From: Temperatibacter marinus
GTDB lineage: Bacteria > Pseudomonadota > Alphaproteobacteria > Sphingomonadales > Kordiimonadaceae
Direction: 5' to 3'
DNA length: 64,000 nt
NCBI RefSeq assembly: GCF_031598375.1
Contig: NZ_CP123872.1
Location: forward strand, 744,001-808,000
Within the stretch, counting starts at the first letter, position 1, and each line of letters opens with the position of its first letter. Of this stretch, positions 1 through 64,000 are shown one piece after another. The notes under the pieces were generated by a model. It did no database searches. It had not been told where the DNA came from and was given only the letters and a program-made list of their open reading frames with translations. The translations under genes were made by a program, and so were the position numbers.

Positions 1-1724
1 GCTGTGTTAACTGACTTGGCATCAATTTGAATATCCGTCCAGTCCACATAGAAAACAGCACCATTGAAGACCCATTTATTATCAAGCAATTTAGCGTGCC
101 AACCAAACTCGTAGTTTGTTACACGGTCTGGCCCATAAGTACGCTCACTATCCAGAGGATCTTTAATGTTGTTAATGCCTCCACGGCGGAACCCTTCAGC
201 AACAGTACCGTAGAAAAGAACATCATCGGAAACATCGTAAGATACATTCAATTTAAAGACTGTGTCATTAATTCCGCCTTCATTAGGATCGACACAATCT
301 GGTGCAGAATCAAGAAGGACAAGCCAAGTACAACTTTCTTTAATATTGACAGATTGTTCAAAATAACGAGCGCCAACTGTCACATGAAGTTGATCCGAGA
401 AATCATATGTTATTTCACCGAAAACAGCCTTTTCTTCAAAACTGTCATCTCCGTAACTATCATATTCCAGAGCACCATTACCCGTCGTAAACCCAGCCCA
501 CTGAAGATATCCTGGGACATATTCACGAGATCGGTTTTGACCGCTATCATGTTCATAGTAAAGTCCCGCAATCCAGTTTAAGGCACCTTCATTATTCGAG
601 AGAACCCGTGTCTCATGAACAAAAGTTTCAGACTCAGCTTCTTCCTTTGTAAAACTAGAGAATTGTGCGAAATCACCATAACCAGGCCATAAAAACAGAA
701 GAAGATCTGTCTGATCGCGACGCCCATCCCCTGTATATTTAGAATAAGAAGTACTAGAGAGCACAGAAAGGTCTTCGCCTTCATGGCTAATTTCCAGATT
801 AAAGATCTCATCTTTGTTCCAGCGCGGCTCAGTATAACGCAAGCTTGAAACATATTTTTCACCAGTAAAGTCTGGATTAACCGCCTGACGGCCCTCAGCA
901 AATTGATCTTGCATATAATAGCTGGCCGAAATTTCAGTCTCTTCAGAAAGCTTCATCAGCGCGGCGATTTTAACATTCAGTGTTTCTTCGCCGTTATTGT
1001 CTTCCACTGGCTTCGGAGCGTCAGAAACGCCCGGCACTAAATGTACATAGTTATAGTCCACAAAGCCACTATCGTGCAGATAGTTAACTGCTGCTCTGAC
1101 AGCAAAATTGTCAGAGTAAGAGACATTGGCAACACCTGTAAATTCTTGACTTACAGAACCGCTGTCTTTTGTGAGATAAAATTCAGCATCCATTTCGCCG
1201 CTGACGTCATTCATGACAGGCTTCTTCGTAATATAACGAAGCGTACCCCCCATAGCCCCGCGTCCATAAAGTGTCCCTTGTGGACCACGAAGAACTTCGA
1301 TGCGGTCAATATCAAAAAGCTTGATGTCCGCCGTCAAAGGCGTTTCATTCATATAGCGAGAAACTGTTGTTCCTGAGCCCTGGTTTTCAGCAGCCTGCAA
1401 CGGGCCATCAGAAAGACCTCGCATAATCAATTTTCCGTTTTGGCGCGCGCCTGTATCAATAAATTGAATCCCTGGAACCATGCGAGAAATTTCTGTCAGA
1501 TCACGTGCACCAAAATTTTCTAGGGCATTGCCTGACATGGCAGAAATATTATACGGTATTGATTGAATACTTGCAGCACGACGTGTCGCTGTAACAGTAA
1601 TTTCCTCAAGAGAAGCTTCATCATTATCTTGCGCTGCAACTTGTGGAGCAGCCAGTGTTAGTGTTAACCCCATTGCTGTTGTTGTCAGTAAGGCTGTCGC
1701 TCTTTGACGTGGTAATTTTATCAT
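1..1724 (-). CDS. TonB-dependent outer-membrane receptor, 3' end outside window
   Basis: The minus strand reads open from an ATG at 1724 to the window edge (574 codons plus 2 nt), so the C-terminal part of the barrel is missing. GGAG lies about 9 nt before the ATG. The protein has a signal peptide ending near AAPQVAAQ, a TonB-box-like stretch (LEEITVTAT), then a plug domain with RGPQGTLYGRGAMGG, followed by beta-barrel strands rich in aromatic and acidic residues. It resembles the large receptors of marine alphaproteobacteria that import siderophores, oligosaccharides or other bulky nutrients using ExbBD-TonB energy. The substrate cannot be read from the sequence. No anti-sigma/ECF pair is adjacent. 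A tandem repeat lies upstream (1772-1803). Confidence 0.93.
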   Translation of the reverse strand, partial: MIKLPRQRATALLTTTAMGLTLTLAAPQVAAQDNDEASLEEITVTATRRAASIQSIPYNISAMSGNALENFGARDLTEISRMVPGIQFIDTGARQNGKLIMRGLSDGPLQAAENQGSGTTVSRYMNETPLTADIKLFDIDRIEVLRGPQGTLYGRGAMGGTLRYITKKPVMNDVSGEMDAEFYLTKDSGSVSQEFTGVANVSYSDNFAVRAAVNYLHDSGFVDYNYVHLVPGVSDAPKPVEDNNGEETLNVKIAALMKLSEETEISASYYMQDQFAEGRQAVNPDFTGEKYVSSLRYTEPRWNKDEIFNLEISHEGEDLSVLSSTSYSKYTGDGRRDQTDLLLFLWPGYGDFAQFSSFTKEEAESETFVHETRVLSNNEGALNWIAGLYYEHDSGQNRSREYVPGYLQWAGFTTGNGALEYDSYGDDSFEEKAVFGEITYDFSDQLHVTVGARYFEQSVNIKESCTWLVLLDSAPDCVDPNEGGINDTVFKLNVSYDVSDDVLFYGTVAEGFRRGGINNIKDPLDSERTYGPDRVTNYEFGWHAKLLDNKWVFNGAVFYVDWTDIQIDAKSVNT

Positions 1725-2029
1725 TTTGTTATTCTCCGGCATTATTTTTCCCTTTTATATTCTGCACAAGCTTCCTGAGAACACCCGAAATTCCTGAGAA
1801 CACTTGGCAGAATTCTTTCCTGTATTACCAGTTTACAGGGTTTGAATGGAGAAAATATCAACGCCGATCTTAATGTTGCGCTGCAAAATTTTTCCTATGT
1901 AACAAAAAAGTCACAATAGCAATACTTTAGACATAAAGTCCGTGCTTTCAAGATGACCATAGTCTTCTTGTAACTGCTTGATACATTCGGTAGAGTGTGC
2001 CCTCATAGAGGTGGAAAAGGGGCGCGCTA
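1725..2029. other. Divergent intergenic region, TonB receptor / MFS transporter
   Basis: About 300 nt separate the two divergent genes. The receptor side holds a TATAAA (1754-1759, minus reading) without a good -35 and the TTCCTGAGAACAC tandem repeat. On the transporter side I see no convincing promoter. No small ORF with a ribosome-binding site was found. Confidence 0.5.
1772..1803. repeat. Tandem direct repeat TTCCTGAGAACAC x2, possible operator
   Basis: Two exact 13-nt copies start at 1772 and 1791, a 19-nt period. They lie 48-79 nt upstream of the receptor ATG and overlap where the -35 of a TATAAA promoter (1754-1759) would be. Exact direct repeats at such a place suggest sites for a regulator, but none is identified. 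Confidence 0.45.
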
Positions 2030-3376
2030 GTGACTGAAAAAAATAACTCATCGACATTTCGATTATTGAAAAGTCGACGCTTTCTCCCCCTATTTATCAC
2101 CCAATTCCTAGGGGCATTTAATGACAATTTATACAAATTGGCCATGTTGGCACTCATTGTTTATGTGCTGGCAACAGGCAGTTCATCAGAGGCAGCCCTT
2201 TTGTCTAACATTGCCGCAGGGCTTTTTATGCTCCCCTTTTTCCTCGCCAGTGCACTGGCAGGGCAACTCTCTGACAAATATGAAAAATCCACATTGATAA
2301 AATTCATTAAACTCTGGGAAATAGGTTTAATGATTATTGGGGCTTATGGATTTTATACTGGGAATATCGTGTTAATGATGATCATTCTCTTCGGCATGGG
2401 GCTTCAATCGACCTTCTTTGGACCCATAAAATATGCCATTTTACCACAACACCTTGAAAAAGATGAGCTTTTACCTGCAAATAGTTTAATGGAAGCCGGT
2501 GTATTTCTGGCAATTTTACTCGGCACGCTGTTCGGGGCCCCGCTTATCTTAGCTGAAAATGGGATAGTCCTCGCTGCTATGGGCACCATTAGTATTGCAG
2601 TGCTAGGCTTTATCACAGCCCTTTTCATTCCAAAGACGGCACGCGCCGCGCCTGACATTCGAATTAGGAAAAATATATTTGCCGAAACCCGCACGCAGTT
2701 CAGAGAAGCCAAAAGCAATCCGATCATCTTTTTGTCAATTATAGGAACCAGCTGGTTCTGGATGTTTGGCTCTGTATTTTTAGCGCAAATTACACCAATG
2801 GCTCGATCGCTTCTGTATTTGGACGAATATGGTATGACAGCCATTTTGGCCCTCTTCACAGTGGGAATCGGCATCGGCTCAATTTTATGCAACCGGATCC
2901 TAAAAGGTCAGATATCAGGCATATATCAACGAAAAAGCCTCGTGATCATTCTACTCTGTGGCATTTTTCTATATGGGACACTCGTTTGGTATAGCACTGC
3001 GGTTGAACAGCCTGTGGACGGAACATTAATCTCGGTTTGGGCCTTCATACAGAACCCTATCACATGGGTCATGGGCTTGGCCATTTTGGGCATGTCCGCT
3101 GCCGGGGGAATGTTTATAGTCCCTCTCTATGCCCGACTACAGCACCAGAGTGATCCTGATAAATGTTCGCGGACCATTGCATCCAATAACGTCATGAACT
3201 CTGTATTTATGGTTTTGGGGGCTGTCGCAGCTTTGCTTATACTAAAGCTTGGTTCTGTGCTAGATCTGCCCCTTGATGTGGCAGAAATTTTACTGATTGT
3301 AAGCCTTTTAAACTATCCAATGATCAAAATATTAAAACCTCTCGAGCAAGATGTCCCTCAATCGACATCACATTGA
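2030..3376 (+). CDS. MFS transporter, lysophospholipid transporter (LplT)-like
   Basis: A 448-residue membrane protein with about 12 hydrophobic segments. The N-terminal sequence FITQFLGAFNDNLYKLA is characteristic of the MFS branch containing LplT and the MFS halves of LplT-PlsC-acyl-ACP synthetase fusions, which flip lysophospholipids across the inner membrane for re-acylation. Here the transporter stands alone, with no acyltransferase domain or neighbour. Start is GTG with a GA-rich stretch (GAGGTGGAAAAGG) upstream. The next gene, a YhhN (lysoplasmalogenase-like) protein, is also lipid-related, so a shared role in lysolipid handling is plausible. The exact substrate is inference. Confidence 0.8.
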   Translation: MTEKNNSSTFRLLKSRRFLPLFITQFLGAFNDNLYKLAMLALIVYVLATGSSSEAALLSNIAAGLFMLPFFLASALAGQLSDKYEKSTLIKFIKLWEIGLMIIGAYGFYTGNIVLMMIILFGMGLQSTFFGPIKYAILPQHLEKDELLPANSLMEAGVFLAILLGTLFGAPLILAENGIVLAAMGTISIAVLGFITALFIPKTARAAPDIRIRKNIFAETRTQFREAKSNPIIFLSIIGTSWFWMFGSVFLAQITPMARSLLYLDEYGMTAILALFTVGIGIGSILCNRILKGQISGIYQRKSLVIILLCGIFLYGTLVWYSTAVEQPVDGTLISVWAFIQNPITWVMGLAILGMSAAGGMFIVPLYARLQHQSDPDKCSRTIASNNVMNSVFMVLGAVAALLILKLGSVLDLPLDVAEILLIVSLLNYPMIKILKPLEQDVPQSTSH

Positions 3377-3454
3377 GTCGCTAAATTTTTAGGGAGTCCT
3401 TGAAAAAATCATTTTCCCTTGCAATAGTAAACATTGGGCACAAAGAGGTAAGTT

Positions 3455-4171
3455 ATGACGCGGATTTTCACAAAGAAAAAACGACCGATTTTAGAGTTTT
3501 TCGGCAGTATTATTTTAATTTTATCCATTATTGCTGCTGTGGTTTATGAGCTTAAATCCTTCCCGGATACTCTCACATGGTCACTGGTGGCTAAGGGCTT
3601 ACCTGTGGCTCTTCTCGGTGTTTATGCCCTGTTTAATTTTCGCACCCTTGATCATGCAATCTTAGCCCTGGCTCTCTTTGCTTCCGCCGCAGGAGATATT
3701 GGCCTAGAGCTGCCTTTTGACAATAAACTCAGTTACGGCATAGCCGGCTTTTCGGTGGCGCATGTTTTTTATATGCTTCTTTTCTTGCGCAACAGACGAC
3801 ACCTTCAGGATCTTGCGAAAATTCGGTTGAATATCGCCTCTCTCGCTTGGGCCTTGACAACAATTGTTGCAATATTGCTCTATGACAGCTTAGGTGAAAT
3901 GCAATATTTAATCATCGGCTATATGGTAATTTTAACAGGCATGGTCTCATGTGCTCAGCTATCTAGATATCCTTTCATTCTTGTTGGCATAGGCTCTATG
4001 CTCTTTTTCATCTCAGACGCTTTCATTGCTGGACGCATGTTCCTAAGCCTCCCAGATTGGTCTAATACTGTCATTTGGCTGAGCTATTATTTGGCACAAT
4101 TCCTAATTACGATGGGAGTTTTAATTGCCCCTGATCAGGAAAAACGCTATCACATAAAGACCTTTACTTAA
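3455..4171 (+). CDS. YhhN family membrane protein (lysoplasmalogenase-like)
   Basis: A 238-residue protein with about eight transmembrane segments. It carries the conserved family polar positions: K in segment 2 (KGLPVALL), GDIGLEL, AHVFY, FFISDAFIA and the C-terminal YYLAQFLI. The family includes eukaryotic TMEM86 lysoplasmalogenases, which hydrolyse the vinyl-ether bond of lysoplasmalogen. Bacterial members are largely uncharacterised, so the enzymatic activity is inference from family. AGAGG lies about 6 nt before the ATG. It follows the LplT-like gene by 78 nt and precedes argB by 13 nt, so all three may be cotranscribed. Confidence 0.8.
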   Translation: MTRIFTKKKRPILEFFGSIILILSIIAAVVYELKSFPDTLTWSLVAKGLPVALLGVYALFNFRTLDHAILALALFASAAGDIGLELPFDNKLSYGIAGFSVAHVFYMLLFLRNRRHLQDLAKIRLNIASLAWALTTIVAILLYDSLGEMQYLIIGYMVILTGMVSCAQLSRYPFILVGIGSMLFFISDAFIAGRMFLSLPDWSNTVIWLSYYLAQFLITMGVLIAPDQEKRYHIKTFT

Positions 4172-4184
4172 TAAGATTTGAACT

Positions 4185-5069
4185 ATGAGTGTCATTGTGA
4201 ATACAGATCAGAAGAAACTGCAGAAAAAAGCAAAAATTCTCTGCGAAGCCCTGCCGTATATGAAAAAATATGCTGGGGAAACCTTTGTCATTAAATATGG
4301 CGGTAATGCAATGATTGACGATGAACTTTCCCGTCAATTTGCAGAAGATGTCGTTCTTCTCAAGCAAGTCGGAATTAACCCAATCGTTGTCCACGGCGGA
4401 GGACCTCAGATCGGCAAAATGCTAGACCGTCTTCAATTAGAGAGTCGATTTATTGACGGCTTAAGAGTGACCGACGAGCAAACGGTTGAAGTGGCTGAAA
4501 TGGTTCTCTGTGGGTCTATAAATAAATCCATTGTGGCTGATATCAATGCCGCTGGTGGCAAGGCTATTGGCCTGTCTGGTAAAGATAGTAATCTGGTCAT
4601 TGCAAAAAAACGAGAAAGTACTATTGATTTAGGCTTTGTCGGAGAACCAGAGGCCGTCAATCCTGACATTTTGAATTCAAGTGTCGAGGCTGGAATGATC
4701 CCTGTAATTGCACCTATCGCCGCAGGCAAAAACGGTGAAACTTTCAATATCAATGCAGATACAATGGCTGGCTGTATTGCGGGCGCGATCCAAGCAAGGC
4801 GTCTTTTCTTACTGACTGATGTTGAAGGCGTTCTCAATGAAGAGAAAGAACTGCTCACTGACCTTGTTGAATCAGAAGTAAAAACGCTGATCACTAATGG
4901 CACGATCGCAGGGGGCATGATTCCAAAGGTTACAACCTGTCTGGATGCCCTTAAAGGAGGCTCCAATGCAGCATCCATCATCGATGGACGCGTCATGCAT
5001 GCCATCCTTCTAGAGATTTTCACAGAACGCGGAGCAGGCACACTTATTCGGCTCACAGAAGACGATTAA
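4185..5069 (+). CDS. argB: Acetylglutamate kinase
   Basis: A 294-residue amino-acid kinase fold enzyme. It phosphorylates N-acetyl-L-glutamate with ATP in the second step of arginine biosynthesis. Visible motifs are the N-terminal nucleotide-binding KYGGNAM, substrate-loop HGGGPQIG, GLSGKD, the LLTDVEGVL segment and the GGMIPKV motif near the end. The N-terminal helix preceding the kinase core is typical of the hexameric, arginine-feedback-inhibited form, so feedback control is likely. The ribosome-binding site is weak. No other arg gene is in the window. It converges with the DUF2336 gene after 27 nt. Confidence 0.96.
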   Translation: MSVIVNTDQKKLQKKAKILCEALPYMKKYAGETFVIKYGGNAMIDDELSRQFAEDVVLLKQVGINPIVVHGGGPQIGKMLDRLQLESRFIDGLRVTDEQTVEVAEMVLCGSINKSIVADINAAGGKAIGLSGKDSNLVIAKKRESTIDLGFVGEPEAVNPDILNSSVEAGMIPVIAPIAAGKNGETFNINADTMAGCIAGAIQARRLFLLTDVEGVLNEEKELLTDLVESEVKTLITNGTIAGGMIPKVTTCLDALKGGSNAASIIDGRVMHAILLEIFTERGAGTLIRLTEDD

Positions 5070-5096
5070 CTCTGTTTGAGGCTAACGATTACTGCC

Positions 5097-6362
5097 TTAA
5101 TCAGCTTGGTCAATAAAATAGCTGAGATGCCAGTCCAATTCATCTTCATCAATGGGATATTTCTCCCCCCCTTTGCCGTGAAGCAGTTGAGCCGATGGAA
5201 CGAGCGCTAATTTCGTTTGAATGGCATAAGCAGTCCGCATTTTCAATTGGGCCCGCCAAGACAGAGCCGTCACAGCCCGTCCACTCTTTGAAAGAATGAT
5301 TTTTCGCACAATTTTTGAAGATAAGTCAGCCATCAATGCCAAGCATTGGATGATAAGTTCGCGATTACTTTCTTCAACTTGCTTAACGATAAAGGCATCA
5401 TCCAGAAGACCCCGATCCATGAAGTCACGAGCTTGTTTTGCAATTGCCATTTCTTCGCTTTGCTCGAGCCGTTCCCCTTCCACACGTTCTCTTACTTTCT
5501 CTAGGATATCTTCTGCTAGATCCTCCTCCAATGTCGATTGTTCCATCATGGCAAAGACAAGGGCTGAGGCAACAAAGCCTGCAATTCTTTTCATCGCTCT
5601 AATTGAAAGTTGTGGGCGCAGTGCAAGGGGTTTGTGTAATTCTTCTACAGAACTGGCTTGATCAATAATCCGATCGAGGGTGTCTTCTCTGATTTGGGCT
5701 TTTTCATTTGTTAAAAGCGCAGCAATCGCCGGCACATCTAGGCTTGAGACAACATCATCAGACACATCTTGAGACAGGCCTGCTCGCTCAGCAATCGCCT
5801 TCAAAGCGCCTGAGCTAGTCCCTGCAGCGATAATTTCTCTTAAGTCATCATCATTTAACAAGGGTGAATATTGTAGGATGGGTCCACAAACAACATCTTC
5901 GACATCTTTCGCAAGCTTTGTGACAATATCCTTCGGAATGGCTTCTAGATGCTTAATTGCATCTGCAATAAGGCTTCTAATCTTTGGTTCTTGATCTTTT
6001 GCAAGATCTTCTAAAATTTCGATGGTTGTTTCTTGCAGCACTTCTTGATCAGAAGGGTCCATATCAGGCACGATCCGCCCTATTTTTCGCGCTAATTCAA
6101 GCCTCACTTCTTCACTCTCATCTTTGGATAGAAGAGTATCTGCCTGTACTGGCGTTGCTGGATTTGAAGCAATCTTAGCGCGCACATCTGGATCTTTATC
6201 ATCTGCCAAATAATAAAGCACCTCTGGACGGGCATCCTTTTGTTGAGCCAGCAGCAGACGATCTTTCTTATTGCCTTTAGAAAGCATCACACGCGCTTCT
6301 TCATACGTGACTGGCTTTTTATCGCCCCCACTAAAAAGGTTTTTTAATTTATTAAATACCAT
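5097..6362 (-). CDS. DUF2336 domain protein (alphaproteobacterial, HEAT-like)
   Basis: A 421-residue soluble protein without signal peptide, composed almost entirely of alpha helices. The first 150 residues contain HEAT-like repeats (RPEVLYYLADDKDPDVRAKI, SEEVRLELARKIG, EPKIRSLIADAI). The rest matches the DUF2336 family, which is largely confined to Alphaproteobacteria and has no settled function. It starts 21 nt after the GGDEF gene on the same strand, so the two are probably one operon and DUF2336 may act in the same c-di-GMP-linked process. That functional link is inference. Confidence 0.8.
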   Translation of the reverse strand: MVFNKLKNLFSGGDKKPVTYEEARVMLSKGNKKDRLLLAQQKDARPEVLYYLADDKDPDVRAKIASNPATPVQADTLLSKDESEEVRLELARKIGRIVPDMDPSDQEVLQETTIEILEDLAKDQEPKIRSLIADAIKHLEAIPKDIVTKLAKDVEDVVCGPILQYSPLLNDDDLREIIAAGTSSGALKAIAERAGLSQDVSDDVVSSLDVPAIAALLTNEKAQIREDTLDRIIDQASSVEELHKPLALRPQLSIRAMKRIAGFVASALVFAMMEQSTLEEDLAEDILEKVRERVEGERLEQSEEMAIAKQARDFMDRGLLDDAFIVKQVEESNRELIIQCLALMADLSSKIVRKIILSKSGRAVTALSWRAQLKMRTAYAIQTKLALVPSAQLLHGKGGEKYPIDEDELDWHLSYFIDQAD

Positions 6363-6383
6363 CCATTTTTATCCTTAGTGCTT

Positions 6384-8060
6384 TCATGATATGGCGTCGT
6401 CAGTGAGAACACCTGTCACATAGGTACTCTTTCCTTTTTTCTTTGCCGCATACATTAATTGGTCAGCTAACTTAGTCATATGCTCAAGGCTATGCTCAAC
6501 AGTTGGGTTAGATTCAACGATCCCGATTGACATAGAGAGCCGTAAAGCGTCAGCCCCAATTTCTTTTCGAATTGCAGGCATAGCTTCTAACAGTGTCTGC
6601 GCTTTTCCTTTACCGACATCTGTCGTGGCTGTATCGAGCCAGACAACAAATTCATCGCCCCCAATTCTCGCAACACAGTCTTGCTCTCTGACCTGTTCGG
6701 TCAATAGCTCAGAAACTTTCTTAAGTGCCAAATCCCCTGCTGAATGACCAAGAGTGTCATTGATTTCCTTAAAATGGTCTAAGTCCACATAGAGAATAGT
6801 GCCAACTTGTCCTGTTGCTCGCATGTTTTTCAACCGTTCCCCTACGGTTTCATCCAGAGCCCGTCTGTTCATTAGTCCCGTTAATTCATCGCTGCTTGAA
6901 AGATGGTTAAGGCGCTCAATCAGCTCTGATTGTGTAATAGCGACAACCATATTGTCAGCGATGCCTGTTAACAGTGCTTTTTCCTGCATGGACCAAGGAA
7001 ATATGGTGGCATCTCGGTACAAAAGAATAACACCTTTAAGCTGGTCCCCGCTTTTAAGTCGCACTGCTAAATAGCGATCCTCTTGCACAGTCATTTCAAA
7101 GGCCTGATCTTGGTTGATGTCCTGTGCGAGAGCGATCGTCACATCTTGCAAGTTCAATAGATGAGGGTCTGTTTGATTTTCCTGTGCATCTTGATCTTCG
7201 CTTTTCGCCATAAGTTTCAGCCCTCGGGACGCAGAATAGAGGATCCAACATTGATCGGCCCTTAAAACTTCTGCGAGGGCATTGACTGCGGTGGAGAGAA
7301 GGTGCGTTGCCCCTCTATTAGTGTCCTGAAGAATACGTGTGATCCGTCCTTGCAAACTTAAACGGAGGGCGTTCTGGCGCGCAACTTTCTCTTGTTCCAC
7401 GAGGCTAGACATATCACGACAAATCCCGCGTACGGCTTCCAGCTCCAATTCATCATTAAAAACAGGCTGGACATAAAAAGTAATCCATTTATCACCTTCC
7501 GGAGTTGAGACACGGTGGGGTTTGCTCTCATATTTTTCACGGCAATGAAAAGGATCAATGGTTGGGCCTTCCCCGTCTGGCCAAAAAAAGCCCGAAGCAT
7601 GCTTGCCGTGCAAATCTTCTGGAGATTGGCCGAATACGGCCCCAGGGCCAACATATGTAAAGCACCCATGAAGGTCCACTTCCCAGCCAAAGTCAGCGCT
7701 ACAACTGATCATGTCTTTGAACATATTTCGACTATACATTAAAGCCTCAGTTACTTTATCTTGCATAGAAAAGTCTCGGCCTGCAATAAGCACTTTGTCA
7801 TCTGCAACAGGAAGGGCCACCAACCAGTAAGTTACAAGAAAGCGATCAAAACGAACTCGCGATTCAATCAGTGTTTCTTCATCATAAGCCCGCACAGCAA
7901 GGGCGCGGATTTCCTCGCCCTCTTTGGCATAAATATCACTTAAAGCCTCTGCAGATTGAGAGCGCTCAACGATAGCTAACCTATTATCTAACAAGAGAGC
8001 CGGCATATCCAATTTGGATACATTGATAAACTGGGACTCTTTTTTTAACCAATTAAGCAC
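6384..8060 (-). CDS. PAS-GAF-GGDEF diguanylate cyclase
   Basis: A 558-residue cytoplasmic protein with no membrane segment. A PAS domain covers about residues 108-225 (CSADFGWEVDLHG...YVGPGAVFG), a GAF-like domain about 235-375, and a GGDEF domain about 385-548. The active-site loop is intact (ARIGGDEFVVW), and an RxxD inhibitory site (REQD) sits five residues before it, so product inhibition by c-di-GMP is expected. It should make c-di-GMP from two GTP in response to a PAS/GAF signal. No EAL domain is present. It is the first gene of a probable two-gene unit with DUF2336. Confidence 0.9.
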   Translation of the reverse strand: MLNWLKKESQFINVSKLDMPALLLDNRLAIVERSQSAEALSDIYAKEGEEIRALAVRAYDEETLIESRVRFDRFLVTYWLVALPVADDKVLIAGRDFSMQDKVTEALMYSRNMFKDMISCSADFGWEVDLHGCFTYVGPGAVFGQSPEDLHGKHASGFFWPDGEGPTIDPFHCREKYESKPHRVSTPEGDKWITFYVQPVFNDELELEAVRGICRDMSSLVEQEKVARQNALRLSLQGRITRILQDTNRGATHLLSTAVNALAEVLRADQCWILYSASRGLKLMAKSEDQDAQENQTDPHLLNLQDVTIALAQDINQDQAFEMTVQEDRYLAVRLKSGDQLKGVILLYRDATIFPWSMQEKALLTGIADNMVVAITQSELIERLNHLSSSDELTGLMNRRALDETVGERLKNMRATGQVGTILYVDLDHFKEINDTLGHSAGDLALKKVSELLTEQVREQDCVARIGGDEFVVWLDTATTDVGKGKAQTLLEAMPAIRKEIGADALRLSMSIGIVESNPTVEHSLEHMTKLADQLMYAAKKKGKSTYVTGVLTDDAIS

Positions 8061-8233
8061 TGACTTGCCTCTGAGTAATTTTGTCTCTGCATCGTTTTAA
8101 GAAAGGAAAAATAGATATTTTGTCATCAACTCTTGCCCTCTCGCTCACATGCTCTAAAACACTACAACAAGACAATATTAATTCATAGTGCTATACAATA
8201 GTCAATCTATGGAATAGCGATTGAGGGCAAAAA

Positions 8234-8923
8234 ATGGCATCTTCTATCCCCTATCACCCAGATCTCATCACCGATAGATCCATCTGGATTTTTGATCTTG
8301 ATAATACACTCTATCCAGCGGAGAGCGACCTCTTCGCGCAGATCGATGTCAAAATGACGGAGTATATTGCCAATCATTTTCAAATTGATAAGGCTTCAGC
8401 CCGTGAAAAACAAAAGCACTATCTTGTGACGTATGGGGCAACAATGCGGGGACTTATGGAAAATGATGGTATTGATCCGCATCATTTTCTAGAAAATGTA
8501 CATGATATTGATTTTTCGCCGATTCAAAAAGACGTTCTCCTGCGTGAAGCCATCGAAAAATTACCTGGACGAAAGCTAATTTATACCAATGCGGATGTAA
8601 CCTATACAGACAATGTTCTAGAACGCCTTGGGCTTTTGAACCTCTTCGAAGGCGTGCACGACATCCTAGCTTCTAACTTGACTCCGAAACCCAGTATCCC
8701 AGCGTTTGATGATTTCCTCAGTTGCTATGATATTGACCCCGCAAAAGCTGTTTTCTTCGAAGATAGTATTCGAAATTTAATCCCGGCAAAAAAAGCAGGC
8801 ATGGGGTGCGTCTGGATTGATACAGGATGCGAATGGGCCGGCATGGAGTATCAAAATGATATCGCCCATGCTGAGATTAAGTTATTGAGCCCCTGGTTAC
8901 AAAAATTTACAGATCGATTATAG
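8234..8923 (+). CDS. HAD-family phosphatase, pyrimidine 5'-nucleotidase type
   Basis: A 229-residue HAD hydrolase with all four motifs: I FDLDNTLYP (nucleophile and acid/base Asp), II YTNA, III KP (TPKPSIPAF) and IV FFEDS. The LDNTLYP form and cap sequence match the subfamily annotated as pyrimidine 5'-nucleotidase (SDT1/PHM8-like). In Alphaproteobacteria this gene commonly lies just before dapD, as here. The substrate is inference. TTGAGGG lies upstream of the ATG. A separate promoter precedes dapD, so cotranscription with dapD is not required. Confidence 0.85.
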   Translation: MASSIPYHPDLITDRSIWIFDLDNTLYPAESDLFAQIDVKMTEYIANHFQIDKASAREKQKHYLVTYGATMRGLMENDGIDPHHFLENVHDIDFSPIQKDVLLREAIEKLPGRKLIYTNADVTYTDNVLERLGLLNLFEGVHDILASNLTPKPSIPAFDDFLSCYDIDPAKAVFFEDSIRNLIPAKKAGMGCVWIDTGCEWAGMEYQNDIAHAEIKLLSPWLQKFTDRL

Positions 8924-8968
8924 AAGAGTTTTCATAAGACTGATCCATTCAATTTGTTGTTAGACCCA

Positions 8969-8996
8969 TTGACAGTCCTCAGTTTACCTCTATTGT
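8969..8996 (+). promoter_or_regulatory. Predicted sigma-70 promoter for dapD-dapE
   Basis: An exact TTGACA (8969-8974), a 16-nt spacer and TATTGT (8991-8996) place a transcription start near 9003. This is about 36 nt before the preferred dapD start. It is one of the best housekeeping-type promoters in the window. Confidence 0.6.
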
Positions 8997-9038
8997 GCTC
9001 CGCAAAATATCGCAACTCTAACTTCAATGAGAAAATCT

Positions 9039-9884
9039 ATGTCATATGAAAATCTAGAAAAAAATATCAATGACGCCTTCGACAATCGTGACACAATTAA
9101 TGCCAGTACAACAGGCACATACCGCACAGCAGTTGACGAAGCTCTTGCCCTTTTAGATAGTGGGAAAGCCCGCGTTGCTGAAAAAATTAATGGATCGTGG
9201 GTGGTAAACCAGTGGCTTAAAAAAGCCGTTCTTCTTTCATTCCGTCTCAATGACATGGAATTGATTGCTGGGGGACCGGGAAAGTCGACAAATTGGTGGG
9301 ATAAAGTCCCGAGTAAATTTGAAGGCTGGTCCTCAGAAGACTTTAAAACAGCTGGCTTCCGCGCTGTACCTGGGTCAATCGTACGAAAGTCTGCCTACAT
9401 TGCCCCTTCCGCTGTTCTCATGCCTTCTTTCGTAAACTTGGGTGCTTATGTGGACGAAGGAACAATGGTTGATACTTGGACGACTGTTGGATCTTGCGCT
9501 CAAATTGGTAAGAATGTTCACCTCTCTGGGGGTGTTGGAATTGGGGGTGTTCTTGAACCCTTACAAGCAGGGCCCGTGATTATTGAAGACAATTGCTTCA
9601 TTGGCGCACGGTCTGAAATTGCAGAAGGTGTCCTTGTGGAAGAAGGGGCTGTTGTCTCTATGGGTGTATATATCGGGGCTTCAACAAAAATCATCGACAG
9701 AGAAACTGGCGAAATCTTTATGGGGCGCGTGCCTGCATATAGCGTCGTTGTCCCTGGGACTCTCCCTGGCAAGCCTTTGCCAGATGGCAGCCCTGGGCCA
9801 AATCTATATTGTGCTGTCATCGTGAAACGAGTGGATGAGCGTACACGCAGTAAAACTTCCGTGAATGACCTTCTTCGCGATTAA
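9039..9884 (+). CDS. dapD: 2,3,4,5-tetrahydropyridine-2,6-dicarboxylate N-succinyltransferase
   Basis: A 281-residue trimeric left-handed beta-helix enzyme. It transfers succinyl from succinyl-CoA to tetrahydrodipicolinate in the succinylase branch of lysine/meso-diaminopimelate synthesis. Hexapeptide repeats run through about residues 100-230 ([44 protein letters not shown]), and the C-terminal [11 protein letters not shown] segment is typical. I prefer the ATG at 9039: the protein then begins like other DapDs and GAGA precedes it. An in-frame ATG at 9027 would add four residues. dapE follows after 17 nt. Confidence 0.95.
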
Positions 9885-9901
9885 GAGGAAGGGGAAGAGA
9901 C

Positions 9902-11050
9902 ATGACATCACTCACGGCTCTAACACTTGCACAAGACCTAATCCGCGTTAAATCCGTGACTCCGGATCAAGGCGCTGCAGTCTCTCTCTTAAAAGAGGCT
10001 CTTGAGGCACTTGGCTTTACCTGTCATATGCTCCTTATGCAAGAAGAAGGGGCTGAAGATGTCATGAACCTTTACGCTCGCTATGGCACTGCCGGGCGAA
10101 ATTTTTGCTACGCAGGCCATACAGATGTTGTTCCCGTCGGCGTCTTAGATCACTGGAATAGTGATCCTTTCGGTGCCGAAATTAAAAATGGCATCTTGTT
10201 TGGCCGCGGCGCCAGCGATATGAAAGCGTCCATAGCTTGTTTCGTTGAAGCGGCTGCACGGGCCATTGAAAAAGAGACCCTTGGAAATAATAGTTTATCC
10301 CTTTTAATCACTGGTGATGAAGAAGGCCCTGCTGTGAATGGGACCAAGAAAGTTCTGACATGGCTTGAAGAGAAAGGCGAAACGCTTGATCTTTGCCTAG
10401 TAGGGGAGCCCACTAATCCTCATACGCTAGGTGAAATGATGAAAATTGGGCGCCGGGGGAGCATGCATGGTTATTTAACAGTCAAAGGAACTCAGGGGCA
10501 TGTTGCTTATCCTCATTTAGCATACAATCCAATTCCTGATCTTGTAAAATTACTCAATAGTTTAGAGGGAGACCTCTGTTCAGGAAATGATCACTTCCAA
10601 CCCACAAATCTTGAAGTTGTAAAGATAAACGCCACCAATGACAGTGACAATATTATCCCCGGGGAAGCCTTTGCCCAGTTCAATATTCGCTTTTCTAGTG
10701 AATTTACGCCTGATGCACTTCAACTCGAGTTAGAAAAGCGCCTGAAAAGCACAGGCATAAATCATGAGTTACGCTGGTGGGTTTCTGGGGATAGCTTTTT
10801 AACAGCTCCTGGAGAACTAACTGAGGCTATTTCCAAGGCATGTGAAAAACGTCTCAATAAAACTCCCGAACTCTCAACAACAGGGGGAACTTCCGATGCA
10901 CGCTTCATTAAAGATATGTGCCCTGTCGTAGAATTCGGTCTGGTAGGTGCAAGCATGCATAAAGTAGATGAATGCACCACACTTGATGATCTAGAAGCTC
11001 TCACGGATATATACGAAGATATTATCTATCGGTTATTCTCGGCTGAATAA
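9902..11050 (+). CDS. dapE: Succinyl-diaminopimelate desuccinylase
   Basis: A 382-residue M20 family zinc amidohydrolase. It hydrolyses N-succinyl-LL-diaminopimelate to LL-diaminopimelate and succinate, two steps after DapD. Metal ligands are visible in YAGHTDVVPVG, GRGASDMK, ITGDEEGPAVNG and the C-terminal VEFGLVGASMHKVDE. The dimerisation (lid) domain lies in the middle. A strong GAGGAAGGGG precedes the ATG. It is translationally close to dapD and presumably shares its promoter. Confidence 0.95.
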   Translation: MTSLTALTLAQDLIRVKSVTPDQGAAVSLLKEALEALGFTCHMLLMQEEGAEDVMNLYARYGTAGRNFCYAGHTDVVPVGVLDHWNSDPFGAEIKNGILFGRGASDMKASIACFVEAAARAIEKETLGNNSLSLLITGDEEGPAVNGTKKVLTWLEEKGETLDLCLVGEPTNPHTLGEMMKIGRRGSMHGYLTVKGTQGHVAYPHLAYNPIPDLVKLLNSLEGDLCSGNDHFQPTNLEVVKINATNDSDNIIPGEAFAQFNIRFSSEFTPDALQLELEKRLKSTGINHELRWWVSGDSFLTAPGELTEAISKACEKRLNKTPELSTTGGTSDARFIKDMCPVVEFGLVGASMHKVDECTTLDDLEALTDIYEDIIYRLFSAE

Positions 11051-11149
11051 GACGTCTCCCTTGAATTTCTGCCCAGCATAGACAATTTTCTAATTGTCGT
11101 TCCTTTCTTTCTGCCTTAGGTTCTATTCATTACTTTTGGGAGAATATTA

Positions 11150-13201
11150 ATGAATAGCGCTAGCCTTATTGCAGGACTCTTATTTTTCGCGGCGACAACA
11201 TCAACGCCGGCCTTGGCTGAAGAAAGTCAAAGAAAATTCAAATCAGCAGATATTTTTAATCTCGAACATGCAGAAGACCCACGATTATCTCCAGATGGTC
11301 AATCAATCGTCTTTGTAAGGCGACAACAGGATATTATGGCAGATCGGTCAAGGTCTAACCTGTGGATTACAGACAAAGACGGCAAAGATTTACGCCCCCT
11401 CTTCACCGGCAACAATTCTTATTATTCCCCGAGATGGTCACCCAGTGGTAAACAATTAGCCTTTTTATCAAATAAAGAGGGGCGCACTCAGCTTTTCGTG
11501 CGCTGGATGGATACAGGCCAAATTGCACAATTAACTCATGTTCAGCAGGGTCTTGGTAATATTAGTTGGTCCCCTGATGGTCGAACCATTGCTTTTACAA
11601 TGCGAGTCACGAAAAAAGAGCGCCCTCTCAAAGTAAAGATGCCCAAAAAGCCCAGAGGCGCAACTTGGTCAAAGCCTGTTCAATATGTCTCAAAGGCGCG
11701 GTATCAAGCTGATGGCAGAGGTATAATGGACCCCTCTTATACACATATTTTCACAATTCCTGCTATTGGCGGAACACCAACACAATTGACAAAAGGTGAT
11801 TATCCAAGAAGTGGCTCCTTTAGCTGGGCTCAAGATGGATCTTCTATTTATTATTCTGCCAACCGAAGCGATAACTGGGAATATGAGACTCGTGAGAGCA
11901 ATCTCTACAATGTCACCCTTTCAGGCAAAAGAGAGCAGATCACTGATGAGCCTGGCTCGGAATATAGTCCTCGGGTCAGTCCTGATGGCCGCTCCCTTGC
12001 CTATATAAAATCTGATAATAAAAAATTAGCGTTCCGTCCAGCAGTCTTAATGGTGCGAGACATTCATTCCTCTAAGACAAAATCCATTACACACACCCTT
12101 GATCGCAGGGTGAGAAACATTCAGTGGGATAGCCGAAGTAAAGGATTATATTACCAATATACAAATCGCGGCCTAACACATGTTGGCTTTTCTGATGTGG
12201 CCAAGGCAAACCATAGTGTTAAAGCCGAAGACATTGGCGGAACAACACTTGGGCGTCCTTATCTAAGTGGTACATATCATACCAATGGCAAAGCTCTAAC
12301 TTACACCAAAGGCACAGCAAAGCGACCTGCGGATCTATATTACGGTACAGGCAAATCAGAGAAGCGTCTGACAGAGTTAAATCATGATGTTCTCAGCTCC
12401 ATTACTTTGGGTGAAACAAAAGAGATTATCTATAAATCCTCCATCGACGGGGAAGAAATTCAAGGCTGGTATATTCTACCACCTAACTATGATCCTTCGA
12501 AAAAATACCCTCTTATCCTTGAAATTCACGGAGGCCCACACCTCGCTTATGGCCCCCATTTTACTGCCGAACTTCAGAGATTTTCTGCTGAAGGCTATAT
12601 CGTCTTCTTTGATAACCACCGCGGCAGTACAGGGTACGGGGAACGGTTCGCCTTGCTGCTTCAAAATAAATATAGCAGTGAGTATGATTTCGCCGACCAT
12701 ATGTCCGGGATCGATGCCTTAATAGAAAAAGGCTTGGTGGATGAAAATAGATTGTTTATTGCAGGCGGCTCTGCGGGCGGTATTGCCAGTGCTTATGCGA
12801 TCGGCCTAACAGATCGTTTTAAAGCCGCTGTTGTGGCAAAACCTGTGATTAACTGGATTTCAAAAGTCCTCACAGCAGATAGCTATTTATTTCAAATCCC
12901 CAATCAATTCCCAGGCATGCCTTGGGATCATGTTGAGCATTATTGGAAAAGATCGCCCCTTTCCTTGGTGGGCAACGTAAAAACACCAACAATGCTTATT
13001 ACTGGGGAAGCTGACAGGCGGACCCCGATAAGTGAAACAGAACAGTATTATCAAGCGCTTAAACTCTTGAAAGTAGACACTGTGATGGTTCGAGTGCCTG
13101 ACAGCCCTCACGGAATAGCTGCAAGACCGTCCAGAATGATTGCAAAGATTGAAAATATCATTGCATGGTTCAACAAATATGATGGCCAAGAAAAAGAGTA
13201 A
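11150..13201 (+). CDS. Secreted S9 family (prolyl oligopeptidase-type) peptidase
   Basis: A 683-residue protein with an N-terminal signal peptide (ending TPALAEE). WD40/TolB-like beta-propeller blades follow (DPRLSPDGQSIVFV, SPRWSPSGKQLAFL, ISWSPDGRTIAFT, SPRVSPDGRSLAY). A C-terminal alpha/beta-hydrolase domain carries the complete triad: Ser541 in GGSAGG, Asp622 in GEADRRTP and His654 in SPHG. Such enzymes release dipeptides or cleave acyl-peptides in the periplasm and are abundant in protein-degrading marine bacteria. No operon partner is evident; it lies 99 nt after dapE. Confidence 0.9.
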   Translation: MNSASLIAGLLFFAATTSTPALAEESQRKFKSADIFNLEHAEDPRLSPDGQSIVFVRRQQDIMADRSRSNLWITDKDGKDLRPLFTGNNSYYSPRWSPSGKQLAFLSNKEGRTQLFVRWMDTGQIAQLTHVQQGLGNISWSPDGRTIAFTMRVTKKERPLKVKMPKKPRGATWSKPVQYVSKARYQADGRGIMDPSYTHIFTIPAIGGTPTQLTKGDYPRSGSFSWAQDGSSIYYSANRSDNWEYETRESNLYNVTLSGKREQITDEPGSEYSPRVSPDGRSLAYIKSDNKKLAFRPAVLMVRDIHSSKTKSITHTLDRRVRNIQWDSRSKGLYYQYTNRGLTHVGFSDVAKANHSVKAEDIGGTTLGRPYLSGTYHTNGKALTYTKGTAKRPADLYYGTGKSEKRLTELNHDVLSSITLGETKEIIYKSSIDGEEIQGWYILPPNYDPSKKYPLILEIHGGPHLAYGPHFTAELQRFSAEGYIVFFDNHRGSTGYGERFALLLQNKYSSEYDFADHMSGIDALIEKGLVDENRLFIAGGSAGGIASAYAIGLTDRFKAAVVAKPVINWISKVLTADSYLFQIPNQFPGMPWDHVEHYWKRSPLSLVGNVKTPTMLITGEADRRTPISETEQYYQALKLLKVDTVMVRVPDSPHGIAARPSRMIAKIENIIAWFNKYDGQEKE

Positions 13202-13207
13202 AAAAGA

Positions 13208-13240
13208 GAGCCCCTGAATCTTCGACAGATTGAGGGGCTC
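13208..13240 (-). terminator. Rho-independent terminator of phoRB
   Basis: A 13-bp stem with one mismatch (GAGCCCCTGAATC / GATTGAGGGGCTC) and a 7-nt loop lies between convergent genes. On the minus strand it is followed by TCTTTTTT, so it best terminates phoB. It may also stop the S9 peptidase transcript weakly. Confidence 0.8.
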
Positions 13241-13265
13241 ATCTATAAAAAGATATTTCTATTGA

Positions 13266-13952
13266 TTAACTGATATCCAGAGCATACCCCATCGATCGAA
13301 CAGTGCGGATATAGTCAGGTAAATCATCGACTTCTAAAGCTTTTCTTAGACGCCGAATATGCACATCAACAGTCCGCTCATCAATAAAGACATCTTGCCC
13401 CCAAACACGGTCTAAAAGCTGATCTCTGCTAAAGACATGCTTAGGGTTTTCCATAAAATGGCGAAGTAATCGATATTCGATAGGCCCTAATTTCAAGGCG
13501 GCCCCATTACGGGTCACACGGTGAGTGATTTTATCCATTTCAATATCTTCAAACTTAAGGTTTTCGGCCGCAAAGGCTGGCCTCACACGCCGCAGAACTG
13601 AGTGCACACGGGCCATTAATTCTTTAGGCGAAAATGGCTTAATGATATAGTCATCAGCGCCTGTCTCTAATCCTCGAATTAAATCAGATTCTTCCGATCG
13701 CGCTGTAATCATCAAAATGGGTACATTGGCTGTGGCTGCTTCTTTTCTTAGACGTCGGCAGATTTCAATCCCTGACAGAGAAGGCAGCATCCAATCTAAT
13801 AAAACCACATCTGGGCCTACTTCTTCTGCCAACAACAAAGCCTCTTCGCCGTCTTCTGTTGAGGTGACATCATAGCCTTCAGCTTCAAGGTTATAGCGAA
13901 TAAGTTCACTGATCGCTTGATCGTCTTCTACTAAGAGTGCTTTTAATTTCAT
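13266..13952 (-). CDS. phoB: Phosphate regulon response regulator PhoB
   Basis: A 228-residue OmpR-family regulator. It has a receiver domain with acidic pair E9/D10-D11, phospho-acceptor Asp53 (LLDWMLPSLSG), a TARSEE switch region and IIKPFSP. A winged-helix DNA-binding domain follows (VFSRDQLLDRVWGQDVFIDERTVDVHIRRLRKAL). I chose the ATG at 13952, preceded by AAAGAGG. Upstream codons could extend it into phoR, but without family similarity. It pairs with PhoR encoded 49 nt upstream. It is expected to activate phosphate-starvation genes, but no pst, phoU or phoA is in this window. Confidence 0.92.
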   Translation of the reverse strand: MKLKALLVEDDQAISELIRYNLEAEGYDVTSTEDGEEALLLAEEVGPDVVLLDWMLPSLSGIEICRRLRKEAATANVPILMITARSEESDLIRGLETGADDYIIKPFSPKELMARVHSVLRRVRPAFAAENLKFEDIEMDKITHRVTRNGAALKLGPIEYRLLRHFMENPKHVFSRDQLLDRVWGQDVFIDERTVDVHIRRLRKALEVDDLPDYIRTVRSMGYALDIS

Positions 13953-14001
13953 CATTTCCTCTTTAACCACTGTTTTTTTAAAACAAGAGAGCCTCACCTC
14001 T

Positions 14002-15270
14002 TCAATCTGATGTCTTCGTCGCATCCAAATCGAAAGAAAATGTTGTCCCTTTACCAAACTCACTCATAATTTCTAATCGGCTAGAATGGCGGAGCAAAAT
14101 ATGCTTCACGATAGCGAGCCCAAGGCCAGTACCGCCCATCTGTCTAGAACGGGCCGTATCTACTCGATAAAACCGCTCTGTGAGGCGTACAAGATGCTCA
14201 GGTTCAATACCTGGCCCTTCATCCTTCACATAAATTGTAACGCTTTTGTTTTTTCTATGGGCTGCGCCTATATGCACAACAGAATTCTCATTGGCATATT
14301 TAGCAGCATTTGATGCTAAGTTGATCAAAACTTGCAAGATCTGATCGCTGTCCGCCATGACAAAAGGTAAATCCTCCGCACAGTTTATTTTGAAAGTTAT
14401 TTGACGCTCTGCGGCTTTTGGCGTTATCGAGTGGACGATATTTTTAATCAGCGTTGCTATATTCACCGCTTCAGTCGGGGTTGTATGGCGTTCCATCTCT
14501 ATACGCGACAGAGACAATAAATCCTCTATAAGCCTTGCCATGCGCTCAGATTCTTTTTGCATAATCCCAAGAAATCGTTCAGCTGCCGCTGAATCGCCTT
14601 TGGCTGGTCCTTGCAGGGTCTCAATAAATCCCAAGATTGAAGACAGAGGCGTCCGTAATTCATGGGATGCATTCGCAACAAAATCCACCCGCATGCGTTC
14701 GGTTTTGAGCAAACGTGTCACTTCATAAAAAAAGACAATTGCTCGGCCATTGCGGACCCCTGATTGTTTTGAAATAGGTTGCACAGAAACATCAAAACTT
14801 CGGTCATCTGCTGTGGTAAACCTTAAGTTATTGTCGGAGGCAACCTTGTCTGTCACAGCTTCAGTGACAGCTGTTACGATTGCAGGCTGGCGAACATACA
14901 AAAACAAATCTTTCCCGGACAAATCCTGTCCAACAATTTCTTCTGCGGCCTGGTTTGCAAAAGAGATGGTAAGGCCATCAGAAATAATAAGAATAGGTGT
15001 GGGGATGTTATTGAGCGCTTTAGCCCGCAGTTTCATCGCGCCTTTTTTTATCCGCGATTTTTTACTTCTGGACTTTCGTTTCCTATATCTCATCACCAGT
15101 TTTCTAGTCTGGCTCTGATGCTGAAAAATAAAGAAAGTGACACAGCTACCTATGAGAAGAAGAGCGAAAGTAGTTATTGTTTCAAAAGACCAAAGAATGA
15201 TCAACCCGATCCAAATCAAGCCAGTTAACAATCTGTCATCAAGGGTGTTTAAATAGTTTTTAATACTCAT
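14002..15270 (-). CDS. phoR: Phosphate regulon sensor histidine kinase PhoR
   Basis: A 422-residue inner-membrane kinase. Two hydrophobic segments (about 17-50) are followed by a basic stretch (RYRKRKSRSKKSRIKK), a PAS domain (about 85-185), the HisKA dimerisation helix with His203 in ASHELRTPL, and an HATPase_c domain with the N box (NLASNAAKYA), DEGPGI and GTGLGLAIV. It phosphorylates PhoB when phosphate is scarce; no periplasmic sensor domain is present, as usual for PhoR. Start ATG at 15270 has GAGAG upstream; a GTG four codons earlier is possible. It is first in a two-gene unit with phoB. Confidence 0.9.
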   Translation of the reverse strand: MSIKNYLNTLDDRLLTGLIWIGLIILWSFETITTFALLLIGSCVTFFIFQHQSQTRKLVMRYRKRKSRSKKSRIKKGAMKLRAKALNNIPTPILIISDGLTISFANQAAEEIVGQDLSGKDLFLYVRQPAIVTAVTEAVTDKVASDNNLRFTTADDRSFDVSVQPISKQSGVRNGRAIVFFYEVTRLLKTERMRVDFVANASHELRTPLSSILGFIETLQGPAKGDSAAAERFLGIMQKESERMARLIEDLLSLSRIEMERHTTPTEAVNIATLIKNIVHSITPKAAERQITFKINCAEDLPFVMADSDQILQVLINLASNAAKYANENSVVHIGAAHRKNKSVTIYVKDEGPGIEPEHLVRLTERFYRVDTARSRQMGGTGLGLAIVKHILLRHSSRLEIMSEFGKGTTFSFDLDATKTSD

Positions 15271-15440
15271 TTTAGCTCTCACTTCATCAATCGCGCTATA
15301 GTATCTAAAAATTCGAGACTGACGAGTTCTTATTTCAATAATATGACCCTTGCCTAAGAAATATTACACTTTTATGAAGGTAAAGAAAAAACGAGAAAAT
15401 ACTCTTCCTCATTCATCCTCCATAGCATACAGTGATTTGC

Positions 15441-16037
15441 ATGACACAGTCCCTCTCTATAGCAGCACTCATTTTAGCCGCAGGTGAATCTCTTCGCATG
15501 GGTCACTTGAATAAACTGTTATTGAAACAAGGGGATAAAACGCTTGTGCATCAAGCAATTCAGCCCTATCTCCCGCTCTGTACCTCTGTCACTGTTGTTC
15601 TAGGTTGTGACGCTCAAAGAGTGGGGGATGCGATTAAAATGCTCCCTGTAGAAACAATCATAACACCGCAGTACAAAAAAGGGCATCATCAGTCTGCCCG
15701 TTTCGGGTTACAGGCATTACGGTCAAATCCTCAAGATGCTGTCCTCATTGGATTGGCTGATCAATATGCACTGACTCATGAGGATATTGCAGAAATGGCC
15801 TCTCTCTACAAGCAAGACAATAAGATAATAATTCCCAGAATCGCCAATAAACGTGGTAACCCTGTCCTTCTTCCGAAACGATTCATTGAACCTATTTTAG
15901 CTTCCAGAGAACCCATACGGACATTCTTAGATCGCCATCCAGAAGAAATATCCTGGCTTGAGTCCACGTCAACGGCTTTTCTACAAGATATTGACACCCC
16001 CGAAGAGGCTAAGTCTGCTGGGTATAGTGCTGAATAA
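15441..16037 (+). CDS. MocA/MobA-like nucleotidyltransferase
   Basis: A 198-residue NTP-transferase with the N-terminal signature AALILAAGESLRMG...NKLLL, the GLADQYAL segment (equivalent of LGDMP) and the C-terminal DIDTPEE. The family includes MocA, which couples CTP to molybdopterin to make the cytosine dinucleotide cofactor of xanthine-dehydrogenase-type enzymes. Its 3' end overlaps the convergent xdhC by 29 nt, which supports a role in molybdo-hydroxylase maturation. No molybdoenzyme structural gene is in the window. Start ATG at 15441 is chosen over a GTG three codons earlier. Confidence 0.8.
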   Translation: MTQSLSIAALILAAGESLRMGHLNKLLLKQGDKTLVHQAIQPYLPLCTSVTVVLGCDAQRVGDAIKMLPVETIITPQYKKGHHQSARFGLQALRSNPQDAVLIGLADQYALTHEDIAEMASLYKQDNKIIIPRIANKRGNPVLLPKRFIEPILASREPIRTFLDRHPEEISWLESTSTAFLQDIDTPEEAKSAGYSAE

Positions 16038-16893
16038 CTTCTGCAAGGCAGGAAAGAGCGACCATATTGGCATCCCTTAAAGAAGGGATGAGGCCTATGG
16101 GCCCTTTGATAGTTGCTACCCTCTTTTCAGACACCCCCTTTTCTATGAGAACTTGCTTGCGAACAGCATGGGTCTTTCGGCTGCCAAGTGCCCCTAAGTA
16201 AAAGGCCGGGCCAGAGAGGGCCTGTGCTAGCACTTCCGGTTCCCAATCATGATCATGGAACATGACAACCACAGCCGTCCAACAATCATCATCCGTTCCC
16301 GGTAGGTGATCAGGCGTTAACAAATGATGTGTCTTGAGCACACCCAGAAGGTTTGCTTGCTTCAGAAAACCATCATTAGGAGACTGTGCAATCACATCGA
16401 AGCCTGACGCTCTGCTTATACGGATGAGGGCCATCATTTCTGCGCCGACCCCCACGATCCTGATTTTCAGCTTGGGGGATAAGGTAATACTATAGGTATC
16501 TGTCACGTGGAGCCGTGTCGTCTTTCGTGCATTTAATTGATCCCTGCACTGGGTCAGGCCTAGAATATCTGGCATCGGTTTGATGAGCAGTTCAATAGAC
16601 CCGCCGCAGGGTAATTGCAAATCTTTATAGGGTGACCCTGCGCCAAATTTTACTGTCATCTCCTGCTGGGCCTTCATGGCTTCTTTGGCCTTAAGAATGA
16701 GTGTCGCATCCACGCAGCCATTCGATATATGACCCGCCATTTCCCCTGTATCAGAAATGCCTATAATCGACCCAACAGAGCGGACAGACCCTCCAGATGT
16801 GGCTATCACTGCGACAAGCGCACTCATCTCGCCATTTTGATATTGATCAATGAGAAAATCTAATACATCAACAGGGTGGTCGTAAGAAATCAT
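16009..16893 (-). CDS. XdhC/CoxI family molybdoenzyme maturation protein
   Basis: A 294-residue protein with an N-terminal XdhC/CoxI domain (VAVIATSGGSVRSVGSIIGI, LPCGGSIELLI) and a C-terminal Rossmann-like XdhC_C domain (IRIVGVGAEMMALI, GALGSRKT). Family members bind molybdenum cofactor and help insert its sulfurated form into xanthine-dehydrogenase-like enzymes. Its start codon overlaps the stop of the preceding regulator gene (TGATG), so the two are translationally coupled. The target enzyme is not encoded in the window. Confidence 0.88.
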   Translation of the reverse strand: MISYDHPVDVLDFLIDQYQNGEMSALVAVIATSGGSVRSVGSIIGISDTGEMAGHISNGCVDATLILKAKEAMKAQQEMTVKFGAGSPYKDLQLPCGGSIELLIKPMPDILGLTQCRDQLNARKTTRLHVTDTYSITLSPKLKIRIVGVGAEMMALIRISRASGFDVIAQSPNDGFLKQANLLGVLKTHHLLTPDHLPGTDDDCWTAVVVMFHDHDWEPEVLAQALSGPAFYLGALGSRKTHAVRKQVLIEKGVSEKRVATIKGPIGLIPSLRDANMVALSCLAEVIQHYTQQT

Positions 16894-18326
16894 CAGGCAT
16901 CCATTTCAAAATTATAAGCAGAGATGCCGCGACTACGCTCATCAAGAACAAGCTTTCTAGAGAGAGGTGGATGGGCGCGCTGAGCACAGCTTGGGCGCTC
17001 ACATAGGCGGCAGTTTGGGCCAACTGGTGCCGCATCATTAGCCTCTAAATTATGGCCTTTAGCATAGGCCAAAGCAGCCGCATTTTTTAAATCACAAACT
17101 AGGGCGACTGCTAAGCGCTGGCGAGGTTCACCATAAGGTGTTACGCCGCGCTCAACCGTTCTAGCCACAGAGAAGAATCGTGTTTCATCAGGCATTTCAA
17201 TCATTTGACTATGAATTTTACCAGGTGTGACAAAACTTTCATGGACGTTCCACAAGGGACAGGTACCCCCAAATTTAGAAAAAGGAAAGCTGCCTGCTGA
17301 AAATCTTTTGGAAACATTTCCAGCTGCATCCACGCGCAAAAAGAAAAAAGCTATTCCTTTTTTCCCTGGGCGCTGGAGCGTGGTTAGTCGGTGTGCAGCC
17401 TGTTCAAAACTGGTGCCAAATCGCTGAGCTAAATGCTCGATGTCATAGGATAAATTTTCCGCCGCCCCATGAAATTTTGAATAGGGCATCAACAAAGCGC
17501 CAGCGAAGTAATTTGCCAACGATATTTTTGCAAGTCTCACAGCCTCGTCCCCTTGAAAGTTAGCCTTATCAAGGCAAAGGTCGATGGTAGGCCCGTAGTT
17601 GAGCAGACCAATCAAATAGGCAATTTGAAAAGTCGCAGCGGAGGGCGTGAGCATCTCCGAGAGCATGAGTTGACGTCGATGCCGATCAAAATGACGCAGC
17701 GTATCTGGTAGCACATCCGTGGGCATAAATCGAGGCCTCACCGCTGTGGTTAATTCAAGGTGCGTCCCTAAAGCTTCTAGGTTATTCTTACCATTCAAGC
17801 CAAGCTCTTCACTGAGAAGTTCAGCCGCCTCATCAAGCTCAGGAAAATAATTCTGATTGTTTTGAAGAAAATCTCTAACTTGATCATTTGGCAATTGCGT
17901 AGAAGGAACCTCTCCTCCTTCTTCTGTCATATGCAAAGAAAGTTCACTTGTTCGCTCTCTGGCTTGTTGGTAGGCCCTATATAACCGTGCCATCGCTTCT
18001 GCCATCTGCGGAGCAGAAGCCACCGAATCTTGAATATCCGCTTTTGAAATGTCGATCCCTTTAAAAAGAGGATCAGATAATATTTCAGCCACTTCTGCAA
18101 AGGCACGCGCATCTCCCGATCCTGCTAGCGTGGCCAAATCTAAATCATAGACCTCGGCAAGTCGCAGTAAAAATTGGGCAGAAACAGGTCGTTGGTCTCG
18201 CTCTACTAGGTTTAAATAGCTGGTACTAAACCCCAACTCGCTCGCCATACGGCTTTGACTTAACCCCAGTTCGCGGCGCAGCCGTCTTATTTTGGGACCG
18301 GCGAATATTTTCGACTGTGCATCCAT
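16893..18326 (-). CDS. RamB/ScfR-type XRE transcriptional regulator of the glyoxylate shunt
   Basis: A 477-residue regulator. An XRE-type helix-turn-helix occupies about residues 12-66 (LGLSQSRMASELGFSTSYLNLVERDQRPVS), then an IrrE/M78-like middle domain (ANYFAGALLMPYSKF), then a DUF2083-type C-terminal domain with a Cys cluster (CRLCERPSCAQRAHPP). This is the short-chain acyl-CoA regulator family that includes corynebacterial RamB, which controls aceA and aceB. Its divergent position beside aceBA supports the same role here. The shared promoter carries repeated TTTACA boxes, one touching its own start, suggesting autoregulation. The effector, probably an acyl-CoA, is inference. It is coupled to xdhC downstream. 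Confidence 0.88.
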   Translation of the reverse strand: MDAQSKIFAGPKIRRLRRELGLSQSRMASELGFSTSYLNLVERDQRPVSAQFLLRLAEVYDLDLATLAGSGDARAFAEVAEILSDPLFKGIDISKADIQDSVASAPQMAEAMARLYRAYQQARERTSELSLHMTEEGGEVPSTQLPNDQVRDFLQNNQNYFPELDEAAELLSEELGLNGKNNLEALGTHLELTTAVRPRFMPTDVLPDTLRHFDRHRRQLMLSEMLTPSAATFQIAYLIGLLNYGPTIDLCLDKANFQGDEAVRLAKISLANYFAGALLMPYSKFHGAAENLSYDIEHLAQRFGTSFEQAAHRLTTLQRPGKKGIAFFFLRVDAAGNVSKRFSAGSFPFSKFGGTCPLWNVHESFVTPGKIHSQMIEMPDETRFFSVARTVERGVTPYGEPRQRLAVALVCDLKNAAALAYAKGHNLEANDAAPVGPNCRLCERPSCAQRAHPPLSRKLVLDERSRGISAYNFEMDA

Positions 18327-18476
18327 TGTGTAAATCCTGTTAATTTTTACAAAGTTTACAATTTTACAAAATTATATTTTACAGAGATATACATCAAAAC
18401 CCTTTTTTAATCAAGTGTTACTAGACAATCAGGATATTTTTGTAAAATATGTTTACACAATTTCTGAGGTATTATT
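18327..18476. promoter_or_regulatory. Divergent regulator/aceBA control region with TTTACA boxes
   Basis: TTTACA occurs at 18346, 18355, 18363 and 18378. The reverse form TGTAAA occurs at 18329 and 18441, and a GTTTACAC at 18451-18458. The boxes cluster at both ends of the 150-nt region, next to the regulator start and the aceB start. This arrangement fits binding by the neighbouring XRE regulator to repress itself and aceBA. Confidence 0.6.
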
Positions 18477-20114
18477 ATGACACATGCACTACTTGATTCT
18501 ATAACCAGTAATTCTCTTTGCATCGAAGGTCCCATTCATGCAGGGTATGATAAAATTTTAACGCCGCAAGCGCTTGATTTCATTCAGCAGCTAGAACGCA
18601 ACTTTGGTCAAAAGCGTTTAGACTTGATGCAAAAACGACAAGACCGTCAAAAATCTTTCAATCAAGGAACTCTACCAGATTTTCGTAAGGATACTCAGTC
18701 GATCAGAGACGAAAGCTGGCACATTTTAGGGACACCGGCAGAGCTGGTAAACCGAACTGTAGAAATCACTGGTCCTGTCGACAGGAAGATGATGATCAAT
18801 GCTTTTAATAGCGGCGCAAATGTTTTCATGGCTGACTTTGAAGACGCCAGTGCGCCCACATGGGATAGCATGATCAATGGGCAAATCAATATGTATGACT
18901 ATGCCAGAGGCATGTTATCGTTCGCTGATGAAAGCCGCGGCAAGACTTATGTGATGAATGAGCAAACAGCTATTCTAAAAGTAAGACCGCGCGGCCTTCA
19001 TATGGAGGAGAAATACATAACCTTGGATGGTCAACCCCTCTCCGCTGGTTTTACTGACTTTGGCCTCCATATGTATCACAATGCGCTCGCATTGATGCAA
19101 AATCCAAACCCTTCTATCGGCGGCCCATTCTTCTACTTGCCAAAGTTAGAAAGCTATGAAGAAGCAGCGCTTTGGAATGACGTCATCAATTATACGGAAA
19201 AGGCTTTAGGCATCAAACACGGGACGACAAAAGTGACCGTATTGATTGAAACCCTACCCGCTGCTTTTGAAATGGATGAAATTCTCTTTGCCCTTAAAGA
19301 TCATATTGTGGGCTTAAACTGCGGCAGATGGGATTATATCTTCAGCTATATCAAACGCATTGGCTGCACAAACAAAGCCTATCAACTGCCGGATCGCAGT
19401 CAAGTTCTGATGAGCGATGCTTTTCTTAAAGCATATTGCCTGCTTCTTATTCAGACATGTCACAAACGAGGAGCCCATGCAATGGGCGGTATGGCAGCAC
19501 AAATTCCAGTAAAGGGGGATGATGCCAAAAATCAGGCCGCTTTCGACAAAGTAAAAGCCGACAAAGTCAGAGAAGTTTCCATTGGTCATGACGGTACATG
19601 GGTCGCCCATCCAGCCATGGTAGACTTAGCAAGAGAAGCGTTTGAATCTGTCATGACGGGCCCTAACCAATTGCATCGCACCCGCGACGAAATCACAATT
19701 TCTCAACAAGACCTTCTCGAACCACACCAAGGTCAAGCCACTGAAGAAGGCTTACGTGAAAATATCCGTGTCGGTGTTCAATATACAGGGGCCTGGCTCA
19801 ATGGCAGTGGCGCAGTGCCTATAAACGGCCTGATGGAGGACGCTGCTACGGCTGAAATTAGTCGGACACAAATTTGGCAGCAACTGAAATTCGGCACGGA
19901 ATTGAAGGACGGCCGGTGTGTCACGCCCGCCCTTGTAGAACGCCTGTTCTTACAAGAAATGCGCACCCTCAAAAAAGATTCGATTGCCATAGCTCAGGCA
20001 GGAGATCGCCTAGAAGATGCAAGCCGCCTCTTCTTGCAAATGGTTTTAGATACAGAACTTGCTGAGTTTTTAACAACACCAGCCTATGCCGAAATTAATG
20101 AACCGAATTCATAA
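18477..20114 (+). CDS. aceB: Malate synthase A
   Basis: A 545-residue enzyme of the A-type malate synthase family, condensing glyoxylate with acetyl-CoA to malate in the glyoxylate shunt. The family signature VGLNCGRWDYIFSYIK is visible around residue 279, with MADFEDASAPTW (catalytic acidic residues) near 120 and KVRPRGLHMEEK near 165. Length is normal for the A type, unlike the 720-residue G type. It is followed by aceA after 22 nt and controlled from the TTTACA-box region. Together they let the cell grow on acetate or fatty acids. Confidence 0.96.
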   Translation: MTHALLDSITSNSLCIEGPIHAGYDKILTPQALDFIQQLERNFGQKRLDLMQKRQDRQKSFNQGTLPDFRKDTQSIRDESWHILGTPAELVNRTVEITGPVDRKMMINAFNSGANVFMADFEDASAPTWDSMINGQINMYDYARGMLSFADESRGKTYVMNEQTAILKVRPRGLHMEEKYITLDGQPLSAGFTDFGLHMYHNALALMQNPNPSIGGPFFYLPKLESYEEAALWNDVINYTEKALGIKHGTTKVTVLIETLPAAFEMDEILFALKDHIVGLNCGRWDYIFSYIKRIGCTNKAYQLPDRSQVLMSDAFLKAYCLLLIQTCHKRGAHAMGGMAAQIPVKGDDAKNQAAFDKVKADKVREVSIGHDGTWVAHPAMVDLAREAFESVMTGPNQLHRTRDEITISQQDLLEPHQGQATEEGLRENIRVGVQYTGAWLNGSGAVPINGLMEDAATAEISRTQIWQQLKFGTELKDGRCVTPALVERLFLQEMRTLKKDSIAIAQAGDRLEDASRLFLQMVLDTELAEFLTTPAYAEINEPNS

Positions 20115-20136
20115 GTTAAAAGTAAGGAGACACCCA

Positions 20137-21756
20137 ATGACCACGATGCAACCATCCTATACAGATGATATCAATACCGTACAAAATTTAATCAAAAGCT
20201 TTGAAGGCACATGGGATGGAATAAATCCAGAATCTGTTGCCCGAATGCGTGCTCAGAATCGATTTCAAACGGGGCTAGATATTGCCCGCTATACTGCCAA
20301 AATCATGCGCCGCGATATGGAAGCCTATGACGCAAATTCCGCAAATTATACTCAATCCCTAGGCTGTTGGCATGGCTTTATCGGGCAGCAAAAAATGATT
20401 TCTATCAAGAAACATTTTGGCGAGACCAAAGGCCGCTATTTATATCTTTCAGGATGGATGGTTGCAGCACTTCGGTCAGAATTTGGCCCTTTACCGGATC
20501 AGTCCATGCACGAGAAAACATCAGTTCCTGCCCTCATTGAAGAGCTTTACACTTTTCTTAAGCAGGCCGATGCTCGTGAACTTGGAATGCTGTTTCGTGA
20601 CCTCGATAAAGCACGAGATCAAAAAGACACAAAAGCTGAAGCAGCTATTCAAGGTCAAATCGATTCTTATCAAACCCATGTCGTCCCTATCATTGCAGAT
20701 ATTGACGCAGGCTTTGGTAATGCTGAAGCCACCTATCTTCTGGCTAAGAAAATGATCGAGGCTGGCGCGTGTGCCTTGCAAATTGAGAACCAGGTATCCG
20801 ATGAAAAACAATGTGGTCACCAAGATGGTAAAGTAACAGTACCTCACGAAGATTTTCTCGCTAAGGTTCGTGCTTGTCGATATGCCTTCTTGGAACTGGG
20901 TGTTGAAGACGGCGTGATTGTCACCCGGACAGATAGCCTTGGTGCCGGCCTAACAAAACAGATTGCTTATTCAAAAGAAGCTGGTGATATCGGCGACCAG
21001 TATAATGCATTTCTTGACTGTGATGAGATCGACCCTAGTCAATTAAACGGCAATGATGTTGTGATCAACCGTGAAGGCAAACTGCTTCGCCCCAAAAGAC
21101 TCCCCTCAAATCTTTTCCAATTTAAAGAAGGTACGGGTGAAGATAGATGTGTTCTTGACTGCATCACCTCCTTGCAAAATGGCGCCGATCTTTTATGGAT
21201 TGAAACTGAAAAGCCTCATGTTGAACAAATTGCTGGCATGGTAGACCGAATCCGAGAAGTAGTGCCTAACGCGAAGCTCGTTTATAACAATTCGCCTTCT
21301 TTTAACTGGACTCTCAATTTCCGCCAGCAAGTTTTTGATACATGGTTGGCAGAAGGAAAAGATGTTTCCAGTTATAACCGGGATCAATTGATGAGTGTCT
21401 CATATGATGAGACGGAGCTTGCTCAAGTCGCTGACGAAAAAATTCGCACTTTCCAACAAGATGGTTCGAAGCGTGCAGGGATTTTCCACCATCTCATCAC
21501 CTTGCCGACATACCATACAGCTGCTTTATCCACGGATAGTTTAGCGAAAGAATATTTTGGTGATGAAGCAATGCTTGGCTATGTGAAACAAGTCCAACGC
21601 CGTGAAATTCGCGAAGGTATTGCCTGTGTCAAACACCAAAATATGGCTGGATCTGATGTTGGTGATGATCACAAAGAATATTTCGCAGGAGAAGCAGCTC
21701 TTAAAGCTGCTGGTGAAGATAACACTATGAATCAGTTCAACGAAGCTGCTGAATAA
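20137..21756 (+). CDS. aceA: Isocitrate lyase
   Basis: A 539-residue isocitrate lyase of the longer class (about 530 residues versus 430 in E. coli). It cleaves isocitrate to succinate and glyoxylate. The active-site motif appears as EKQCGHQDGKV with the catalytic Cys; PIIADIDAGFGNAEATY supplies metal-binding acids, and YNNSPSFNW is also conserved. Start is the ATG at 20137, with AAGGAG 7 nt before it; codons upstream overlap the end of aceB in another frame. A terminator follows directly. Confidence 0.96.
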   Translation: MTTMQPSYTDDINTVQNLIKSFEGTWDGINPESVARMRAQNRFQTGLDIARYTAKIMRRDMEAYDANSANYTQSLGCWHGFIGQQKMISIKKHFGETKGRYLYLSGWMVAALRSEFGPLPDQSMHEKTSVPALIEELYTFLKQADARELGMLFRDLDKARDQKDTKAEAAIQGQIDSYQTHVVPIIADIDAGFGNAEATYLLAKKMIEAGACALQIENQVSDEKQCGHQDGKVTVPHEDFLAKVRACRYAFLELGVEDGVIVTRTDSLGAGLTKQIAYSKEAGDIGDQYNAFLDCDEIDPSQLNGNDVVINREGKLLRPKRLPSNLFQFKEGTGEDRCVLDCITSLQNGADLLWIETEKPHVEQIAGMVDRIREVVPNAKLVYNNSPSFNWTLNFRQQVFDTWLAEGKDVSSYNRDQLMSVSYDETELAQVADEKIRTFQQDGSKRAGIFHHLITLPTYHTAALSTDSLAKEYFGDEAMLGYVKQVQRREIREGIACVKHQNMAGSDVGDDHKEYFAGEAALKAAGEDNTMNQFNEAAE

Positions 21757-21781
21757 GTGCCACACCACATTCAGCAAACTC

Positions 21782-21812
21782 AAGGGGCCAACAGGCCCCT
21801 TCTTTTTTCTTA
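21782..21812 (+). terminator. Rho-independent terminator of aceBA
   Basis: A perfect 8-bp stem AAGGGGCC / GGCCCCTT with loop AACA is followed by CTTTTTTCTT on the plus strand. It ends the aceB-aceA transcript. Confidence 0.88.
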
Positions 21813-21830
21813 GGTTTTATCTCAGTTTAA

Positions 21831-23267
21831 TTAAGCGTCGTGATAGCCCATAGCCGCTTTGATTTCTAAATAGTCATCAAAACCAAAGACACCGCCTTCG
21901 CGTCCATTACCGGATTGTTTAAACCCGCCAAAGGGTGTTGCCTCAGTGCCCCAATTACCATTGATATGGATATTGCCTGCCCTCAATTGACGTGAAACTG
22001 CGTTCGCGCGCTCCCGATTAGAGGAATAGATATAGGCGGATAGCCCATAGTCTGTATCATTAGCAATGGCGATGGCCTCAGCCACGTCTGAATATGTCAT
22101 GATGGCCAAAACTGGCCCAAAAATTTCCTCCCTAGCAATGGTCATATCATTAGTGACGCCTACAAATATTGTTGGCTTCACGTAATACCCGGTCTCTAGG
22201 CCTTGGGGTTTTCCAACACCGCCGCAAATGAGCTCTGCCCCCTCATCAATCCCCTTTTGGATGAGGCCTTGGATTTTCCGCCACTGAAGATCTGAAACCG
22301 CAGGCCCCATAAAGACCGCCTCATCTTCTGGAGAACCGATCGTCATGGTCTCAACTACAGATAAAGCCAGTGCCTTGACTTCGGAAAGCGATGCCTCTGG
22401 AACCAAGAGCCGCGAGGGAGCATTACAAGATTGTCCAGTGTTTTGCATCATCGTCATCACGCTCTTTTTAATCGCTCTCGGCAAATCAGCATCATCGAGA
22501 ATAATGTTCGGTGATTTTCCACCTAGTTCTTGCGCTACTCTTTTTACTGTAGGGGCAGAAGCTGTTGCGACAGCTGAGCCTGCGCGGGTTGATCCTGTAA
22601 ACGACATCATATCAATATCAGGATGTGCAGACATGGCCTCTCCAACGGTAGGCCCATCGCCGTTTACAAGATTAAAGACCCCTTTAGGCAGGTCACTTTC
22701 ATCAATAATTTCAGCCATGATCATAGCATCAAAGGGCGCGATTTCACTTGGCTTCAAAATCATTGTGCATCCGCAAGCTATGGCGGGACCGACCTTATTA
22801 GTGACTTGATTGATAGGCCAATTCCATGGCGTAATAAGCCCACAAACACCTATAGCTTCATGAATAATCTGGGTATTCCCCAACTTCTTTTCAAATTCAA
22901 ATGATTTTAACGCTTCCAAAGCAGCACTGAAATTTCCATAGCCTGCACCAGTCTGTGACCCCGTAGCCAGTGTTTTTGGGGCTCCCATCTCTTTCGAAAT
23001 CGCTTCTGCCATTTCTGACCAACGGGCTTTATACCCTTTTAGAATTTGCTCCATCCAATGAATACGTTCTTCTACACTGGTTAGGCTATAGGTCTTGAAT
23101 GCTTGCTTCGCAGCTGCAACTGCTCGATCCACATCGGCTTTCCCGCCAAGACTGATTTGGCCCATCGGAGATTCTGTGGCAGGATTAATGACATCGAGGC
23201 TCTTCTTGGTAAAGGGCTCGACCCAAGTGCCATCAATATAAAATTTTAGATCATTTTTTGTAATCAT
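21831..23267 (-). CDS. NAD(P)-dependent aldehyde dehydrogenase family protein
   Basis: A 478-residue soluble enzyme of the classical ALDH superfamily. Visible residues are Asn149 in PWNWP, the FTGSTRAG cofactor motif, Glu247 in QELGGKSPN and catalytic Cys281 in GQSCNAPSR; PFGGFKQSGNGRE follows near the C-terminus. It oxidises an aldehyde to a carboxylate with NAD(P)+, but the substrate cannot be told from sequence. I use the ATG at 23267 with GAGG upstream; a TTG eight codons earlier is possible. It lies downstream of a response regulator on the same strand. Confidence 0.93.
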   Translation of the reverse strand: MITKNDLKFYIDGTWVEPFTKKSLDVINPATESPMGQISLGGKADVDRAVAAAKQAFKTYSLTSVEERIHWMEQILKGYKARWSEMAEAISKEMGAPKTLATGSQTGAGYGNFSAALEALKSFEFEKKLGNTQIIHEAIGVCGLITPWNWPINQVTNKVGPAIACGCTMILKPSEIAPFDAMIMAEIIDESDLPKGVFNLVNGDGPTVGEAMSAHPDIDMMSFTGSTRAGSAVATASAPTVKRVAQELGGKSPNIILDDADLPRAIKKSVMTMMQNTGQSCNAPSRLLVPEASLSEVKALALSVVETMTIGSPEDEAVFMGPAVSDLQWRKIQGLIQKGIDEGAELICGGVGKPQGLETGYYVKPTIFVGVTNDMTIAREEIFGPVLAIMTYSDVAEAIAIANDTDYGLSAYIYSSNRERANAVSRQLRAGNIHINGNWGTEATPFGGFKQSGNGREGGVFGFDDYLEIKAAMGYHDA

Positions 23268-23340
23268 TATCTCATCCTCTAACTCTTTCAAGACTATTTA
23301 GAAGATAAGGTAGCATTTACAAGAGTGAGAAGGAAAAGAA

Positions 23341-23988
23341 TTATGTCACAGTTTGATAATCAGCCATCAACCCGTGTCTTAGCGCAAAATGAATGACTTC
23401 TGCTGTAGAATGAGCATCAATTTTTGACATTAAATTTTCTCGGTGTGTCCGAATAGTTGTGACATGAACTCCAAGGTCTTCAGCGGCTTCTTTATTACTT
23501 TTCCCGGCAATGATGGACAAGAGCACTTGTTTTTCTCGCTTGGTCAGTAATTTTAAAACGTTCTCATCCAGTTCAAGCATTCTTTCCTGAAGGCTTGGTG
23601 AAACATAACGCATGCCCCGTGAGACGCGGTCAATGGCATAAAGAAGAATGTCCAGAGGATCACTTTTATGCACGATGCCTTGGACGCCATCTTCCCAAAG
23701 CGATGCAAATGCATCCATCTGCATCAATCCACTCATGCTGATCACCTTGATATCAACTTTGTCAGATTTAATAGTCTCAAAAACTGCCATCCCTGACTGT
23801 TCAGGCATTGCGATGTCCATAACCAAAATGTCGACTGGGTGTGATTTGATGATTTTCAACGCTTCACTGCCTTTCGTGACAGCACCAACAATTTCAAAAA
23901 GGTCATCCATCCCCAAGGCCATCTCTAAGCTCTGCAAGAAAATTCGTTGATCATCGAGTAGTAAAATTTTGATTGGAGAGTATGTCAT
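23341..23988 (-). CDS. NarL/FixJ-type response regulator
   Basis: A 215-residue two-domain regulator. The receiver domain has the acidic pair D12-D13 (LLDDQ), phospho-acceptor Asp58 (LVMDIAMPEQSG), VISMSG and HKSDP. The C-terminal LuxR-type helix-turn-helix starts near 145 (LTKREKQVLLSIIAGKSNKEAAEDLGVHVTTIRTHRENLM split over two helices). No histidine kinase is adjacent, so its partner is unknown. The ALDH gene follows after about 70 nt and may be a target or cotranscribed. Confidence 0.92.
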   Translation of the reverse strand: MTYSPIKILLLDDQRIFLQSLEMALGMDDLFEIVGAVTKGSEALKIIKSHPVDILVMDIAMPEQSGMAVFETIKSDKVDIKVISMSGLMQMDAFASLWEDGVQGIVHKSDPLDILLYAIDRVSRGMRYVSPSLQERMLELDENVLKLLTKREKQVLLSIIAGKSNKEAAEDLGVHVTTIRTHRENLMSKIDAHSTAEVIHFALRHGLMADYQTVT

Positions 23989-24256
23989 GACTGCTGCTTT
24001 TTAGATGAGGTTATAGGTCTTATCTGGAATATACGAAGAATCTACAGGGCCATTGAGGATGGGTCAACGGGCGTTAAAATACTTTTTCAGTGTTTTTAGG
24101 GCATTTGACGGAGTTTTTAAATGAATTCTTCTGATACGGTTTCGGCGAATTCTATAACGATGGAATTCACAGTCATTTCGGTGACACTATTTTACCTGTG
24201 ATCAAAATACACGATTGCACGAGGGGGTATATAGAAAAGCATTTTTAAAGATACTG

Positions 24257-24286
24257 TTCACGAAGGCCTATATTATTTTCTATAAG
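24257..24286 (+). promoter_or_regulatory. Possible promoter directly before the structured element
   Basis: TTCACG (24257-24262), an 18-nt spacer and TATAAG (24281-24286) would start transcription near 24293, a few nucleotides before the hairpin. The -35 matches the consensus at four of six positions and the -10 at five of six. Confidence 0.35.
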
Positions 24287-24300
24287 CTGGCAGTATTCGT

Positions 24301-24394
24301 CTCCTACACCGCACATTACGGCTGAAAAGGCCTTAGTGGAATTCGCCTTCCCTAAACACTTTTCAGAACCATATATCTCACCGCGGTGTAGGAG
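24301..24394 (+). ncRNA. Candidate structured RNA element (nested hairpins)
   Basis: A perfect 12-bp closing stem pairs CTCCTACACCGC (24301-24312) with GCGGTGTAGGAG (24383-24394). Inside, an 8-bp stem pairs CTGAAAAG (24322-24329) with CTTTTCAG (24359-24366). Further in, TTAG/CTAA and GGAA/TTCC enclose a TTCGCC loop. An asymmetric internal loop of about 9 and 16 nt separates the outer stems. I do not recognise an RNA family. It could be a small RNA, a leader element of the DUF1214 gene, or a small inverted-repeat DNA element. The strand is assigned only from the possible upstream promoter. Confidence 0.45.
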
Positions 24395-24472
24395 GCATTT
24401 TACATTTCCTCAAATTTTGTACTCTTGACTTCCCTCTCACTTTCGCAAATAGATTGTCTTAAGGGGAAAACT

Positions 24473-25051
24473 ATGTGGTCTCGGTTAAAAATCTTTATCT
24501 CTCTTTTAAGCGGAATTGGGCTTGGTTTAGCAGCCACACTTTATCTGCTTAATTCAGAAACCATCGGACAATCAATCCAAATTGGCAGTTGGGAAACAAA
24601 TCCTGATATTGGCAATATATCTGCCAATATGTTTTTACGGGCAAAAGTCGCGCGACAAGGCTTGCTGGCATTAAATAAAGATCAAACTGTATATTTCTCA
24701 ACACACAGGGATTCTGACGGGGACCTGTTGCATAGTCGTTGTACCTATAAAATCTCAGGATCTGCCTTACCTGCACGGTGGTGGTCCATTACAATATATG
24801 GCCCAGATTTTTATTTGGTAGCGAATGATGACTTTCGATATAGCATCACAAAACAGACCCTAAATCCTGAAGGATGGACCGCTAGCATTGCTTCGATTTC
24901 ACAATCAGCATCTCTTTCACAGACTGACCTCATTGCCCCAGAAGACAGTGAATTCAATTTTATTCTGCGCCTCTATAATCCTGAGTTTGATTTAGAAACA
25001 GAATCAAAAAACCTCATTCTCCCGATTATTACGAAAGAGGTTTGCTCATGA
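24473..25051 (+). CDS. DUF1214 domain protein, membrane-anchored
   Basis: A 192-residue protein with one N-terminal hydrophobic segment (FISLLSGIGLGLAATLYLL), probably an uncleaved anchor, and a periplasmic DUF1214 domain (ALNKDQTVYFSTHRDSDG, ARWWSITIYGPDFYLV, NDDFRYSI). AAGGGGAAAA precedes the ATG. The family has no established function. It is usually found with DUF1254, often in one polypeptide; here DUF1254 is the next gene, overlapping by 4 nt (ATGA). The two products probably form a heteromeric version of the usual fusion. Confidence 0.8.
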   Translation: MWSRLKIFISLLSGIGLGLAATLYLLNSETIGQSIQIGSWETNPDIGNISANMFLRAKVARQGLLALNKDQTVYFSTHRDSDGDLLHSRCTYKISGSALPARWWSITIYGPDFYLVANDDFRYSITKQTLNPEGWTASIASISQSASLSQTDLIAPEDSEFNFILRLYNPEFDLETESKNLILPIITKEVCS

Positions 25052-25581
25052 AATATACTCTTTTAGCAATGACCACCGCTGTCTGCGTCTGTCTTCTATC
25101 GCTCGCCTTTGCTCCTGATATCATCATGATGGTAGCCATGAAAGGCTTGATAGATCGTAGCCAAGCCATCAATCCACAAGCTGGGTATAATATGATTTTA
25201 ATTCCCACCGAGCGCACCAGTCATTTGAACCAACCTGTGGTCCGGCCTTCGAATGATATGCTATATGCCGTCTGTGTTTTTGATCTTTCTAAGGCACCTG
25301 ATGGATTGCTTATCTCAGCTCCTATTCAAGATGGGTATATTTCACTTTCAGCTTTTGCATCAAATTCTGATAATTTTTATGTCCAAGACGATCGAGGTTT
25401 TGAAGGAGATTTGAAAATCCAATTAGTCTCTGACAAGGTGGCCACCCCTGTGGCGGGTCACACTGCCGTCGTTTCTCCCTCTGAACAGGGCATCGTTCTT
25501 GTGAGGCTTCTCATAGAAGACGAGACACAACTCGCCGCTTATTTTACGCAAATTAATCAGGCCACATGCAAGCCAGCATAA
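25048..25581 (+). CDS. DUF1254 domain protein
   Basis: A 177-residue protein with an N-terminal hydrophobic signal/anchor (YTLLAMTTAVCVCLLSLAFA) and a DUF1254-like domain (RPSNDMLYAVCVFDLSKAPDGLLISAP, YISLSAFASNSDNFYVQDD). The ATG overlaps the previous stop (ATGA), and AAAGAGG precedes it, so translation is coupled. It presumably works with the DUF1214 protein at the outer face of the inner membrane. No enzymatic motif is recognised. Confidence 0.75.
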   Translation: MKYTLLAMTTAVCVCLLSLAFAPDIIMMVAMKGLIDRSQAINPQAGYNMILIPTERTSHLNQPVVRPSNDMLYAVCVFDLSKAPDGLLISAPIQDGYISLSAFASNSDNFYVQDDRGFEGDLKIQLVSDKVATPVAGHTAVVSPSEQGIVLVRLLIEDETQLAAYFTQINQATCKPA

Positions 25582-25611
25582 AAAAGGGGAAACCTAAAGC
25601 CTCCCCCTTTG
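25582..25611 (-). terminator. Rho-independent terminator of the aminotransferase gene
   Basis: AAAGGGG (25583-25589) pairs with CCCCTTT (25604-25610). Read on the minus strand it ends in CCCCTTTTT, so it terminates the leftward aminotransferase transcript. It lies between convergent genes. Confidence 0.7.
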
Positions 25612-25633
25612 CATCAAGATATGAATGGTGATC

Positions 25634-26821
25634 TTAAAAGACAGCTTTTATTGCTTCTGCAATAAGATCAACATTACCTTTGTGAGCGCCTGCAATGTTA
25701 ATTCGACCAGAGCCAACAATATACACAGCATGTTCTTCTCTTAATCGGTTAATCTGATCTTTGCTTAAATCAAGGAAGGAAAACATGCCTTGATTTTCTG
25801 TGAGATACCCAAAGTCACCAGGAATGCCTGCCCCCGTTAAAGCCTGGGCCAACAGTTGGCGGTTTGTGTTTACAGTGCTGCAAATATCTTCAAGTTCGGA
25901 GACCCAGCTGTCTCTGAGAGTAGGTGTAGATAAAATTTTCTCAACAATGGCACCACCATGAGCTGGCGGCATAGACCAGATCCCTCGACCCACAACTTTC
26001 ACATGGGAAAGCACTGCATTGACATTAGTCTTATCAGTTATCACCGCTGCAAGTCCAACGCGGTCTCTATAAAGGCCGAAATTTTTACTGCAGGACAAGG
26101 CAAGAAACATCTGTGGTACAGCTTTAGCCATCGTCCGCATACCATACCCATCCGCTTCAAGAGATGTCCCTAAACCTTGATAGGCACTATCAATGAATGG
26201 AATCCAGCCATTTTTTGCGGCACTTTCTGCGAGCTGATCCCACTGAGCCTCAGATAGGTCTGCGCCTGTTGGATTATGACAACAGGCATGCAATAAAACA
26301 ATATCATCTGCTCCGAGCTTATTGAGTTGAGAAAGCATGGCATCAAAATTTACACCGTGCGTGGCTCTGTCAAAATAGGGATATGTTTCGATCTCAATGC
26401 CTACACCGCCAATCAAAGGAATATGATTAGCCCATGTTGGATCACTGACCCAAACTTTGGCTTTGGCATTAGAGCGTTTAATCATCTGAGCAATCATGTG
26501 AAGCGCCCCACATCCACCCGGTGTTAAGGTGGAAGCAACTCGACCTTCAGCTATCACGGGATGAGAAGCGCCAAGGGCTTCCGCTAGCAAAAGACTATTA
26601 TAGCCGTCTTGACCCGTCATGCCGATGTAGGCCTTCGTTGTCTCGGTTTCAACACGGTAAGCTTCCGCTTTTTTCACGGCCTCAAAAATTGGTGTTTCAC
26701 CCTTTTCGTTTTTGAAGACGCCGACAGATAAATCAACTTTATTGACGCGCTCATCTGCGCGAAAGGCCGCCGCTAGTCCTAAAATAGGATCCGTTGGCAA
26801 TTCTGTAAGATTATTAAACAT
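25634..26821 (-). CDS. Class I aminotransferase (aromatic amino acid / aspartate type)
   Basis: A 395-residue PLP enzyme of the AspC/TyrB type. PLP lysine is Lys246 in SCSKNFGLYRDR; HNPTGAD supplies the cofactor-binding Asn, IDSAYQG the Asp/Tyr pair, and GSGRINIAG the substrate-carboxylate Arg. It lies only 9 nt after the indolepyruvate oxidoreductase gene. That context favours transamination of Phe, Tyr or Trp to aryl-pyruvates, which the next enzyme oxidises, over a purely aspartate role. Substrate preference is therefore inference from context. Confidence 0.9.
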   Translation of the reverse strand: MFNNLTELPTDPILGLAAAFRADERVNKVDLSVGVFKNEKGETPIFEAVKKAEAYRVETETTKAYIGMTGQDGYNSLLLAEALGASHPVIAEGRVASTLTPGGCGALHMIAQMIKRSNAKAKVWVSDPTWANHIPLIGGVGIEIETYPYFDRATHGVNFDAMLSQLNKLGADDIVLLHACCHNPTGADLSEAQWDQLAESAAKNGWIPFIDSAYQGLGTSLEADGYGMRTMAKAVPQMFLALSCSKNFGLYRDRVGLAAVITDKTNVNAVLSHVKVVGRGIWSMPPAHGGAIVEKILSTPTLRDSWVSELEDICSTVNTNRQLLAQALTGAGIPGDFGYLTENQGMFSFLDLSKDQINRLREEHAVYIVGSGRINIAGAHKGNVDLIAEAIKAVF

Positions 26822-26830
26822 ATTCTTTCC

Positions 26831-29800
26831 CTATGCAGCTTTTTTTTGCTCATAAGAAGCTGCGATAAAAGCTTCAAGAAGCATTGGTTTTTTTTGTTCA
26901 AAGTCTTTTAACGCGGTTTCAAACACAGGTCCATAGCCTCTTACGTCTAAATAAGATTCAAGCAATAAAATTGCTTCAGACTGATTATTTTCGTTCAATT
27001 TTTCAGCCACAAGCCCCATAATCTCTGTCACATCTTGAAGGCATTGTCTTTGCAGCCGTCTCTCATGAGAATAACCAAACACATCCAGCGGGGTATTTCT
27101 CAAAAATTTGAATCGACGAATCACGCTTAATGTTGCTTTCATCCAGCCTCCAAATTTACGTTTCTTCGGTCTGCCACTGGCATCTTTCGCCCATCCAAAA
27201 ATAGGAGGAGCCATGTGATATTTTACAGAGAAATTTCCTTCAAATGTATTTCGAAGATCTTTTTCAAAAGAACCATCAGTATAAAGACGGGCCACTTCAT
27301 ATTCATCTTTTATGGCCATAGCTTTAAACAATGCTTTGGCCGCCACCTCAGAAACAAGCTTCTCATCGCTGATCGATTTTTCCGCCTGCATAAGCGGCTT
27401 AAGTGTTTCAGAGTAAAGAGTCGCATAGGCATCATTTTGATAGGCCGCAAGGAAAGCTTGATGATGATCTTTGAGAGCCTCAAAACTTCTGTCCATTTTT
27501 TCAACAGGGCGTGCATGTCCATTCACATAGTCAGGGTTTTCCGCTGCGAGACGGCCCCAGTTAAAGGCGGCTTTATTCTTAGAAACAGCGACACCGTTCA
27601 GCTCAACAGCCCGCATAATGGCGTCATAAGACAAAGGCACGAGACCAAGTTGCCAAGCATAACCAGCCATCAACATATTGGAGAAAACGCTATCACCCAT
27701 GAGTTGCTTAGCAAGATGCGTGGCGTGGATTACATTTAAATTTTCCTTGCCCACTGCATTGGCAAGTGTAATCGTTCTGAGAGACACATCCATATCTGCA
27801 TCACGGTTCATCACATAATCGCCTGTAGGAATTTCTTCATCATTCAAAGTGATCCGTGTGCTACCAGTCCCCAGTACTTTCATGGCAGCAGGGCCTGTGG
27901 CAACAACCATGTCACATGCAATCATGGCATCCGCTTGCCCCGTTTCTATCCGCACCTGATTTAGGCTGTCTGGGGAGGAAGAAAAACGAACAAAAGAAAG
28001 GACAGTTCCGCCTTTTTGGGCAAAGCCCATAAAGTCTAGGACGCTTGCCCCTTTTCCTTCAAGATGGCCTGCCATGGTCATAATCGCACCAATGGTAACA
28101 ACGCCGGTACCACCAACACCACCGACGAGCAAATCATATGATCCGTCGATCGCAGGAAGGGTCGGCAGGGGAAGGTTAGCTACAGAGATGTCAAAATCAT
28201 CAATTTTTGCCGCAGTGGGTTTTCTTAGCGCCCCACCTTCTACCGTAACAAAGCTTGGACAGAAACCATCCACGCAAGAGAAGTCCTTATTGCAATTATG
28301 CTGATCAATTTGACGCTTACGGCCATTCATGGTTTCTTTGGGCACAATTGACAAGCAGTTGGATTGCACAGAACAATCACCGCACCCTTCGCAAACACTG
28401 CTATTAATGAAAGCACGCTTTGCAGGATCTGGATAGGTTCCCCGTTTTCTGCGACGTCTTTTTTCTGCTGCACAGGTTTGATCGTAAATGATTACCGATA
28501 CACCTTCGATTTCTCTGTATTCACGTTGCAAGCGATCCAATTCATCGCGGTAGAGCACTCGCACACCATCAGGCAATGTGACTGAATTATAACGCTCAGG
28601 CTCATCGGATAAAATCGTAATAGGCTCAACACCCTCTGCCCGTACCTGGTGAGCAATCTGAGGCACTGAGATGGGCCCATCTACAGGTTGCCCCCCCGTC
28701 ATGGCAACAGCATCATTGAATAAAATCTTATACGTAATATTTGTCTCAGCTGCTTTGGCTTGACGGATCGCCATATAACCTGAGTGAAAATATGTTCCCT
28801 CACCAAGATTCTGGAAAATATGACCGTTGCCAGTAAATTTACTCCGGCCAACCCAGTTAATTCCTTCTCCGCCCATTTGGATCAAACTTTCCGTATCTCG
28901 ATCCATCCAGCTTGCCATAAAGTGACAGCCAATACCTGCAAGGGCTTTACTACCCTCGGGAACTTTCGTTGATCGATTGTGCGGACAGCCTGAGCAAAAA
29001 TAGGGCAATCGGGAAACATTGGTCACAGGATTTTCTCTTGTTTGTAATGTCTCAAGAGATTCCGCAACCTCAACCAAATCAAGCTTAAGAGTCTCTTTCA
29101 CTCTATGGGCAACTGCTTTTGCCACCATTTTGGGGCTTAATTCCCCAACCCATGGGAGTAATGACTGACCATGGCCATCTTCTTTACCATGTACGCGGGG
29201 TTGAGGGGCTGTTTTATTGGAGAAGCAATATTCTTTAATCTCGCTTTCAATGATGCCGCGTTTTTCCTCTACAACGAGGATTTCATCTTTGCCTTCCATG
29301 AAAGCAGTTAGGCCGTTCATCTCAAGTGGCCACGTCATACCTACTTTATATATATCAATGCCTACGTCGCGACATTTCTCTTCTGTCAAGCCAAGTAACC
29401 GCAGCGCTTCCATCAGGTCTAAATGCCCTTTTCCTGTTGTAACGATTCCGAAACGTGCTTTGCTATTATTATAAATACAGCGATCGATTGGATTAGCACG
29501 CACAAATGCTAAGACAGCTTCTTTTTTCACAACCATACGGTTTTCAATTTGTGGCCCTGGTAAGTCGGGCCAGCGATAGTGAAGCCCCATCTCTGGTACA
29601 TCATAATCAGGAGGGGTGATAAAAGTCGGCAACGCGCCAATTTCGATAGAAGCAGCCCCTTCGACAGTTTCGCTGATCGCCTTAAACCCAACCCACATGC
29701 CGGAAAACCTCGAGAGGGCATATCCATAAAGGCCAAATTCGATATATTCACTGATACTCGCAGGATTGAGCGTTGGCATAAACCAATCCATAAAGGCTAC

Positions 29801-30286
29801 ATCTGATTGATGAGCCATCGAAGACGATACACACCCATGGTCATCCCCTGCGACAACCAACACGCCGCCATTTTCACTCGACCCGTAGGCATTGCCATGT
29901 TTGAGGGCATCCCCCGCGCGATCAACTCCAGGGCCTTTTCCGTACCACATGGCATAGACCCCATCGACCGTTTTATCCGGGTCTGTTTCCACTTGCTGTG
30001 ATCCTAGGACAGCCGTGGCCGCCAAATCCTCATTTATGGCAGGTAAAAATTCAACGTCAGCTGCCTTGAGATGTTTCTTTGCTCGCCATAATTCCTGATC
30101 GACCGCGCCAAGAGGGGATCCTCGATAGCCAGAGACAAAACCTGCACTTTTGACATTGTCCCGCTTATCCATTGCCGATTGCATCAATAAAATGCGTACC
30201 AATGCTTGTGTGCCTGTTATGTATACTCGACCTTTTTCGCGGTCATATCGGTCTAAAAGTTCATATCCAGAATCAAGAGGGGCCAT
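26831..30286 (-). CDS. Indolepyruvate ferredoxin oxidoreductase (fused alpha/beta)
   Basis: An 1151-residue fused 2-oxoacid:ferredoxin oxidoreductase. N-terminal TPP-dependent domains include a CSGCPHNRSTKVPEG motif near residue 434; a ferredoxin-like [4Fe-4S] motif (CEGCGDCSVQSNC) is near 632; the gamma-type domain begins near 719 (YDLLVGGVGGTGVVT). It decarboxylates aryl-pyruvates such as indolepyruvate or phenylpyruvate to aryl-acetyl-CoA, reducing ferredoxin. Fused versions of about this length occur in many aerobic proteobacteria. The aminotransferase downstream and divergent Lrp regulator fit aromatic amino acid breakdown. Confidence 0.93.
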   Translation of the reverse strand: MAPLDSGYELLDRYDREKGRVYITGTQALVRILLMQSAMDKRDNVKSAGFVSGYRGSPLGAVDQELWRAKKHLKAADVEFLPAINEDLAATAVLGSQQVETDPDKTVDGVYAMWYGKGPGVDRAGDALKHGNAYGSSENGGVLVVAGDDHGCVSSSMAHQSDVAFMDWFMPTLNPASISEYIEFGLYGYALSRFSGMWVGFKAISETVEGAASIEIGALPTFITPPDYDVPEMGLHYRWPDLPGPQIENRMVVKKEAVLAFVRANPIDRCIYNNSKARFGIVTTGKGHLDLMEALRLLGLTEEKCRDVGIDIYKVGMTWPLEMNGLTAFMEGKDEILVVEEKRGIIESEIKEYCFSNKTAPQPRVHGKEDGHGQSLLPWVGELSPKMVAKAVAHRVKETLKLDLVEVAESLETLQTRENPVTNVSRLPYFCSGCPHNRSTKVPEGSKALAGIGCHFMASWMDRDTESLIQMGGEGINWVGRSKFTGNGHIFQNLGEGTYFHSGYMAIRQAKAAETNITYKILFNDAVAMTGGQPVDGPISVPQIAHQVRAEGVEPITILSDEPERYNSVTLPDGVRVLYRDELDRLQREYREIEGVSVIIYDQTCAAEKRRRRKRGTYPDPAKRAFINSSVCEGCGDCSVQSNCLSIVPKETMNGRKRQIDQHNCNKDFSCVDGFCPSFVTVEGGALRKPTAAKIDDFDISVANLPLPTLPAIDGSYDLLVGGVGGTGVVTIGAIMTMAGHLEGKGASVLDFMGFAQKGGTVLSFVRFSSSPDSLNQVRIETGQADAMIACDMVVATGPAAMKVLGTGSTRITLNDEEIPTGDYVMNRDADMDVSLRTITLANAVGKENLNVIHATHLAKQLMGDSVFSNMLMAGYAWQLGLVPLSYDAIMRAVELNGVAVSKNKAAFNWGRLAAENPDYVNGHARPVEKMDRSFEALKDHHQAFLAAYQNDAYATLYSETLKPLMQAEKSISDEKLVSEVAAKALFKAMAIKDEYEVARLYTDGSFEKDLRNTFEGNFSVKYHMAPPIFGWAKDASGRPKKRKFGGWMKATLSVIRRFKFLRNTPLDVFGYSHERRLQRQCLQDVTEIMGLVAEKLNENNQSEAILLLESYLDVRGYGPVFETALKDFEQKKPMLLEAFIAASYEQKKAA

Positions 30287-30369
30287 GAAATATTCTCCTA
30301 TTATATGTGAGTATTTTACAGCACATACCCTGAATTATGTGATCAAAATTAGGTGTTTTTTTGCACGAG

Positions 30370-30386
30370 TTGAATTTTATATTCAA
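30370..30386. promoter_or_regulatory. Palindromic operator candidate for Lrp regulator
   Basis: The palindrome TTGAAT-TTTAT-ATTCAA overlaps the -35 of the lrp promoter and lies in the 130-nt divergent region before the oxidoreductase gene. AsnC/Lrp proteins bind AT-rich palindromes of about this size, so it may serve autoregulation and control of the catabolic genes. Confidence 0.5.
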
Positions 30387-30410
30387 ATTTATCAAATAAC
30401 AGTGTATAAT
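30382..30410 (+). promoter_or_regulatory. Promoter of lrp-like gene, probably leaderless transcript
   Basis: TTCAAA (30382-30387), a 17-nt spacer and a consensus TATAAT (30405-30410). The ATG begins at 30417, only 6 nt after the -10, so transcription should start at or next to the A of the ATG. Confidence 0.6.
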
Positions 30411-30416
30411 ATATTC

Positions 30417-30860
30417 ATGATATCCTTAGATCAAAAAGACAAAGATATTCTCGACCTAATCATCGAGGATAGCAAATTATCGCATCAGCAAATTGCTGAA
30501 AAAATAAACAGTTCCCAAGCCTCAGTTTGGCGCCGCATAAAAGCTTTGGAAGATATGGAAGTAATCACGGGGTATGGCGCAAAGGTTAACCATGAGAAGC
30601 TGGGCTTTGAAATGGTTGCTTTTGCCATGATTACCTTGAATAGACATAGTCGAGATACAGTAGGAAAATTTGAGACGGCCATGCAAATGTCTAAAGCTGT
30701 ATTGGAGTGTCATTCCATCACTGGCCAAGCGGATTATATTTTAAAAATTCAAGCCCATACTATTCGGCAATATGAATTCTTTCTCAATGATGAATTATTT
30801 CGGACACCGGGGGTCGAGCATGTTCAAACAAGCATCTCTCTCAGGCCCGTAAAATCATGA
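30417..30860 (+). CDS. Lrp/AsnC family transcriptional regulator
   Basis: A 147-residue regulator with an N-terminal helix-turn-helix (LDQKDKDILDLIIEDSKLSHQQIAEKINSSQASVWRRIKALE across its helices) and a C-terminal RAM/AsnC ligand-binding domain (ECHSITGQADYILKI). It starts at the ATG at 30417; longer readings run back into the divergent gene and lack similarity. It is divergent from the indolepyruvate oxidoreductase, so it probably controls that operon in response to an amino acid. The transcript appears leaderless. It overlaps the thermonuclease-like gene by 4 nt (ATGA). Confidence 0.9.
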   Translation: MISLDQKDKDILDLIIEDSKLSHQQIAEKINSSQASVWRRIKALEDMEVITGYGAKVNHEKLGFEMVAFAMITLNRHSRDTVGKFETAMQMSKAVLECHSITGQADYILKIQAHTIRQYEFFLNDELFRTPGVEHVQTSISLRPVKS

Positions 30861-31693
30861 AGCTACTTACCGTATTCTCACTTTTTTCATTCTCCATTTT
30901 ACATATCACCCAAGCGAATCTGCCGCCGCTTGCGGATCGATTGACACGATGTGGAACAGGGACCGCAGCGAAGGCCATTTCTGGTGATCGGTTTATATTG
31001 AAATCTGGTGAGTCTATAAAACTGGCTGCTATCAAAGCCCCAATGCTTTTTTACAAAGATGTCGGTACAGTGGATCGAGATCGGAGTTGGCCCTATGCTG
31101 TTGCTGCTAGACATGCCCTCGATCGTCTCATCAAAAATAAGGCGCTCATTTTTTACTGTGAAGGGCGTCGCAAAGATTATCAAGGTCGACTGGTGGTCTA
31201 TCCAGCACTAAGAGATGCCCCGAATGATCTCCTCAATCACACGATGGTTCAACAGGGTTTTGCATGGACTTACCCCTACTCGGGACAAAAAAAGGCAGCC
31301 TTCTATTTTTATAAAGTTGAAGAAACTGCCCGCAAAAACCAACGTGGACTATGGAACCACAAACCATACCGTCCTAAAGCTGCCTCACAGGTGCAAACTA
31401 TTCCCTATCACTCTTTTGAAACAATCATTGGTGTTGTTCACAAGAGTGCCCGTCGGGGGCCTTATGTTTATTTGAATTTTTCTGAGCAAATTTACGAAGA
31501 TTTCACCCTTAAAGTTCCTATCAACTTTATACCTCATTATTTCAATACTGATAGGCTTACTTCAAACCCAAACAAGGATTACTTTAAAGGGATTAAAATC
31601 ATGGTCAGAGGATGGACTGAGAAAAAAGGCGGTCCCTTGATTACTGTTGATCAGAAGGACCGCCTTATCATACTTTCAAGGCAGAAAATCTAG
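30857..31693 (+). CDS. Thermonuclease (SNase-like) family protein, exported
   Basis: A 278-residue protein with a signal peptide (ending ITQANLPP) and a staphylococcal-nuclease-like domain at about 40-165 (GDRFILKSGESIKLAAIKAP, YCEGRRKDYQGRLVVYPAL, FAWTYPYSGQ, ENPxxxRGLW-like KNQRGLWNH). The usual catalytic Arg-Glu-Arg pattern is not fully obvious, so nuclease activity is uncertain. The C-terminal 110 residues are less familiar. It is translationally coupled to the lrp gene. Its TAG stop shares the palindrome CTAG with the stop of the convergent sigma factor gene. Confidence 0.78.
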   Translation: MKLLTVFSLFSFSILHITQANLPPLADRLTRCGTGTAAKAISGDRFILKSGESIKLAAIKAPMLFYKDVGTVDRDRSWPYAVAARHALDRLIKNKALIFYCEGRRKDYQGRLVVYPALRDAPNDLLNHTMVQQGFAWTYPYSGQKKAAFYFYKVEETARKNQRGLWNHKPYRPKAASQVQTIPYHSFETIIGVVHKSARRGPYVYLNFSEQIYEDFTLKVPINFIPHYFNTDRLTSNPNKDYFKGIKIMVRGWTEKKGGPLITVDQKDRLIILSRQKI

Positions 31694-32658
31694 GTGCCGA
31701 GCAAGCCTGCTTTGTAGGGGTCTCCGATGATTGACATCATCCGAATTTTAAGCTTCTTCATCGCTTGAGCTTCAATTTGCCGCACTCGCTCTTTTGAAAT
31801 GCCGAGCCGCCCTCCTAAAGAAGCCAACGTAACCGTCTCACCAGACAGTTGACGCTCTGATACAATCATCACTTCACGGTCTGTAAGACTGCTCATCGCT
31901 TTTTGGATGATCGCTTTTGTTTTTGCTGTATCAACAGCGTGCTGCACGGTTTGGTCTGGCGTGGGATCCATGCTTTCAAGCGTATCTTGCCATGAAAATC
32001 CTTCTCCTTCACCTATGGGTGCATTCAACGATCTATCAACCCCAGACAGACGCCCTTCCATCAATTCAACGTCCTTGGTGCGAACTCCCATTTCTTCTGC
32101 AAGCTTCTGACGGTTACCCTGCGAGAGGGGTCCCTCACTCAACCCATCAATTTGCGCCTTCACGCGCTTGAAATTAAAAAATAGAGATTTATGAGCAGCT
32201 GTTGTTCCGGTTCTCACGATTGACCAATTTCTCAAAATGAAATCTTGAATAGAGGCCTTAATCCACCAACTGGCATAGGTTGAAAAGCGCACTTCTCTAT
32301 CGGGGTCAAACCTGTTGGCTGCCTGCATAAGGCCGACATTCCCCTCTTGGATGAGATCGTTCAGTGGAAGACCATAGACTTTAAAACGGCTTGCTATAGA
32401 AATAGCAAGTCTCATATACGGACGGATGAACATATCCAGCGCTTTTTTATCTTGATGATCTCTCCACTTCACAGCCAGTTCATATTCTTCTTCACGTTCA
32501 AGAAGCTTTTCGCGCATGGCTTTTTGAATTTGCTTGCGATCTAAATCGACTGGGCCATCGTTTTTTGGCGGCGCGGATTGAACCTCAAAAGGCGGGACTC
32601 TTGGTGAACTGTTTTCGCACTCTCCTTCCAGAGGTTGCCGCAGCTGTCCATCAGGCAT
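31690..32658 (-). CDS. RpoH-family (sigma-32) RNA polymerase sigma factor
   Basis: A 322-residue group sigma-70 factor. Region 2 reads LNDLIQEGNVGLMQAANRFDPDREVRFSTYASWWIKASIQDFILRNW in successive helices. It is followed by an RpoH-box-like HKSLFFNFKRVK and a region 4.2 helix-turn-helix (LASLGGRLGISKERVRQIEAQAMKKL). Together these place it in the RpoH family. It has an N-terminal extension of about 35 residues rich in Pro, Glu and Ser. Start is the ATG at 32658 with AGGAG 7 nt before; an upstream ATG at 32685 lacks such a site. It may be a second RpoH paralogue, as alphaproteobacteria often have two. Confidence 0.85.
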   Translation of the reverse strand: MPDGQLRQPLEGECENSSPRVPPFEVQSAPPKNDGPVDLDRKQIQKAMREKLLEREEEYELAVKWRDHQDKKALDMFIRPYMRLAISIASRFKVYGLPLNDLIQEGNVGLMQAANRFDPDREVRFSTYASWWIKASIQDFILRNWSIVRTGTTAAHKSLFFNFKRVKAQIDGLSEGPLSQGNRQKLAEEMGVRTKDVELMEGRLSGVDRSLNAPIGEGEGFSWQDTLESMDPTPDQTVQHAVDTAKTKAIIQKAMSSLTDREVMIVSERQLSGETVTLASLGGRLGISKERVRQIEAQAMKKLKIRMMSIIGDPYKAGLLGT

Positions 32659-32761
32659 AAATGATCTCCTCTTCCTTCTTACCATAGTCTCTACGGTCAG
32701 AATTTCTTCTTAGATCATATTATGAGTAAATTAGTCTTATTTAAAATCACAACTTTGTCAG

Positions 32762-32787
32762 ATCGATTTTAATCGATTAAATCGATT
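32762..32787. repeat. Three ATCGATT repeats upstream of the sigma factor gene
   Basis: ATCGATT occurs at 32762, 32772 and 32781, close to one helical turn apart. The cluster is about 105-125 nt upstream of the sigma factor start and just after the stop of the thioredoxin-like gene. In-phase repeats could be a regulator site, but nothing else supports this. Confidence 0.3.
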
Positions 32788-32792
32788 AATGT

Positions 32793-33572
32793 TTATTCAT
32801 TCCAACTAAAGCCCTCATAGGTGGGTAAGATTAATTCCTTTTCAGGATCCTGCAGAAGCTGCGTCTTTAATCGCTTTAAGTCCTTCGCAAGTGTTGACCT
32901 GAATTTTGCCAATTCGTTCCATTCCTCATTAAAAGACTCTGGGGCTTTCCCTTGTTTATAAGCTTTGAGTTGAGGGCCTACGTGACGAAATCCCTTCAAC
33001 ACTCTTTTAGCCATTTGCTCTTCAAATAATTTCAATCTAGCAAGAGCCGCTTTATTGATAGGTGGCCTTTCCGAGACTGAGGAGCTCGCTGTGGCATGCT
33101 CAGTGAAATAATGAACTGTTTCCTCCAAATCAATAGCGTAAGCATTCCGCCATTTGTGAAGGGTAGATTTATTCACTACTTCATGGGAAGACGGATCGAT
33201 AATCATAACTGTCGGAGTGCCTAAAATTACAGGCAACCCAAAGCGAGGCGAGACATCTAAGGCTTGATCATAATATCCGACACTTGTGTAGTGAATGATA
33301 TAATGCTCATCCAACAAAGGTTTCATCTCAGCCGTAGACAACTTTCGTGCCATGCTACGACTATCGTGACACCAATTGGCCCCAATAACCAAAATTAATC
33401 TTTTCTTCTCCTCCAAAGCTTTTGAGAGGGCTTTGTTGACATCCGCATGAGGTTCTAAACTTTCTTTGTATAATTCGAAGTCCTTATCTTCTGCCCAAGC
33501 GCTACAAGCGCCACAAGCACTGAGAGACAAGAAACCAACAACGAAAACTAATAAATATTTATACGGCATCAT
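32793..33572 (-). CDS. Exported thioredoxin-like protein with CxxS active site
   Basis: A 259-residue protein. The N-terminal signal sequence has a possible lipobox (LSAC, Cys20) and an alternative signal-peptidase I site (AWA/ED). A thioredoxin-like fold follows (RLILVIGANWCHDS, GTPTVMIIDP). The active site reads Cys68-His-Asp-Ser71, so only one redox Cys is present. I recall this WCHDS form from related alphaproteobacterial proteins, so it is probably family-typical. That suggests mixed-disulfide or chaperone-like chemistry, not disulfide exchange. A charged helical C-terminal half of unknown role follows. It lies 13 nt after the serine-hydrolase-like gene. Confidence 0.75.
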   Translation of the reverse strand: MMPYKYLLVFVVGFLSLSACGACSAWAEDKDFELYKESLEPHADVNKALSKALEEKKRLILVIGANWCHDSRSMARKLSTAEMKPLLDEHYIIHYTSVGYYDQALDVSPRFGLPVILGTPTVMIIDPSSHEVVNKSTLHKWRNAYAIDLEETVHYFTEHATASSSVSERPPINKAALARLKLFEEQMAKRVLKGFRHVGPQLKAYKQGKAPESFNEEWNELAKFRSTLAKDLKRLKTQLLQDPEKELILPTYEGFSWNE

Positions 33573-33585
33573 AGGACTCACTATA

Positions 33586-35079
33586 TTATTTTTCAGCACT
33601 AATCACCCAGGTAACATTCCCGGCGAGCGTTAAAGCCCCTTTTAAACCATTTTCACGGTTTTTAAAGGGTATTTGATATAAACCAAGAGGGGTAACCACT
33701 GCAAAGGTGTGCCCATTTTCATCGTGAGACAATCTCAATAACTTGAGCTGATCGGGCAGCGGTGCGCCCTTAGAGATGAAACGCGCCCTAAATTGCCCTG
33801 GCGTCTCAATCAAGCCAGTGCACCGTGCCCCCTCATCAACAATTGTCATCTGACCTTTGGTGAATTCTGCACCAAAATTGCCCCGATACTCATAAACACC
33901 GACAGGACAATCTTGAGGAAAGTTATAGTCTTCTTTCACAAATAAACGCATCGGCTCAACTAAGGTTTCACTGGTATGACGAGCGTCCAAATCTGCTCGG
34001 GCATTCGCAGCATAAGCAACATGAAGGCCATATCGGGGATAACTTAAATAAGCAGATGTCGATCCTATGGTCTTTCCGTCCATATGAAAGAAGAGGTCGT
34101 TATCACGTGTACGCGACAAGCGCCAAGCAAGAGCAGGGTCAAAGTCCAAATTCTGGCGCGCCTTGTCCGAAAAAGGCACCGCTTTCAACATTTTGATCCA
34201 TTCCACGGGATCTAAGATGAGTCCAGACCAATAACTGGCAAGTAATTTAACGACAGAGGCAGGTGTTCCATTAATTCCAGCTGCAGGCTTAACATAACTA
34301 AAGTCTCTTTCAGCTGCCACTTCTGCTGTTTCTTCAAACCGATTATAAAATTTAGTCTCGCTATCCGGCCTATTTCCAGCATTATCAAAGTGGAGATCGT
34401 TGATCAGCAAAGGTGATAAAATTGCTGCGTTCAAAAAAGAATCATATGACTGGCCTGTGACATTTTCTATAACAAGGCCCAACAAAACATAGCCATATGA
34501 AGAGTAGACATAGCGGGAGCCAGGGTTAGACAACAGAGGTCTCACAGAGAACTGTTTTAAAGCTTCTCTCAATGTTTTAATATGTTTTTGACCGCGATTA
34601 TAATCATTAAAATCAAAGTGAGTAATGCCTCCAGTATGGGACAGTAACTGTCTGATGGTAACTGCCCCTCTCTTTTGCGGAAACTCAGGGACATATTTGC
34701 GCACATCGGCATCCAGATCAACGCGTCCTTCGCTCACCAGCTTCATAATGGCACTGGCTGTAAAGAGAGTGCCGACTTCGCCTAAGCGAAACCGAGTGCT
34801 TGGCAAAACAGGTTTTTCACCGCTAATATCCGAGAGACCAAACCCTTTTTCGAGAAGAATATTTGATCCATAACCAATGGCTAGGCTTACCCCGGGTATC
34901 CCAGAGGCAGCATGAAATTCATTCATCAACCAAGTTATGTCTTCTTGCGTTTGCAACAGACGGGCATTGCGATCTACCTCTTGAGACAGAAGTGCATTTG
35001 TCCCCATAAGGGCCACAATGCCTACCGCCGTGAAAGTGGTGACAGCCTTTGTAAAAGTCTTGTGCAAATGTTTGATCAT
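33586..35079 (-). CDS. Class C beta-lactamase-fold protein lacking catalytic residues
   Basis: A 497-residue exported protein with an N-terminal hydrophobic signal (AVTTFTAVGIVALMGTNALL). It has the serine-hydrolase/penicillin-binding-protein fold: GVSLAIGYG, LLSHTGGI, PGSRYVYSSYGYVLLGLVIE. Where active members have Ser-x-x-Lys (GSxSK), this protein has Gly-Glu101-Val-Gly-Thr104, so both Ser and Lys are lost. The Tyr-x-Asn motif is YSS. It is probably a binding or regulatory pseudoenzyme. A C-terminal beta-rich region of about 120 residues follows. Start ATG at 35079 with GAGGG upstream. Confidence 0.8.
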   Translation of the reverse strand: MIKHLHKTFTKAVTTFTAVGIVALMGTNALLSQEVDRNARLLQTQEDITWLMNEFHAASGIPGVSLAIGYGSNILLEKGFGLSDISGEKPVLPSTRFRLGEVGTLFTASAIMKLVSEGRVDLDADVRKYVPEFPQKRGAVTIRQLLSHTGGITHFDFNDYNRGQKHIKTLREALKQFSVRPLLSNPGSRYVYSSYGYVLLGLVIENVTGQSYDSFLNAAILSPLLINDLHFDNAGNRPDSETKFYNRFEETAEVAAERDFSYVKPAAGINGTPASVVKLLASYWSGLILDPVEWIKMLKAVPFSDKARQNLDFDPALAWRLSRTRDNDLFFHMDGKTIGSTSAYLSYPRYGLHVAYAANARADLDARHTSETLVEPMRLFVKEDYNFPQDCPVGVYEYRGNFGAEFTKGQMTIVDEGARCTGLIETPGQFRARFISKGAPLPDQLKLLRLSHDENGHTFAVVTPLGLYQIPFKNRENGLKGALTLAGNVTWVISAEK

Positions 35080-35126
35080 AATTTTCGCCCTCAACGCATG
35101 CTAAATTTACCCCAGCATGATTGCAA

Positions 35127-35152
35127 CAAAAAAGGGCGTCAACATGACGCCC
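35127..35152 (-). terminator. Rho-independent terminator of glutathione peroxidase gene
   Basis: A perfect 8-bp stem GGGCGTCA / TGACGCCC with a 3-nt loop is followed on the minus strand by TTTTTT. It separates the peroxidase transcript from the serine-hydrolase-like gene. Confidence 0.88.
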
Positions 35153-35176
35153 TGATTTCTTTGATGCTTCTTAGCA

Positions 35177-35728
35177 TTATTTTGCAAGAGCAGATTTAAT
35201 AGCTTTGGTAATCTTTGTCCCTTGTGGCCGCTCTCGGGATGAAAAATACGCAACAGGTTCGCCGTCTTTACCAATCAAATATTTATGGAAATTCCAACGC
35301 GGTGCCGATTTTTCGCCAAGCTTTGATGCCAGCCAAGTATACAAGGCATGTCTTTTTGCCCCAACAACTTCCATCTTATCGGTCATTGGAAATTTAACCT
35401 GATATGTTTTTTCACAAAATTCGGCAATTTCTTTGTTAGAGCCGGGTTCTTGCTCATTAAAATTGTTAGCAGGCACACCCACGACAACAAGGCCTTTATC
35501 TTTATATTCATCATAAAGCGCCTGAAGCCCTTCATATTGAGGCGTAAATCCGCAAAAGGAGGCTGTATTCACCAGCAACACGACTTTGCCTTTATATTGA
35601 TCAAAACTCATTGGCTCCAGAGCCAGAGATTCAAGCTTAAAGCTATGGAAATTATCATTTGCTGTAGCAGCTAGTGTAAGGGAAAAACTGAGCAAGAGCC
35701 CTGCGATTAAAGTTTTCATTTTTGACAT
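35177..35728 (-). CDS. Exported glutathione peroxidase family protein
   Basis: A 183-residue protein with a signal peptide (LIAGLLLSFSLTLAATAND) and a GPx domain. The peroxidatic Cys59 sits in NTASFCGFTPQYEGLQ, in place of selenocysteine. The resolving-loop region NNFNEQEPGS and the PRWNFHKYLIG motif supply the other active-site residues. Family members reduce peroxides, usually with thioredoxin as donor in bacteria. The signal peptide places it in the periplasm, which is less common. An upstream ATG at 35743 is an alternative start. Confidence 0.88.
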   Translation of the reverse strand: MSKMKTLIAGLLLSFSLTLAATANDNFHSFKLESLALEPMSFDQYKGKVVLLVNTASFCGFTPQYEGLQALYDEYKDKGLVVVGVPANNFNEQEPGSNKEIAEFCEKTYQVKFPMTDKMEVVGAKRHALYTWLASKLGEKSAPRWNFHKYLIGKDGEPVAYFSSRERPQGTKITKAIKSALAK

Positions 35729-35777
35729 ACTATTCTCTTTCATCTTTCTTTCTATACAGACATAGAGCAGAAGTAGA

Positions 35778-37013
35778 TTAAGTCACTGCATTTTTTACAG
35801 TATATTTGTCCTGCTTGTAAGACTGAGTGCTCATGATATCTTTCAAGATCATAACTGCTTGATAAATATCTTCATAGCCCACATACAGCGGAGTCACCCC
35901 AAATCGAAGATGGTCTGGGGCTCTAAAATCGCCAATTACACCGCGATCAATCAATGCTTGAATGATGGCATATCCGTCCGGGTGTCGATAGGTTATATGA
36001 GACCCTCTTGTTGAGCGATTTCTAGGGGTAACCGCGGTAAAACCATAGCCTGTAAGCTGATCGTCCATTAGCCTAGAAAACAGATCTGTTAAATCCAATG
36101 ATTTTTCTCGAAGAGTCTTTAAATCAACGTCTTCCCAAAGGGATAGTGCTTCATCCAAGAGAGCCATCGCTGACACGACTGGCGTACCAACTTGCATGAC
36201 TCTAATATCAGGCGCCCCTTCAAAATCATCGACAAAGTCAAAGGGCCTCTTATGTGAAAACCACCCAGACAGGGGCTGCTTCACAGAGCCTAAATGTCTC
36301 TTATTGATATAGGCAAAAGCAGGTGCTCCTGGACCACCGTTTAAATATTTATACCCGCACCCAAGAGCAAAATCGACCTCACAATCATCCAAAGATAAAG
36401 GCACTGCGCCGGTCGAATGAGACAAGTCCCAAACCATCAAGGCCCCTTTTTCATGGGCTGCGGCTGTCATAGCTTTCATATCCCACATTTCTGCCGAAAT
36501 ATAATGAACATGGGTTAAAAGAACACAAGCTGTCTCTTCATCAATTGCATCAAGAAGTTCCTCACGGGGTTTAATGACTACTTCCAAGTCTCCCTGCATG
36601 AAGGCCTCAAGACCATCCAGCATATATAAATCCGTCGGAAAATTACCAGGTTCAGACAGGATTTTTCTCCGCCCCTTATTCAAGGCGCATGCTGCAGCGA
36701 CACATTTAAAAACATTCAATGATGTACTATCTGTGGCAATCACACTTTCTGGTACAGCGCCAATCAAGGGAGCAATTTTTTGACCAACCGTCAGAGGAAG
36801 CGTAACCCAATTCGCATCATTCCAACTTTTTACAAGCCCCGTCGCCCACTCTTGCGACAACACTGTTTGCATCCGCGGCACTACAGATTTCGGTTGCGCG
36901 CCGAGAGAATTTCCGTCCAGATAAATCACACCTTCCGGCAAATTAAAAAGAGCTTTTTTGGAGGCCAAAGAGTCTGATTGGTCGCACTTTCGGCATTCTT
37001 CGAGTGTTATCAT
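35778..37013 (-). CDS. kynU: Kynureninase
   Basis: A 411-residue PLP enzyme that cleaves L-kynurenine to anthranilate and L-alanine. VIYLDGNSLG opens the fold, DLSHSTGAVPL and GCGYKYLNGGPGAP (PLP lysine) form the cofactor site, and DHLRFGVTPLY is near the end. It is the last gene of kynA-kynB-kynU; its start overlaps the kynB stop by 4 nt (ATGA). No anthranilate-degrading genes are in the window, so the product may feed tryptophan recycling or be degraded elsewhere. Confidence 0.96.
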   Translation of the reverse strand: MITLEECRKCDQSDSLASKKALFNLPEGVIYLDGNSLGAQPKSVVPRMQTVLSQEWATGLVKSWNDANWVTLPLTVGQKIAPLIGAVPESVIATDSTSLNVFKCVAAACALNKGRRKILSEPGNFPTDLYMLDGLEAFMQGDLEVVIKPREELLDAIDEETACVLLTHVHYISAEMWDMKAMTAAAHEKGALMVWDLSHSTGAVPLSLDDCEVDFALGCGYKYLNGGPGAPAFAYINKRHLGSVKQPLSGWFSHKRPFDFVDDFEGAPDIRVMQVGTPVVSAMALLDEALSLWEDVDLKTLREKSLDLTDLFSRLMDDQLTGYGFTAVTPRNRSTRGSHITYRHPDGYAIIQALIDRGVIGDFRAPDHLRFGVTPLYVGYEDIYQAVMILKDIMSTQSYKQDKYTVKNAVT

Positions 37014-37651
37014 AAGTTTTCATCCAGTGGGCGGAGGATGGCTCTGACAGGACTACCGTCACATCCTTCAAGTTTTAGCGGAAGGGCAATTAATTCATAA
37101 TAGCCCGGATTAACAGCTTCTAATTTTAAGCTCTCTAGAATTGATATTTTATGGGCAGCGATTGCTTGATGCGACGGCATCTTCTTACTCTCTTGAGGAT
37201 CCATAGACGGGGTATCTATCCCAATCAGTACACACCCCCTCGTAGCCAAAAATTCAACAGTATCAGGGTGCAGGGCAGTAAACCCAAAAGGCCATTTGTC
37301 TGACGAGTATTCTGCCGTCGTCTGAATAAGTACTCGCTCAATAGTGTCTGGAATTTGATCTTTTATATGCTCAGGAGTTACCAAGTCACCGCAGTGAAGG
37401 GCATCAACAACCAAAGCCTTTCCAATATAGGGTTCTAAAGGCATTTCTGAAGAAGACACACCTTTGGAATCATAGTGGAAACAACTATCCATGTGAGTGC
37501 CTGTATGCGGTGATAAAGTTAACTTACTCACATTCACAGGGCAATCATCTGAAATCCTCATGACCCACTCCATTGAAAAGTCAGAATCTCCTGGCCAGAC
37601 CGGCATCCCGGGCTTGAGAGTCATGGTGATATCAATAATAGGTTTAGACAT
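37010..37651 (-). CDS. kynB: Kynurenine formamidase (arylformamidase)
   Basis: A 213-residue cyclase-family metal hydrolase that deformylates N-formyl-kynurenine. The N-terminal IIDITMTLKPGMPVWPGD, metal-binding HTGTHMDSCFHYD and GIDTPSMDP are diagnostic. I chose the ATG at 37651, with AAAGGA upstream, giving the normal family length. Longer readings run into kynA without similarity. It lies 16 nt after kynA and overlaps kynU by 4 nt. Confidence 0.95.
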   Translation of the reverse strand: MSKPIIDITMTLKPGMPVWPGDSDFSMEWVMRISDDCPVNVSKLTLSPHTGTHMDSCFHYDSKGVSSSEMPLEPYIGKALVVDALHCGDLVTPEHIKDQIPDTIERVLIQTTAEYSSDKWPFGFTALHPDTVEFLATRGCVLIGIDTPSMDPQESKKMPSHQAIAAHKISILESLKLEAVNPGYYELIALPLKLEGCDGSPVRAILRPLDENL

Positions 37652-37667
37652 CCAAAATCCTTTGGCT

Positions 37668-38522
37668 TTATATTTTTGTTCGTGCTGTCCAGAGCTCTGG
37701 GAAAAAGCGAATATCCAGGGCTTTGACAAGATAAGATACGCCCCCAGTACCCCCTGTTCCCTGTTTATATCCAATAATTCTCTCCACCGTTTTCATGTGA
37801 GAGAAGCGCCAGCTGTGAAACTGATGTTCCAAATCTACAAGCTTTTCTGCAAGTTCGTATAGTTCCCATTCTTTTTCAGGATTACGGTAGATCTGCAGCC
37901 AGGCATTTTCCACAGATTCATCAGCCACATAAGGCTGAGAAAAGTCGCGCTGTAACTGTGTCTTTGAAATGGGAAAGCCCCGTTTCGCAAGCAACGCAAT
38001 AACCAAATCATAAAAACTAGGTGCATGTAAGGTCGCAGATAAAGCATCATACCGTTTTGGATTGTCTTTATGAGCATTAATCATCGCAGCATTTTTATTA
38101 CCTAAAGCGAATTCTATGGTGCGATATTGATACGATTGAAAACCAGAAGATTGTCCTAATTGATCTCGGAATTTCGCATAGTCTGCGGGCGTTAAGGTCG
38201 AAAGAACATCCCAGCTCTGCTCGAGTTGAGCTTGAATGCGCGCAATTCTAGAAAGCATCTTAAAAGCCGGGCCGAGGGTATTCTTTTTTACGCATTCCAT
38301 AGCCGCCATTAATTCATGGATACAACATTTCATCCAAAGTTCAGCCGATTGATGAATGACAATAAATAACATTTCATCATGTTCGTCCGAGAGCGGCTCT
38401 TGACATTCCAATAATTTTCCAAGTTTCAGATAGCCCCCATATGAAATATCTTGAGACCAATGGATATCTGTCTCTTCAGAGATATCGATACTGGTTTTCG
38501 TAAGATCTTTTTGATCTGTCAT
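37668..38522 (-). CDS. kynA: Tryptophan 2,3-dioxygenase
   Basis: A 284-residue haem dioxygenase that opens the indole ring of tryptophan with O2 to give N-formyl-kynurenine. The family sequence DEMLFIVIHQSAELWMKC near the N-terminus, SGFQSYQYRTIEF in the centre, the haem-ligand region HSWRFSHMKTVERIIGYK and GTGGTGGVSYL near the C-terminus are all present. Start ATG at 38522 has GGGAG 7 nt upstream. First gene of the kynABU unit. Confidence 0.96.
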   Translation of the reverse strand: MTDQKDLTKTSIDISEETDIHWSQDISYGGYLKLGKLLECQEPLSDEHDEMLFIVIHQSAELWMKCCIHELMAAMECVKKNTLGPAFKMLSRIARIQAQLEQSWDVLSTLTPADYAKFRDQLGQSSGFQSYQYRTIEFALGNKNAAMINAHKDNPKRYDALSATLHAPSFYDLVIALLAKRGFPISKTQLQRDFSQPYVADESVENAWLQIYRNPEKEWELYELAEKLVDLEHQFHSWRFSHMKTVERIIGYKQGTGGTGGVSYLVKALDIRFFPELWTARTKI

Positions 38523-38596
38523 CTGCATGCTCCCACGGCCTTTAAGTTTCATGTGAAACTATTTATCATGGAGACTATAGAAAGTCCAATCCATTC

Positions 38597-39229
38597 CTAA
38601 AAGAATTGAGGTTCATCTCCTTCATGCCACTGACTATATTTTGTCATGATCGATTGAAACAAATCACCTTCTAAAAAAGTCTTCAGCCAAGGTCGAAGAT
38701 TAGGAAGGTCTTGATCGTTGAACCAGGCCTGTTCTACCATTGAAAATTGTCGAACAAACGGAAGAATAACATAGTCCACAAACCCTTTCTCTTTTGTAAT
38801 AAGGCCTCGGCCGTTTGCCAGCTTTTGGTCCAACTCCCTTAAATAACTTAGGGCCTTTTCGCGGTGTATCAGAGGATCAATATTGTCATAATCTCTTTTG
38901 GCATATTTATACTTATTTAATTCAGGTATGAAAAAGGCATGAAGCCCCTCAAGGAGCGGCTTTGCTTTTTCCGTATCAGAAGACAGCCATGATTGCGGAT
39001 CATGCTTTCCCAAGATGTATCGCATCACGTCTAAGCTTTCTTCAAGAAGTAAGTCCGGTGATACGACTAAGACTGGCACAGTCGCTTTGGGACTGATCGA
39101 AAGCATCGCTTGAGGTTTATCCCGCAGAACAACCTCTCTGATCTCCACTGAAAAACCAGAAGATTTTATGGCAAGACGCGCACGCATTGCATAGGGGCAT
39201 CGTCGAAAGCTATATAATACTGGACTCAT
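38597..39229 (-). CDS. Glutathione S-transferase family protein
   Basis: A 210-residue protein with a thioredoxin-like N-terminal domain (RRCPYAMRARLAI, with a glutaredoxin-like Cys10; ATVPVLVV cis-Pro; LEESLDVMRYIL) and a helical C-terminal domain. The Cys active site suggests omega/beta-like thiol transfer in place of classic conjugation. It lies 74 nt upstream of kynA on the same strand and could share its transcript. A link to kynurenine metabolism is speculative. Confidence 0.82.
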   Translation of the reverse strand: MSPVLYSFRRCPYAMRARLAIKSSGFSVEIREVVLRDKPQAMLSISPKATVPVLVVSPDLLLEESLDVMRYILGKHDPQSWLSSDTEKAKPLLEGLHAFFIPELNKYKYAKRDYDNIDPLIHREKALSYLRELDQKLANGRGLITKEKGFVDYVILPFVRQFSMVEQAWFNDQDLPNLRPWLKTFLEGDLFQSIMTKYSQWHEGDEPQFF

Positions 39230-39300
39230 ACATATTCCTATTTAAAGTAAATTGAACCTTATACCTCATTTAGAAACTTGGAAAGAGAAAGGCACATAGA

Positions 39301-40431
39301 ATGTTAGAAGGGATTTGGCATCCATCGCTCTTAACATTTTTAGGGGTCTCTGCTGTACCTATCTATCTCCTAATTGCACGAAAAAATCTTGGAGGGGAAG
39401 ACAAAGGTTATATGGCTTTGCTCTTTGGAGGCCTGATCATCTCTTTAGCCAGCCTTATAGATTATCTTGAAGAGTTACCTGTCCTTAAACCCTTGGTCTT
39501 AGATCTCAACAATGGCCTCGCATTAAATCAAACATTTCTACCCTTTGCCTACGCGGCAGGCACGATATTGATTGCCTATGGCTTGGCCAATTGGTTTCCT
39601 GGGATCATTCGCCTAGCGAAAGAAATAAGAAGCCGAGAAAAGAAGGAAGATGAGTTAAAAGCGTTAGCAAAAGAATTAGAAGGAAAAGCTCTAGAGGCCA
39701 ATCAATCTAACAGCGCCAAAAGTGAATTCTTGGCCACCATGTCCCATGAATTGAGAACCCCTCTAAATGCAGTGATTGGCTATGCACAAATGTTAAAACT
39801 GGGAATTGTTCCTATGGACAGCATAAAGGCACGGGAATATCTGGACCATATTGAGAGCAGCGGTAGTCATCTGCTCTCAATCTTGAATGATATTTTGGAC
39901 CTTTCTAAGCTAGAAGCGGGTCGCTTTGAGGTCCATAATGCCCCCTTTGATCTAGACCAAGTTATTCAAGACAGTCTTGCTTTTTGCCAGCCTCTGGCTC
40001 TGGCGAAACAATTACCAATTCAATATCAAAAAACAGAAGTTAAATTAAAAAGTGATGAGCGCATTCTCAAACAAATCGTCATCAACATTTTATCGAACGC
40101 CGTTAAGTTCACGCCCGCATTAGGGTCTATAGATCTCTTTGTGACGCCGCACGAAAACACGCATATTTTACATATTACAGATACAGGCTTAGGGATGAGC
40201 CCTGAAGAATTAGACAAAGCCGTGCAGCCTTTCCAGCAGTTAGAGAGCAGTTTTTCACGTTCACAAGAAGGAACTGGCCTTGGACTTGCCTTAGTCATGC
40301 GACTTAGTCAATTGATAGACGTCACTATTGAGGTAAATTCAGTGAAGAAGAAGGGAACAGAAGTTTTGGTGAAATTGCCCGTCTCTTCAATTCTTCAGGA
40401 CGAAAAGAGTCTTGGAGACGCCGATAATTAA
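39301..40431 (+). CDS. Membrane sensor histidine kinase
   Basis: A 376-residue kinase. Three to four N-terminal transmembrane segments fill residues 8-100 with almost no periplasmic sensor. A coiled coil (about 105-140) leads to HisKA with His149 in ATMSHELRTPLNAVIGY and an HATPase_c domain (NILSNAVKFT, ITDTGLGMS, GTGLGLALV). No receiver domain or adjacent response regulator is present; orphan regulators at 23341 and 50593 are possible but unproven partners. slyX follows after about 60 nt. Confidence 0.88.
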   Translation: MLEGIWHPSLLTFLGVSAVPIYLLIARKNLGGEDKGYMALLFGGLIISLASLIDYLEELPVLKPLVLDLNNGLALNQTFLPFAYAAGTILIAYGLANWFPGIIRLAKEIRSREKKEDELKALAKELEGKALEANQSNSAKSEFLATMSHELRTPLNAVIGYAQMLKLGIVPMDSIKAREYLDHIESSGSHLLSILNDILDLSKLEAGRFEVHNAPFDLDQVIQDSLAFCQPLALAKQLPIQYQKTEVKLKSDERILKQIVINILSNAVKFTPALGSIDLFVTPHENTHILHITDTGLGMSPEELDKAVQPFQQLESSFSRSQEGTGLGLALVMRLSQLIDVTIEVNSVKKKGTEVLVKLPVSSILQDEKSLGDADN

Positions 40432-40493
40432 GATTGCGACATGAGGGGGAAGAGCGTACAAGATGCCCTATCCACCGAATGACTAAAGGTAAA

Positions 40494-40721
40494 ATGACCA
40501 TGACTGAAAAAGCAACCATTGAAGACCGTGTAATTGAACTGGAAACCCAGATGGCCTTTCAGCAAGAAACCATCGATCATTTGAACGACATGGTCACAAG
40601 GCAGTGGGATCTCATAGAGAATCAGAAAAAAATGATCAAGCAACTGGATGATCAACTCTATGCTCTAGAGCAACAATCCTCTGGGGGAGCGATCCAACAC
40701 CAAGTGCCGCCGCATTACTGA
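40494..40721 (+). CDS. slyX: SlyX family protein
   Basis: A 75-residue, highly charged protein that is almost entirely one coiled coil (ATIEDRVIELETQMAFQQET, heptads continuing to DDQLYALE) and ends in PPHY, the typical SlyX C-terminus. The family has no settled biochemical role. AAAGGT precedes the ATG at 40494; an ATG at 40500 is an alternative. It overlaps the convergent dioxygenase/ATP-grasp gene by 7 nt. Confidence 0.85.
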   Translation: MTMTEKATIEDRVIELETQMAFQQETIDHLNDMVTRQWDLIENQKKMIKQLDDQLYALEQQSSGGAIQHQVPPHY

Positions 40722-42820
40722 GAAGAAACGCGTTGGCTTATCATCCGATCAAAGGCCTCTGACACTTTATCAAGATAAGGCCGAGTGTATGGAAAGTTAC
40801 CTGCATGATCAAAATTATGCCGCATGGACGCATTGGCTTCAAAAATAAACAATCGTCCGTCGGGGAGCTTGGTGAAATCTACGCCAAAAAAGTCCAATTT
40901 AAGCTGATCTCTTATGGCGTGTAACGCCGTTAAACCCTCCCCAAGAAATTCATGGAAATTCTCTAGATAATTTTGTTCCCATTCTTGTAATCTCTTCTGC
41001 TTGTCCATCACACTATAGCGATCACCAGAATGTATATTCCACTGATCATGGTGCAAACCCGCAACAGGATAAAAGGTGCCGTCGATACAGAATGTTCTAT
41101 TCTTATTATACAGTCCCTCATCCGTAACCGTTTCTCTATATTCTATGGCATAATAATCGCCCCAATACCTGTGACTTTCAAAATATGACTCGACGTCCTC
41201 TCTAGTTCTGGCAAGGGTCACAAATTTTCCTGTATGGGTCACGGAAGGTCTTAGGATAATGGGATAGTTCAGGGCCGCTTCATCAATTTTTTTCATGACC
41301 GCAAGGAGAGAAAGCCCTTCAACAGTGAAGAGCTCTGTTCTTGGAAAGACAAGACCTGGTATGGCACCGAGGGACTGATAATTTTTCACCCTTGTTGTTT
41401 CCAAAACATTCCGAGGCGGATTTATAATGCGGCGACATCCACTGTTCTCAACAAAAGTTTCAAGGGCAGTCAATCCTTCTTTCATGCGCTCGGCACAAGC
41501 GACTGTATTGACAAAAATGTCTACGTCGGGCGTTGCCAACGAGGCCCAGTCCGTTTGATCATAATGATTTAATTTTGTTATATTGAACTCATCTGAGCGC
41601 AGGAAATTTCGTAAAGAAAAATGCCCTTGCATAAGCGACGGAGAATAGCGACCAGCTGACTTTTTATATATATATTTGCCGTCCTTAAAACCTCTGATTG
41701 TCATCACAGAGATACGCTCTTTCTTCATCTCGGTTTCAGCCACTAGAGGACGTCGTTGGCAGGCCTTTTTCTTCGCTCTCTCAGCCTTCTCTTTTTCACC
41801 GAGGCTTCCATAAATCGCGGCCAAATGAAAAGGCCGCGAACTATCAGAGGCGAAAGCATCAAAATAGGATTCTATCAATGCCGCTGCAGTTTTTAAATCG
41901 TCTTGTCTCAATGCTTTTTTAATCTGTTTGTCTACAGCACTCATATCGACGGGTATAGACTTTCGGATGGCATACCATAATTTTTTTATCATCTTGAGGG
42001 GCCACCATGACAACCGAAGATGTGACAGGGTTGGATGAATAGAAATGCGTCCTCGATAGATAAGTCGATTACTTTTATCACTAAGAGCCGAGCGCGCATG
42101 CAAGACTTTATGGTTGTTGATCAAGATCATTTCGCCTGCACCCATGGCATCTTGAAGATGAGCATCTTCCTGCCCCAACAAGCCATCGATTTTATCCAGT
42201 AAAGGACCGACTTTCTCCTGCAAAGCATTCTCTTTTGATAGGGCGATATCCAGTTGACTTCTATAATAGCGGATTGAGGGCCCTTCTTCATCATCGTATA
42301 AGATAGGCAGCACTGTCCCTTCTCTGAAAGGAAAGAGATCTTCACGCAGTAATGCCTGTTCAGGTTCAGTGAGATTATCTAACAGATGATCAATAGGCAT
42401 TAAGAAACTGACCCCACCAGAAGGATCCGGAACAATACACTGAAAACCCATAATATTATGGGGGTTCATGTCATAACTAGAGTCTGTGTGCATTGAGATC
42501 TTTTGATCTGTACGGCTGTACCGTGTCACTGACGATTTTTGGCGACTTTCTTCAGGTTTTATTTCTACTCTTGTCATTGATACCTTCGCAGAAGACGACG
42601 GATCAGCAATTGTTTTAAGCGCTTTTAGTAGATGAAATATTTCTGATTTATATTCATCAGTGAAATGCCCAATGAGTCCTGAGATTTTAAGACAATAGGG
42701 ATAGGTGCTCAAGGCATTCATGACAGTCCGCAGCAAAGACCGCGGCGGCCTACTGCTCAACAGTGCTGTCACCTCTTTTGGAGAGAGTGTAATCTCAGGA
42801 ATTGTGTTTTGTTTTTTCAT
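40715..42820 (-). CDS. Fused TauD-like dioxygenase / ATP-grasp protein
   Basis: A 701-residue cytoplasmic protein with two enzyme-like parts. Residues about 40-262 resemble TauD/TfdA Fe(II)/2-oxoglutarate dioxygenases: His111-Thr-Asp113 (HTDSSY), PSGGVSF, distal His241 (NNHKVLHARSAL) and the following Arg-rich NRLIYRGRI. Residues 292-360 form TPR-like helices. Residues about 370-695 resemble an ATP-grasp ligase: YPIILRPSVTHTG (nucleotide lysine position is Arg524), YYAIEYRE, LDFFGVDF and FIFEANAS (metal-binding Glu661, Asn663). The combination suggests oxidation and ligation in small-molecule or peptide modification. The substrate is unknown, and no biosynthetic cluster surrounds it. Confidence 0.75.
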   Translation of the reverse strand: MKKQNTIPEITLSPKEVTALLSSRPPRSLLRTVMNALSTYPYCLKISGLIGHFTDEYKSEIFHLLKALKTIADPSSSAKVSMTRVEIKPEESRQKSSVTRYSRTDQKISMHTDSSYDMNPHNIMGFQCIVPDPSGGVSFLMPIDHLLDNLTEPEQALLREDLFPFREGTVLPILYDDEEGPSIRYYRSQLDIALSKENALQEKVGPLLDKIDGLLGQEDAHLQDAMGAGEMILINNHKVLHARSALSDKSNRLIYRGRISIHPTLSHLRLSWWPLKMIKKLWYAIRKSIPVDMSAVDKQIKKALRQDDLKTAAALIESYFDAFASDSSRPFHLAAIYGSLGEKEKAERAKKKACQRRPLVAETEMKKERISVMTIRGFKDGKYIYKKSAGRYSPSLMQGHFSLRNFLRSDEFNITKLNHYDQTDWASLATPDVDIFVNTVACAERMKEGLTALETFVENSGCRRIINPPRNVLETTRVKNYQSLGAIPGLVFPRTELFTVEGLSLLAVMKKIDEAALNYPIILRPSVTHTGKFVTLARTREDVESYFESHRYWGDYYAIEYRETVTDEGLYNKNRTFCIDGTFYPVAGLHHDQWNIHSGDRYSVMDKQKRLQEWEQNYLENFHEFLGEGLTALHAIRDQLKLDFFGVDFTKLPDGRLFIFEANASMRHNFDHAGNFPYTRPYLDKVSEAFDRMISQRVSSQ

Positions 42821-42941
42821 GCCATGATCTCTTTAATTGAAGTTTTACACATTTCCATACCCCATGCAATTGACGATTATCTGGTCTTGACAGAGCCCCC
42901 CTATCCCTTGTCTTATGAACATGAGCCTAGAGGAGACATCC

Positions 42942-44246
42942 ATGAAACATATCGTCGGCATTCTGATCCTTTCCAGCATTATGAGTATTCAAGCGCATGC
43001 CCAAAAATCAACCACCTATCCTAAGGTCAAGTCAATGCAAGAGCGGGCTGCCCTCGAGGACGCATGGTTAGAAAAGCGTTTTGAGACTGTCATTCCGAAA
43101 CTGATGCGGGAGCGCGGGGTCGATATGTGGCTTATGATTGCTCGTGAATATAACGAAGATCCTGTCGTGAAAACAATGTTGCCTGCAACATGGCTCAGTG
43201 CCCGCAGGCGCACCATCCTAATTTTCCATGACACCGGCAATACTGTGAAAAGATATGCGGTAAGTCGCTATGCCGTCGGTTCCTTTTTTGAGGCTGTATG
43301 GAACCCAGAAAAAGACCCTGATCAATGGCATCGTCTTAATGAATTTGTCACAGAATTAAATCCTAAAAAAATTGCGATCAACACATCGAATATTTATGCA
43401 CTTGCAAGTGGCCTTACTGCGAGCCAACATGCTGGTCTTATGCGGGCACTACATCCAAACTTAAAAGCAAAGATTGTCACTGACCCTGCTCTAGCCATTG
43501 GATGGCTCGAAGAACGCATTCCCGAAGAAATGGCCCTGTATCCAGAGATTGTCCAACTCGCCCACGCCATAATAAAAGAAGGATTTTCAAATAAAGTTAT
43601 TGTTCCGGAGCAATCGTCCGTCGACGATGTGCGTTGGTGGTACAGGGATAAGATTAGGCAAATGGGTGTGGTAGCTTGGTTCCATCCCAGTGTAAGCATT
43701 CAACGCCGTGATGGTCTGGTCAAAGACAAGATTATACGTCGAGGTGACCTTCTTCATGTGGATTTTGGCATTACATATATGGGTCTGAACACAGATACAC
43801 AGCAACATGCCTATGTGCTGAATGAAAATGAAACGGCTGTCCCAAAAGGAATACAGCAAGCCTTCAAAGTTGGGAATCGACTTCAGGATATTCTAACGAA
43901 TAACTACAAAACAGGTTTGAGCGGCGATCAAGTCCTCGCCAAAAGCAGAGCCGATGCCATTAAAGAAGGGATCGTTCCAAGCATCTATACACATCCCATC
44001 GGCTATCATGGTCATGGGGCCGGTGCCACCATTGGCATGTGGGATTCACAGAATGGTGTCAAAGGTCGCGGTCTCTACCCTATAAGGGCCAATACTGCTT
44101 GGTCCATAGAGCTCAATGCTACAGTGTCAATTCGTGAATGGGACAATCAAAAAATTCGCATCATGCTCGAAGAAGATGCATATTTTGATGGCACATCGGT
44201 TCGATATATAAGCGGCCGACAAGAAAAGATCCACGTGATCAACTAA
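42942..44246 (+). CDS. Exported M24 family metallopeptidase (Xaa-Pro aminopeptidase-like)
   Basis: A 434-residue protein with a signal peptide (IVGILILSSIMSIQAHAQ) and the creatinase/aminopeptidase P two-domain layout. Metal ligands are visible: first Asp in HVDFGITYMGLNTD and second Asp there, His in HPIGYHGHGAG, Glu in SIELNAT and Glu in IMLEEDAYF. It probably removes N-terminal residues before proline in periplasmic peptides, complementing the S9 peptidase. AGGAG precedes the ATG at 42942. Confidence 0.88.
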   Translation: MKHIVGILILSSIMSIQAHAQKSTTYPKVKSMQERAALEDAWLEKRFETVIPKLMRERGVDMWLMIAREYNEDPVVKTMLPATWLSARRRTILIFHDTGNTVKRYAVSRYAVGSFFEAVWNPEKDPDQWHRLNEFVTELNPKKIAINTSNIYALASGLTASQHAGLMRALHPNLKAKIVTDPALAIGWLEERIPEEMALYPEIVQLAHAIIKEGFSNKVIVPEQSSVDDVRWWYRDKIRQMGVVAWFHPSVSIQRRDGLVKDKIIRRGDLLHVDFGITYMGLNTDTQQHAYVLNENETAVPKGIQQAFKVGNRLQDILTNNYKTGLSGDQVLAKSRADAIKEGIVPSIYTHPIGYHGHGAGATIGMWDSQNGVKGRGLYPIRANTAWSIELNATVSIREWDNQKIRIMLEEDAYFDGTSVRYISGRQEKIHVIN

Positions 44247-44275
44247 CTCAAGACACTCAAACCTAAGGATCACTT

Positions 44276-44644
44276 ATGGCTTATGATCAGACAAATATTT
44301 TTGCTAAAATCCTCAAAGGGGACATCCCTTGTAACAAAGTTTATGAGGACGAGTTTGCCCTCGCTTTTCATGACATTAATCCTCAAGCCCCTGTACATGT
44401 CCTTGTCATTCCCAAAGGTGACTATATTTCTATGGCAGATTTCACAGCCAAAGCGCCTGCAGACTTAATCACGGGCTATATGCGCGCCGTAGGGAAAACA
44501 GCTGAAGCCTTGAATTTAGTGGACGCAGGGTACAGAACCCTTGCCAATGCAGGCGAGAATGCCCATCAAGAAGTGCCTCATTTACATATCCATATTTTTG
44601 GCGGCAAGCCTCTTGGCCCCATGTTAGATGCCCGGTTCACCTAA
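44276..44644 (+). CDS. HIT family nucleoside phosphoramidase (HinT-like)
   Basis: A 122-residue histidine-triad protein with His102-x-His104-x-His106 (HLHIHIFGG), the N-terminal NIFAKILKGDIPCNKVYED and the HVLVIPK segment. HinT-type enzymes hydrolyse nucleoside 5'-phosphoramidates and aminoacyl-AMP. Length and the C-terminal GPMLDA agree with bacterial HinT. It follows the M24 gene by 29 nt. The stop overlaps that of the convergent DUF2306 gene by 4 nt. Confidence 0.94.
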   Translation: MAYDQTNIFAKILKGDIPCNKVYEDEFALAFHDINPQAPVHVLVIPKGDYISMADFTAKAPADLITGYMRAVGKTAEALNLVDAGYRTLANAGENAHQEVPHLHIHIFGGKPLGPMLDARFT

Positions 44645-45159
44645 GGGAAAGGATCTTCTCTTGGTGAGGGCATCACGATTGTCCTGATCATTCGTGGCAT
44701 TAGTTTTGACTGAATTAGCCAAACAGAGAAGGAAACAGCTGGGATATAAACCAGACAAACTGTGATAACATAGTCTGTTAAAGAGCTATATGAGCCAATG
44801 CGAAGGGATTGAGCCAAGGCGGCTAAATTTAATCCCATGAAACTATAACACATATTAAAATAATGATTTGCAAGGGCTCTTGGGCTTTTTGTTTTCTGAT
44901 ATTGCACTATCGACCACCAGCCTCTTGAAACACTAACGATGCTCACGATTGAGAAAAAATGGAAAATATTAAAGCCGCCATTAAACTCATACATCCCAAA
45001 ACCACTTAGAGCCGCTAGCAGCATACTTACTGCGTATATTTTTCCCCATAATTTATGATGGGGTCCTGCTTTTGGAAATACAAATACAAACCATGCGGCA
45101 ATATAAGAGAAGGCTACACCGCTAAGGTGTACCCACCCAAAGGGAGAGAAATCAAACAT
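44641..45159 (-). CDS. DUF2306-like membrane protein
   Basis: A 172-residue protein with four to five transmembrane segments. HLSGV near the N-terminus, the HHKLWGKIYAVSML segment and NHYFNMCYSFMGLNLAAL are features I associate with DUF2306-type membrane proteins, whose function is unknown. It lies 44 nt after the winged-helix regulator gene on the same strand and may belong to that operon. Confidence 0.65.
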   Translation of the reverse strand: MFDFSPFGWVHLSGVAFSYIAAWFVFVFPKAGPHHKLWGKIYAVSMLLAALSGFGMYEFNGGFNIFHFFSIVSIVSVSRGWWSIVQYQKTKSPRALANHYFNMCYSFMGLNLAALAQSLRIGSYSSLTDYVITVCLVYIPAVSFSVWLIQSKLMPRMIRTIVMPSPREDPFP

Positions 45160-45203
45160 AAGGTCCTCGCTGTCGTAAGGCCGTCAATCAGTCTATGCTG
45201 ATT

Positions 45204-45506
45204 TTAAGACGGGTTGCCAATCATGGCTGTTAATTTGTGAAGATAATCCCCAAAGGCTTTTTCTCCTTCTGCGGAGAGTTTCACTGTGGTTTGAGGCTTT
45301 TTACCGATAAATTGTTTCTCTAGAACAACATAGCCTGTTATCTCCAGTTTCGATAAATGAGTAGAAAGATTGCCATCCGTCAGATTGAGCTGCTTCTTCA
45401 GAGCTGTAAAGTCTTCAGAACGAGCCGTCATTAAATATGACATGATCGCAAGTCTCACTCTGGAATGAATTATATCATCCAGAATTCGATAATCAAAATC
45501 ACTCAT
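45204..45506 (-). CDS. Small winged-helix transcriptional regulator
   Basis: A 100-residue protein of the HTH_34/MarR-like winged-helix type: DDIIHSRVRLAIMSYLM, then a recognition helix (LTDGNLSTHLSKLEITGYV) and wing (KKPQTTVKLSAEGEKAF). Such small repressors are usually encoded with a membrane protein they regulate. Here its start overlaps the end of the upstream membrane protein gene by 4 nt. A palindrome overlaps the operon promoter at 46236-46252 and is its likely operator. Confidence 0.85.
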   Translation of the reverse strand: MSDFDYRILDDIIHSRVRLAIMSYLMTARSEDFTALKKQLNLTDGNLSTHLSKLEITGYVVLEKQFIGKKPQTTVKLSAEGEKAFGDYLHKLTAMIGNPS

Positions 45507-46192
45507 GATACTGATACTTTATCTTTACTTGTTAGGCTGTGTGCCCGGCGCATCACAAAGCCAGGCAGTAAGATAAATAAGGCACAGGATGCAGCCATCA
45601 ACAGCAAAGATTCCTTATCTAAATTTTGCATTGATCCAAAATAGGTCATGATAGACCACCAGCCAAAAGCAGGAATAAAAAGCGCATCCAAGCGCGTAAT
45701 TGAGGCGATTATGAAGAAGGCAGCTCCAAACAAAGAAGAACAGATTAGCGTGATAGCCAGAGGACTGAAGGCCCCCATTGCCATTGAAATGGCAAAATAA
45801 AGACCAGATCCAATACCCGTCATCATCCATGCATAGGAATAGACACGAATATGCGTATTGCCTTCAGAACGCTCTGCATCTCTCTTGCCATAATAAAAGG
45901 ATAGTGCCGTACCTATAAGGGCAATGGGCACCCAGATGCCAACAATTGTTTCAGGGATCTTGCCTACTACGCTGGCATATTGCGCATAAAAGGCAAGCAT
46001 TAAGAGCCCCCCCCATATAATGAGATGCGAGCCATCAATGCGCGCTCTTTTACGTCCGGCTTCCATCATATGACGGATAAGGGCTAAATTTTCTTCTGCT
46101 GTCGTCTCGGGCCGATCGATCTTGACCGTTTTTATGTCAATCTCTTCTGATCTCTGTTCAGCTTTTGCTGATTTTAGAGTTTCTTTTGTCAT
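45503..46192 (-). CDS. Uncharacterised six-helix membrane protein
   Basis: A 229-residue protein. A charged cytoplasmic N-terminus (about 55 residues, ending RHMMEAGRKRARIDG) precedes six hydrophobic segments. I do not recognise a named domain. It is cotranscribed with the winged-helix regulator, an arrangement common for stress- or substrate-responsive membrane proteins. The promoter (TTGACT, 17 nt, TACTTT) and operator overlap upstream. Confidence 0.75.
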   Translation of the reverse strand: MTKETLKSAKAEQRSEEIDIKTVKIDRPETTAEENLALIRHMMEAGRKRARIDGSHLIIWGGLLMLAFYAQYASVVGKIPETIVGIWVPIALIGTALSFYYGKRDAERSEGNTHIRVYSYAWMMTGIGSGLYFAISMAMGAFSPLAITLICSSLFGAAFFIIASITRLDALFIPAFGWWSIMTYFGSMQNLDKESLLLMAASCALFILLPGFVMRRAHSLTSKDKVSVS

Positions 46193-46235
46193 TTTAGTTT
46201 CGCTTTCGTGTCTCGGGTTTTCGCTCTTTCAAAGA

Positions 46236-46252
46236 ACTTTGAATTACAAAGT
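46236..46252. promoter_or_regulatory. Palindromic operator ACTTTGAATTACAAAGT
   Basis: A perfect 6-bp palindrome with 5-nt spacer (ACTTTG-AATTA-CAAAGT). A further half-site TTCAAAG lies at 46228-46234. The palindrome covers the -10 of the promoter on the minus strand. It is the probable binding site of the operon's own winged-helix regulator. Confidence 0.65.
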
Positions 46253-46276
46253 ACATAGACACGCAGACAGAGTCAA
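46248..46276 (-). promoter_or_regulatory. Promoter of membrane protein/regulator operon
   Basis: On the minus strand, TTGACT (46276-46271), a 17-nt spacer and TACTTT (46253-46248). The start should lie about 50 nt upstream of the ATG at 46192, within the operator half-sites. Confidence 0.6.
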
Positions 46277-46319
46277 GAAAGAATCACAGGAATAATTTTA
46301 TACTAGGGTTAAGGGACCC

Positions 46320-47855
46320 TTAGCCACACTGAGTGACATCTTCGAGCTTTTGCTGAGCTAGAGGGGTATAGACATCATCCGCAGACAAAGTCGATATATG
46401 TTCAAAGAGGGCGCAGGCTTGGTTTTTTCTGCCCGAAGACATAGCGGCTCTGGCGAGAAGATATTGCACTTGGATATTGTTGGGAATTAATTTATGCGCA
46501 TGCTCAAGGGCTGCATAGGCCTGAACAGGATTACCGATATCTTCAACCAACATCTTCGATAAACCATATAAGTAGTGAACCTTAGGGTTGTTTGGATATA
46601 AATCTTTCATATCAGAAAGCGCTGTTTGAACGTTTTCTATGTCCTGATTATTATAAGTGACTTGATTTTCATAATTGTCAAAAACATATTTCATCAGCAA
46701 ATATTGGCTTTCCAGATGCGTATATTTCTTGCGGTCTCTTCGAGGAACCAAAGGGACTAATTGGCGCAAAACTCTCAAGGCATCTCGATATTGATTGGCC
46801 CCAGCATAAGCCCGCATAAGAATATCTTGAAATGAGGTGTTCGCCTTCATAGGAAGCGTATTGATCAGCTCCATTCGACGAGCTGCTTCAGCAAAGACCT
46901 TAGGCTTATGTGCAAATTCCACAAGAATATGCCAATTCATCGTCATCTGCCGATCATTGCTAACTTTATATGATTTTACCCGTGCTTTTTTCACCACTTT
47001 ATGCACGGTTTTTCTTTTTCCTGAATTAAACATCCGCGCATATGTGCGAAGAGCCTTGTCCACATCCTTTATGGACATCTGATAGACTATGCGAAAGGCT
47101 TCTTCGCCCGACATGCCCGTACCAAGTGCCCGTGTAAACTCATTGTGCTTAGGAGAAAATCTATCACTCATATGAATCATATGAACAAGAAGCCACGACA
47201 TAGAATAAAATTTACTGGTTGAGAGATCAAAATTTTCATGGGAACGCATGGCTCGTGATTGATCAAAAAGAGACTGAACACTACTCCAGACAATATCTTG
47301 CTCAAAATATCTTTCACGCGCTACTAAAGTCTTCCCTAAATTCATAGAATTACTTGAATAAACACCTGTGGATAAGAAATCAGCCAATCCTTCATTATAC
47401 CAGTGAGGTAGATTATGTTTATACTTCTGGTCTATCAAGTAATGAAGATATTCATGATAACTAATGATCTCATAACTCAAATCCCATTCATATCGATTAT
47501 ATAGCCCAAGCGCGGCTGCGCGAATACCATCAAGCGAAGAGAAATAGATCCCACTGATACGCTGGGCCTCTGAGGCCTCTTTTACTTTTGTCAGAGACCG
47601 TGTGAGATATAAGTTCAGGGGAATTTCAGAGGCTTTTGGGTCTAATTCAAAATAATCTGATAAATGAGCATGCATAAATTCCAGGTCTTGAATCAGAGTT
47701 CTGACGGTCCTAGATTTCATATTACTGACAACATGAACCGTAGATGAGCGGAATTCTCGCCACTTTGTGGCTGCATGAACATCCGAAGGTAGAACCCACA
47801 GACCAAGGAGCATGCAGCACCCTACTCTAAAATTTTTAAACCACTTATCCATCAT
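46320..47855 (-). CDS. Exported HEYLH (gluzincin-like) metallopeptidase with TPR repeats
   Basis: A 511-residue protein with a signal peptide (ending SDVHAATKW). A zinc site is formed by His134-Glu135-Tyr-Leu-His138 and, downstream, Glu155 in NEGLADF, the gluzincin arrangement. The remaining C-terminal half is helical with tetratricopeptide-like repeats (ENVQTALSDMKDLYPNNPKVHYLYG, AYAALEHAHKLIPNNIQVQYLLA) and ends in a Cys pair (CALFEH, VTQCG). It probably acts on proteins in the periplasm or envelope. I cannot name the substrate. Confidence 0.8.
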   Translation of the reverse strand: MMDKWFKNFRVGCCMLLGLWVLPSDVHAATKWREFRSSTVHVVSNMKSRTVRTLIQDLEFMHAHLSDYFELDPKASEIPLNLYLTRSLTKVKEASEAQRISGIYFSSLDGIRAAALGLYNRYEWDLSYEIISYHEYLHYLIDQKYKHNLPHWYNEGLADFLSTGVYSSNSMNLGKTLVARERYFEQDIVWSSVQSLFDQSRAMRSHENFDLSTSKFYSMSWLLVHMIHMSDRFSPKHNEFTRALGTGMSGEEAFRIVYQMSIKDVDKALRTYARMFNSGKRKTVHKVVKKARVKSYKVSNDRQMTMNWHILVEFAHKPKVFAEAARRMELINTLPMKANTSFQDILMRAYAGANQYRDALRVLRQLVPLVPRRDRKKYTHLESQYLLMKYVFDNYENQVTYNNQDIENVQTALSDMKDLYPNNPKVHYLYGLSKMLVEDIGNPVQAYAALEHAHKLIPNNIQVQYLLARAAMSSGRKNQACALFEHISTLSADDVYTPLAQQKLEDVTQCG

Positions 47856-47934
47856 ATACCATATGATTTAGTATAGCATATGCGGAAGTCAAAACCTAAC
47901 TGATGTCCTGTTAACTTTAGATTATAGGATCTGT

Positions 47935-48717
47935 CTAAAAGTCAAAATCCACAAGAACAGGGGCATGATCAGACGGTTTTTCCCAGCCGCGTGCCGCACG
48001 GACCATTTCCATAGCCTTAGCTTTCCCTTTAAGAGAAGGGCTGGTCCAGATATGATCCAGTCGACGTCCTTTGTCTGCCGCAGACCAATCCTTGGCACGA
48101 TATGACCACCAGCTATATAGTTTTTCATCTAAAGGCACAAAATCACGCATTACATCTACCCAATCATGCGCCGCCATCAACTCAAACATCATGTCACGTT
48201 CAAGGGGGGTATGGCTGACCACTTTCTTAAGTTTTTTAGTGTCCCAAACGTCATGCTCATGCGGTGCTATATTTAAATCTCCGACTAAAATTGACGGTTC
48301 TGATAAACGGCGTGACCATTCTGTCATCTCTTCTAAAAACTGAATTTTGTGGGCAAATTTATCATTCACTTCAGGATCAGCAACATCCCCCCCCGCAGGC
48401 ACATAGAAATTATGTAGCGTTGGTCCCTCTGCTAATTTTACTGCGATATGGCGGGCATCCCCTTTATTGCACCAATCAATAATTTCAGTTGACTGGAATG
48501 GTTTTTTGGAGAGTGTCGCGACGCCGTGATAGCTTTTCATTCCGTGGAGAGCCATATGCTCATACCCTAAGGCCTGAATGAATTTTACTGGAAATTGATC
48601 ATCCATCGCTTTGGTCTCTTGTAGACAAATCACATCAGGATCATACTGTTTTACAAAATCTTCAACCAAATGTGTACGCGCTCGAATGCTGTTAATATTC
48701 CATGTCACTAGACGCAT
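47935..48717 (-). CDS. xthA: Exodeoxyribonuclease III
   Basis: A 260-residue AP endonuclease/3'-exonuclease of the endonuclease-exonuclease-phosphatase fold. It repairs abasic sites and blocked 3' ends. LVTWNINSIRAR, CLQETKAMDDQFP (metal Glu), LVGDLNIAPHEHD (catalytic Asp-x-Asn), LDHIW and SDHAPV (catalytic His) are all in order. It is the third gene after ribA and a hypothetical gene on the same strand, with 31 nt between it and the latter. Confidence 0.95.
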   Translation of the reverse strand: MRLVTWNINSIRARTHLVEDFVKQYDPDVICLQETKAMDDQFPVKFIQALGYEHMALHGMKSYHGVATLSKKPFQSTEIIDWCNKGDARHIAVKLAEGPTLHNFYVPAGGDVADPEVNDKFAHKIQFLEEMTEWSRRLSEPSILVGDLNIAPHEHDVWDTKKLKKVVSHTPLERDMMFELMAAHDWVDVMRDFVPLDEKLYSWWSYRAKDWSAADKGRRLDHIWTSPSLKGKAKAMEMVRAARGWEKPSDHAPVLVDFDF

Positions 48718-48748
48718 CTTATTCTCCTAAAAGGTCTGATACCCTCTT

Positions 48749-49330
48749 TTAATAAATAGCAAAACTGGTGCCCTGAATACCAATAGGTATCCGGCCCAAC
48801 TCAAATAATTTAATTCTTTTACTGAGTGGATGCTCTTCATCCTCTGCGGTAAGCATCACTAAAGCGGCTTGATGGATAGCTTGAGCTGCTAACCCAGTCA
48901 CGGCCACAACAAACTCTTCATCCATTATCAAGAGTTCATCCCGAACTTCTTCAGCATACTCTTCGACTACGGGTATTGTTTCGCTTGCGATATGACTAAA
49001 GACCATCTCGAAGGTTTGGTCGTCTAACACGGAAAGCACTCGGTCTGTGAGCGACGCACGTTCCTGCTCTTCAGCTTCCCATCCGGGGCTATTATAATTA
49101 TTCGCTTCCAAAGCATAAGCAGCCTCTTCCCAGTCCGGCACAAAATGCGCATAGGCCTCTGGAAACCCTAAACTAGCTGCATAATCGTCTGCAGCGGTGC
49201 ATATAGCCTCTGAAGGCTGCTCACCAACAGTTCTAAACCATGGAATATGGCGAATAACTTCGATAAACGAAGGTACCATTTTTAATGTCGGTAAATCTTC
49301 GATTAAGTCGATATCAGAAAAATCCGTCAT
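48749..49330 (-). CDS. Conserved-looking hypothetical protein between ribA and xthA
   Basis: A 193-residue acidic soluble protein with no signal peptide. It opens with IDLIEDLPTLKMVPSFIEVIRHIPWFRTVGE and is mostly helical, ending in IGIQGTSFAIY. I do not recognise a domain. It starts 9 nt after ribA, so it is almost certainly cotranscribed. Its place between riboflavin synthesis and DNA repair genes gives no clear function. Confidence 0.7.
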   Translation of the reverse strand: MTDFSDIDLIEDLPTLKMVPSFIEVIRHIPWFRTVGEQPSEAICTAADDYAASLGFPEAYAHFVPDWEEAAYALEANNYNSPGWEAEEQERASLTDRVLSVLDDQTFEMVFSHIASETIPVVEEYAEEVRDELLIMDEEFVVAVTGLAAQAIHQAALVMLTAEDEEHPLSKRIKLFELGRIPIGIQGTSFAIY

Positions 49331-49339
49331 ACAGAGCCC

Positions 49340-50437
49340 CTATAGTAAATGTCCAGTGCGATCTCTTTTCACTTCGAGATATTTTTCATTATATTTATTG
49401 GTTTCAAAATAATGAGGGACGCGTTCTGCAATAGAGATCCCAGCCCGCTCTAACCCTATTACTTTGTTTGGGTTGTTTGTCATTAACCGAATTGATGTGA
49501 AACCCAATTGTTTAATCATCTCAGCTGCGGGGTAAAAAAGGCGTTCATCAACATCAAAACCTAAAGCCGTATTGGCATCTACCGTGTCATAGCCCTGATC
49601 CTGTAAACTATAGGCTTTTAACTTGCTCGTCAGTCCTATGCCGCGGCCTTCTTGTGCCATGTATAAGATCAAGCCGCCCCCTGCCTGACCAATATTTTTT
49701 ATAGCCCCACTCAATTGTTCGCCGCAATCACATTTCAAAGACCCGAGCAAATCCCCAGTGAAACATTCGCTATGAAGACGCGCAAGAACACTCTCCCCGC
49801 GCGGCGGATCACCCACAACAATGGCGATATGCTCAACGCCACCGCTCTTAGGTCTAAAACTGACCAACTGCGCTTTCTCTGCCCCGGCAAGTGGAACATT
49901 TGCCCGCGCTACCATCGTCAGTAACTCTGCTTCTTTATGCTCGTACTCAAGAATATTTTCAGCCGATACAGCAAGAAGGCCATCAGGAATATCATCTAGA
50001 TCAGCGACTAGCGCAGCCGGTAAAAGCCGTGCAATCTTTAGAGCTTTAATGGCGGCATGAGATAAAATATCTGGTTCTTGATCAATCCGTTTAAAAGGTC
50101 CTTTTAAGGGGGTCGCTAAATCAAGCGTAGGATCCGCCAGAGCCACCATATCTTCCGGCGTAAACCATACTGGGCGTTCAATGCCGACCACTGGCCAGCC
50201 TTTTGGTGCAACTTTTAACGCCAAAGCTCGATTGTCAGTAATAAGAAGCCGCGCATTCTTTTGACCTATAATCTGATCAAATGCTGGCAGAGTTTGCTTG
50301 TTAGCAAATTCAGCAGGAAAAACCATAAGAAAACGAGTCTGTTCACGCACAAGGATAGGCTGTCCTCGTCTTAAATCATCTGCGACGCGCAGGATCGCGG
50401 CTTGTTGTTGTTCATCACTGTTTAAAAAGTTAAGCAT
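49340..50437 (-). CDS. ribA: GTP cyclohydrolase II with long N-terminal extension
   Basis: A 365-residue enzyme. The catalytic part is in the C-terminal 200 residues: HSECFTGDLLGSLKCDCG (zinc cysteines and the catalytic region), LYMAQEGRGIGLTSKL and RLMTNNPNKV. It converts GTP to the pyrimidine precursor of riboflavin. The N-terminal 160 residues are not the usual RibB (DHBP synthase) domain, although they have the same length class. Alphaproteobacteria often carry this non-RibB extension. No FMN riboswitch is visible upstream. Confidence 0.94.
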   Translation of the reverse strand: MLNFLNSDEQQQAAILRVADDLRRGQPILVREQTRFLMVFPAEFANKQTLPAFDQIIGQKNARLLITDNRALALKVAPKGWPVVGIERPVWFTPEDMVALADPTLDLATPLKGPFKRIDQEPDILSHAAIKALKIARLLPAALVADLDDIPDGLLAVSAENILEYEHKEAELLTMVARANVPLAGAEKAQLVSFRPKSGGVEHIAIVVGDPPRGESVLARLHSECFTGDLLGSLKCDCGEQLSGAIKNIGQAGGGLILYMAQEGRGIGLTSKLKAYSLQDQGYDTVDANTALGFDVDERLFYPAAEMIKQLGFTSIRLMTNNPNKVIGLERAGISIAERVPHYFETNKYNEKYLEVKRDRTGHLL

Positions 50438-50592
50438 GGGGCTCTTTTGGCATAATCTAAAGGGGCGATCAATCGGAGATTTTCAAATAAATGTGATCAA
50501 TTCTTTAACAAACGTGAATTGAAGCCTTAGAAAAAAACTTTATGAAAGAGGCAAGGCATGACATGATAAAAATAAGAAATAAGGAATAGACG

Positions 50593-51291
50593 ATGGCAAA
50601 ACAGAAAATATTACTGGTAGATGATGATAACGATTTGAGAGAAGGCCTCGCTGATCAATTAGATCTGTTGGATGAATTTTCCATTTCACAAGCCTCTGGC
50701 GCTTGCATGGCCCTCGAAATTATCGAAGAGAACAGCTTTGATTTAATGATTTTCGATGTTGATATGCCTGATATGGATGGCCGCGAGTTATGTAAGCGTG
50801 TGCGCAAAAAAGGCGTCACAGTGCCCATAATCATGCTGACTGGCATGGACGGTGATGCAGATACAATCTTAGGTTTAGAGAGCGGCGCCAATGATTATGT
50901 GGCTAAACCATTCTCATTTACCGTCTTACTCGCGAGAATCAGAGCACAATTTCGACAGTTTGCGCAAAGTGAAGACGCGACCTTTTCTGTGGGTCCCTAT
51001 AAATTTCGTCCTGGCACCCGCGAACTCGACCTTCAGGACGGATTACGCCCTTTAAAGCTGACGGAGAAAGAAACGAACATCCTCCGATTTTTGCTTAAAG
51101 CACAAGGAGAAGCTGTTAGCCGTGAAGAGCTTTTGAGCGAGGTGTGGGGATACAACAGCGGCATCACCACCCATACACTCGAAACGCATATTTACCGACT
51201 CCGTCAGAAGATTGAGAAGAAGGATGATCAATCAATCAGCCTCATTCTGACAGAGCCAGGCGGCTATGCTCTTAACAAATTGGCCCTATAG
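50593..51291 (+). CDS. OmpR-family response regulator (orphan)
   Basis: A 232-residue regulator. The receiver has acids D10-D12, phospho-acceptor Asp55 (MIFDVDMPDMDG), LTGMDG and VAKPFSF. The winged-helix domain is recognisable from LKLTEKETNILRFLLKAQ and VSREELLSEVWG...THTLETHIYRLRQKI. No kinase gene is adjacent. It converges with a small XRE regulator gene, overlapping it by 6 nt. AAGGAAT precedes the ATG. Confidence 0.92.
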   Translation: MAKQKILLVDDDNDLREGLADQLDLLDEFSISQASGACMALEIIEENSFDLMIFDVDMPDMDGRELCKRVRKKGVTVPIIMLTGMDGDADTILGLESGANDYVAKPFSFTVLLARIRAQFRQFAQSEDATFSVGPYKFRPGTRELDLQDGLRPLKLTEKETNILRFLLKAQGEAVSREELLSEVWGYNSGITTHTLETHIYRLRQKIEKKDDQSISLILTEPGGYALNKLAL

Positions 51292-51540
51292 AGTTGAAGA
51301 AATGCTTTCATCTCTGATATTTGAGATGAGGGCATTTATATCAAGCTCTAATGCTTTGCTAATCTGAACCATTTCAAGGAAATCAATCCCGCGTTCAGCT
51401 GTTTCAATTTTAGAAATGAATTGTTGGCGAACGCCTAATTCCTTCGCGAGATCAGATTGGCGAATGCCTTTTTCTTTTCTGGCCTTAATGAGCTTGTCGC
51501 GAATGAAACTATAGCGTGGATCACTTTTTTTAAACAACAT
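51286..51540 (-). CDS. Small XRE family regulator
   Basis: An 84-residue protein that is essentially one HTH_3 domain (IRDKLIKARKEKGIRQSDLAKELGVRQQFISKIETAERG in successive helices). No toxin gene is adjacent, so an antitoxin role is not supported. It overlaps the 3' end of the response regulator. The upstream gap carries two inverted repeats that could be sites for it. Confidence 0.85.
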   Translation of the reverse strand: MLFKKSDPRYSFIRDKLIKARKEKGIRQSDLAKELGVRQQFISKIETAERGIDFLEMVQISKALELDINALISNIRDESISSTL

Positions 51541-51869
51541 GGAAAATCCCCATTTACTAGATACTAAAAAACAGTGAAGCTTCAGCTATATCAACCAAAT
51601 ATAAGTTTGCTCGAACCCCATGCAAAACTTCACTGTCATAAAAGGTACACGCATATCGTTAAGAAACGGTAAAAAGAATAAAATAAATTCTCCTTAAAGA
51701 TGCATGAAGAAACTTAAGGATATTTTCTTCATTTGAGCATTATCTCCCTAAGCGTAGGAATAGCCTTGCTATCTTTTATGAGAAAAGATTAAATAACAAG
51801 ACTGCTGATACCTGTTTACAGTTCAAGGACCTTATTCAAGACTAATCATTAGCATAGAAGGATGAAATC
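51541..51869. other. Intergenic region with two inverted repeats
   Basis: About 330 nt between the XRE gene (-) and the unknown gene (+), with no ORF. It contains ACAGTGAAG (51571-51579) paired with CTTCACTGT (51628-51636), a 9-bp inverted repeat with a 48-nt spacer. It also contains the 9-bp hairpin ATGAAGAAA (51704-51712) / TTTCTTCAT (51724-51732) with an 11-nt loop. Neither has a U-run typical of a terminator. Confidence 0.5.
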
Positions 51870-52793
51870 GTGAGCACGCCTGTAGAAGAAGATCTAGAAT
51901 CTCTTTCCCCCGAAGTTAAAAATTATCGTTTTGGGCGCGGTGGCTGGCCAGCTTTTCATAATTATGGCATGCCCATCCAAGAATTACTAAAAGCAGCTGA
52001 AAAATGGGCCGAGGCTTTTGAGGGCATTGAAAAGCCCTGGCTCGTTTGGAATGCTCATCCTGAATGGTGTATCATCCAACAAAATCTTGTAGAATCAGTT
52101 GGTTGGACCCCCATCGTCGGCTTTGATCCTCGTCTAGGCCCGCCAGAGAAAAAGTCTCCTAATGCCATCATCTATAATTTCAACAGTGACCTTGATTTGC
52201 TCTATATGAGTCCCATGTTCGTCATTGAATTTTTATTCTGTTATGCAGATAAAATGGCGATGTTTCATTCTGATTTTCTGCTCGCACCTGAAGACTTGGC
52301 CGTTTATGCTAAACAATTTGAACAGTTAAAAGACGGGGAAACAATTGCCACATCTTTTTGGCGGTTAAATCGATTTTGGCGTAAACCAGATAGACATTGG
52401 GAGCTGCTTGCCTGCAACACACGAGCAGCCTCAAAGAGTCAGTTTGACCAAGCCGCAGATTGGTGGTGCAATATCCACGATCATATTAATTGTCCCGATG
52501 AGGCTGGCTATGAACTCAGAAAAACAAAAGTTGGTTGGGATCATACTTCTGGCATTTTATTTTGGGAAAAATACTGCGGTGGTACCGTTCATAAGATTCC
52601 TTTGTCTAAGATAGAGCATGGCCATTTCTCACCCAGCAGCCATCCCCTTCGTTTTAATCGCACCAATCACGAAAAGTCCCGCCGTGTGCGCGACCTCAAA
52701 AGTCAGTTGGATAAAAGTATTAATATAAAAGAAGCATGTGCTTATGTTGGCCTAGACTACGATCATTTCTCAAAAGGAGAGACCGTATCGTAA
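51870..52793 (+). CDS. Unknown protein, Trp/His-rich
   Basis: A 307-residue soluble protein starting at GTG with AAGGATG upstream. I do not recognise a family. It has many aromatic residues (WPAFHNYGMP, PWLVWNAHPEWC, SFWRLNRFWRKPDRHWELL, WWCNIHDHINC) and several His/Cys that could bind metal, but no classical motif. The C-terminal 40 residues are basic and helical (KSRRVRDLKSQLDKS). It ends 2 nt before the convergent queG stop. Confidence 0.75.
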   Translation: MSTPVEEDLESLSPEVKNYRFGRGGWPAFHNYGMPIQELLKAAEKWAEAFEGIEKPWLVWNAHPEWCIIQQNLVESVGWTPIVGFDPRLGPPEKKSPNAIIYNFNSDLDLLYMSPMFVIEFLFCYADKMAMFHSDFLLAPEDLAVYAKQFEQLKDGETIATSFWRLNRFWRKPDRHWELLACNTRAASKSQFDQAADWWCNIHDHINCPDEAGYELRKTKVGWDHTSGILFWEKYCGGTVHKIPLSKIEHGHFSPSSHPLRFNRTNHEKSRRVRDLKSQLDKSINIKEACAYVGLDYDHFSKGETVS

Positions 52794-52795
52794 AC

Positions 52796-53830
52796 TCAAG
52801 TCTGTAATTTTTTCGTTGCCCAGTCAGCCGCATCCCGAACCATTTCTGAAGCATCCTTCCCAAGAGGGGCTATGATGGGCAAATAGTCAGCTTGACCACT
52901 ATTTCCAATGGCGTAGAGAACATTCCGGATAAATCTATTGCGCCCTGACCGCTTGATGGGACTTTTTGAAAAAACCTCTCTGAAAGTGGCATCATCAAGA
53001 GTAACCAAATCTGCCAATTGTGGATTTTCTAAAATTTCTCTCGTTTTAAAACGCGCTTCTCGAGCTTCATGGGCGAATTTATTCCATGGACACGCTGCAA
53101 GACAGTCATCACACCCATATATTCTATTGCCCAAAGCCTCGCGAAATTCTTCGGGCACAGGGCCATCGTGTTCTATGGTCAAATAGCTGATACACCGCCG
53201 TGCATCTAATTGATATGGCGCCGGAAAAGCTTTCGTCGGACAAGCCTCTAGACAGGCAGTACAACTCCCGCATTGATCTTTATGAGGTTTATCCACATCA
53301 AGTTTCAATGTCGTATATATCGCCCCTAGGAAAAACCAACTGCCGATTTGATTAGAAACAAGATTGGTATGCTTGCCCTGCCAGCCTACCCCTGCCTCTT
53401 CTGCAAGAGGCTTTTCCATCACTGGGGCTGTATCAACAAAAACTTTGACCTCACAGTCGAAGGATTGGCACATCCAACGGCCTAATTGTTTCAATTTTTT
53501 CTTTATGATGTCATGATAATCTCGACCCCGAGCATAGAGAGACACGCCCGCCTGATTAGGATCGCCAAGGTGGGCAAGAGGGTCGGGATGTGCATTATAA
53601 TTCATGGCTAACATGAGCACGCTCTGGCACTCGGGCCAAAGCGACTTTGGGCTCGCTCTGTGCTCATGGCGTTTGTCCATCCACGCCATTGTGCCGTGTC
53701 TTCCCTCAGCGATAAACTGACGATATTGATCATACATGCCTTCTTTACCCTCAGCACGGCAGAAGCCCACTTGATCAAATCCGATCTCATGAGCATATTC
53801 AATAATCTGTGCCTTCAGGTCTTGTGACAT
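52796..53830 (-). CDS. queG: Epoxyqueuosine reductase
   Basis: A 344-residue cobalamin- and [4Fe-4S]-dependent enzyme for the last step of queuosine synthesis on tRNA. It has the QueG N-terminal region (YNAHPDPLA, YARGRDYHDIIKKKL) and two ferredoxin-type cluster motifs (CGSCTACLEACPTKAF and YGCDDCLAACPWN). HEAT-like C-terminal helices (FIRNVLYAIGNSG) follow. It is the second gene after fzlA on this strand, with about 50 nt between them. No other queuosine gene is in the window. Confidence 0.95.
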   Translation of the reverse strand: MSQDLKAQIIEYAHEIGFDQVGFCRAEGKEGMYDQYRQFIAEGRHGTMAWMDKRHEHRASPKSLWPECQSVLMLAMNYNAHPDPLAHLGDPNQAGVSLYARGRDYHDIIKKKLKQLGRWMCQSFDCEVKVFVDTAPVMEKPLAEEAGVGWQGKHTNLVSNQIGSWFFLGAIYTTLKLDVDKPHKDQCGSCTACLEACPTKAFPAPYQLDARRCISYLTIEHDGPVPEEFREALGNRIYGCDDCLAACPWNKFAHEAREARFKTREILENPQLADLVTLDDATFREVFSKSPIKRSGRNRFIRNVLYAIGNSGQADYLPIIAPLGKDASEMVRDAADWATKKLQT

Positions 53831-53881
53831 AAGTCTATCCTAAACATTTCTCCGTAGATTTAATAGACATGGGGATAGGTC

Positions 53882-54550
53882 TTAAAAATCAATATCTGCA
53901 TAATGAGACGGCGGCGTTAATCCTGAGACTCGATCTGAAAGTAACGGCTGAATAGACCGGCGTCCCTTCACCCGACTATACCATGCCTTTGCACCTGGCC
54001 AATCCTGCCAGCGAATATCCCCGAAATAGTCAATCACTGTAATATGAGCGGCAGCAGCCGCATCAGCCATAGTAAATTGCCCGCCAGCTAGATAGTTGTT
54101 TTCTATGGTAAGAAATTCAATATAGCGAAGATGGTTTTTCAAATTATGGGCGGCACATCTCAAGGCCTCGCTATCGGGCTCTCCGATCCCCAAAAATCGT
54201 TTCAAAAGTTTTTCACTCACCAAATGACGTGTCACTTCAGATCCAAATTTTGTATGAAACCAATCAACAAGATTGCGCACCTGATACCGCTCTTCAGCAT
54301 TACCAGGAATAAGTTTTGGCTCAGGTATAGTCTCTTCAAGATACTCAGAAATCGCACGTACGCCTGAATAGGGCTTGCCTTCAGTGGACAGAATGACAGG
54401 TACTTCCCCAGCCGGATTGAGGGTAAGAAATTCAGGTCGGCGTTCCCACTCTTTCTCAAGACGCAGAGCAAATTCCATACGCTTTTCCGTTAACAGCACG
54501 CGAACAAGACGTGATGCAGGGGATAACCAGTGATGGTAAAGAGTAATCAT
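53882..54550 (-). CDS. fzlA: FzlA-like GST-fold cell-division protein
   Basis: A 222-residue GST-fold protein. The N-terminal LYHHWLSPASRLVRVLLTEKRMEF, PWERRPEFLTLNPAGEVPV-type segment, the central FGSEVTRHLVSEKLLKR and the C-terminal HYADIDF end agree, from memory, with Caulobacter FzlA. That protein binds FtsZ filaments and is needed for division. Unlike real GSTs it need not have enzymatic activity. The alternative is a general GST family member. It is upstream of queG on the same strand. Confidence 0.78.
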   Translation of the reverse strand: MITLYHHWLSPASRLVRVLLTEKRMEFALRLEKEWERRPEFLTLNPAGEVPVILSTEGKPYSGVRAISEYLEETIPEPKLIPGNAEERYQVRNLVDWFHTKFGSEVTRHLVSEKLLKRFLGIGEPDSEALRCAAHNLKNHLRYIEFLTIENNYLAGGQFTMADAAAAAHITVIDYFGDIRWQDWPGAKAWYSRVKGRRSIQPLLSDRVSGLTPPSHYADIDF

Positions 54551-54604
54551 AAGATTCTATGTAAAGATAAGCAGCGCCAATGCCAATAGAAGATTTATGA
54601 AAAA

Positions 54605-54644
54605 GACAAAAAAAGGAAAGACTCGCTAGAAGAATCTTTCCTTT
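54605..54644 (-). terminator. Rho-independent terminator of gltDB
   Basis: A perfect 10-bp stem AAAGGAAAGA (54612-54621) / TCTTTCCTTT (54635-54644), followed on the minus strand by a T7 run. It lies directly after gltB and ends the gltD-gltB transcript. Confidence 0.88.
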
Positions 54645-54667
54645 CATTTAGTTAGGCCAGCTTTTGT

Positions 54668-57600
54668 CTAGGCAACATCGCTAGATTCTGGTGCTTCATC
54701 TGACAAGGGCTCACTCAGTCTTGATAACATTTCTTTGGGACATACCTGCCAAACATGACCGCGCATTTCTTCCCAATTTGCAAGAATAGTTGCCCCCCAG
54801 CGGCTGCCAGTTTCTAACACATGAGCACGGATACCACTTAACAGGTCCTCTTCCCAATATTGACTAGCAAGGCGCTGATAAACAACACTTTCGGAATTCA
54901 CTCGACTTTCAAAAGTCCCGTTTTGATCCAGAACGAAAGCCATTCCCCCCGTCATTCCTGCACCAAAATTCTCACCAACATCACCGAGAATGATGGCAGT
55001 CCCTCCCGTCATATATTCACATCCACAGGCCCCGCAACCTTCTACAACAACATTTGCCCCAGAATTTCTCACGGCAAAGCGTTCACCGGCCTGTCCTGCT
55101 GCATAGAGAGTTCCACTTGTTGCTCCGTAGAGTACTGTATTTCCAATGATAGTATTATCGCGACTATTCAAGCCACTGGCTTTTGGTAACTTCACAACAA
55201 TCGAACCACCAGACAACCCTTTGCCGACGTAGTCATTGGCATCGCCAGTCACAACGAGCTTTACCCCTTGGACAAGAAAGGCGCCCAGAGATTGGCCTGC
55301 AGAGCCTCGCAAGCGCACTGTCACATGGCCATCTGTCAAAGACTTCATGCCGTATTTCCGTGTTACATGAGAGCTAAAACGAGTCCCAATAGCTCTGTCA
55401 GTATTGCGCACTGTATAATTGAGCTGCATTTTCTCACCCCGTGTAAATACAGGTTTAGCATCTTCAACCATTTGAGCATCGAGTGTATCAGGGACTTCAT
55501 TCCGACCCTCAAGCGAGCAAATTGTCTGAGCATTGCGGCCCGAAACCTGAACTAGTAACGGGTTTAAATCTAAATCATCCAGATGTTTGGCACCGCGACT
55601 GACCTGCGACAAAAGTTCGGTTCGGCCGACAATTTCATTTAAGGTTTTTACCCCGAGTTGAGACAATATATCTCTCACTTCTTCAGCAATGAACGTGAAT
55701 AGATTGACCACTTTATCGGCTGTGCCGACAAACTTTTTCCGCAGTTCATCGTCTTGCGTACAGACGCCAACAGGACAGGTGTTGCTATGACACTGACGGA
55801 CCATAATACAGCCCATGGCAACAAGACTTGCTGTGCCGACTCCAAATTCTTCAGCGCCCAGGATGGCACCGATCACGACATCACGACCTGTTTTAAAGCC
55901 ACCATCAACCCGCAGCTTCACACGATGGCGTAGATTATTGAGAGTCAAAACCTGATTGACTTCTGCAAGCCCTATTTCCCAAGGTGTTCCTGCATATTTA
56001 ATGGAGGTCTGAGGACTGGCCCCAGTTCCACCGTTATGTCCAGACACAAGAATAACATCAGCATGAGCCTTAGCAACGCCAGCAGCAATGGTGCCGATGC
56101 CAGCACTTGAAACAAGTTTCACACAGACTTTGGCATCAGGATTGATCTGTTTGAGATCATAGATAAGTTGCGCCAAATCTTCGATTGAATAAATATCATG
56201 ATGCGGTGGCGGTGAAATCAAAGTCACGCCCGGTGTTGAATGACGCAGTTTAGCAATCATATCGGTGACTTTGAAGCCTGGCAGCTGCCCTCCTTCACCG
56301 GGTTTGGCACCCTGGGCGACTTTAATCTCAATTTCCTCACATGCATTCAGATATTCTGCAGTTACACCGAAGCGTCCGCTGGCAATCTGCTTGATCGGAC
56401 TGTTGGCATTGTCACCATTATCATAGGGCGTAAAACGGCGTTTATCTTCGCCGCCTTCACCGGAGACTGATTTTGCTCCAATGCGATTCATCGCTATAGC
56501 CAGAGTTTCATGAGCCTCTTTAGACAGCGCCCCAAGCGACATGCCCGGCGTGATAAAACGTTTGCGAATATGTGTAATACTTTCAACATCATCAAGTGGC
56601 ACAGTCTCTCCATTTGGATTAATCTCCAAAAGGTCTCTTAAATTCACAGGCGGCTGGTCTCGCAAACCCCGCGAATAGGTAAGATATTTCTGAAAATTAT
56701 CCTCAGTGACTGCAGACTGTAAAGTATGGATTAGTTTACCGTCATAAGCGTGCATTTCTTCATTGCGGCGTAGGCGATAAAGCCCGCCAATTGGCAATGT
56801 CTTTGCCGTGGCTGAATAGGCTTTCTCATGCTGCTCAAGAATTTGAGCCTTAATCCCAGAAAGGCCAATTCCAGAAATTTTAGACGGCATGCCTGGAAAG
56901 AATTCAGCGACAAGTGAGCGAGAGAGCCCGAGCGCTTCAAAATTATAGCCCCCGCGATAGGAAGACACTACAGAGATCCCCATCTTTGCCATAATCTTAA
57001 GAATACCTTGATTAATGGCTTCTTTCTGATTCGCAACCGCTTGATTCAGTGATAAATCTCCGAGCAAGCCACGACTATGCCGTTCTGCCAGGGTCTCTTG
57101 GGCCAAATATGCGTTCACTGTGGTTGCACCAGCACCCAGCAACACACAGAAGTAATGAGTATCCAAACATTCAGCGGCAGCGACATTCACACTTGTGAAT
57201 GTCCTCAGACCCTTTGCCACCAGATGTGTATGGACGCCAGCTGTCGCCAGGATCATAGGGATGGGCGCTCTTGAATCTGATATATTTCGGTCACTTAAAA
57301 ATAGGTGTCCTCTTCCTTCACGAACAGCATCTTCCGCCTCTTGGCGAATGCGTTCGATCGCGAGTTTAAGAACCTTTGGTCCTCCGGCAGCATCAAAGGT
57401 ACAGTCAATTTCATGCGCACTGTCTCCAAAATTGCCTCGTAGGGCCTCAAATTCAGCATTCGTCAAGACGGGGCTTTCTAGAACCAACGCGCCTTCTTGC
57501 GTGTGACCTTCGTCGAGAACATTGGCAAAATTTCCAAAGCGCGTCTTCAGACTCATTACACCACTTTCCCGCAAGCTATCGATCGGTGGATTTGTCACTT

Positions 57601-59179
57601 GAGAGAAATTCTGTCTAAAGTAGTGACTTAAATTTCGATATTTTTTACTGAGAACTGCAATCGGGGTATCATCTCCCATGGACCCAATTGCCTCTTTTCC
57701 GGTCACAGCTTGAGGTGTCAAAATGAGTTCAATATCTTCGTGGCTCAAACCTGCTGCCAATTGATGCCGACGAAGGCCTTCACTTTCCATGCCTTGTTTT
57801 TCCTCAATGGCTGGCCCAAAAACATCTTCAAAAGTCTGAATATCTTTTGACCATTCTTCGAAAGGCTGGCTGCTACAAAGAACATCTTTAATGTCTCGGT
57901 CGTGATAAAAACGACCCTCTTTTAAATCCACAGCAACCATTTCGCCTGGCCCAAGCCGGCCTTTTTCGAAAGCATGGTCTTCATCAACCACAACCATGCC
58001 TGTTTCACTGCCAACAACCAAAAGATTATCATCTGTCAATGTATATCGCATCGGCCTTAAACCGCTTCTATCAAGACCAGCAATGACCCAACGACCATCC
58101 GTTGCAGCAAGCGCCGCAGGACCATCCCAAGGTTCCATCACACTATTGGTGTAGGCATACATTGCTTTATGCGCATCAGGAATATCGGCCCGCTTAGACC
58201 ATGCCTCCGGTACGAGCAATGTTTTCACCATCGGTGCATTACGCCCAGCCCGCACCATGACTTCAAAAGCAGCATCCAAAGCAGCACTGTCAGAGGCGCC
58301 ATTAGGAATCACAGGTTTGATATCACTACTATGATCACCGAAAGCAATTGACGCCATTCTAATCTGATGTGATTTCATCCAATTCACATTACCACGAATT
58401 GTATTGATTTCACCGTTATGAGCCAGCATACGGAAGGGCTGTGCCAACCACCACTGAGGGAAGGTATTTGTGCTGTATCTCTGGTGGTAAATAGCAAAAC
58501 TGGAAATGAATTTATCGTCTTCCAAATCTGGGAAGAATGAAGATAGCTGCTCTGCTAAAAAGAGCCCTTTGTATATAACACTCCGACAAGAAAGCGAGCA
58601 AATATAGAGCTCACCCACTTGAGCTTCGACTGCCGCCTTCTCGATCCGACGCCGAATAACATAGAGATCCCGTTCAAATTCATCATCATCTAATCCCTTA
58701 TTGTTTGCGATCATGATTTGTTCGATTTCAGGTCGTGTGGCTTCCGCCTTTTCACCGATAACAGAAATATCCACAGGCACTTGTCTCCACCCATAGATTT
58801 CATACCCAAATTCGATAATTTCGCGCTCTACAATTGTACGGCAGATTTCTTGAGCATGAAGATCTGTGCGCGGCATGAAAGCCATGCCAACCCCAATTTT
58901 ACCGTCTAAAGGCTCATGGCCAGTATCAATCACATGCTTTCTGAAAAACTCTTGTGGTATTTCGAGGTGAATTCCGGCACCGTCCCCTGTTTTTCCGTCT
59001 GCATCGACAGCCCCGCGATGCCAAATCGCTTGGAGGGCCTCAATTCCTTTTAAGACTACTTTACGACTGGCAACGCCGTCTGTGGCAACAATCATTCCAA
59101 CGCCGCAAGAACCCTTTTCTTCGGCAGGATCATAAAGGCCCATTGGACCTGGTGCTTGAGAGAAATCTGTGTAAGTCAT
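54668..59179 (-). CDS. gltB: Glutamate synthase (NADPH) large subunit
   Basis: A 1503-residue alpha subunit. A short propeptide precedes Cys25 (KGSCGVGM), the N-terminal nucleophile of the glutamine amidotransferase domain. The central domain, FMN-binding synthase domain (ASGRFGVTAEYL, GAKPGEGGQLPG, SGHNGGTGASP, CIMVRQCHSNTCPVGVCTQ with the [3Fe-4S] Cys) and C-terminal beta-helix (GLSGGSIVVKLP) are all complete. It forms glutamate from glutamine and 2-oxoglutarate with GltD. It starts 19 nt after gltD, reversing the usual enterobacterial gltB-gltD order. Confidence 0.97.
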   Translation of the reverse strand: MTYTDFSQAPGPMGLYDPAEEKGSCGVGMIVATDGVASRKVVLKGIEALQAIWHRGAVDADGKTGDGAGIHLEIPQEFFRKHVIDTGHEPLDGKIGVGMAFMPRTDLHAQEICRTIVEREIIEFGYEIYGWRQVPVDISVIGEKAEATRPEIEQIMIANNKGLDDDEFERDLYVIRRRIEKAAVEAQVGELYICSLSCRSVIYKGLFLAEQLSSFFPDLEDDKFISSFAIYHQRYSTNTFPQWWLAQPFRMLAHNGEINTIRGNVNWMKSHQIRMASIAFGDHSSDIKPVIPNGASDSAALDAAFEVMVRAGRNAPMVKTLLVPEAWSKRADIPDAHKAMYAYTNSVMEPWDGPAALAATDGRWVIAGLDRSGLRPMRYTLTDDNLLVVGSETGMVVVDEDHAFEKGRLGPGEMVAVDLKEGRFYHDRDIKDVLCSSQPFEEWSKDIQTFEDVFGPAIEEKQGMESEGLRRHQLAAGLSHEDIELILTPQAVTGKEAIGSMGDDTPIAVLSKKYRNLSHYFRQNFSQVTNPPIDSLRESGVMSLKTRFGNFANVLDEGHTQEGALVLESPVLTNAEFEALRGNFGDSAHEIDCTFDAAGGPKVLKLAIERIRQEAEDAVREGRGHLFLSDRNISDSRAPIPMILATAGVHTHLVAKGLRTFTSVNVAAAECLDTHYFCVLLGAGATTVNAYLAQETLAERHSRGLLGDLSLNQAVANQKEAINQGILKIMAKMGISVVSSYRGGYNFEALGLSRSLVAEFFPGMPSKISGIGLSGIKAQILEQHEKAYSATAKTLPIGGLYRLRRNEEMHAYDGKLIHTLQSAVTEDNFQKYLTYSRGLRDQPPVNLRDLLEINPNGETVPLDDVESITHIRKRFITPGMSLGALSKEAHETLAIAMNRIGAKSVSGEGGEDKRRFTPYDNGDNANSPIKQIASGRFGVTAEYLNACEEIEIKVAQGAKPGEGGQLPGFKVTDMIAKLRHSTPGVTLISPPPHHDIYSIEDLAQLIYDLKQINPDAKVCVKLVSSAGIGTIAAGVAKAHADVILVSGHNGGTGASPQTSIKYAGTPWEIGLAEVNQVLTLNNLRHRVKLRVDGGFKTGRDVVIGAILGAEEFGVGTASLVAMGCIMVRQCHSNTCPVGVCTQDDELRKKFVGTADKVVNLFTFIAEEVRDILSQLGVKTLNEIVGRTELLSQVSRGAKHLDDLDLNPLLVQVSGRNAQTICSLEGRNEVPDTLDAQMVEDAKPVFTRGEKMQLNYTVRNTDRAIGTRFSSHVTRKYGMKSLTDGHVTVRLRGSAGQSLGAFLVQGVKLVVTGDANDYVGKGLSGGSIVVKLPKASGLNSRDNTIIGNTVLYGATSGTLYAAGQAGERFAVRNSGANVVVEGCGACGCEYMTGGTAIILGDVGENFGAGMTGGMAFVLDQNGTFESRVNSESVVYQRLASQYWEEDLLSGIRAHVLETGSRWGATILANWEEMRGHVWQVCPKEMLSRLSEPLSDEAPESSDVA

Positions 59180-59198
59180 TATCTATACTCTATTCTAT

Positions 59199-60647
59199 TT
59201 ATTCTGCGGCAACGGATGAGGAAGGCTGGATGTCGTCTGAAGATTGGGTGTCAATATAAGCTTGCATATGCTCTGCCACATCCCGACCATCCCGGATGGC
59301 CCAAACCACAAGAGAAGCCCCCCTAACAATGTCTCCCGCTGCAAAAATGCCGTCTATATTCGTCATCATTGAAGTGTGATTCACCTTTACAGTACCCCAA
59401 CGAGCCACATTCAATTCTGGTGCTTGAAACAGTGCAGGCAAGTCTTCCGGCTCAAAACCTAAAGCCAAGATTGCCATATCGCACTCAAGTTCAAAACTAC
59501 TCCCAGGAACTTGAACAGGGGCCTGTCTGCCTGTGGCATCGGCAGCGCCTAATTGCATTTTATACGCCCGCACAGTCTCGACGTTATCGGCGCCGACAAA
59601 AGCTTCTGGCGCTGATAGCCAAATAAACTCAACGCCTTCTTCTTCAGCATTTTTCACTTCACGCACAGACCCTGGCATATTTTCTCGGTCACGGCGATAC
59701 AAACATTTTACTGATTTTGCACCTTGGCGGATAGCTGTTCTAACGCAGTCCATTGCAGTGTCACCGCCGCCAATAACAACCACATTCTTTCCTTCTGCAT
59801 TCAAAGTCCCATCATCGAAAGATTGAACGGCATCTCCTAGAGATTTTTTGTTGCTGGCAATTAAATAATCAAGGGCCTTATGAACATTACCAAGCCCGAC
59901 ACCCGGTGCTTTCAGTTCACGACCTTTATACACACCTGTCGCTATCAAGAGTGCATCATGATTGGCCTTCAGTGCCTCTAGCGATTCAACTTCATAGTTT
60001 AAATGAAACTGAATGCCACTCTCTTCCATACGTTTTGTCCGACGCTCAATCACATCTTTTTCCAGTTTAAAGCCTGGAATACCGTAGATGAGAAGTCCCC
60101 CTGCTCGATCGGCTCGTTCATATATATGCACTTGGAACCCTTGCTCTCGCAGTTGTTCTCCAGCTGCGAGCCCTGCTGGCCCAGAACCGATGATCCCAAC
60201 TGTTTCAGCCCGCTCTTGGATGGGCGTAATGGGCTGAACCCAGCCTTCATTCCAGGCCGTATCCGTAATATATTTTTCAATAGAACCAATAGTGACAGAA
60301 TCAAAATCTTGCTCAATAACACAATTGCCTTCACACAAACGATCTTGCGGACAAATTCTGCCACAGATTTCAGGCATATTATTTGTCGCACTTGAGAGCT
60401 GATACGCTTCTTCCAGTCGGCCTTCTGCTGTTAAACGCAGCCAGTCAGGAATATTATTCCCAAGAGGGCAATGGATTTGGCAGAAGGGAACACCACACTG
60501 AGAACATCGAGAAGCCTGCTCTGCAGCTTTTTCACGGGCATATTCTTGATAGATTTCATCAAAATCTTGCTTCCGTTCCGAATGATCCCTTTTATCGGGA
60601 TACTGCTGGGATTTTTCCACAAATTTAAGCATTTTTTCTTCAGCCAT
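59199..60647 (-). CDS. gltD: Glutamate synthase small subunit
   Basis: A 482-residue FAD/NADPH oxidoreductase subunit. Two N-terminal [4Fe-4S] Cys clusters (CSQCGVPFCQIHCPLGNN and CGRICPQDRLCEGNC) precede the FAD-binding GIIGSGPAGLAAGEQL, NADPH-binding VVIGGGDTAMDC and C-terminal FAAGDIVRGASLVV. It passes electrons from NADPH to GltB. Start is the ATG at 60647 with AGAGGA 7 nt before it; longer upstream reading is unsupported. It is the first gene of the operon. Confidence 0.96.
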   Translation of the reverse strand: MAEEKMLKFVEKSQQYPDKRDHSERKQDFDEIYQEYAREKAAEQASRCSQCGVPFCQIHCPLGNNIPDWLRLTAEGRLEEAYQLSSATNNMPEICGRICPQDRLCEGNCVIEQDFDSVTIGSIEKYITDTAWNEGWVQPITPIQERAETVGIIGSGPAGLAAGEQLREQGFQVHIYERADRAGGLLIYGIPGFKLEKDVIERRTKRMEESGIQFHLNYEVESLEALKANHDALLIATGVYKGRELKAPGVGLGNVHKALDYLIASNKKSLGDAVQSFDDGTLNAEGKNVVVIGGGDTAMDCVRTAIRQGAKSVKCLYRRDRENMPGSVREVKNAEEEGVEFIWLSAPEAFVGADNVETVRAYKMQLGAADATGRQAPVQVPGSSFELECDMAILALGFEPEDLPALFQAPELNVARWGTVKVNHTSMMTNIDGIFAAGDIVRGASLVVWAIRDGRDVAEHMQAYIDTQSSDDIQPSSSVAAE

Positions 60648-60991
60648 GGCTTTATCCTCTATCATCGTTCGGCGTAAAGCCTTCATGCTGCTCATGAGCA
60701 TCTCGTTGATGTTGAAATAATATATCAAAGATATTTAATAATGCGCACAATATACATAGGTAAATTGAAAAATCACGTAAAAAAAGCATAATAAGTCAAT
60801 ATTACTGTCCTAAAATTTTTAAGGAATTGGATTCTTTACCTTTTTTGCAACTGAGTAGGTGCGTTTTTTAGTACCATTTTTGTACTATTGTGTCGTTTTT
60901 CCATTTTGGTGCCCATAAAGATCGAGAATCAGCTTTCTCATAGATTTCTATTCAAGATGGCGATACAAAGGGTCAGACAAGAGAGGGACTG
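60648..60991. other. Divergent intergenic region, gltD / uppP
   Basis: About 345 nt. On the uppP side it holds the palindrome TAGTAC-N7-GTACTA (60869-60887). On the minus strand TTGACT lies at about 60793-60798 and could be a -35 for gltD, but no matching -10 is clear. No small ORF with a ribosome-binding site was found. Confidence 0.45.
60869..60887. promoter_or_regulatory. Palindrome TAGTACCATTTTTGTACTA, possible operator
   Basis: Perfect 6-bp arms with a 7-nt spacer, about 105-125 nt upstream of uppP. TTGCAA about 20 nt before it could be the -35 of the same promoter. No regulator is identified. Confidence 0.4.
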
Positions 60992-61804
60992 ATGACTTTA
61001 CTTCATATTCTTATTTTAGCCTTGGTTCAGGGCATAACGGAATTTCTACCTATTAGCTCTAGCGGCCATTTGGTACTTGTTCCTTTTTTCTCAACTCTTC
61101 CGGATCAAGGGCATCTAATGGATGTTGCCGTTCACGTTGGCACTCTTTTCGCTGTTCTTTTATATTTTTGGAGAGACACCAGAGGCCTTGCCCTTGCTGG
61201 TTTTAGCGTCATAGGAATTACCTCTACTCGCAAAGCCATTGAGGGCACTTCCTATGCAAAAATGTTTTGGGCTCTCATCATCGGCACCCTACCCATTGTA
61301 ATAATAGGTGGCATGATCGCTCAAAGTAATCTCATCGATACCATTCGCACAGCAGAAGTTATTGCAATAACCAGTATCTTTTTTGGCATTCTTCTCTGGT
61401 TTGCTGATCGAAAGGATGTCAAGAAAGCAGGAGATAGCCTTGGTATCAAGGCCGCTCTATACATTGGCCTTGCACAAGTCCTTGCTATTATCCCTGGCAC
61501 GTCTCGATCGGGTATAACGATGACGGCTGCACGCTTTATGGGATTTAACAGAGAGATCGCTGCACGCTTTTCAATGCTTCTTTCTATTCCGACAATTATT
61601 GCAGCAGGAACTTTGGGCGCTCTCGAAATTGCAAGCTCAGAAGAACTCATCATCTGGCAAGATGCTTTACTCGCAGCAGGTCTTTCCTTTGTTTTTGCAA
61701 TGGGGGCCATTCACTTTCTAATGCGATGGGTCCAAACAAGATCTATGACCCTCTTCGTGGTCTATCGAATCCTCTTGGGTATTATTATCCTGAGTCTTTT
61801 ATAA
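60992..61804 (+). CDS. uppP: Undecaprenyl-diphosphatase
   Basis: A 270-residue inner-membrane protein with about eight transmembrane segments. It recycles undecaprenyl diphosphate to the monophosphate carrier for peptidoglycan and other envelope polymers. GITEFLPISSSGHLVLV (catalytic Glu and Ser) and PGTSRSGITMTAARFMGF (second active-site motif) are complete. GAGAGGG precedes the ATG. Overexpression of this enzyme gives bacitracin resistance, hence the synonym bacA. No operon partner; gltD is divergent. Confidence 0.96.
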   Translation: MTLLHILILALVQGITEFLPISSSGHLVLVPFFSTLPDQGHLMDVAVHVGTLFAVLLYFWRDTRGLALAGFSVIGITSTRKAIEGTSYAKMFWALIIGTLPIVIIGGMIAQSNLIDTIRTAEVIAITSIFFGILLWFADRKDVKKAGDSLGIKAALYIGLAQVLAIIPGTSRSGITMTAARFMGFNREIAARFSMLLSIPTIIAAGTLGALEIASSEELIIWQDALLAAGLSFVFAMGAIHFLMRWVQTRSMTLFVVYRILLGIIILSLL

Positions 61805-62024
61805 ACAGCCCCCCCTAAGGCCGCTTTGTTATTGCTCAACCATTGCAAGAGGCTGGAAGGACGCTCATAATTTTGCAAATTGTTAACTTTATAACAAATT
61901 TTATCATTTATTAAGGTGTTATAAACCATTTTTACGTAAACATTTATATACTTACGAAACGCACAAGTTGTTAAATCTGACCTTTCTAACAATAAAGAAA
62001 GCAGATGAATTAAGGGATAAAATC
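61805..62024. other. Intergenic region before the chemoreceptor gene
   Basis: It contains the palindrome TTGTTA-N6-TAACAA (61880-61897) and an AT-rich stretch with TTTACGTAAA. No obvious terminator follows uppP. No flagellar (sigma-28 type) promoter is recognised. Confidence 0.4.
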
Positions 62025-64000
62025 ATGTCAGGCATAATGAATTATATAGAAAATCTGTCACTTAACATTCGAATTTGGGCCCTCATGCTCCTTTCTGTTG
62101 TAGGATTTATTATTGTCTGGGCCTTTGTTACTATGGGTCTCAATGATCTTCATGACGCAAAAATAACAAATGATTATTATGCCAAGCTGTCTGAATCAGA
62201 AAAGGAAATTAGCACCTATGGGCTACAACTGCGCCGCAATGAAAAAGATTTCCTCATACGCAAGGACACGAAATATGTTGATCGCTACCTGAAGAATTAT
62301 GACAAACTGAGTACCGAATTAGGACAGCTTAAGTCTTATGTCCAAGGAAAGCCTGTGGCAAAGTTTGTCAGGAATTTTGAAGAAAACATCATTAAGCATA
62401 GAGCAAAATTTAAAGAAGTCGCTGCGAACGAAGAAAACCTTGGCCTGAATGAAAAGCTTGGGTTGCAGGGCACTTTAAGAGGCGCTGTACACGATATTGA
62501 AGAATTACTAAAAACACATAAGAACGATCTGCTGCAAATTAAAATGCTGATGATGCGCCGCCATGAAAAAGATTTCATCATGCGCGTTGATGACAAATAT
62601 ATTGGTCGCATCGATAGCAGACAATCAGAATTCCTTGAAATTCTTGCAGGGACCTCATTTAATAGCGATGTTAAGACCGAGATGACCACAAAACTCGCGC
62701 AATATGTTGCAAGCTTTCAAGCCTATGCAGAGGCCCGAAAAGAGAATGTCTCAGCGACAAAAGAACTATCTTCGATTTATGCGACAGCTACAAAAGATAT
62801 GCCAAATTTAGTTAAATATGCTGCAGACAATGGTGCGCTCGCTTTGACAGGGTATACTGATGCCGATGCAGCCTTAAGTCTTACAGTGAATATTGTCATA
62901 ATCTTTGTCCTTCTCATCAGCATCACTTTTGGCTATTTCATCATTCGATCAACAATTGAACCAATGACTGCCTTAAAGAGTGCTGTTAAAGAAATCTCAG
63001 GAGGTGATTATTCTGTCCTAGTACCAAATACATCTCTTACAAACGAAATCGGGGAAATATCTCTAGCAATTGATGACTTGAAATCATCTGCAGCCAAACG
63101 TCTTGAACTGGAAGCCCTGGCAGCTAAAGAAGCCAAAGAAAAAGCCGAGCAAGACCGAAGAGAGCAAGAAGAGAAAGCCCAACTTGAGCAAGCTAAGCTG
63201 ACTGAGGAAAAAGCAGCGCTGCGTGAAAAAGAAGATAAAGCAGCACAAATCAATCAATTGATTGCAAGCTTTGAAGCACAGATCAGTTCTGCTGTCTCAA
63301 ACCTTGATAATTCCTCTCGAGTGATGCGTACCACTTCAACTGAAATGGTATCAATTGCTGACACAACGGGTCAAAAATCTAATTCTGTTCGCGAAGCCAG
63401 TGAAGCGATGCAACAAAATATGTCGACTATGGCAGCTGCTATGGAACAGTTTACGGCGTCTATTAGCGAAGTGAATAGCCAAGTTCGCATTGCTAATACA
63501 TCCTCTAGTGAAGCTGTCTCGGCGACCGAAAGTAGTTCCAAAGCAATTGAACGACTTTCTGAAGCCAGCACGAGAATTGAAGACGTGGTCAAACTCATTA
63601 GTGACATTGCTGAACAGACTAATTTGCTAGCCTTAAATGCGACGATTGAAGCAGCGCGAGCTGGTGAAGCAGGCAAAGGTTTTGCCGTCGTAGCCAGCGA
63701 AGTGAAAAACCTTGCCAATCAAACAGCCAGCGCTACAGAAGATATAACCAAACAAATTGGTGATATGCAAAGCGTAACAGGCGATGCCGTTAGTTCTATC
63801 GGTGAAATTTCCAATATTATTGGGAACCTTAATACGGTGATGTTGAATATTTCATCCGCAGTTGAAGAGCAAGATGCCAGTACACAAGAAATCACCCGTA
63901 GCGTTCAGTTTACTGCTGAAGGATCACAGCGTGTTACGTCGGAAATTATTGAGGTCTCAGAAGGGTCAGAGCAAACTGGTTCTGCTTCAGCAAAAGTACA
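62025..64000 (+). CDS. Methyl-accepting chemotaxis protein with HBM-type sensor, 3' end outside window
   Basis: 658 codons are visible, beginning at ATG 62025 with AAGGGA upstream; the C-terminal end is missing. Residues 15-37 form a transmembrane helix, and the periplasmic region about 40-285 is a helical bimodular (HBM) type sensor. It carries two copies of an RRxEKDF motif: [15 protein letters not shown] (about 70) and [15 protein letters not shown] (about 178). A second membrane helix (285-306), a HAMP domain and a long charged helix (340-405) follow. The MCP signalling tip [31 protein letters not shown]-type region lies near 520-565. It should signal to CheA. Confidence 0.92.

Follow-up and report, generated by a model that had tools for sequence, protein, structure and literature searches.

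The question raised by this locus is what reaction is carried out by a single protein that joins a predicted dioxygenase to an ATP-grasp enzyme, and on which substrate it acts. In the window (the whole stretch of DNA that was analysed, 64,000 nucleotides of Temperatibacter marinus), the frame at 40715-42820 is single and open, begins with ATG and lies on the minus strand, and the genome carries one copy of it. A preliminary description had claimed that this protein of 701 residues fuses a TauD-like dioxygenase with an ATP-grasp enzyme. The open reading frame bore this out, and both folds were backed by profiles and by a structure model. Furthermore, the full architecture was found again in several genera of two phyla; thus, the fusion is neither a chance event nor a misassembly. 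The dioxygenase/ATP-grasp architecture is certain and uncommon, and the folds of both halves are predicted with good support. The features of the gene are as follows.

40715..42820, minus strand: complete gene, 701 amino acids, with dioxygenase, TPR-like helices and ATP-grasp (open reading frame, translation, full-length relatives)
42035..42820, minus strand: predicted TauD/TfdA-type Fe(II)/2-oxoglutarate dioxygenase domain, about residues 1-262 (Pfam TauD, Foldseek, profiles)
42482..42490, minus strand: predicted HxD iron ligands H111 and D113 (position, conservation)
42053..42100, minus strand: predicted distal iron ligand H241 and candidate 2-oxoglutarate arginines R252 and R256 (invariance)
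41753..41998, minus strand: TPR-like linker of five helices, residues 275-356 (AlphaFold2 secondary structure; TPR_19 in a relative)
40718..41743, minus strand: predicted RimK/LysX-like ATP-grasp ligase domain, residues 360-701 (profiles, Foldseek)
41000..41041, minus strand: family motif WN[VI]HSGDRYSVMDK, residues 594-607 (conserved in the sets of 4 and 16 sequences)
40832..40879, minus strand: candidate ATP-grasp metal ligands D648, E661 and N663, D-x12-E-x-N (invariance)

In the N-terminal half, Pfam TauD (PF02668) matched residues 91-256 above its cut-off (E = 2.7e-12, 47.6 bits versus 27). Profile matches were also found to TtnM, GBBH and TmpA, and Foldseek placed this half near KDO1, KDO5, VioC, OrfP, AsnO and TtnM (E to 3.6e-11). 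Residue conservation was checked in four full-length sequences, the window protein among them, and then in 16. The numbering proposed earlier for the two metal sites proved exact: H111, D113 and H241 of the dioxygenase and D648, E661 and N663 of the ATP-grasp domain were all invariant in the four sequences. In the 16, H241, D648, E661 and N663 remained invariant, and H111 and D113 departed from this only in a single row, which comes from a truncated contig. In addition, R252 and R256 are invariant in the relatives, and the HxD...H facial triad is thereby accompanied by a candidate arginine for 2-oxoglutarate; R252 stands at H+11 from H241, as the arginine does in TauD. The N-terminal half has the TauD fold and a predicted oxidation activity dependent on Fe(II) and 2-oxoglutarate. 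It shares the fold, the HxD...H site and the distal arginine with the clavaminate-synthase-like branch of TauD/TfdA enzymes (KDO1, VioC, AsnO, TtnM). However, the identity to them is low (10-18% by structure), and the dioxygenase of the window is fused to an ATP-grasp domain.

KDO1, KDO5, VioC and OrfP are hydroxylases of free amino acids, and together with AsnO they are the nearest folds. This likeness to enzymes for free or carrier-bound small molecules counts against a protein substrate. It would fit, as would the profiles TtnM, GBBH and TmpA, an enzyme that hydroxylates a free amino acid, whereupon the ATP-grasp domain would couple it to an amino acid or acid and yield a dipeptide-like metabolite. 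In dapdiamide-type pathways, a separate ATP-grasp ligase and 2-oxoglutarate dioxygenase act on amino-acid substrates within a biosynthetic cluster. The pair of predicted chemistries is the same, but the window protein is a single chain and has no such cluster. We regard a small-molecule product as unlikely, since neither a biosynthetic cluster nor a transporter or carrier is found repeatedly beside the fusion, and the TPR part and the recurrent giant exported proteins described below would be left unexplained.

The C-terminal half was harder to recognise: whereas TauD scored above its cut-off, the ATP-grasp profiles fell below theirs. In single-sequence searches RimK (PF08443) reached only E = 0.19, below the cut-off. 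The curated model rimK_fam (TIGR00768) matched the window protein with E = 2.7e-7 (30.2 bits for the whole protein and 33.5 bits for the domain, against a cut-off of 143.4), and among curated models it matched the ATP-grasp domain most often (in 9 of 10 members). The LysX and CofF equivalogs gave 15-18 bits against curated cut-offs of 275-300, and no significant sequence relative of this half was found in the PDB. Meanwhile, Foldseek put LysX/ArgX at the top and also returned D-Ala ligases (Ddl), with E of about 1e-9 to 1e-10 (4.6e-10 for LysX). The spacing D648-x12-E661-x-N663 is the same as in D-Ala-D-Ala ligase. These results support a predicted ATP-grasp fold for the C-terminal half. The domain has the fold, the D..E.N metal residues and a weak rimK_fam score in common with RimK/LysX/ArgX; however, it lies far below the curated cut-offs, has its own motif (WNxHSGDRYxxM) and carries a TPR-like part and a dioxygenase. 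The longer motif WN[VI]HSGDRYSVMDK served as the search pattern for finding relatives.

The AlphaFold2 model rests on 16 aligned sequences, of which only one is not full length, and together with Foldseek it showed both a dioxygenase and an ATP-grasp fold. Its mean pLDDT was 79.3 and its pTM 0.55; thus, the relative placement of the domains is uncertain. The TPR-like helices of the preliminary description appeared as five helices in this model; however, the window protein has no Pfam TPR match, and TPR_19 was matched in a relative (E = 1e-7).

LysX and ArgX work with a protein carrier, and a protein carboxylate receives Glu or aminoadipate from RimK or LysX/ArgX. By analogy, a hydroxy amino acid might be made first and then ligated to a C-terminus or to a Glu/Asp side chain of a protein. 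The LysX/ArgX folds and the rimK_fam matches agree with such a transfer, but the window protein falls well short of the curated rimK_fam cut-off, and none of the neighbours was recognised as a C-terminal Glu-type target; we consider the transfer quite improbable. At another locus (L114:8127-10778, minus strand), a protein of 884 amino acids fuses a PLP-dependent decarboxylase (PF00282) to a distantly related ATP-grasp domain, which points to a past exchange of amino-acid-altering partner domains on this ATP-grasp family. A decarboxylase would suit an amine-supplying partner in the transfer, and as another amino-acid-altering partner it would equally suit a small-molecule enzyme.

Full-length relatives of the fusion share about 31-39% identity. 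They occur in Kordiimonadales (G020, G027 and G028), in Thalassotalea and its relatives, in G454, an alphaproteobacterium in which it is present twice, and among the cyanobacteria in Mastigocoleus, Xenococcaceae, Oculatellaceae, Leptolyngbyaceae and Nostocaceae; in Cyanothece and Calothrix the fusion is partial. Among the 293 genomes sampled from one cyanobacterial order, 6 carry it, and in a sample of 398 genomes of the window's phylum the only full-length match was in the window's own genome. The fusion is rare but real. In two alphaproteobacteria (G006 and G486), the dioxygenase and the TPR-ATP-grasp protein are separate genes, adjacent or overlapping. In one metagenome-assembled genome, the fusion gene reads as two overlapping frames of 591 and 414 amino acids (L038:7777-10780), perhaps through a sequencing error.

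As regards a single fusion event, a tree of the ATP-grasp domain (61 rows) placed the fused and split proteins in one clade (98/90), but the fused group by itself was weakly supported (87/47). TPR-ATP-grasp proteins without a dioxygenase fell outside this clade. Among them, those of the same taxonomic family as the window (L007-L016) have TPR and the same ATP-grasp domain and formed the sister clade; unlike the window protein they lack the dioxygenase, and an aminotransferase stands beside the two loci scanned. This topology fits one recruitment of the dioxygenase, followed by fusion and then by transfer between phyla. A phage origin of the fusion was rejected, as no phage match was found, and plasmid matches were partial, to one half or the other only. 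At a further locus (L112:1791-6250, G546), two TPR-ATP-grasp genes stand in tandem and a third TPR gene continues the row; there is no dioxygenase.

The neighbourhood of the gene in the window offers no partner. It is flanked by two genes:

39301-40431, strand opposite to the fusion: histidine kinase gene
42915-44246, divergent from the fusion: M24-peptidase-like gene

Thus, the fusion gene of the window is monocistronic. Nothing related was found near it in the window, where the genes are those of kynurenine catabolism, glutamate synthase, amino-acid functions and regulators, and no tandem repeats lie near it. Three other segments of the window were recorded: an ordinary kynurenine pathway segment in which tryptophan 2,3-dioxygenase and kynureninase share a strand (35778-38552); a class C beta-lactamase/penicillin-binding-protein-like serine hydrolase (33586-35094), for which all listed curated scores are below cut-off; and an aminotransferase beside a 1151-amino-acid protein with POR and DUF6537 that resembles indolepyruvate oxidoreductase (25634-30286).

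The earlier claim that the gene stands outside any recognisable cluster therefore holds for the window gene but not for the family, since a survey of the relatives showed recurrent secretion and giant-surface-protein genes. For instance, G486 (L111) has on the same strand an RTX/cadherin/FG-GAP protein of >1,500 amino acids, then the dioxygenase, then the TPR-ATP-grasp gene, with a gap of about 150 nucleotides and an overlap of 10 nucleotides, apparently an operon. In G454 (L109), a type I ABC transporter, HlyD and the fusion follow one another on the same strand, again apparently as an operon. In G006, a two-partner-secretion (TPS) exoprotein and a ShlB transporter are divergent from the split pair. 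The cyanobacterial fusions are flanked by RTX proteins, TPS exoproteins and ShlB (TpsB) transporters; the RTX neighbours at L034 and L033 carry C-type lectin domains. At L040, two FG-GAP proteins lie 0.8 to 5 kb from the fusion. No secretion neighbours were seen among the genes scanned at the loci of Kordiimonadales (G020, G027, G028) and Thalassotalea, which speaks for a small-molecule enzyme and against an exported protein as substrate.

A link of the fusion to exported repeat proteins is suggestive; it comes from few lineages, in whose genomes such genes abound, and has yet to take in the window copy. Some adjacency of fusion, RTX and TPS genes is expected by chance because RTX and TPS genes are frequent, and the cyanobacterial loci, being a few related lineages, count against the exported-protein reading. 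So does the genome of the window, which lacks the TPS domain and whose RTX genes are distant from the fusion; the family in general is rich in RTX genes, and the four stretches of RTX protein read in this genome contained nothing but the usual 9-residue RTX repeats. The presence of RTX was rejected as a discriminating marker (26 of 30 relatives carry it), and TPS was rejected as a universal partner, since it is missing in the window genome, G020, G027 and G028. In gammaproteobacteria, a conserved set convergent with the fusion encodes HprK_rel_A, NTP_transf_5, a 95-amino-acid protein and a TAT-signal-like Asp-rich protein (L026:12104-15164, with equivalents in L027, L028 and L037); it was dismissed as a partner peculiar to the fusion, given that 54 of 60 genomes related to that of the window carry HprK_rel_A.

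In the cyanobacteria a more concrete candidate was found. RTX proteins beside the fusion (Mastigocoleus, Xenococcaceae) contain 4-6 tandem units of 18 residues with the consensus WWAQNNEGGNSSWQELYE. Such neighbours occur at six cyanobacterial loci, five of them distinct (L034 and L035 match):

L034:12921-18200, minus strand, RTX protein with Trp/Asn-rich repeat (Mastigocoleus; its fusion is at L034:9923-12181)
L033:13445-17248, RTX protein with Trp/Asn-rich repeat
L038:10793-15700, RTX protein with Trp/Asn-rich repeat
L041:12680-17017, RTX protein with Trp/Asn-rich repeat
L042:13301-17605, RTX protein with Trp/Asn-rich repeat

On one side of the array is the RTX part, on the other a region in which an HExxH motif was read by eye. 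All 40 of the 40 units have W1 and N6, whereas W13, S11, Q14 and E15 are nearly invariant, and the units differ from each other by synonymous changes. The repeat was found in 6 of the 293 genomes mentioned above and coincided with the fusion in 5 (Fisher p about 2e-9, a value that ignores the kinship of the genomes). Against this stand one genome with the repeat and no detected fusion (G145), one with the fusion and no repeat (G063), and the absence of the repeat from the genome of the window. As a general partner the repeat was rejected, since neither the window genome nor Proteobacteria nor other cyanobacteria showed it. Because it is missing from the window genome and most other fusion carriers, it is a possible substrate in one lineage only, where the array is a concrete candidate. 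At L042, a group II intron reverse transcriptase/maturase lies about 5 kb from the fusion (3154-5007).

The preliminary description expected an undescribed modification reaction. This was too strong, since paired chemistry of a 2-oxoglutarate oxygenase and an ATP-grasp enzyme on a repeat peptide has been published: in the corallotide system (2026), CorB (ATP-grasp, TIGR04187) and CorC (2-oxoglutarate oxygenase, PF13640), separate genes with a dedicated precursor, jointly modify a repeat peptide (PMC13097080). The proposed likeness of the fusion would lie in ATP-grasp bond formation plus 2-oxoglutarate hydroxylation on a repeat-containing polypeptide. However, the window protein matches neither family: TIGR04187, the graspetide synthetase model, was unmatched by it (E ≤ 1) and by 10 members (E ≤ 0.01), and PF13640 gave no match in the profile searches here. 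A graspetide-like enzyme, which would form intramolecular ester or amide cross-links within the repeats while the dioxygenase hydroxylates, would be a special form of the reading preferred below. The corallotide precedent with repeats (PMC13097080) and the near-invariant Ser11 and Glu15 of the 18-residue unit point towards it, but besides the missing TIGR04187 match no short precursor gene was recognised, and the repeat lies inside proteins of 1,200-1,760 amino acids in cyanobacteria only. We regard it as highly unlikely. The preliminary description was aware of no characterised homologue, and none was found in the literature or in the PDB sequence comparison of the ATP-grasp half; no literature was found on a dioxygenase/ATP-grasp fusion, or on ATP-grasp with RTX/TPS.

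Our preferred reading, to which we give a probability of about 0.4, is that the protein is a bifunctional tailoring enzyme whose likeliest substrate is an exported repeat-rich surface protein, modified before secretion. We favour it because both active sites are conserved in every full-length relative, because the ATP-grasp domain is nearest in fold to LysX/ArgX, because secretion or giant-protein genes lie near the genes of G486, G454, G006, L040 and the cyanobacterial fusions, and because repeat and fusion overlap in five genomes with W1 and N6 invariant. The N-terminal dioxygenase would hydroxylate an unactivated carbon in an amino-acid side chain. The ATP-grasp domain would turn a carboxylate into an acyl phosphate and bond it to an amine or hydroxyl, giving an amide or ester; the dioxygenase step might come before or after this acylation. 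The TPR-like part may dock or hold the polypeptide, most likely an exported repeat-rich surface protein of RTX, FG-GAP, cadherin or two-partner-secretion type. The modification would take place in the cytoplasm ahead of secretion, like HlyC-type activation or corallotide maturation. We infer both catalytic activities, their action on one substrate, the exported protein as that substrate and the residues modified. The window copy may do the same as its relatives, though its own neighbourhood shows no partner. The broader proposal, that a single-chain hydroxylase-ligase pre-modifies the tandem repeats of giant secreted RTX/TPS proteins and is conserved across Proteobacteria and cyanobacteria, is doubtful; no earlier description of such a modification in RTX/TPS export systems was found in the literature.

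If the link to exported proteins is true, an oxidation-plus-ligation modification would join lysine acylation and glycosylation on adhesins and giant secreted proteins. In addition, the family would then provide a compact enzyme that puts hydroxylated cross-links or extra residues into repeat sequences in two steps, with the cyanobacterial 18-residue array as a concrete candidate substrate.
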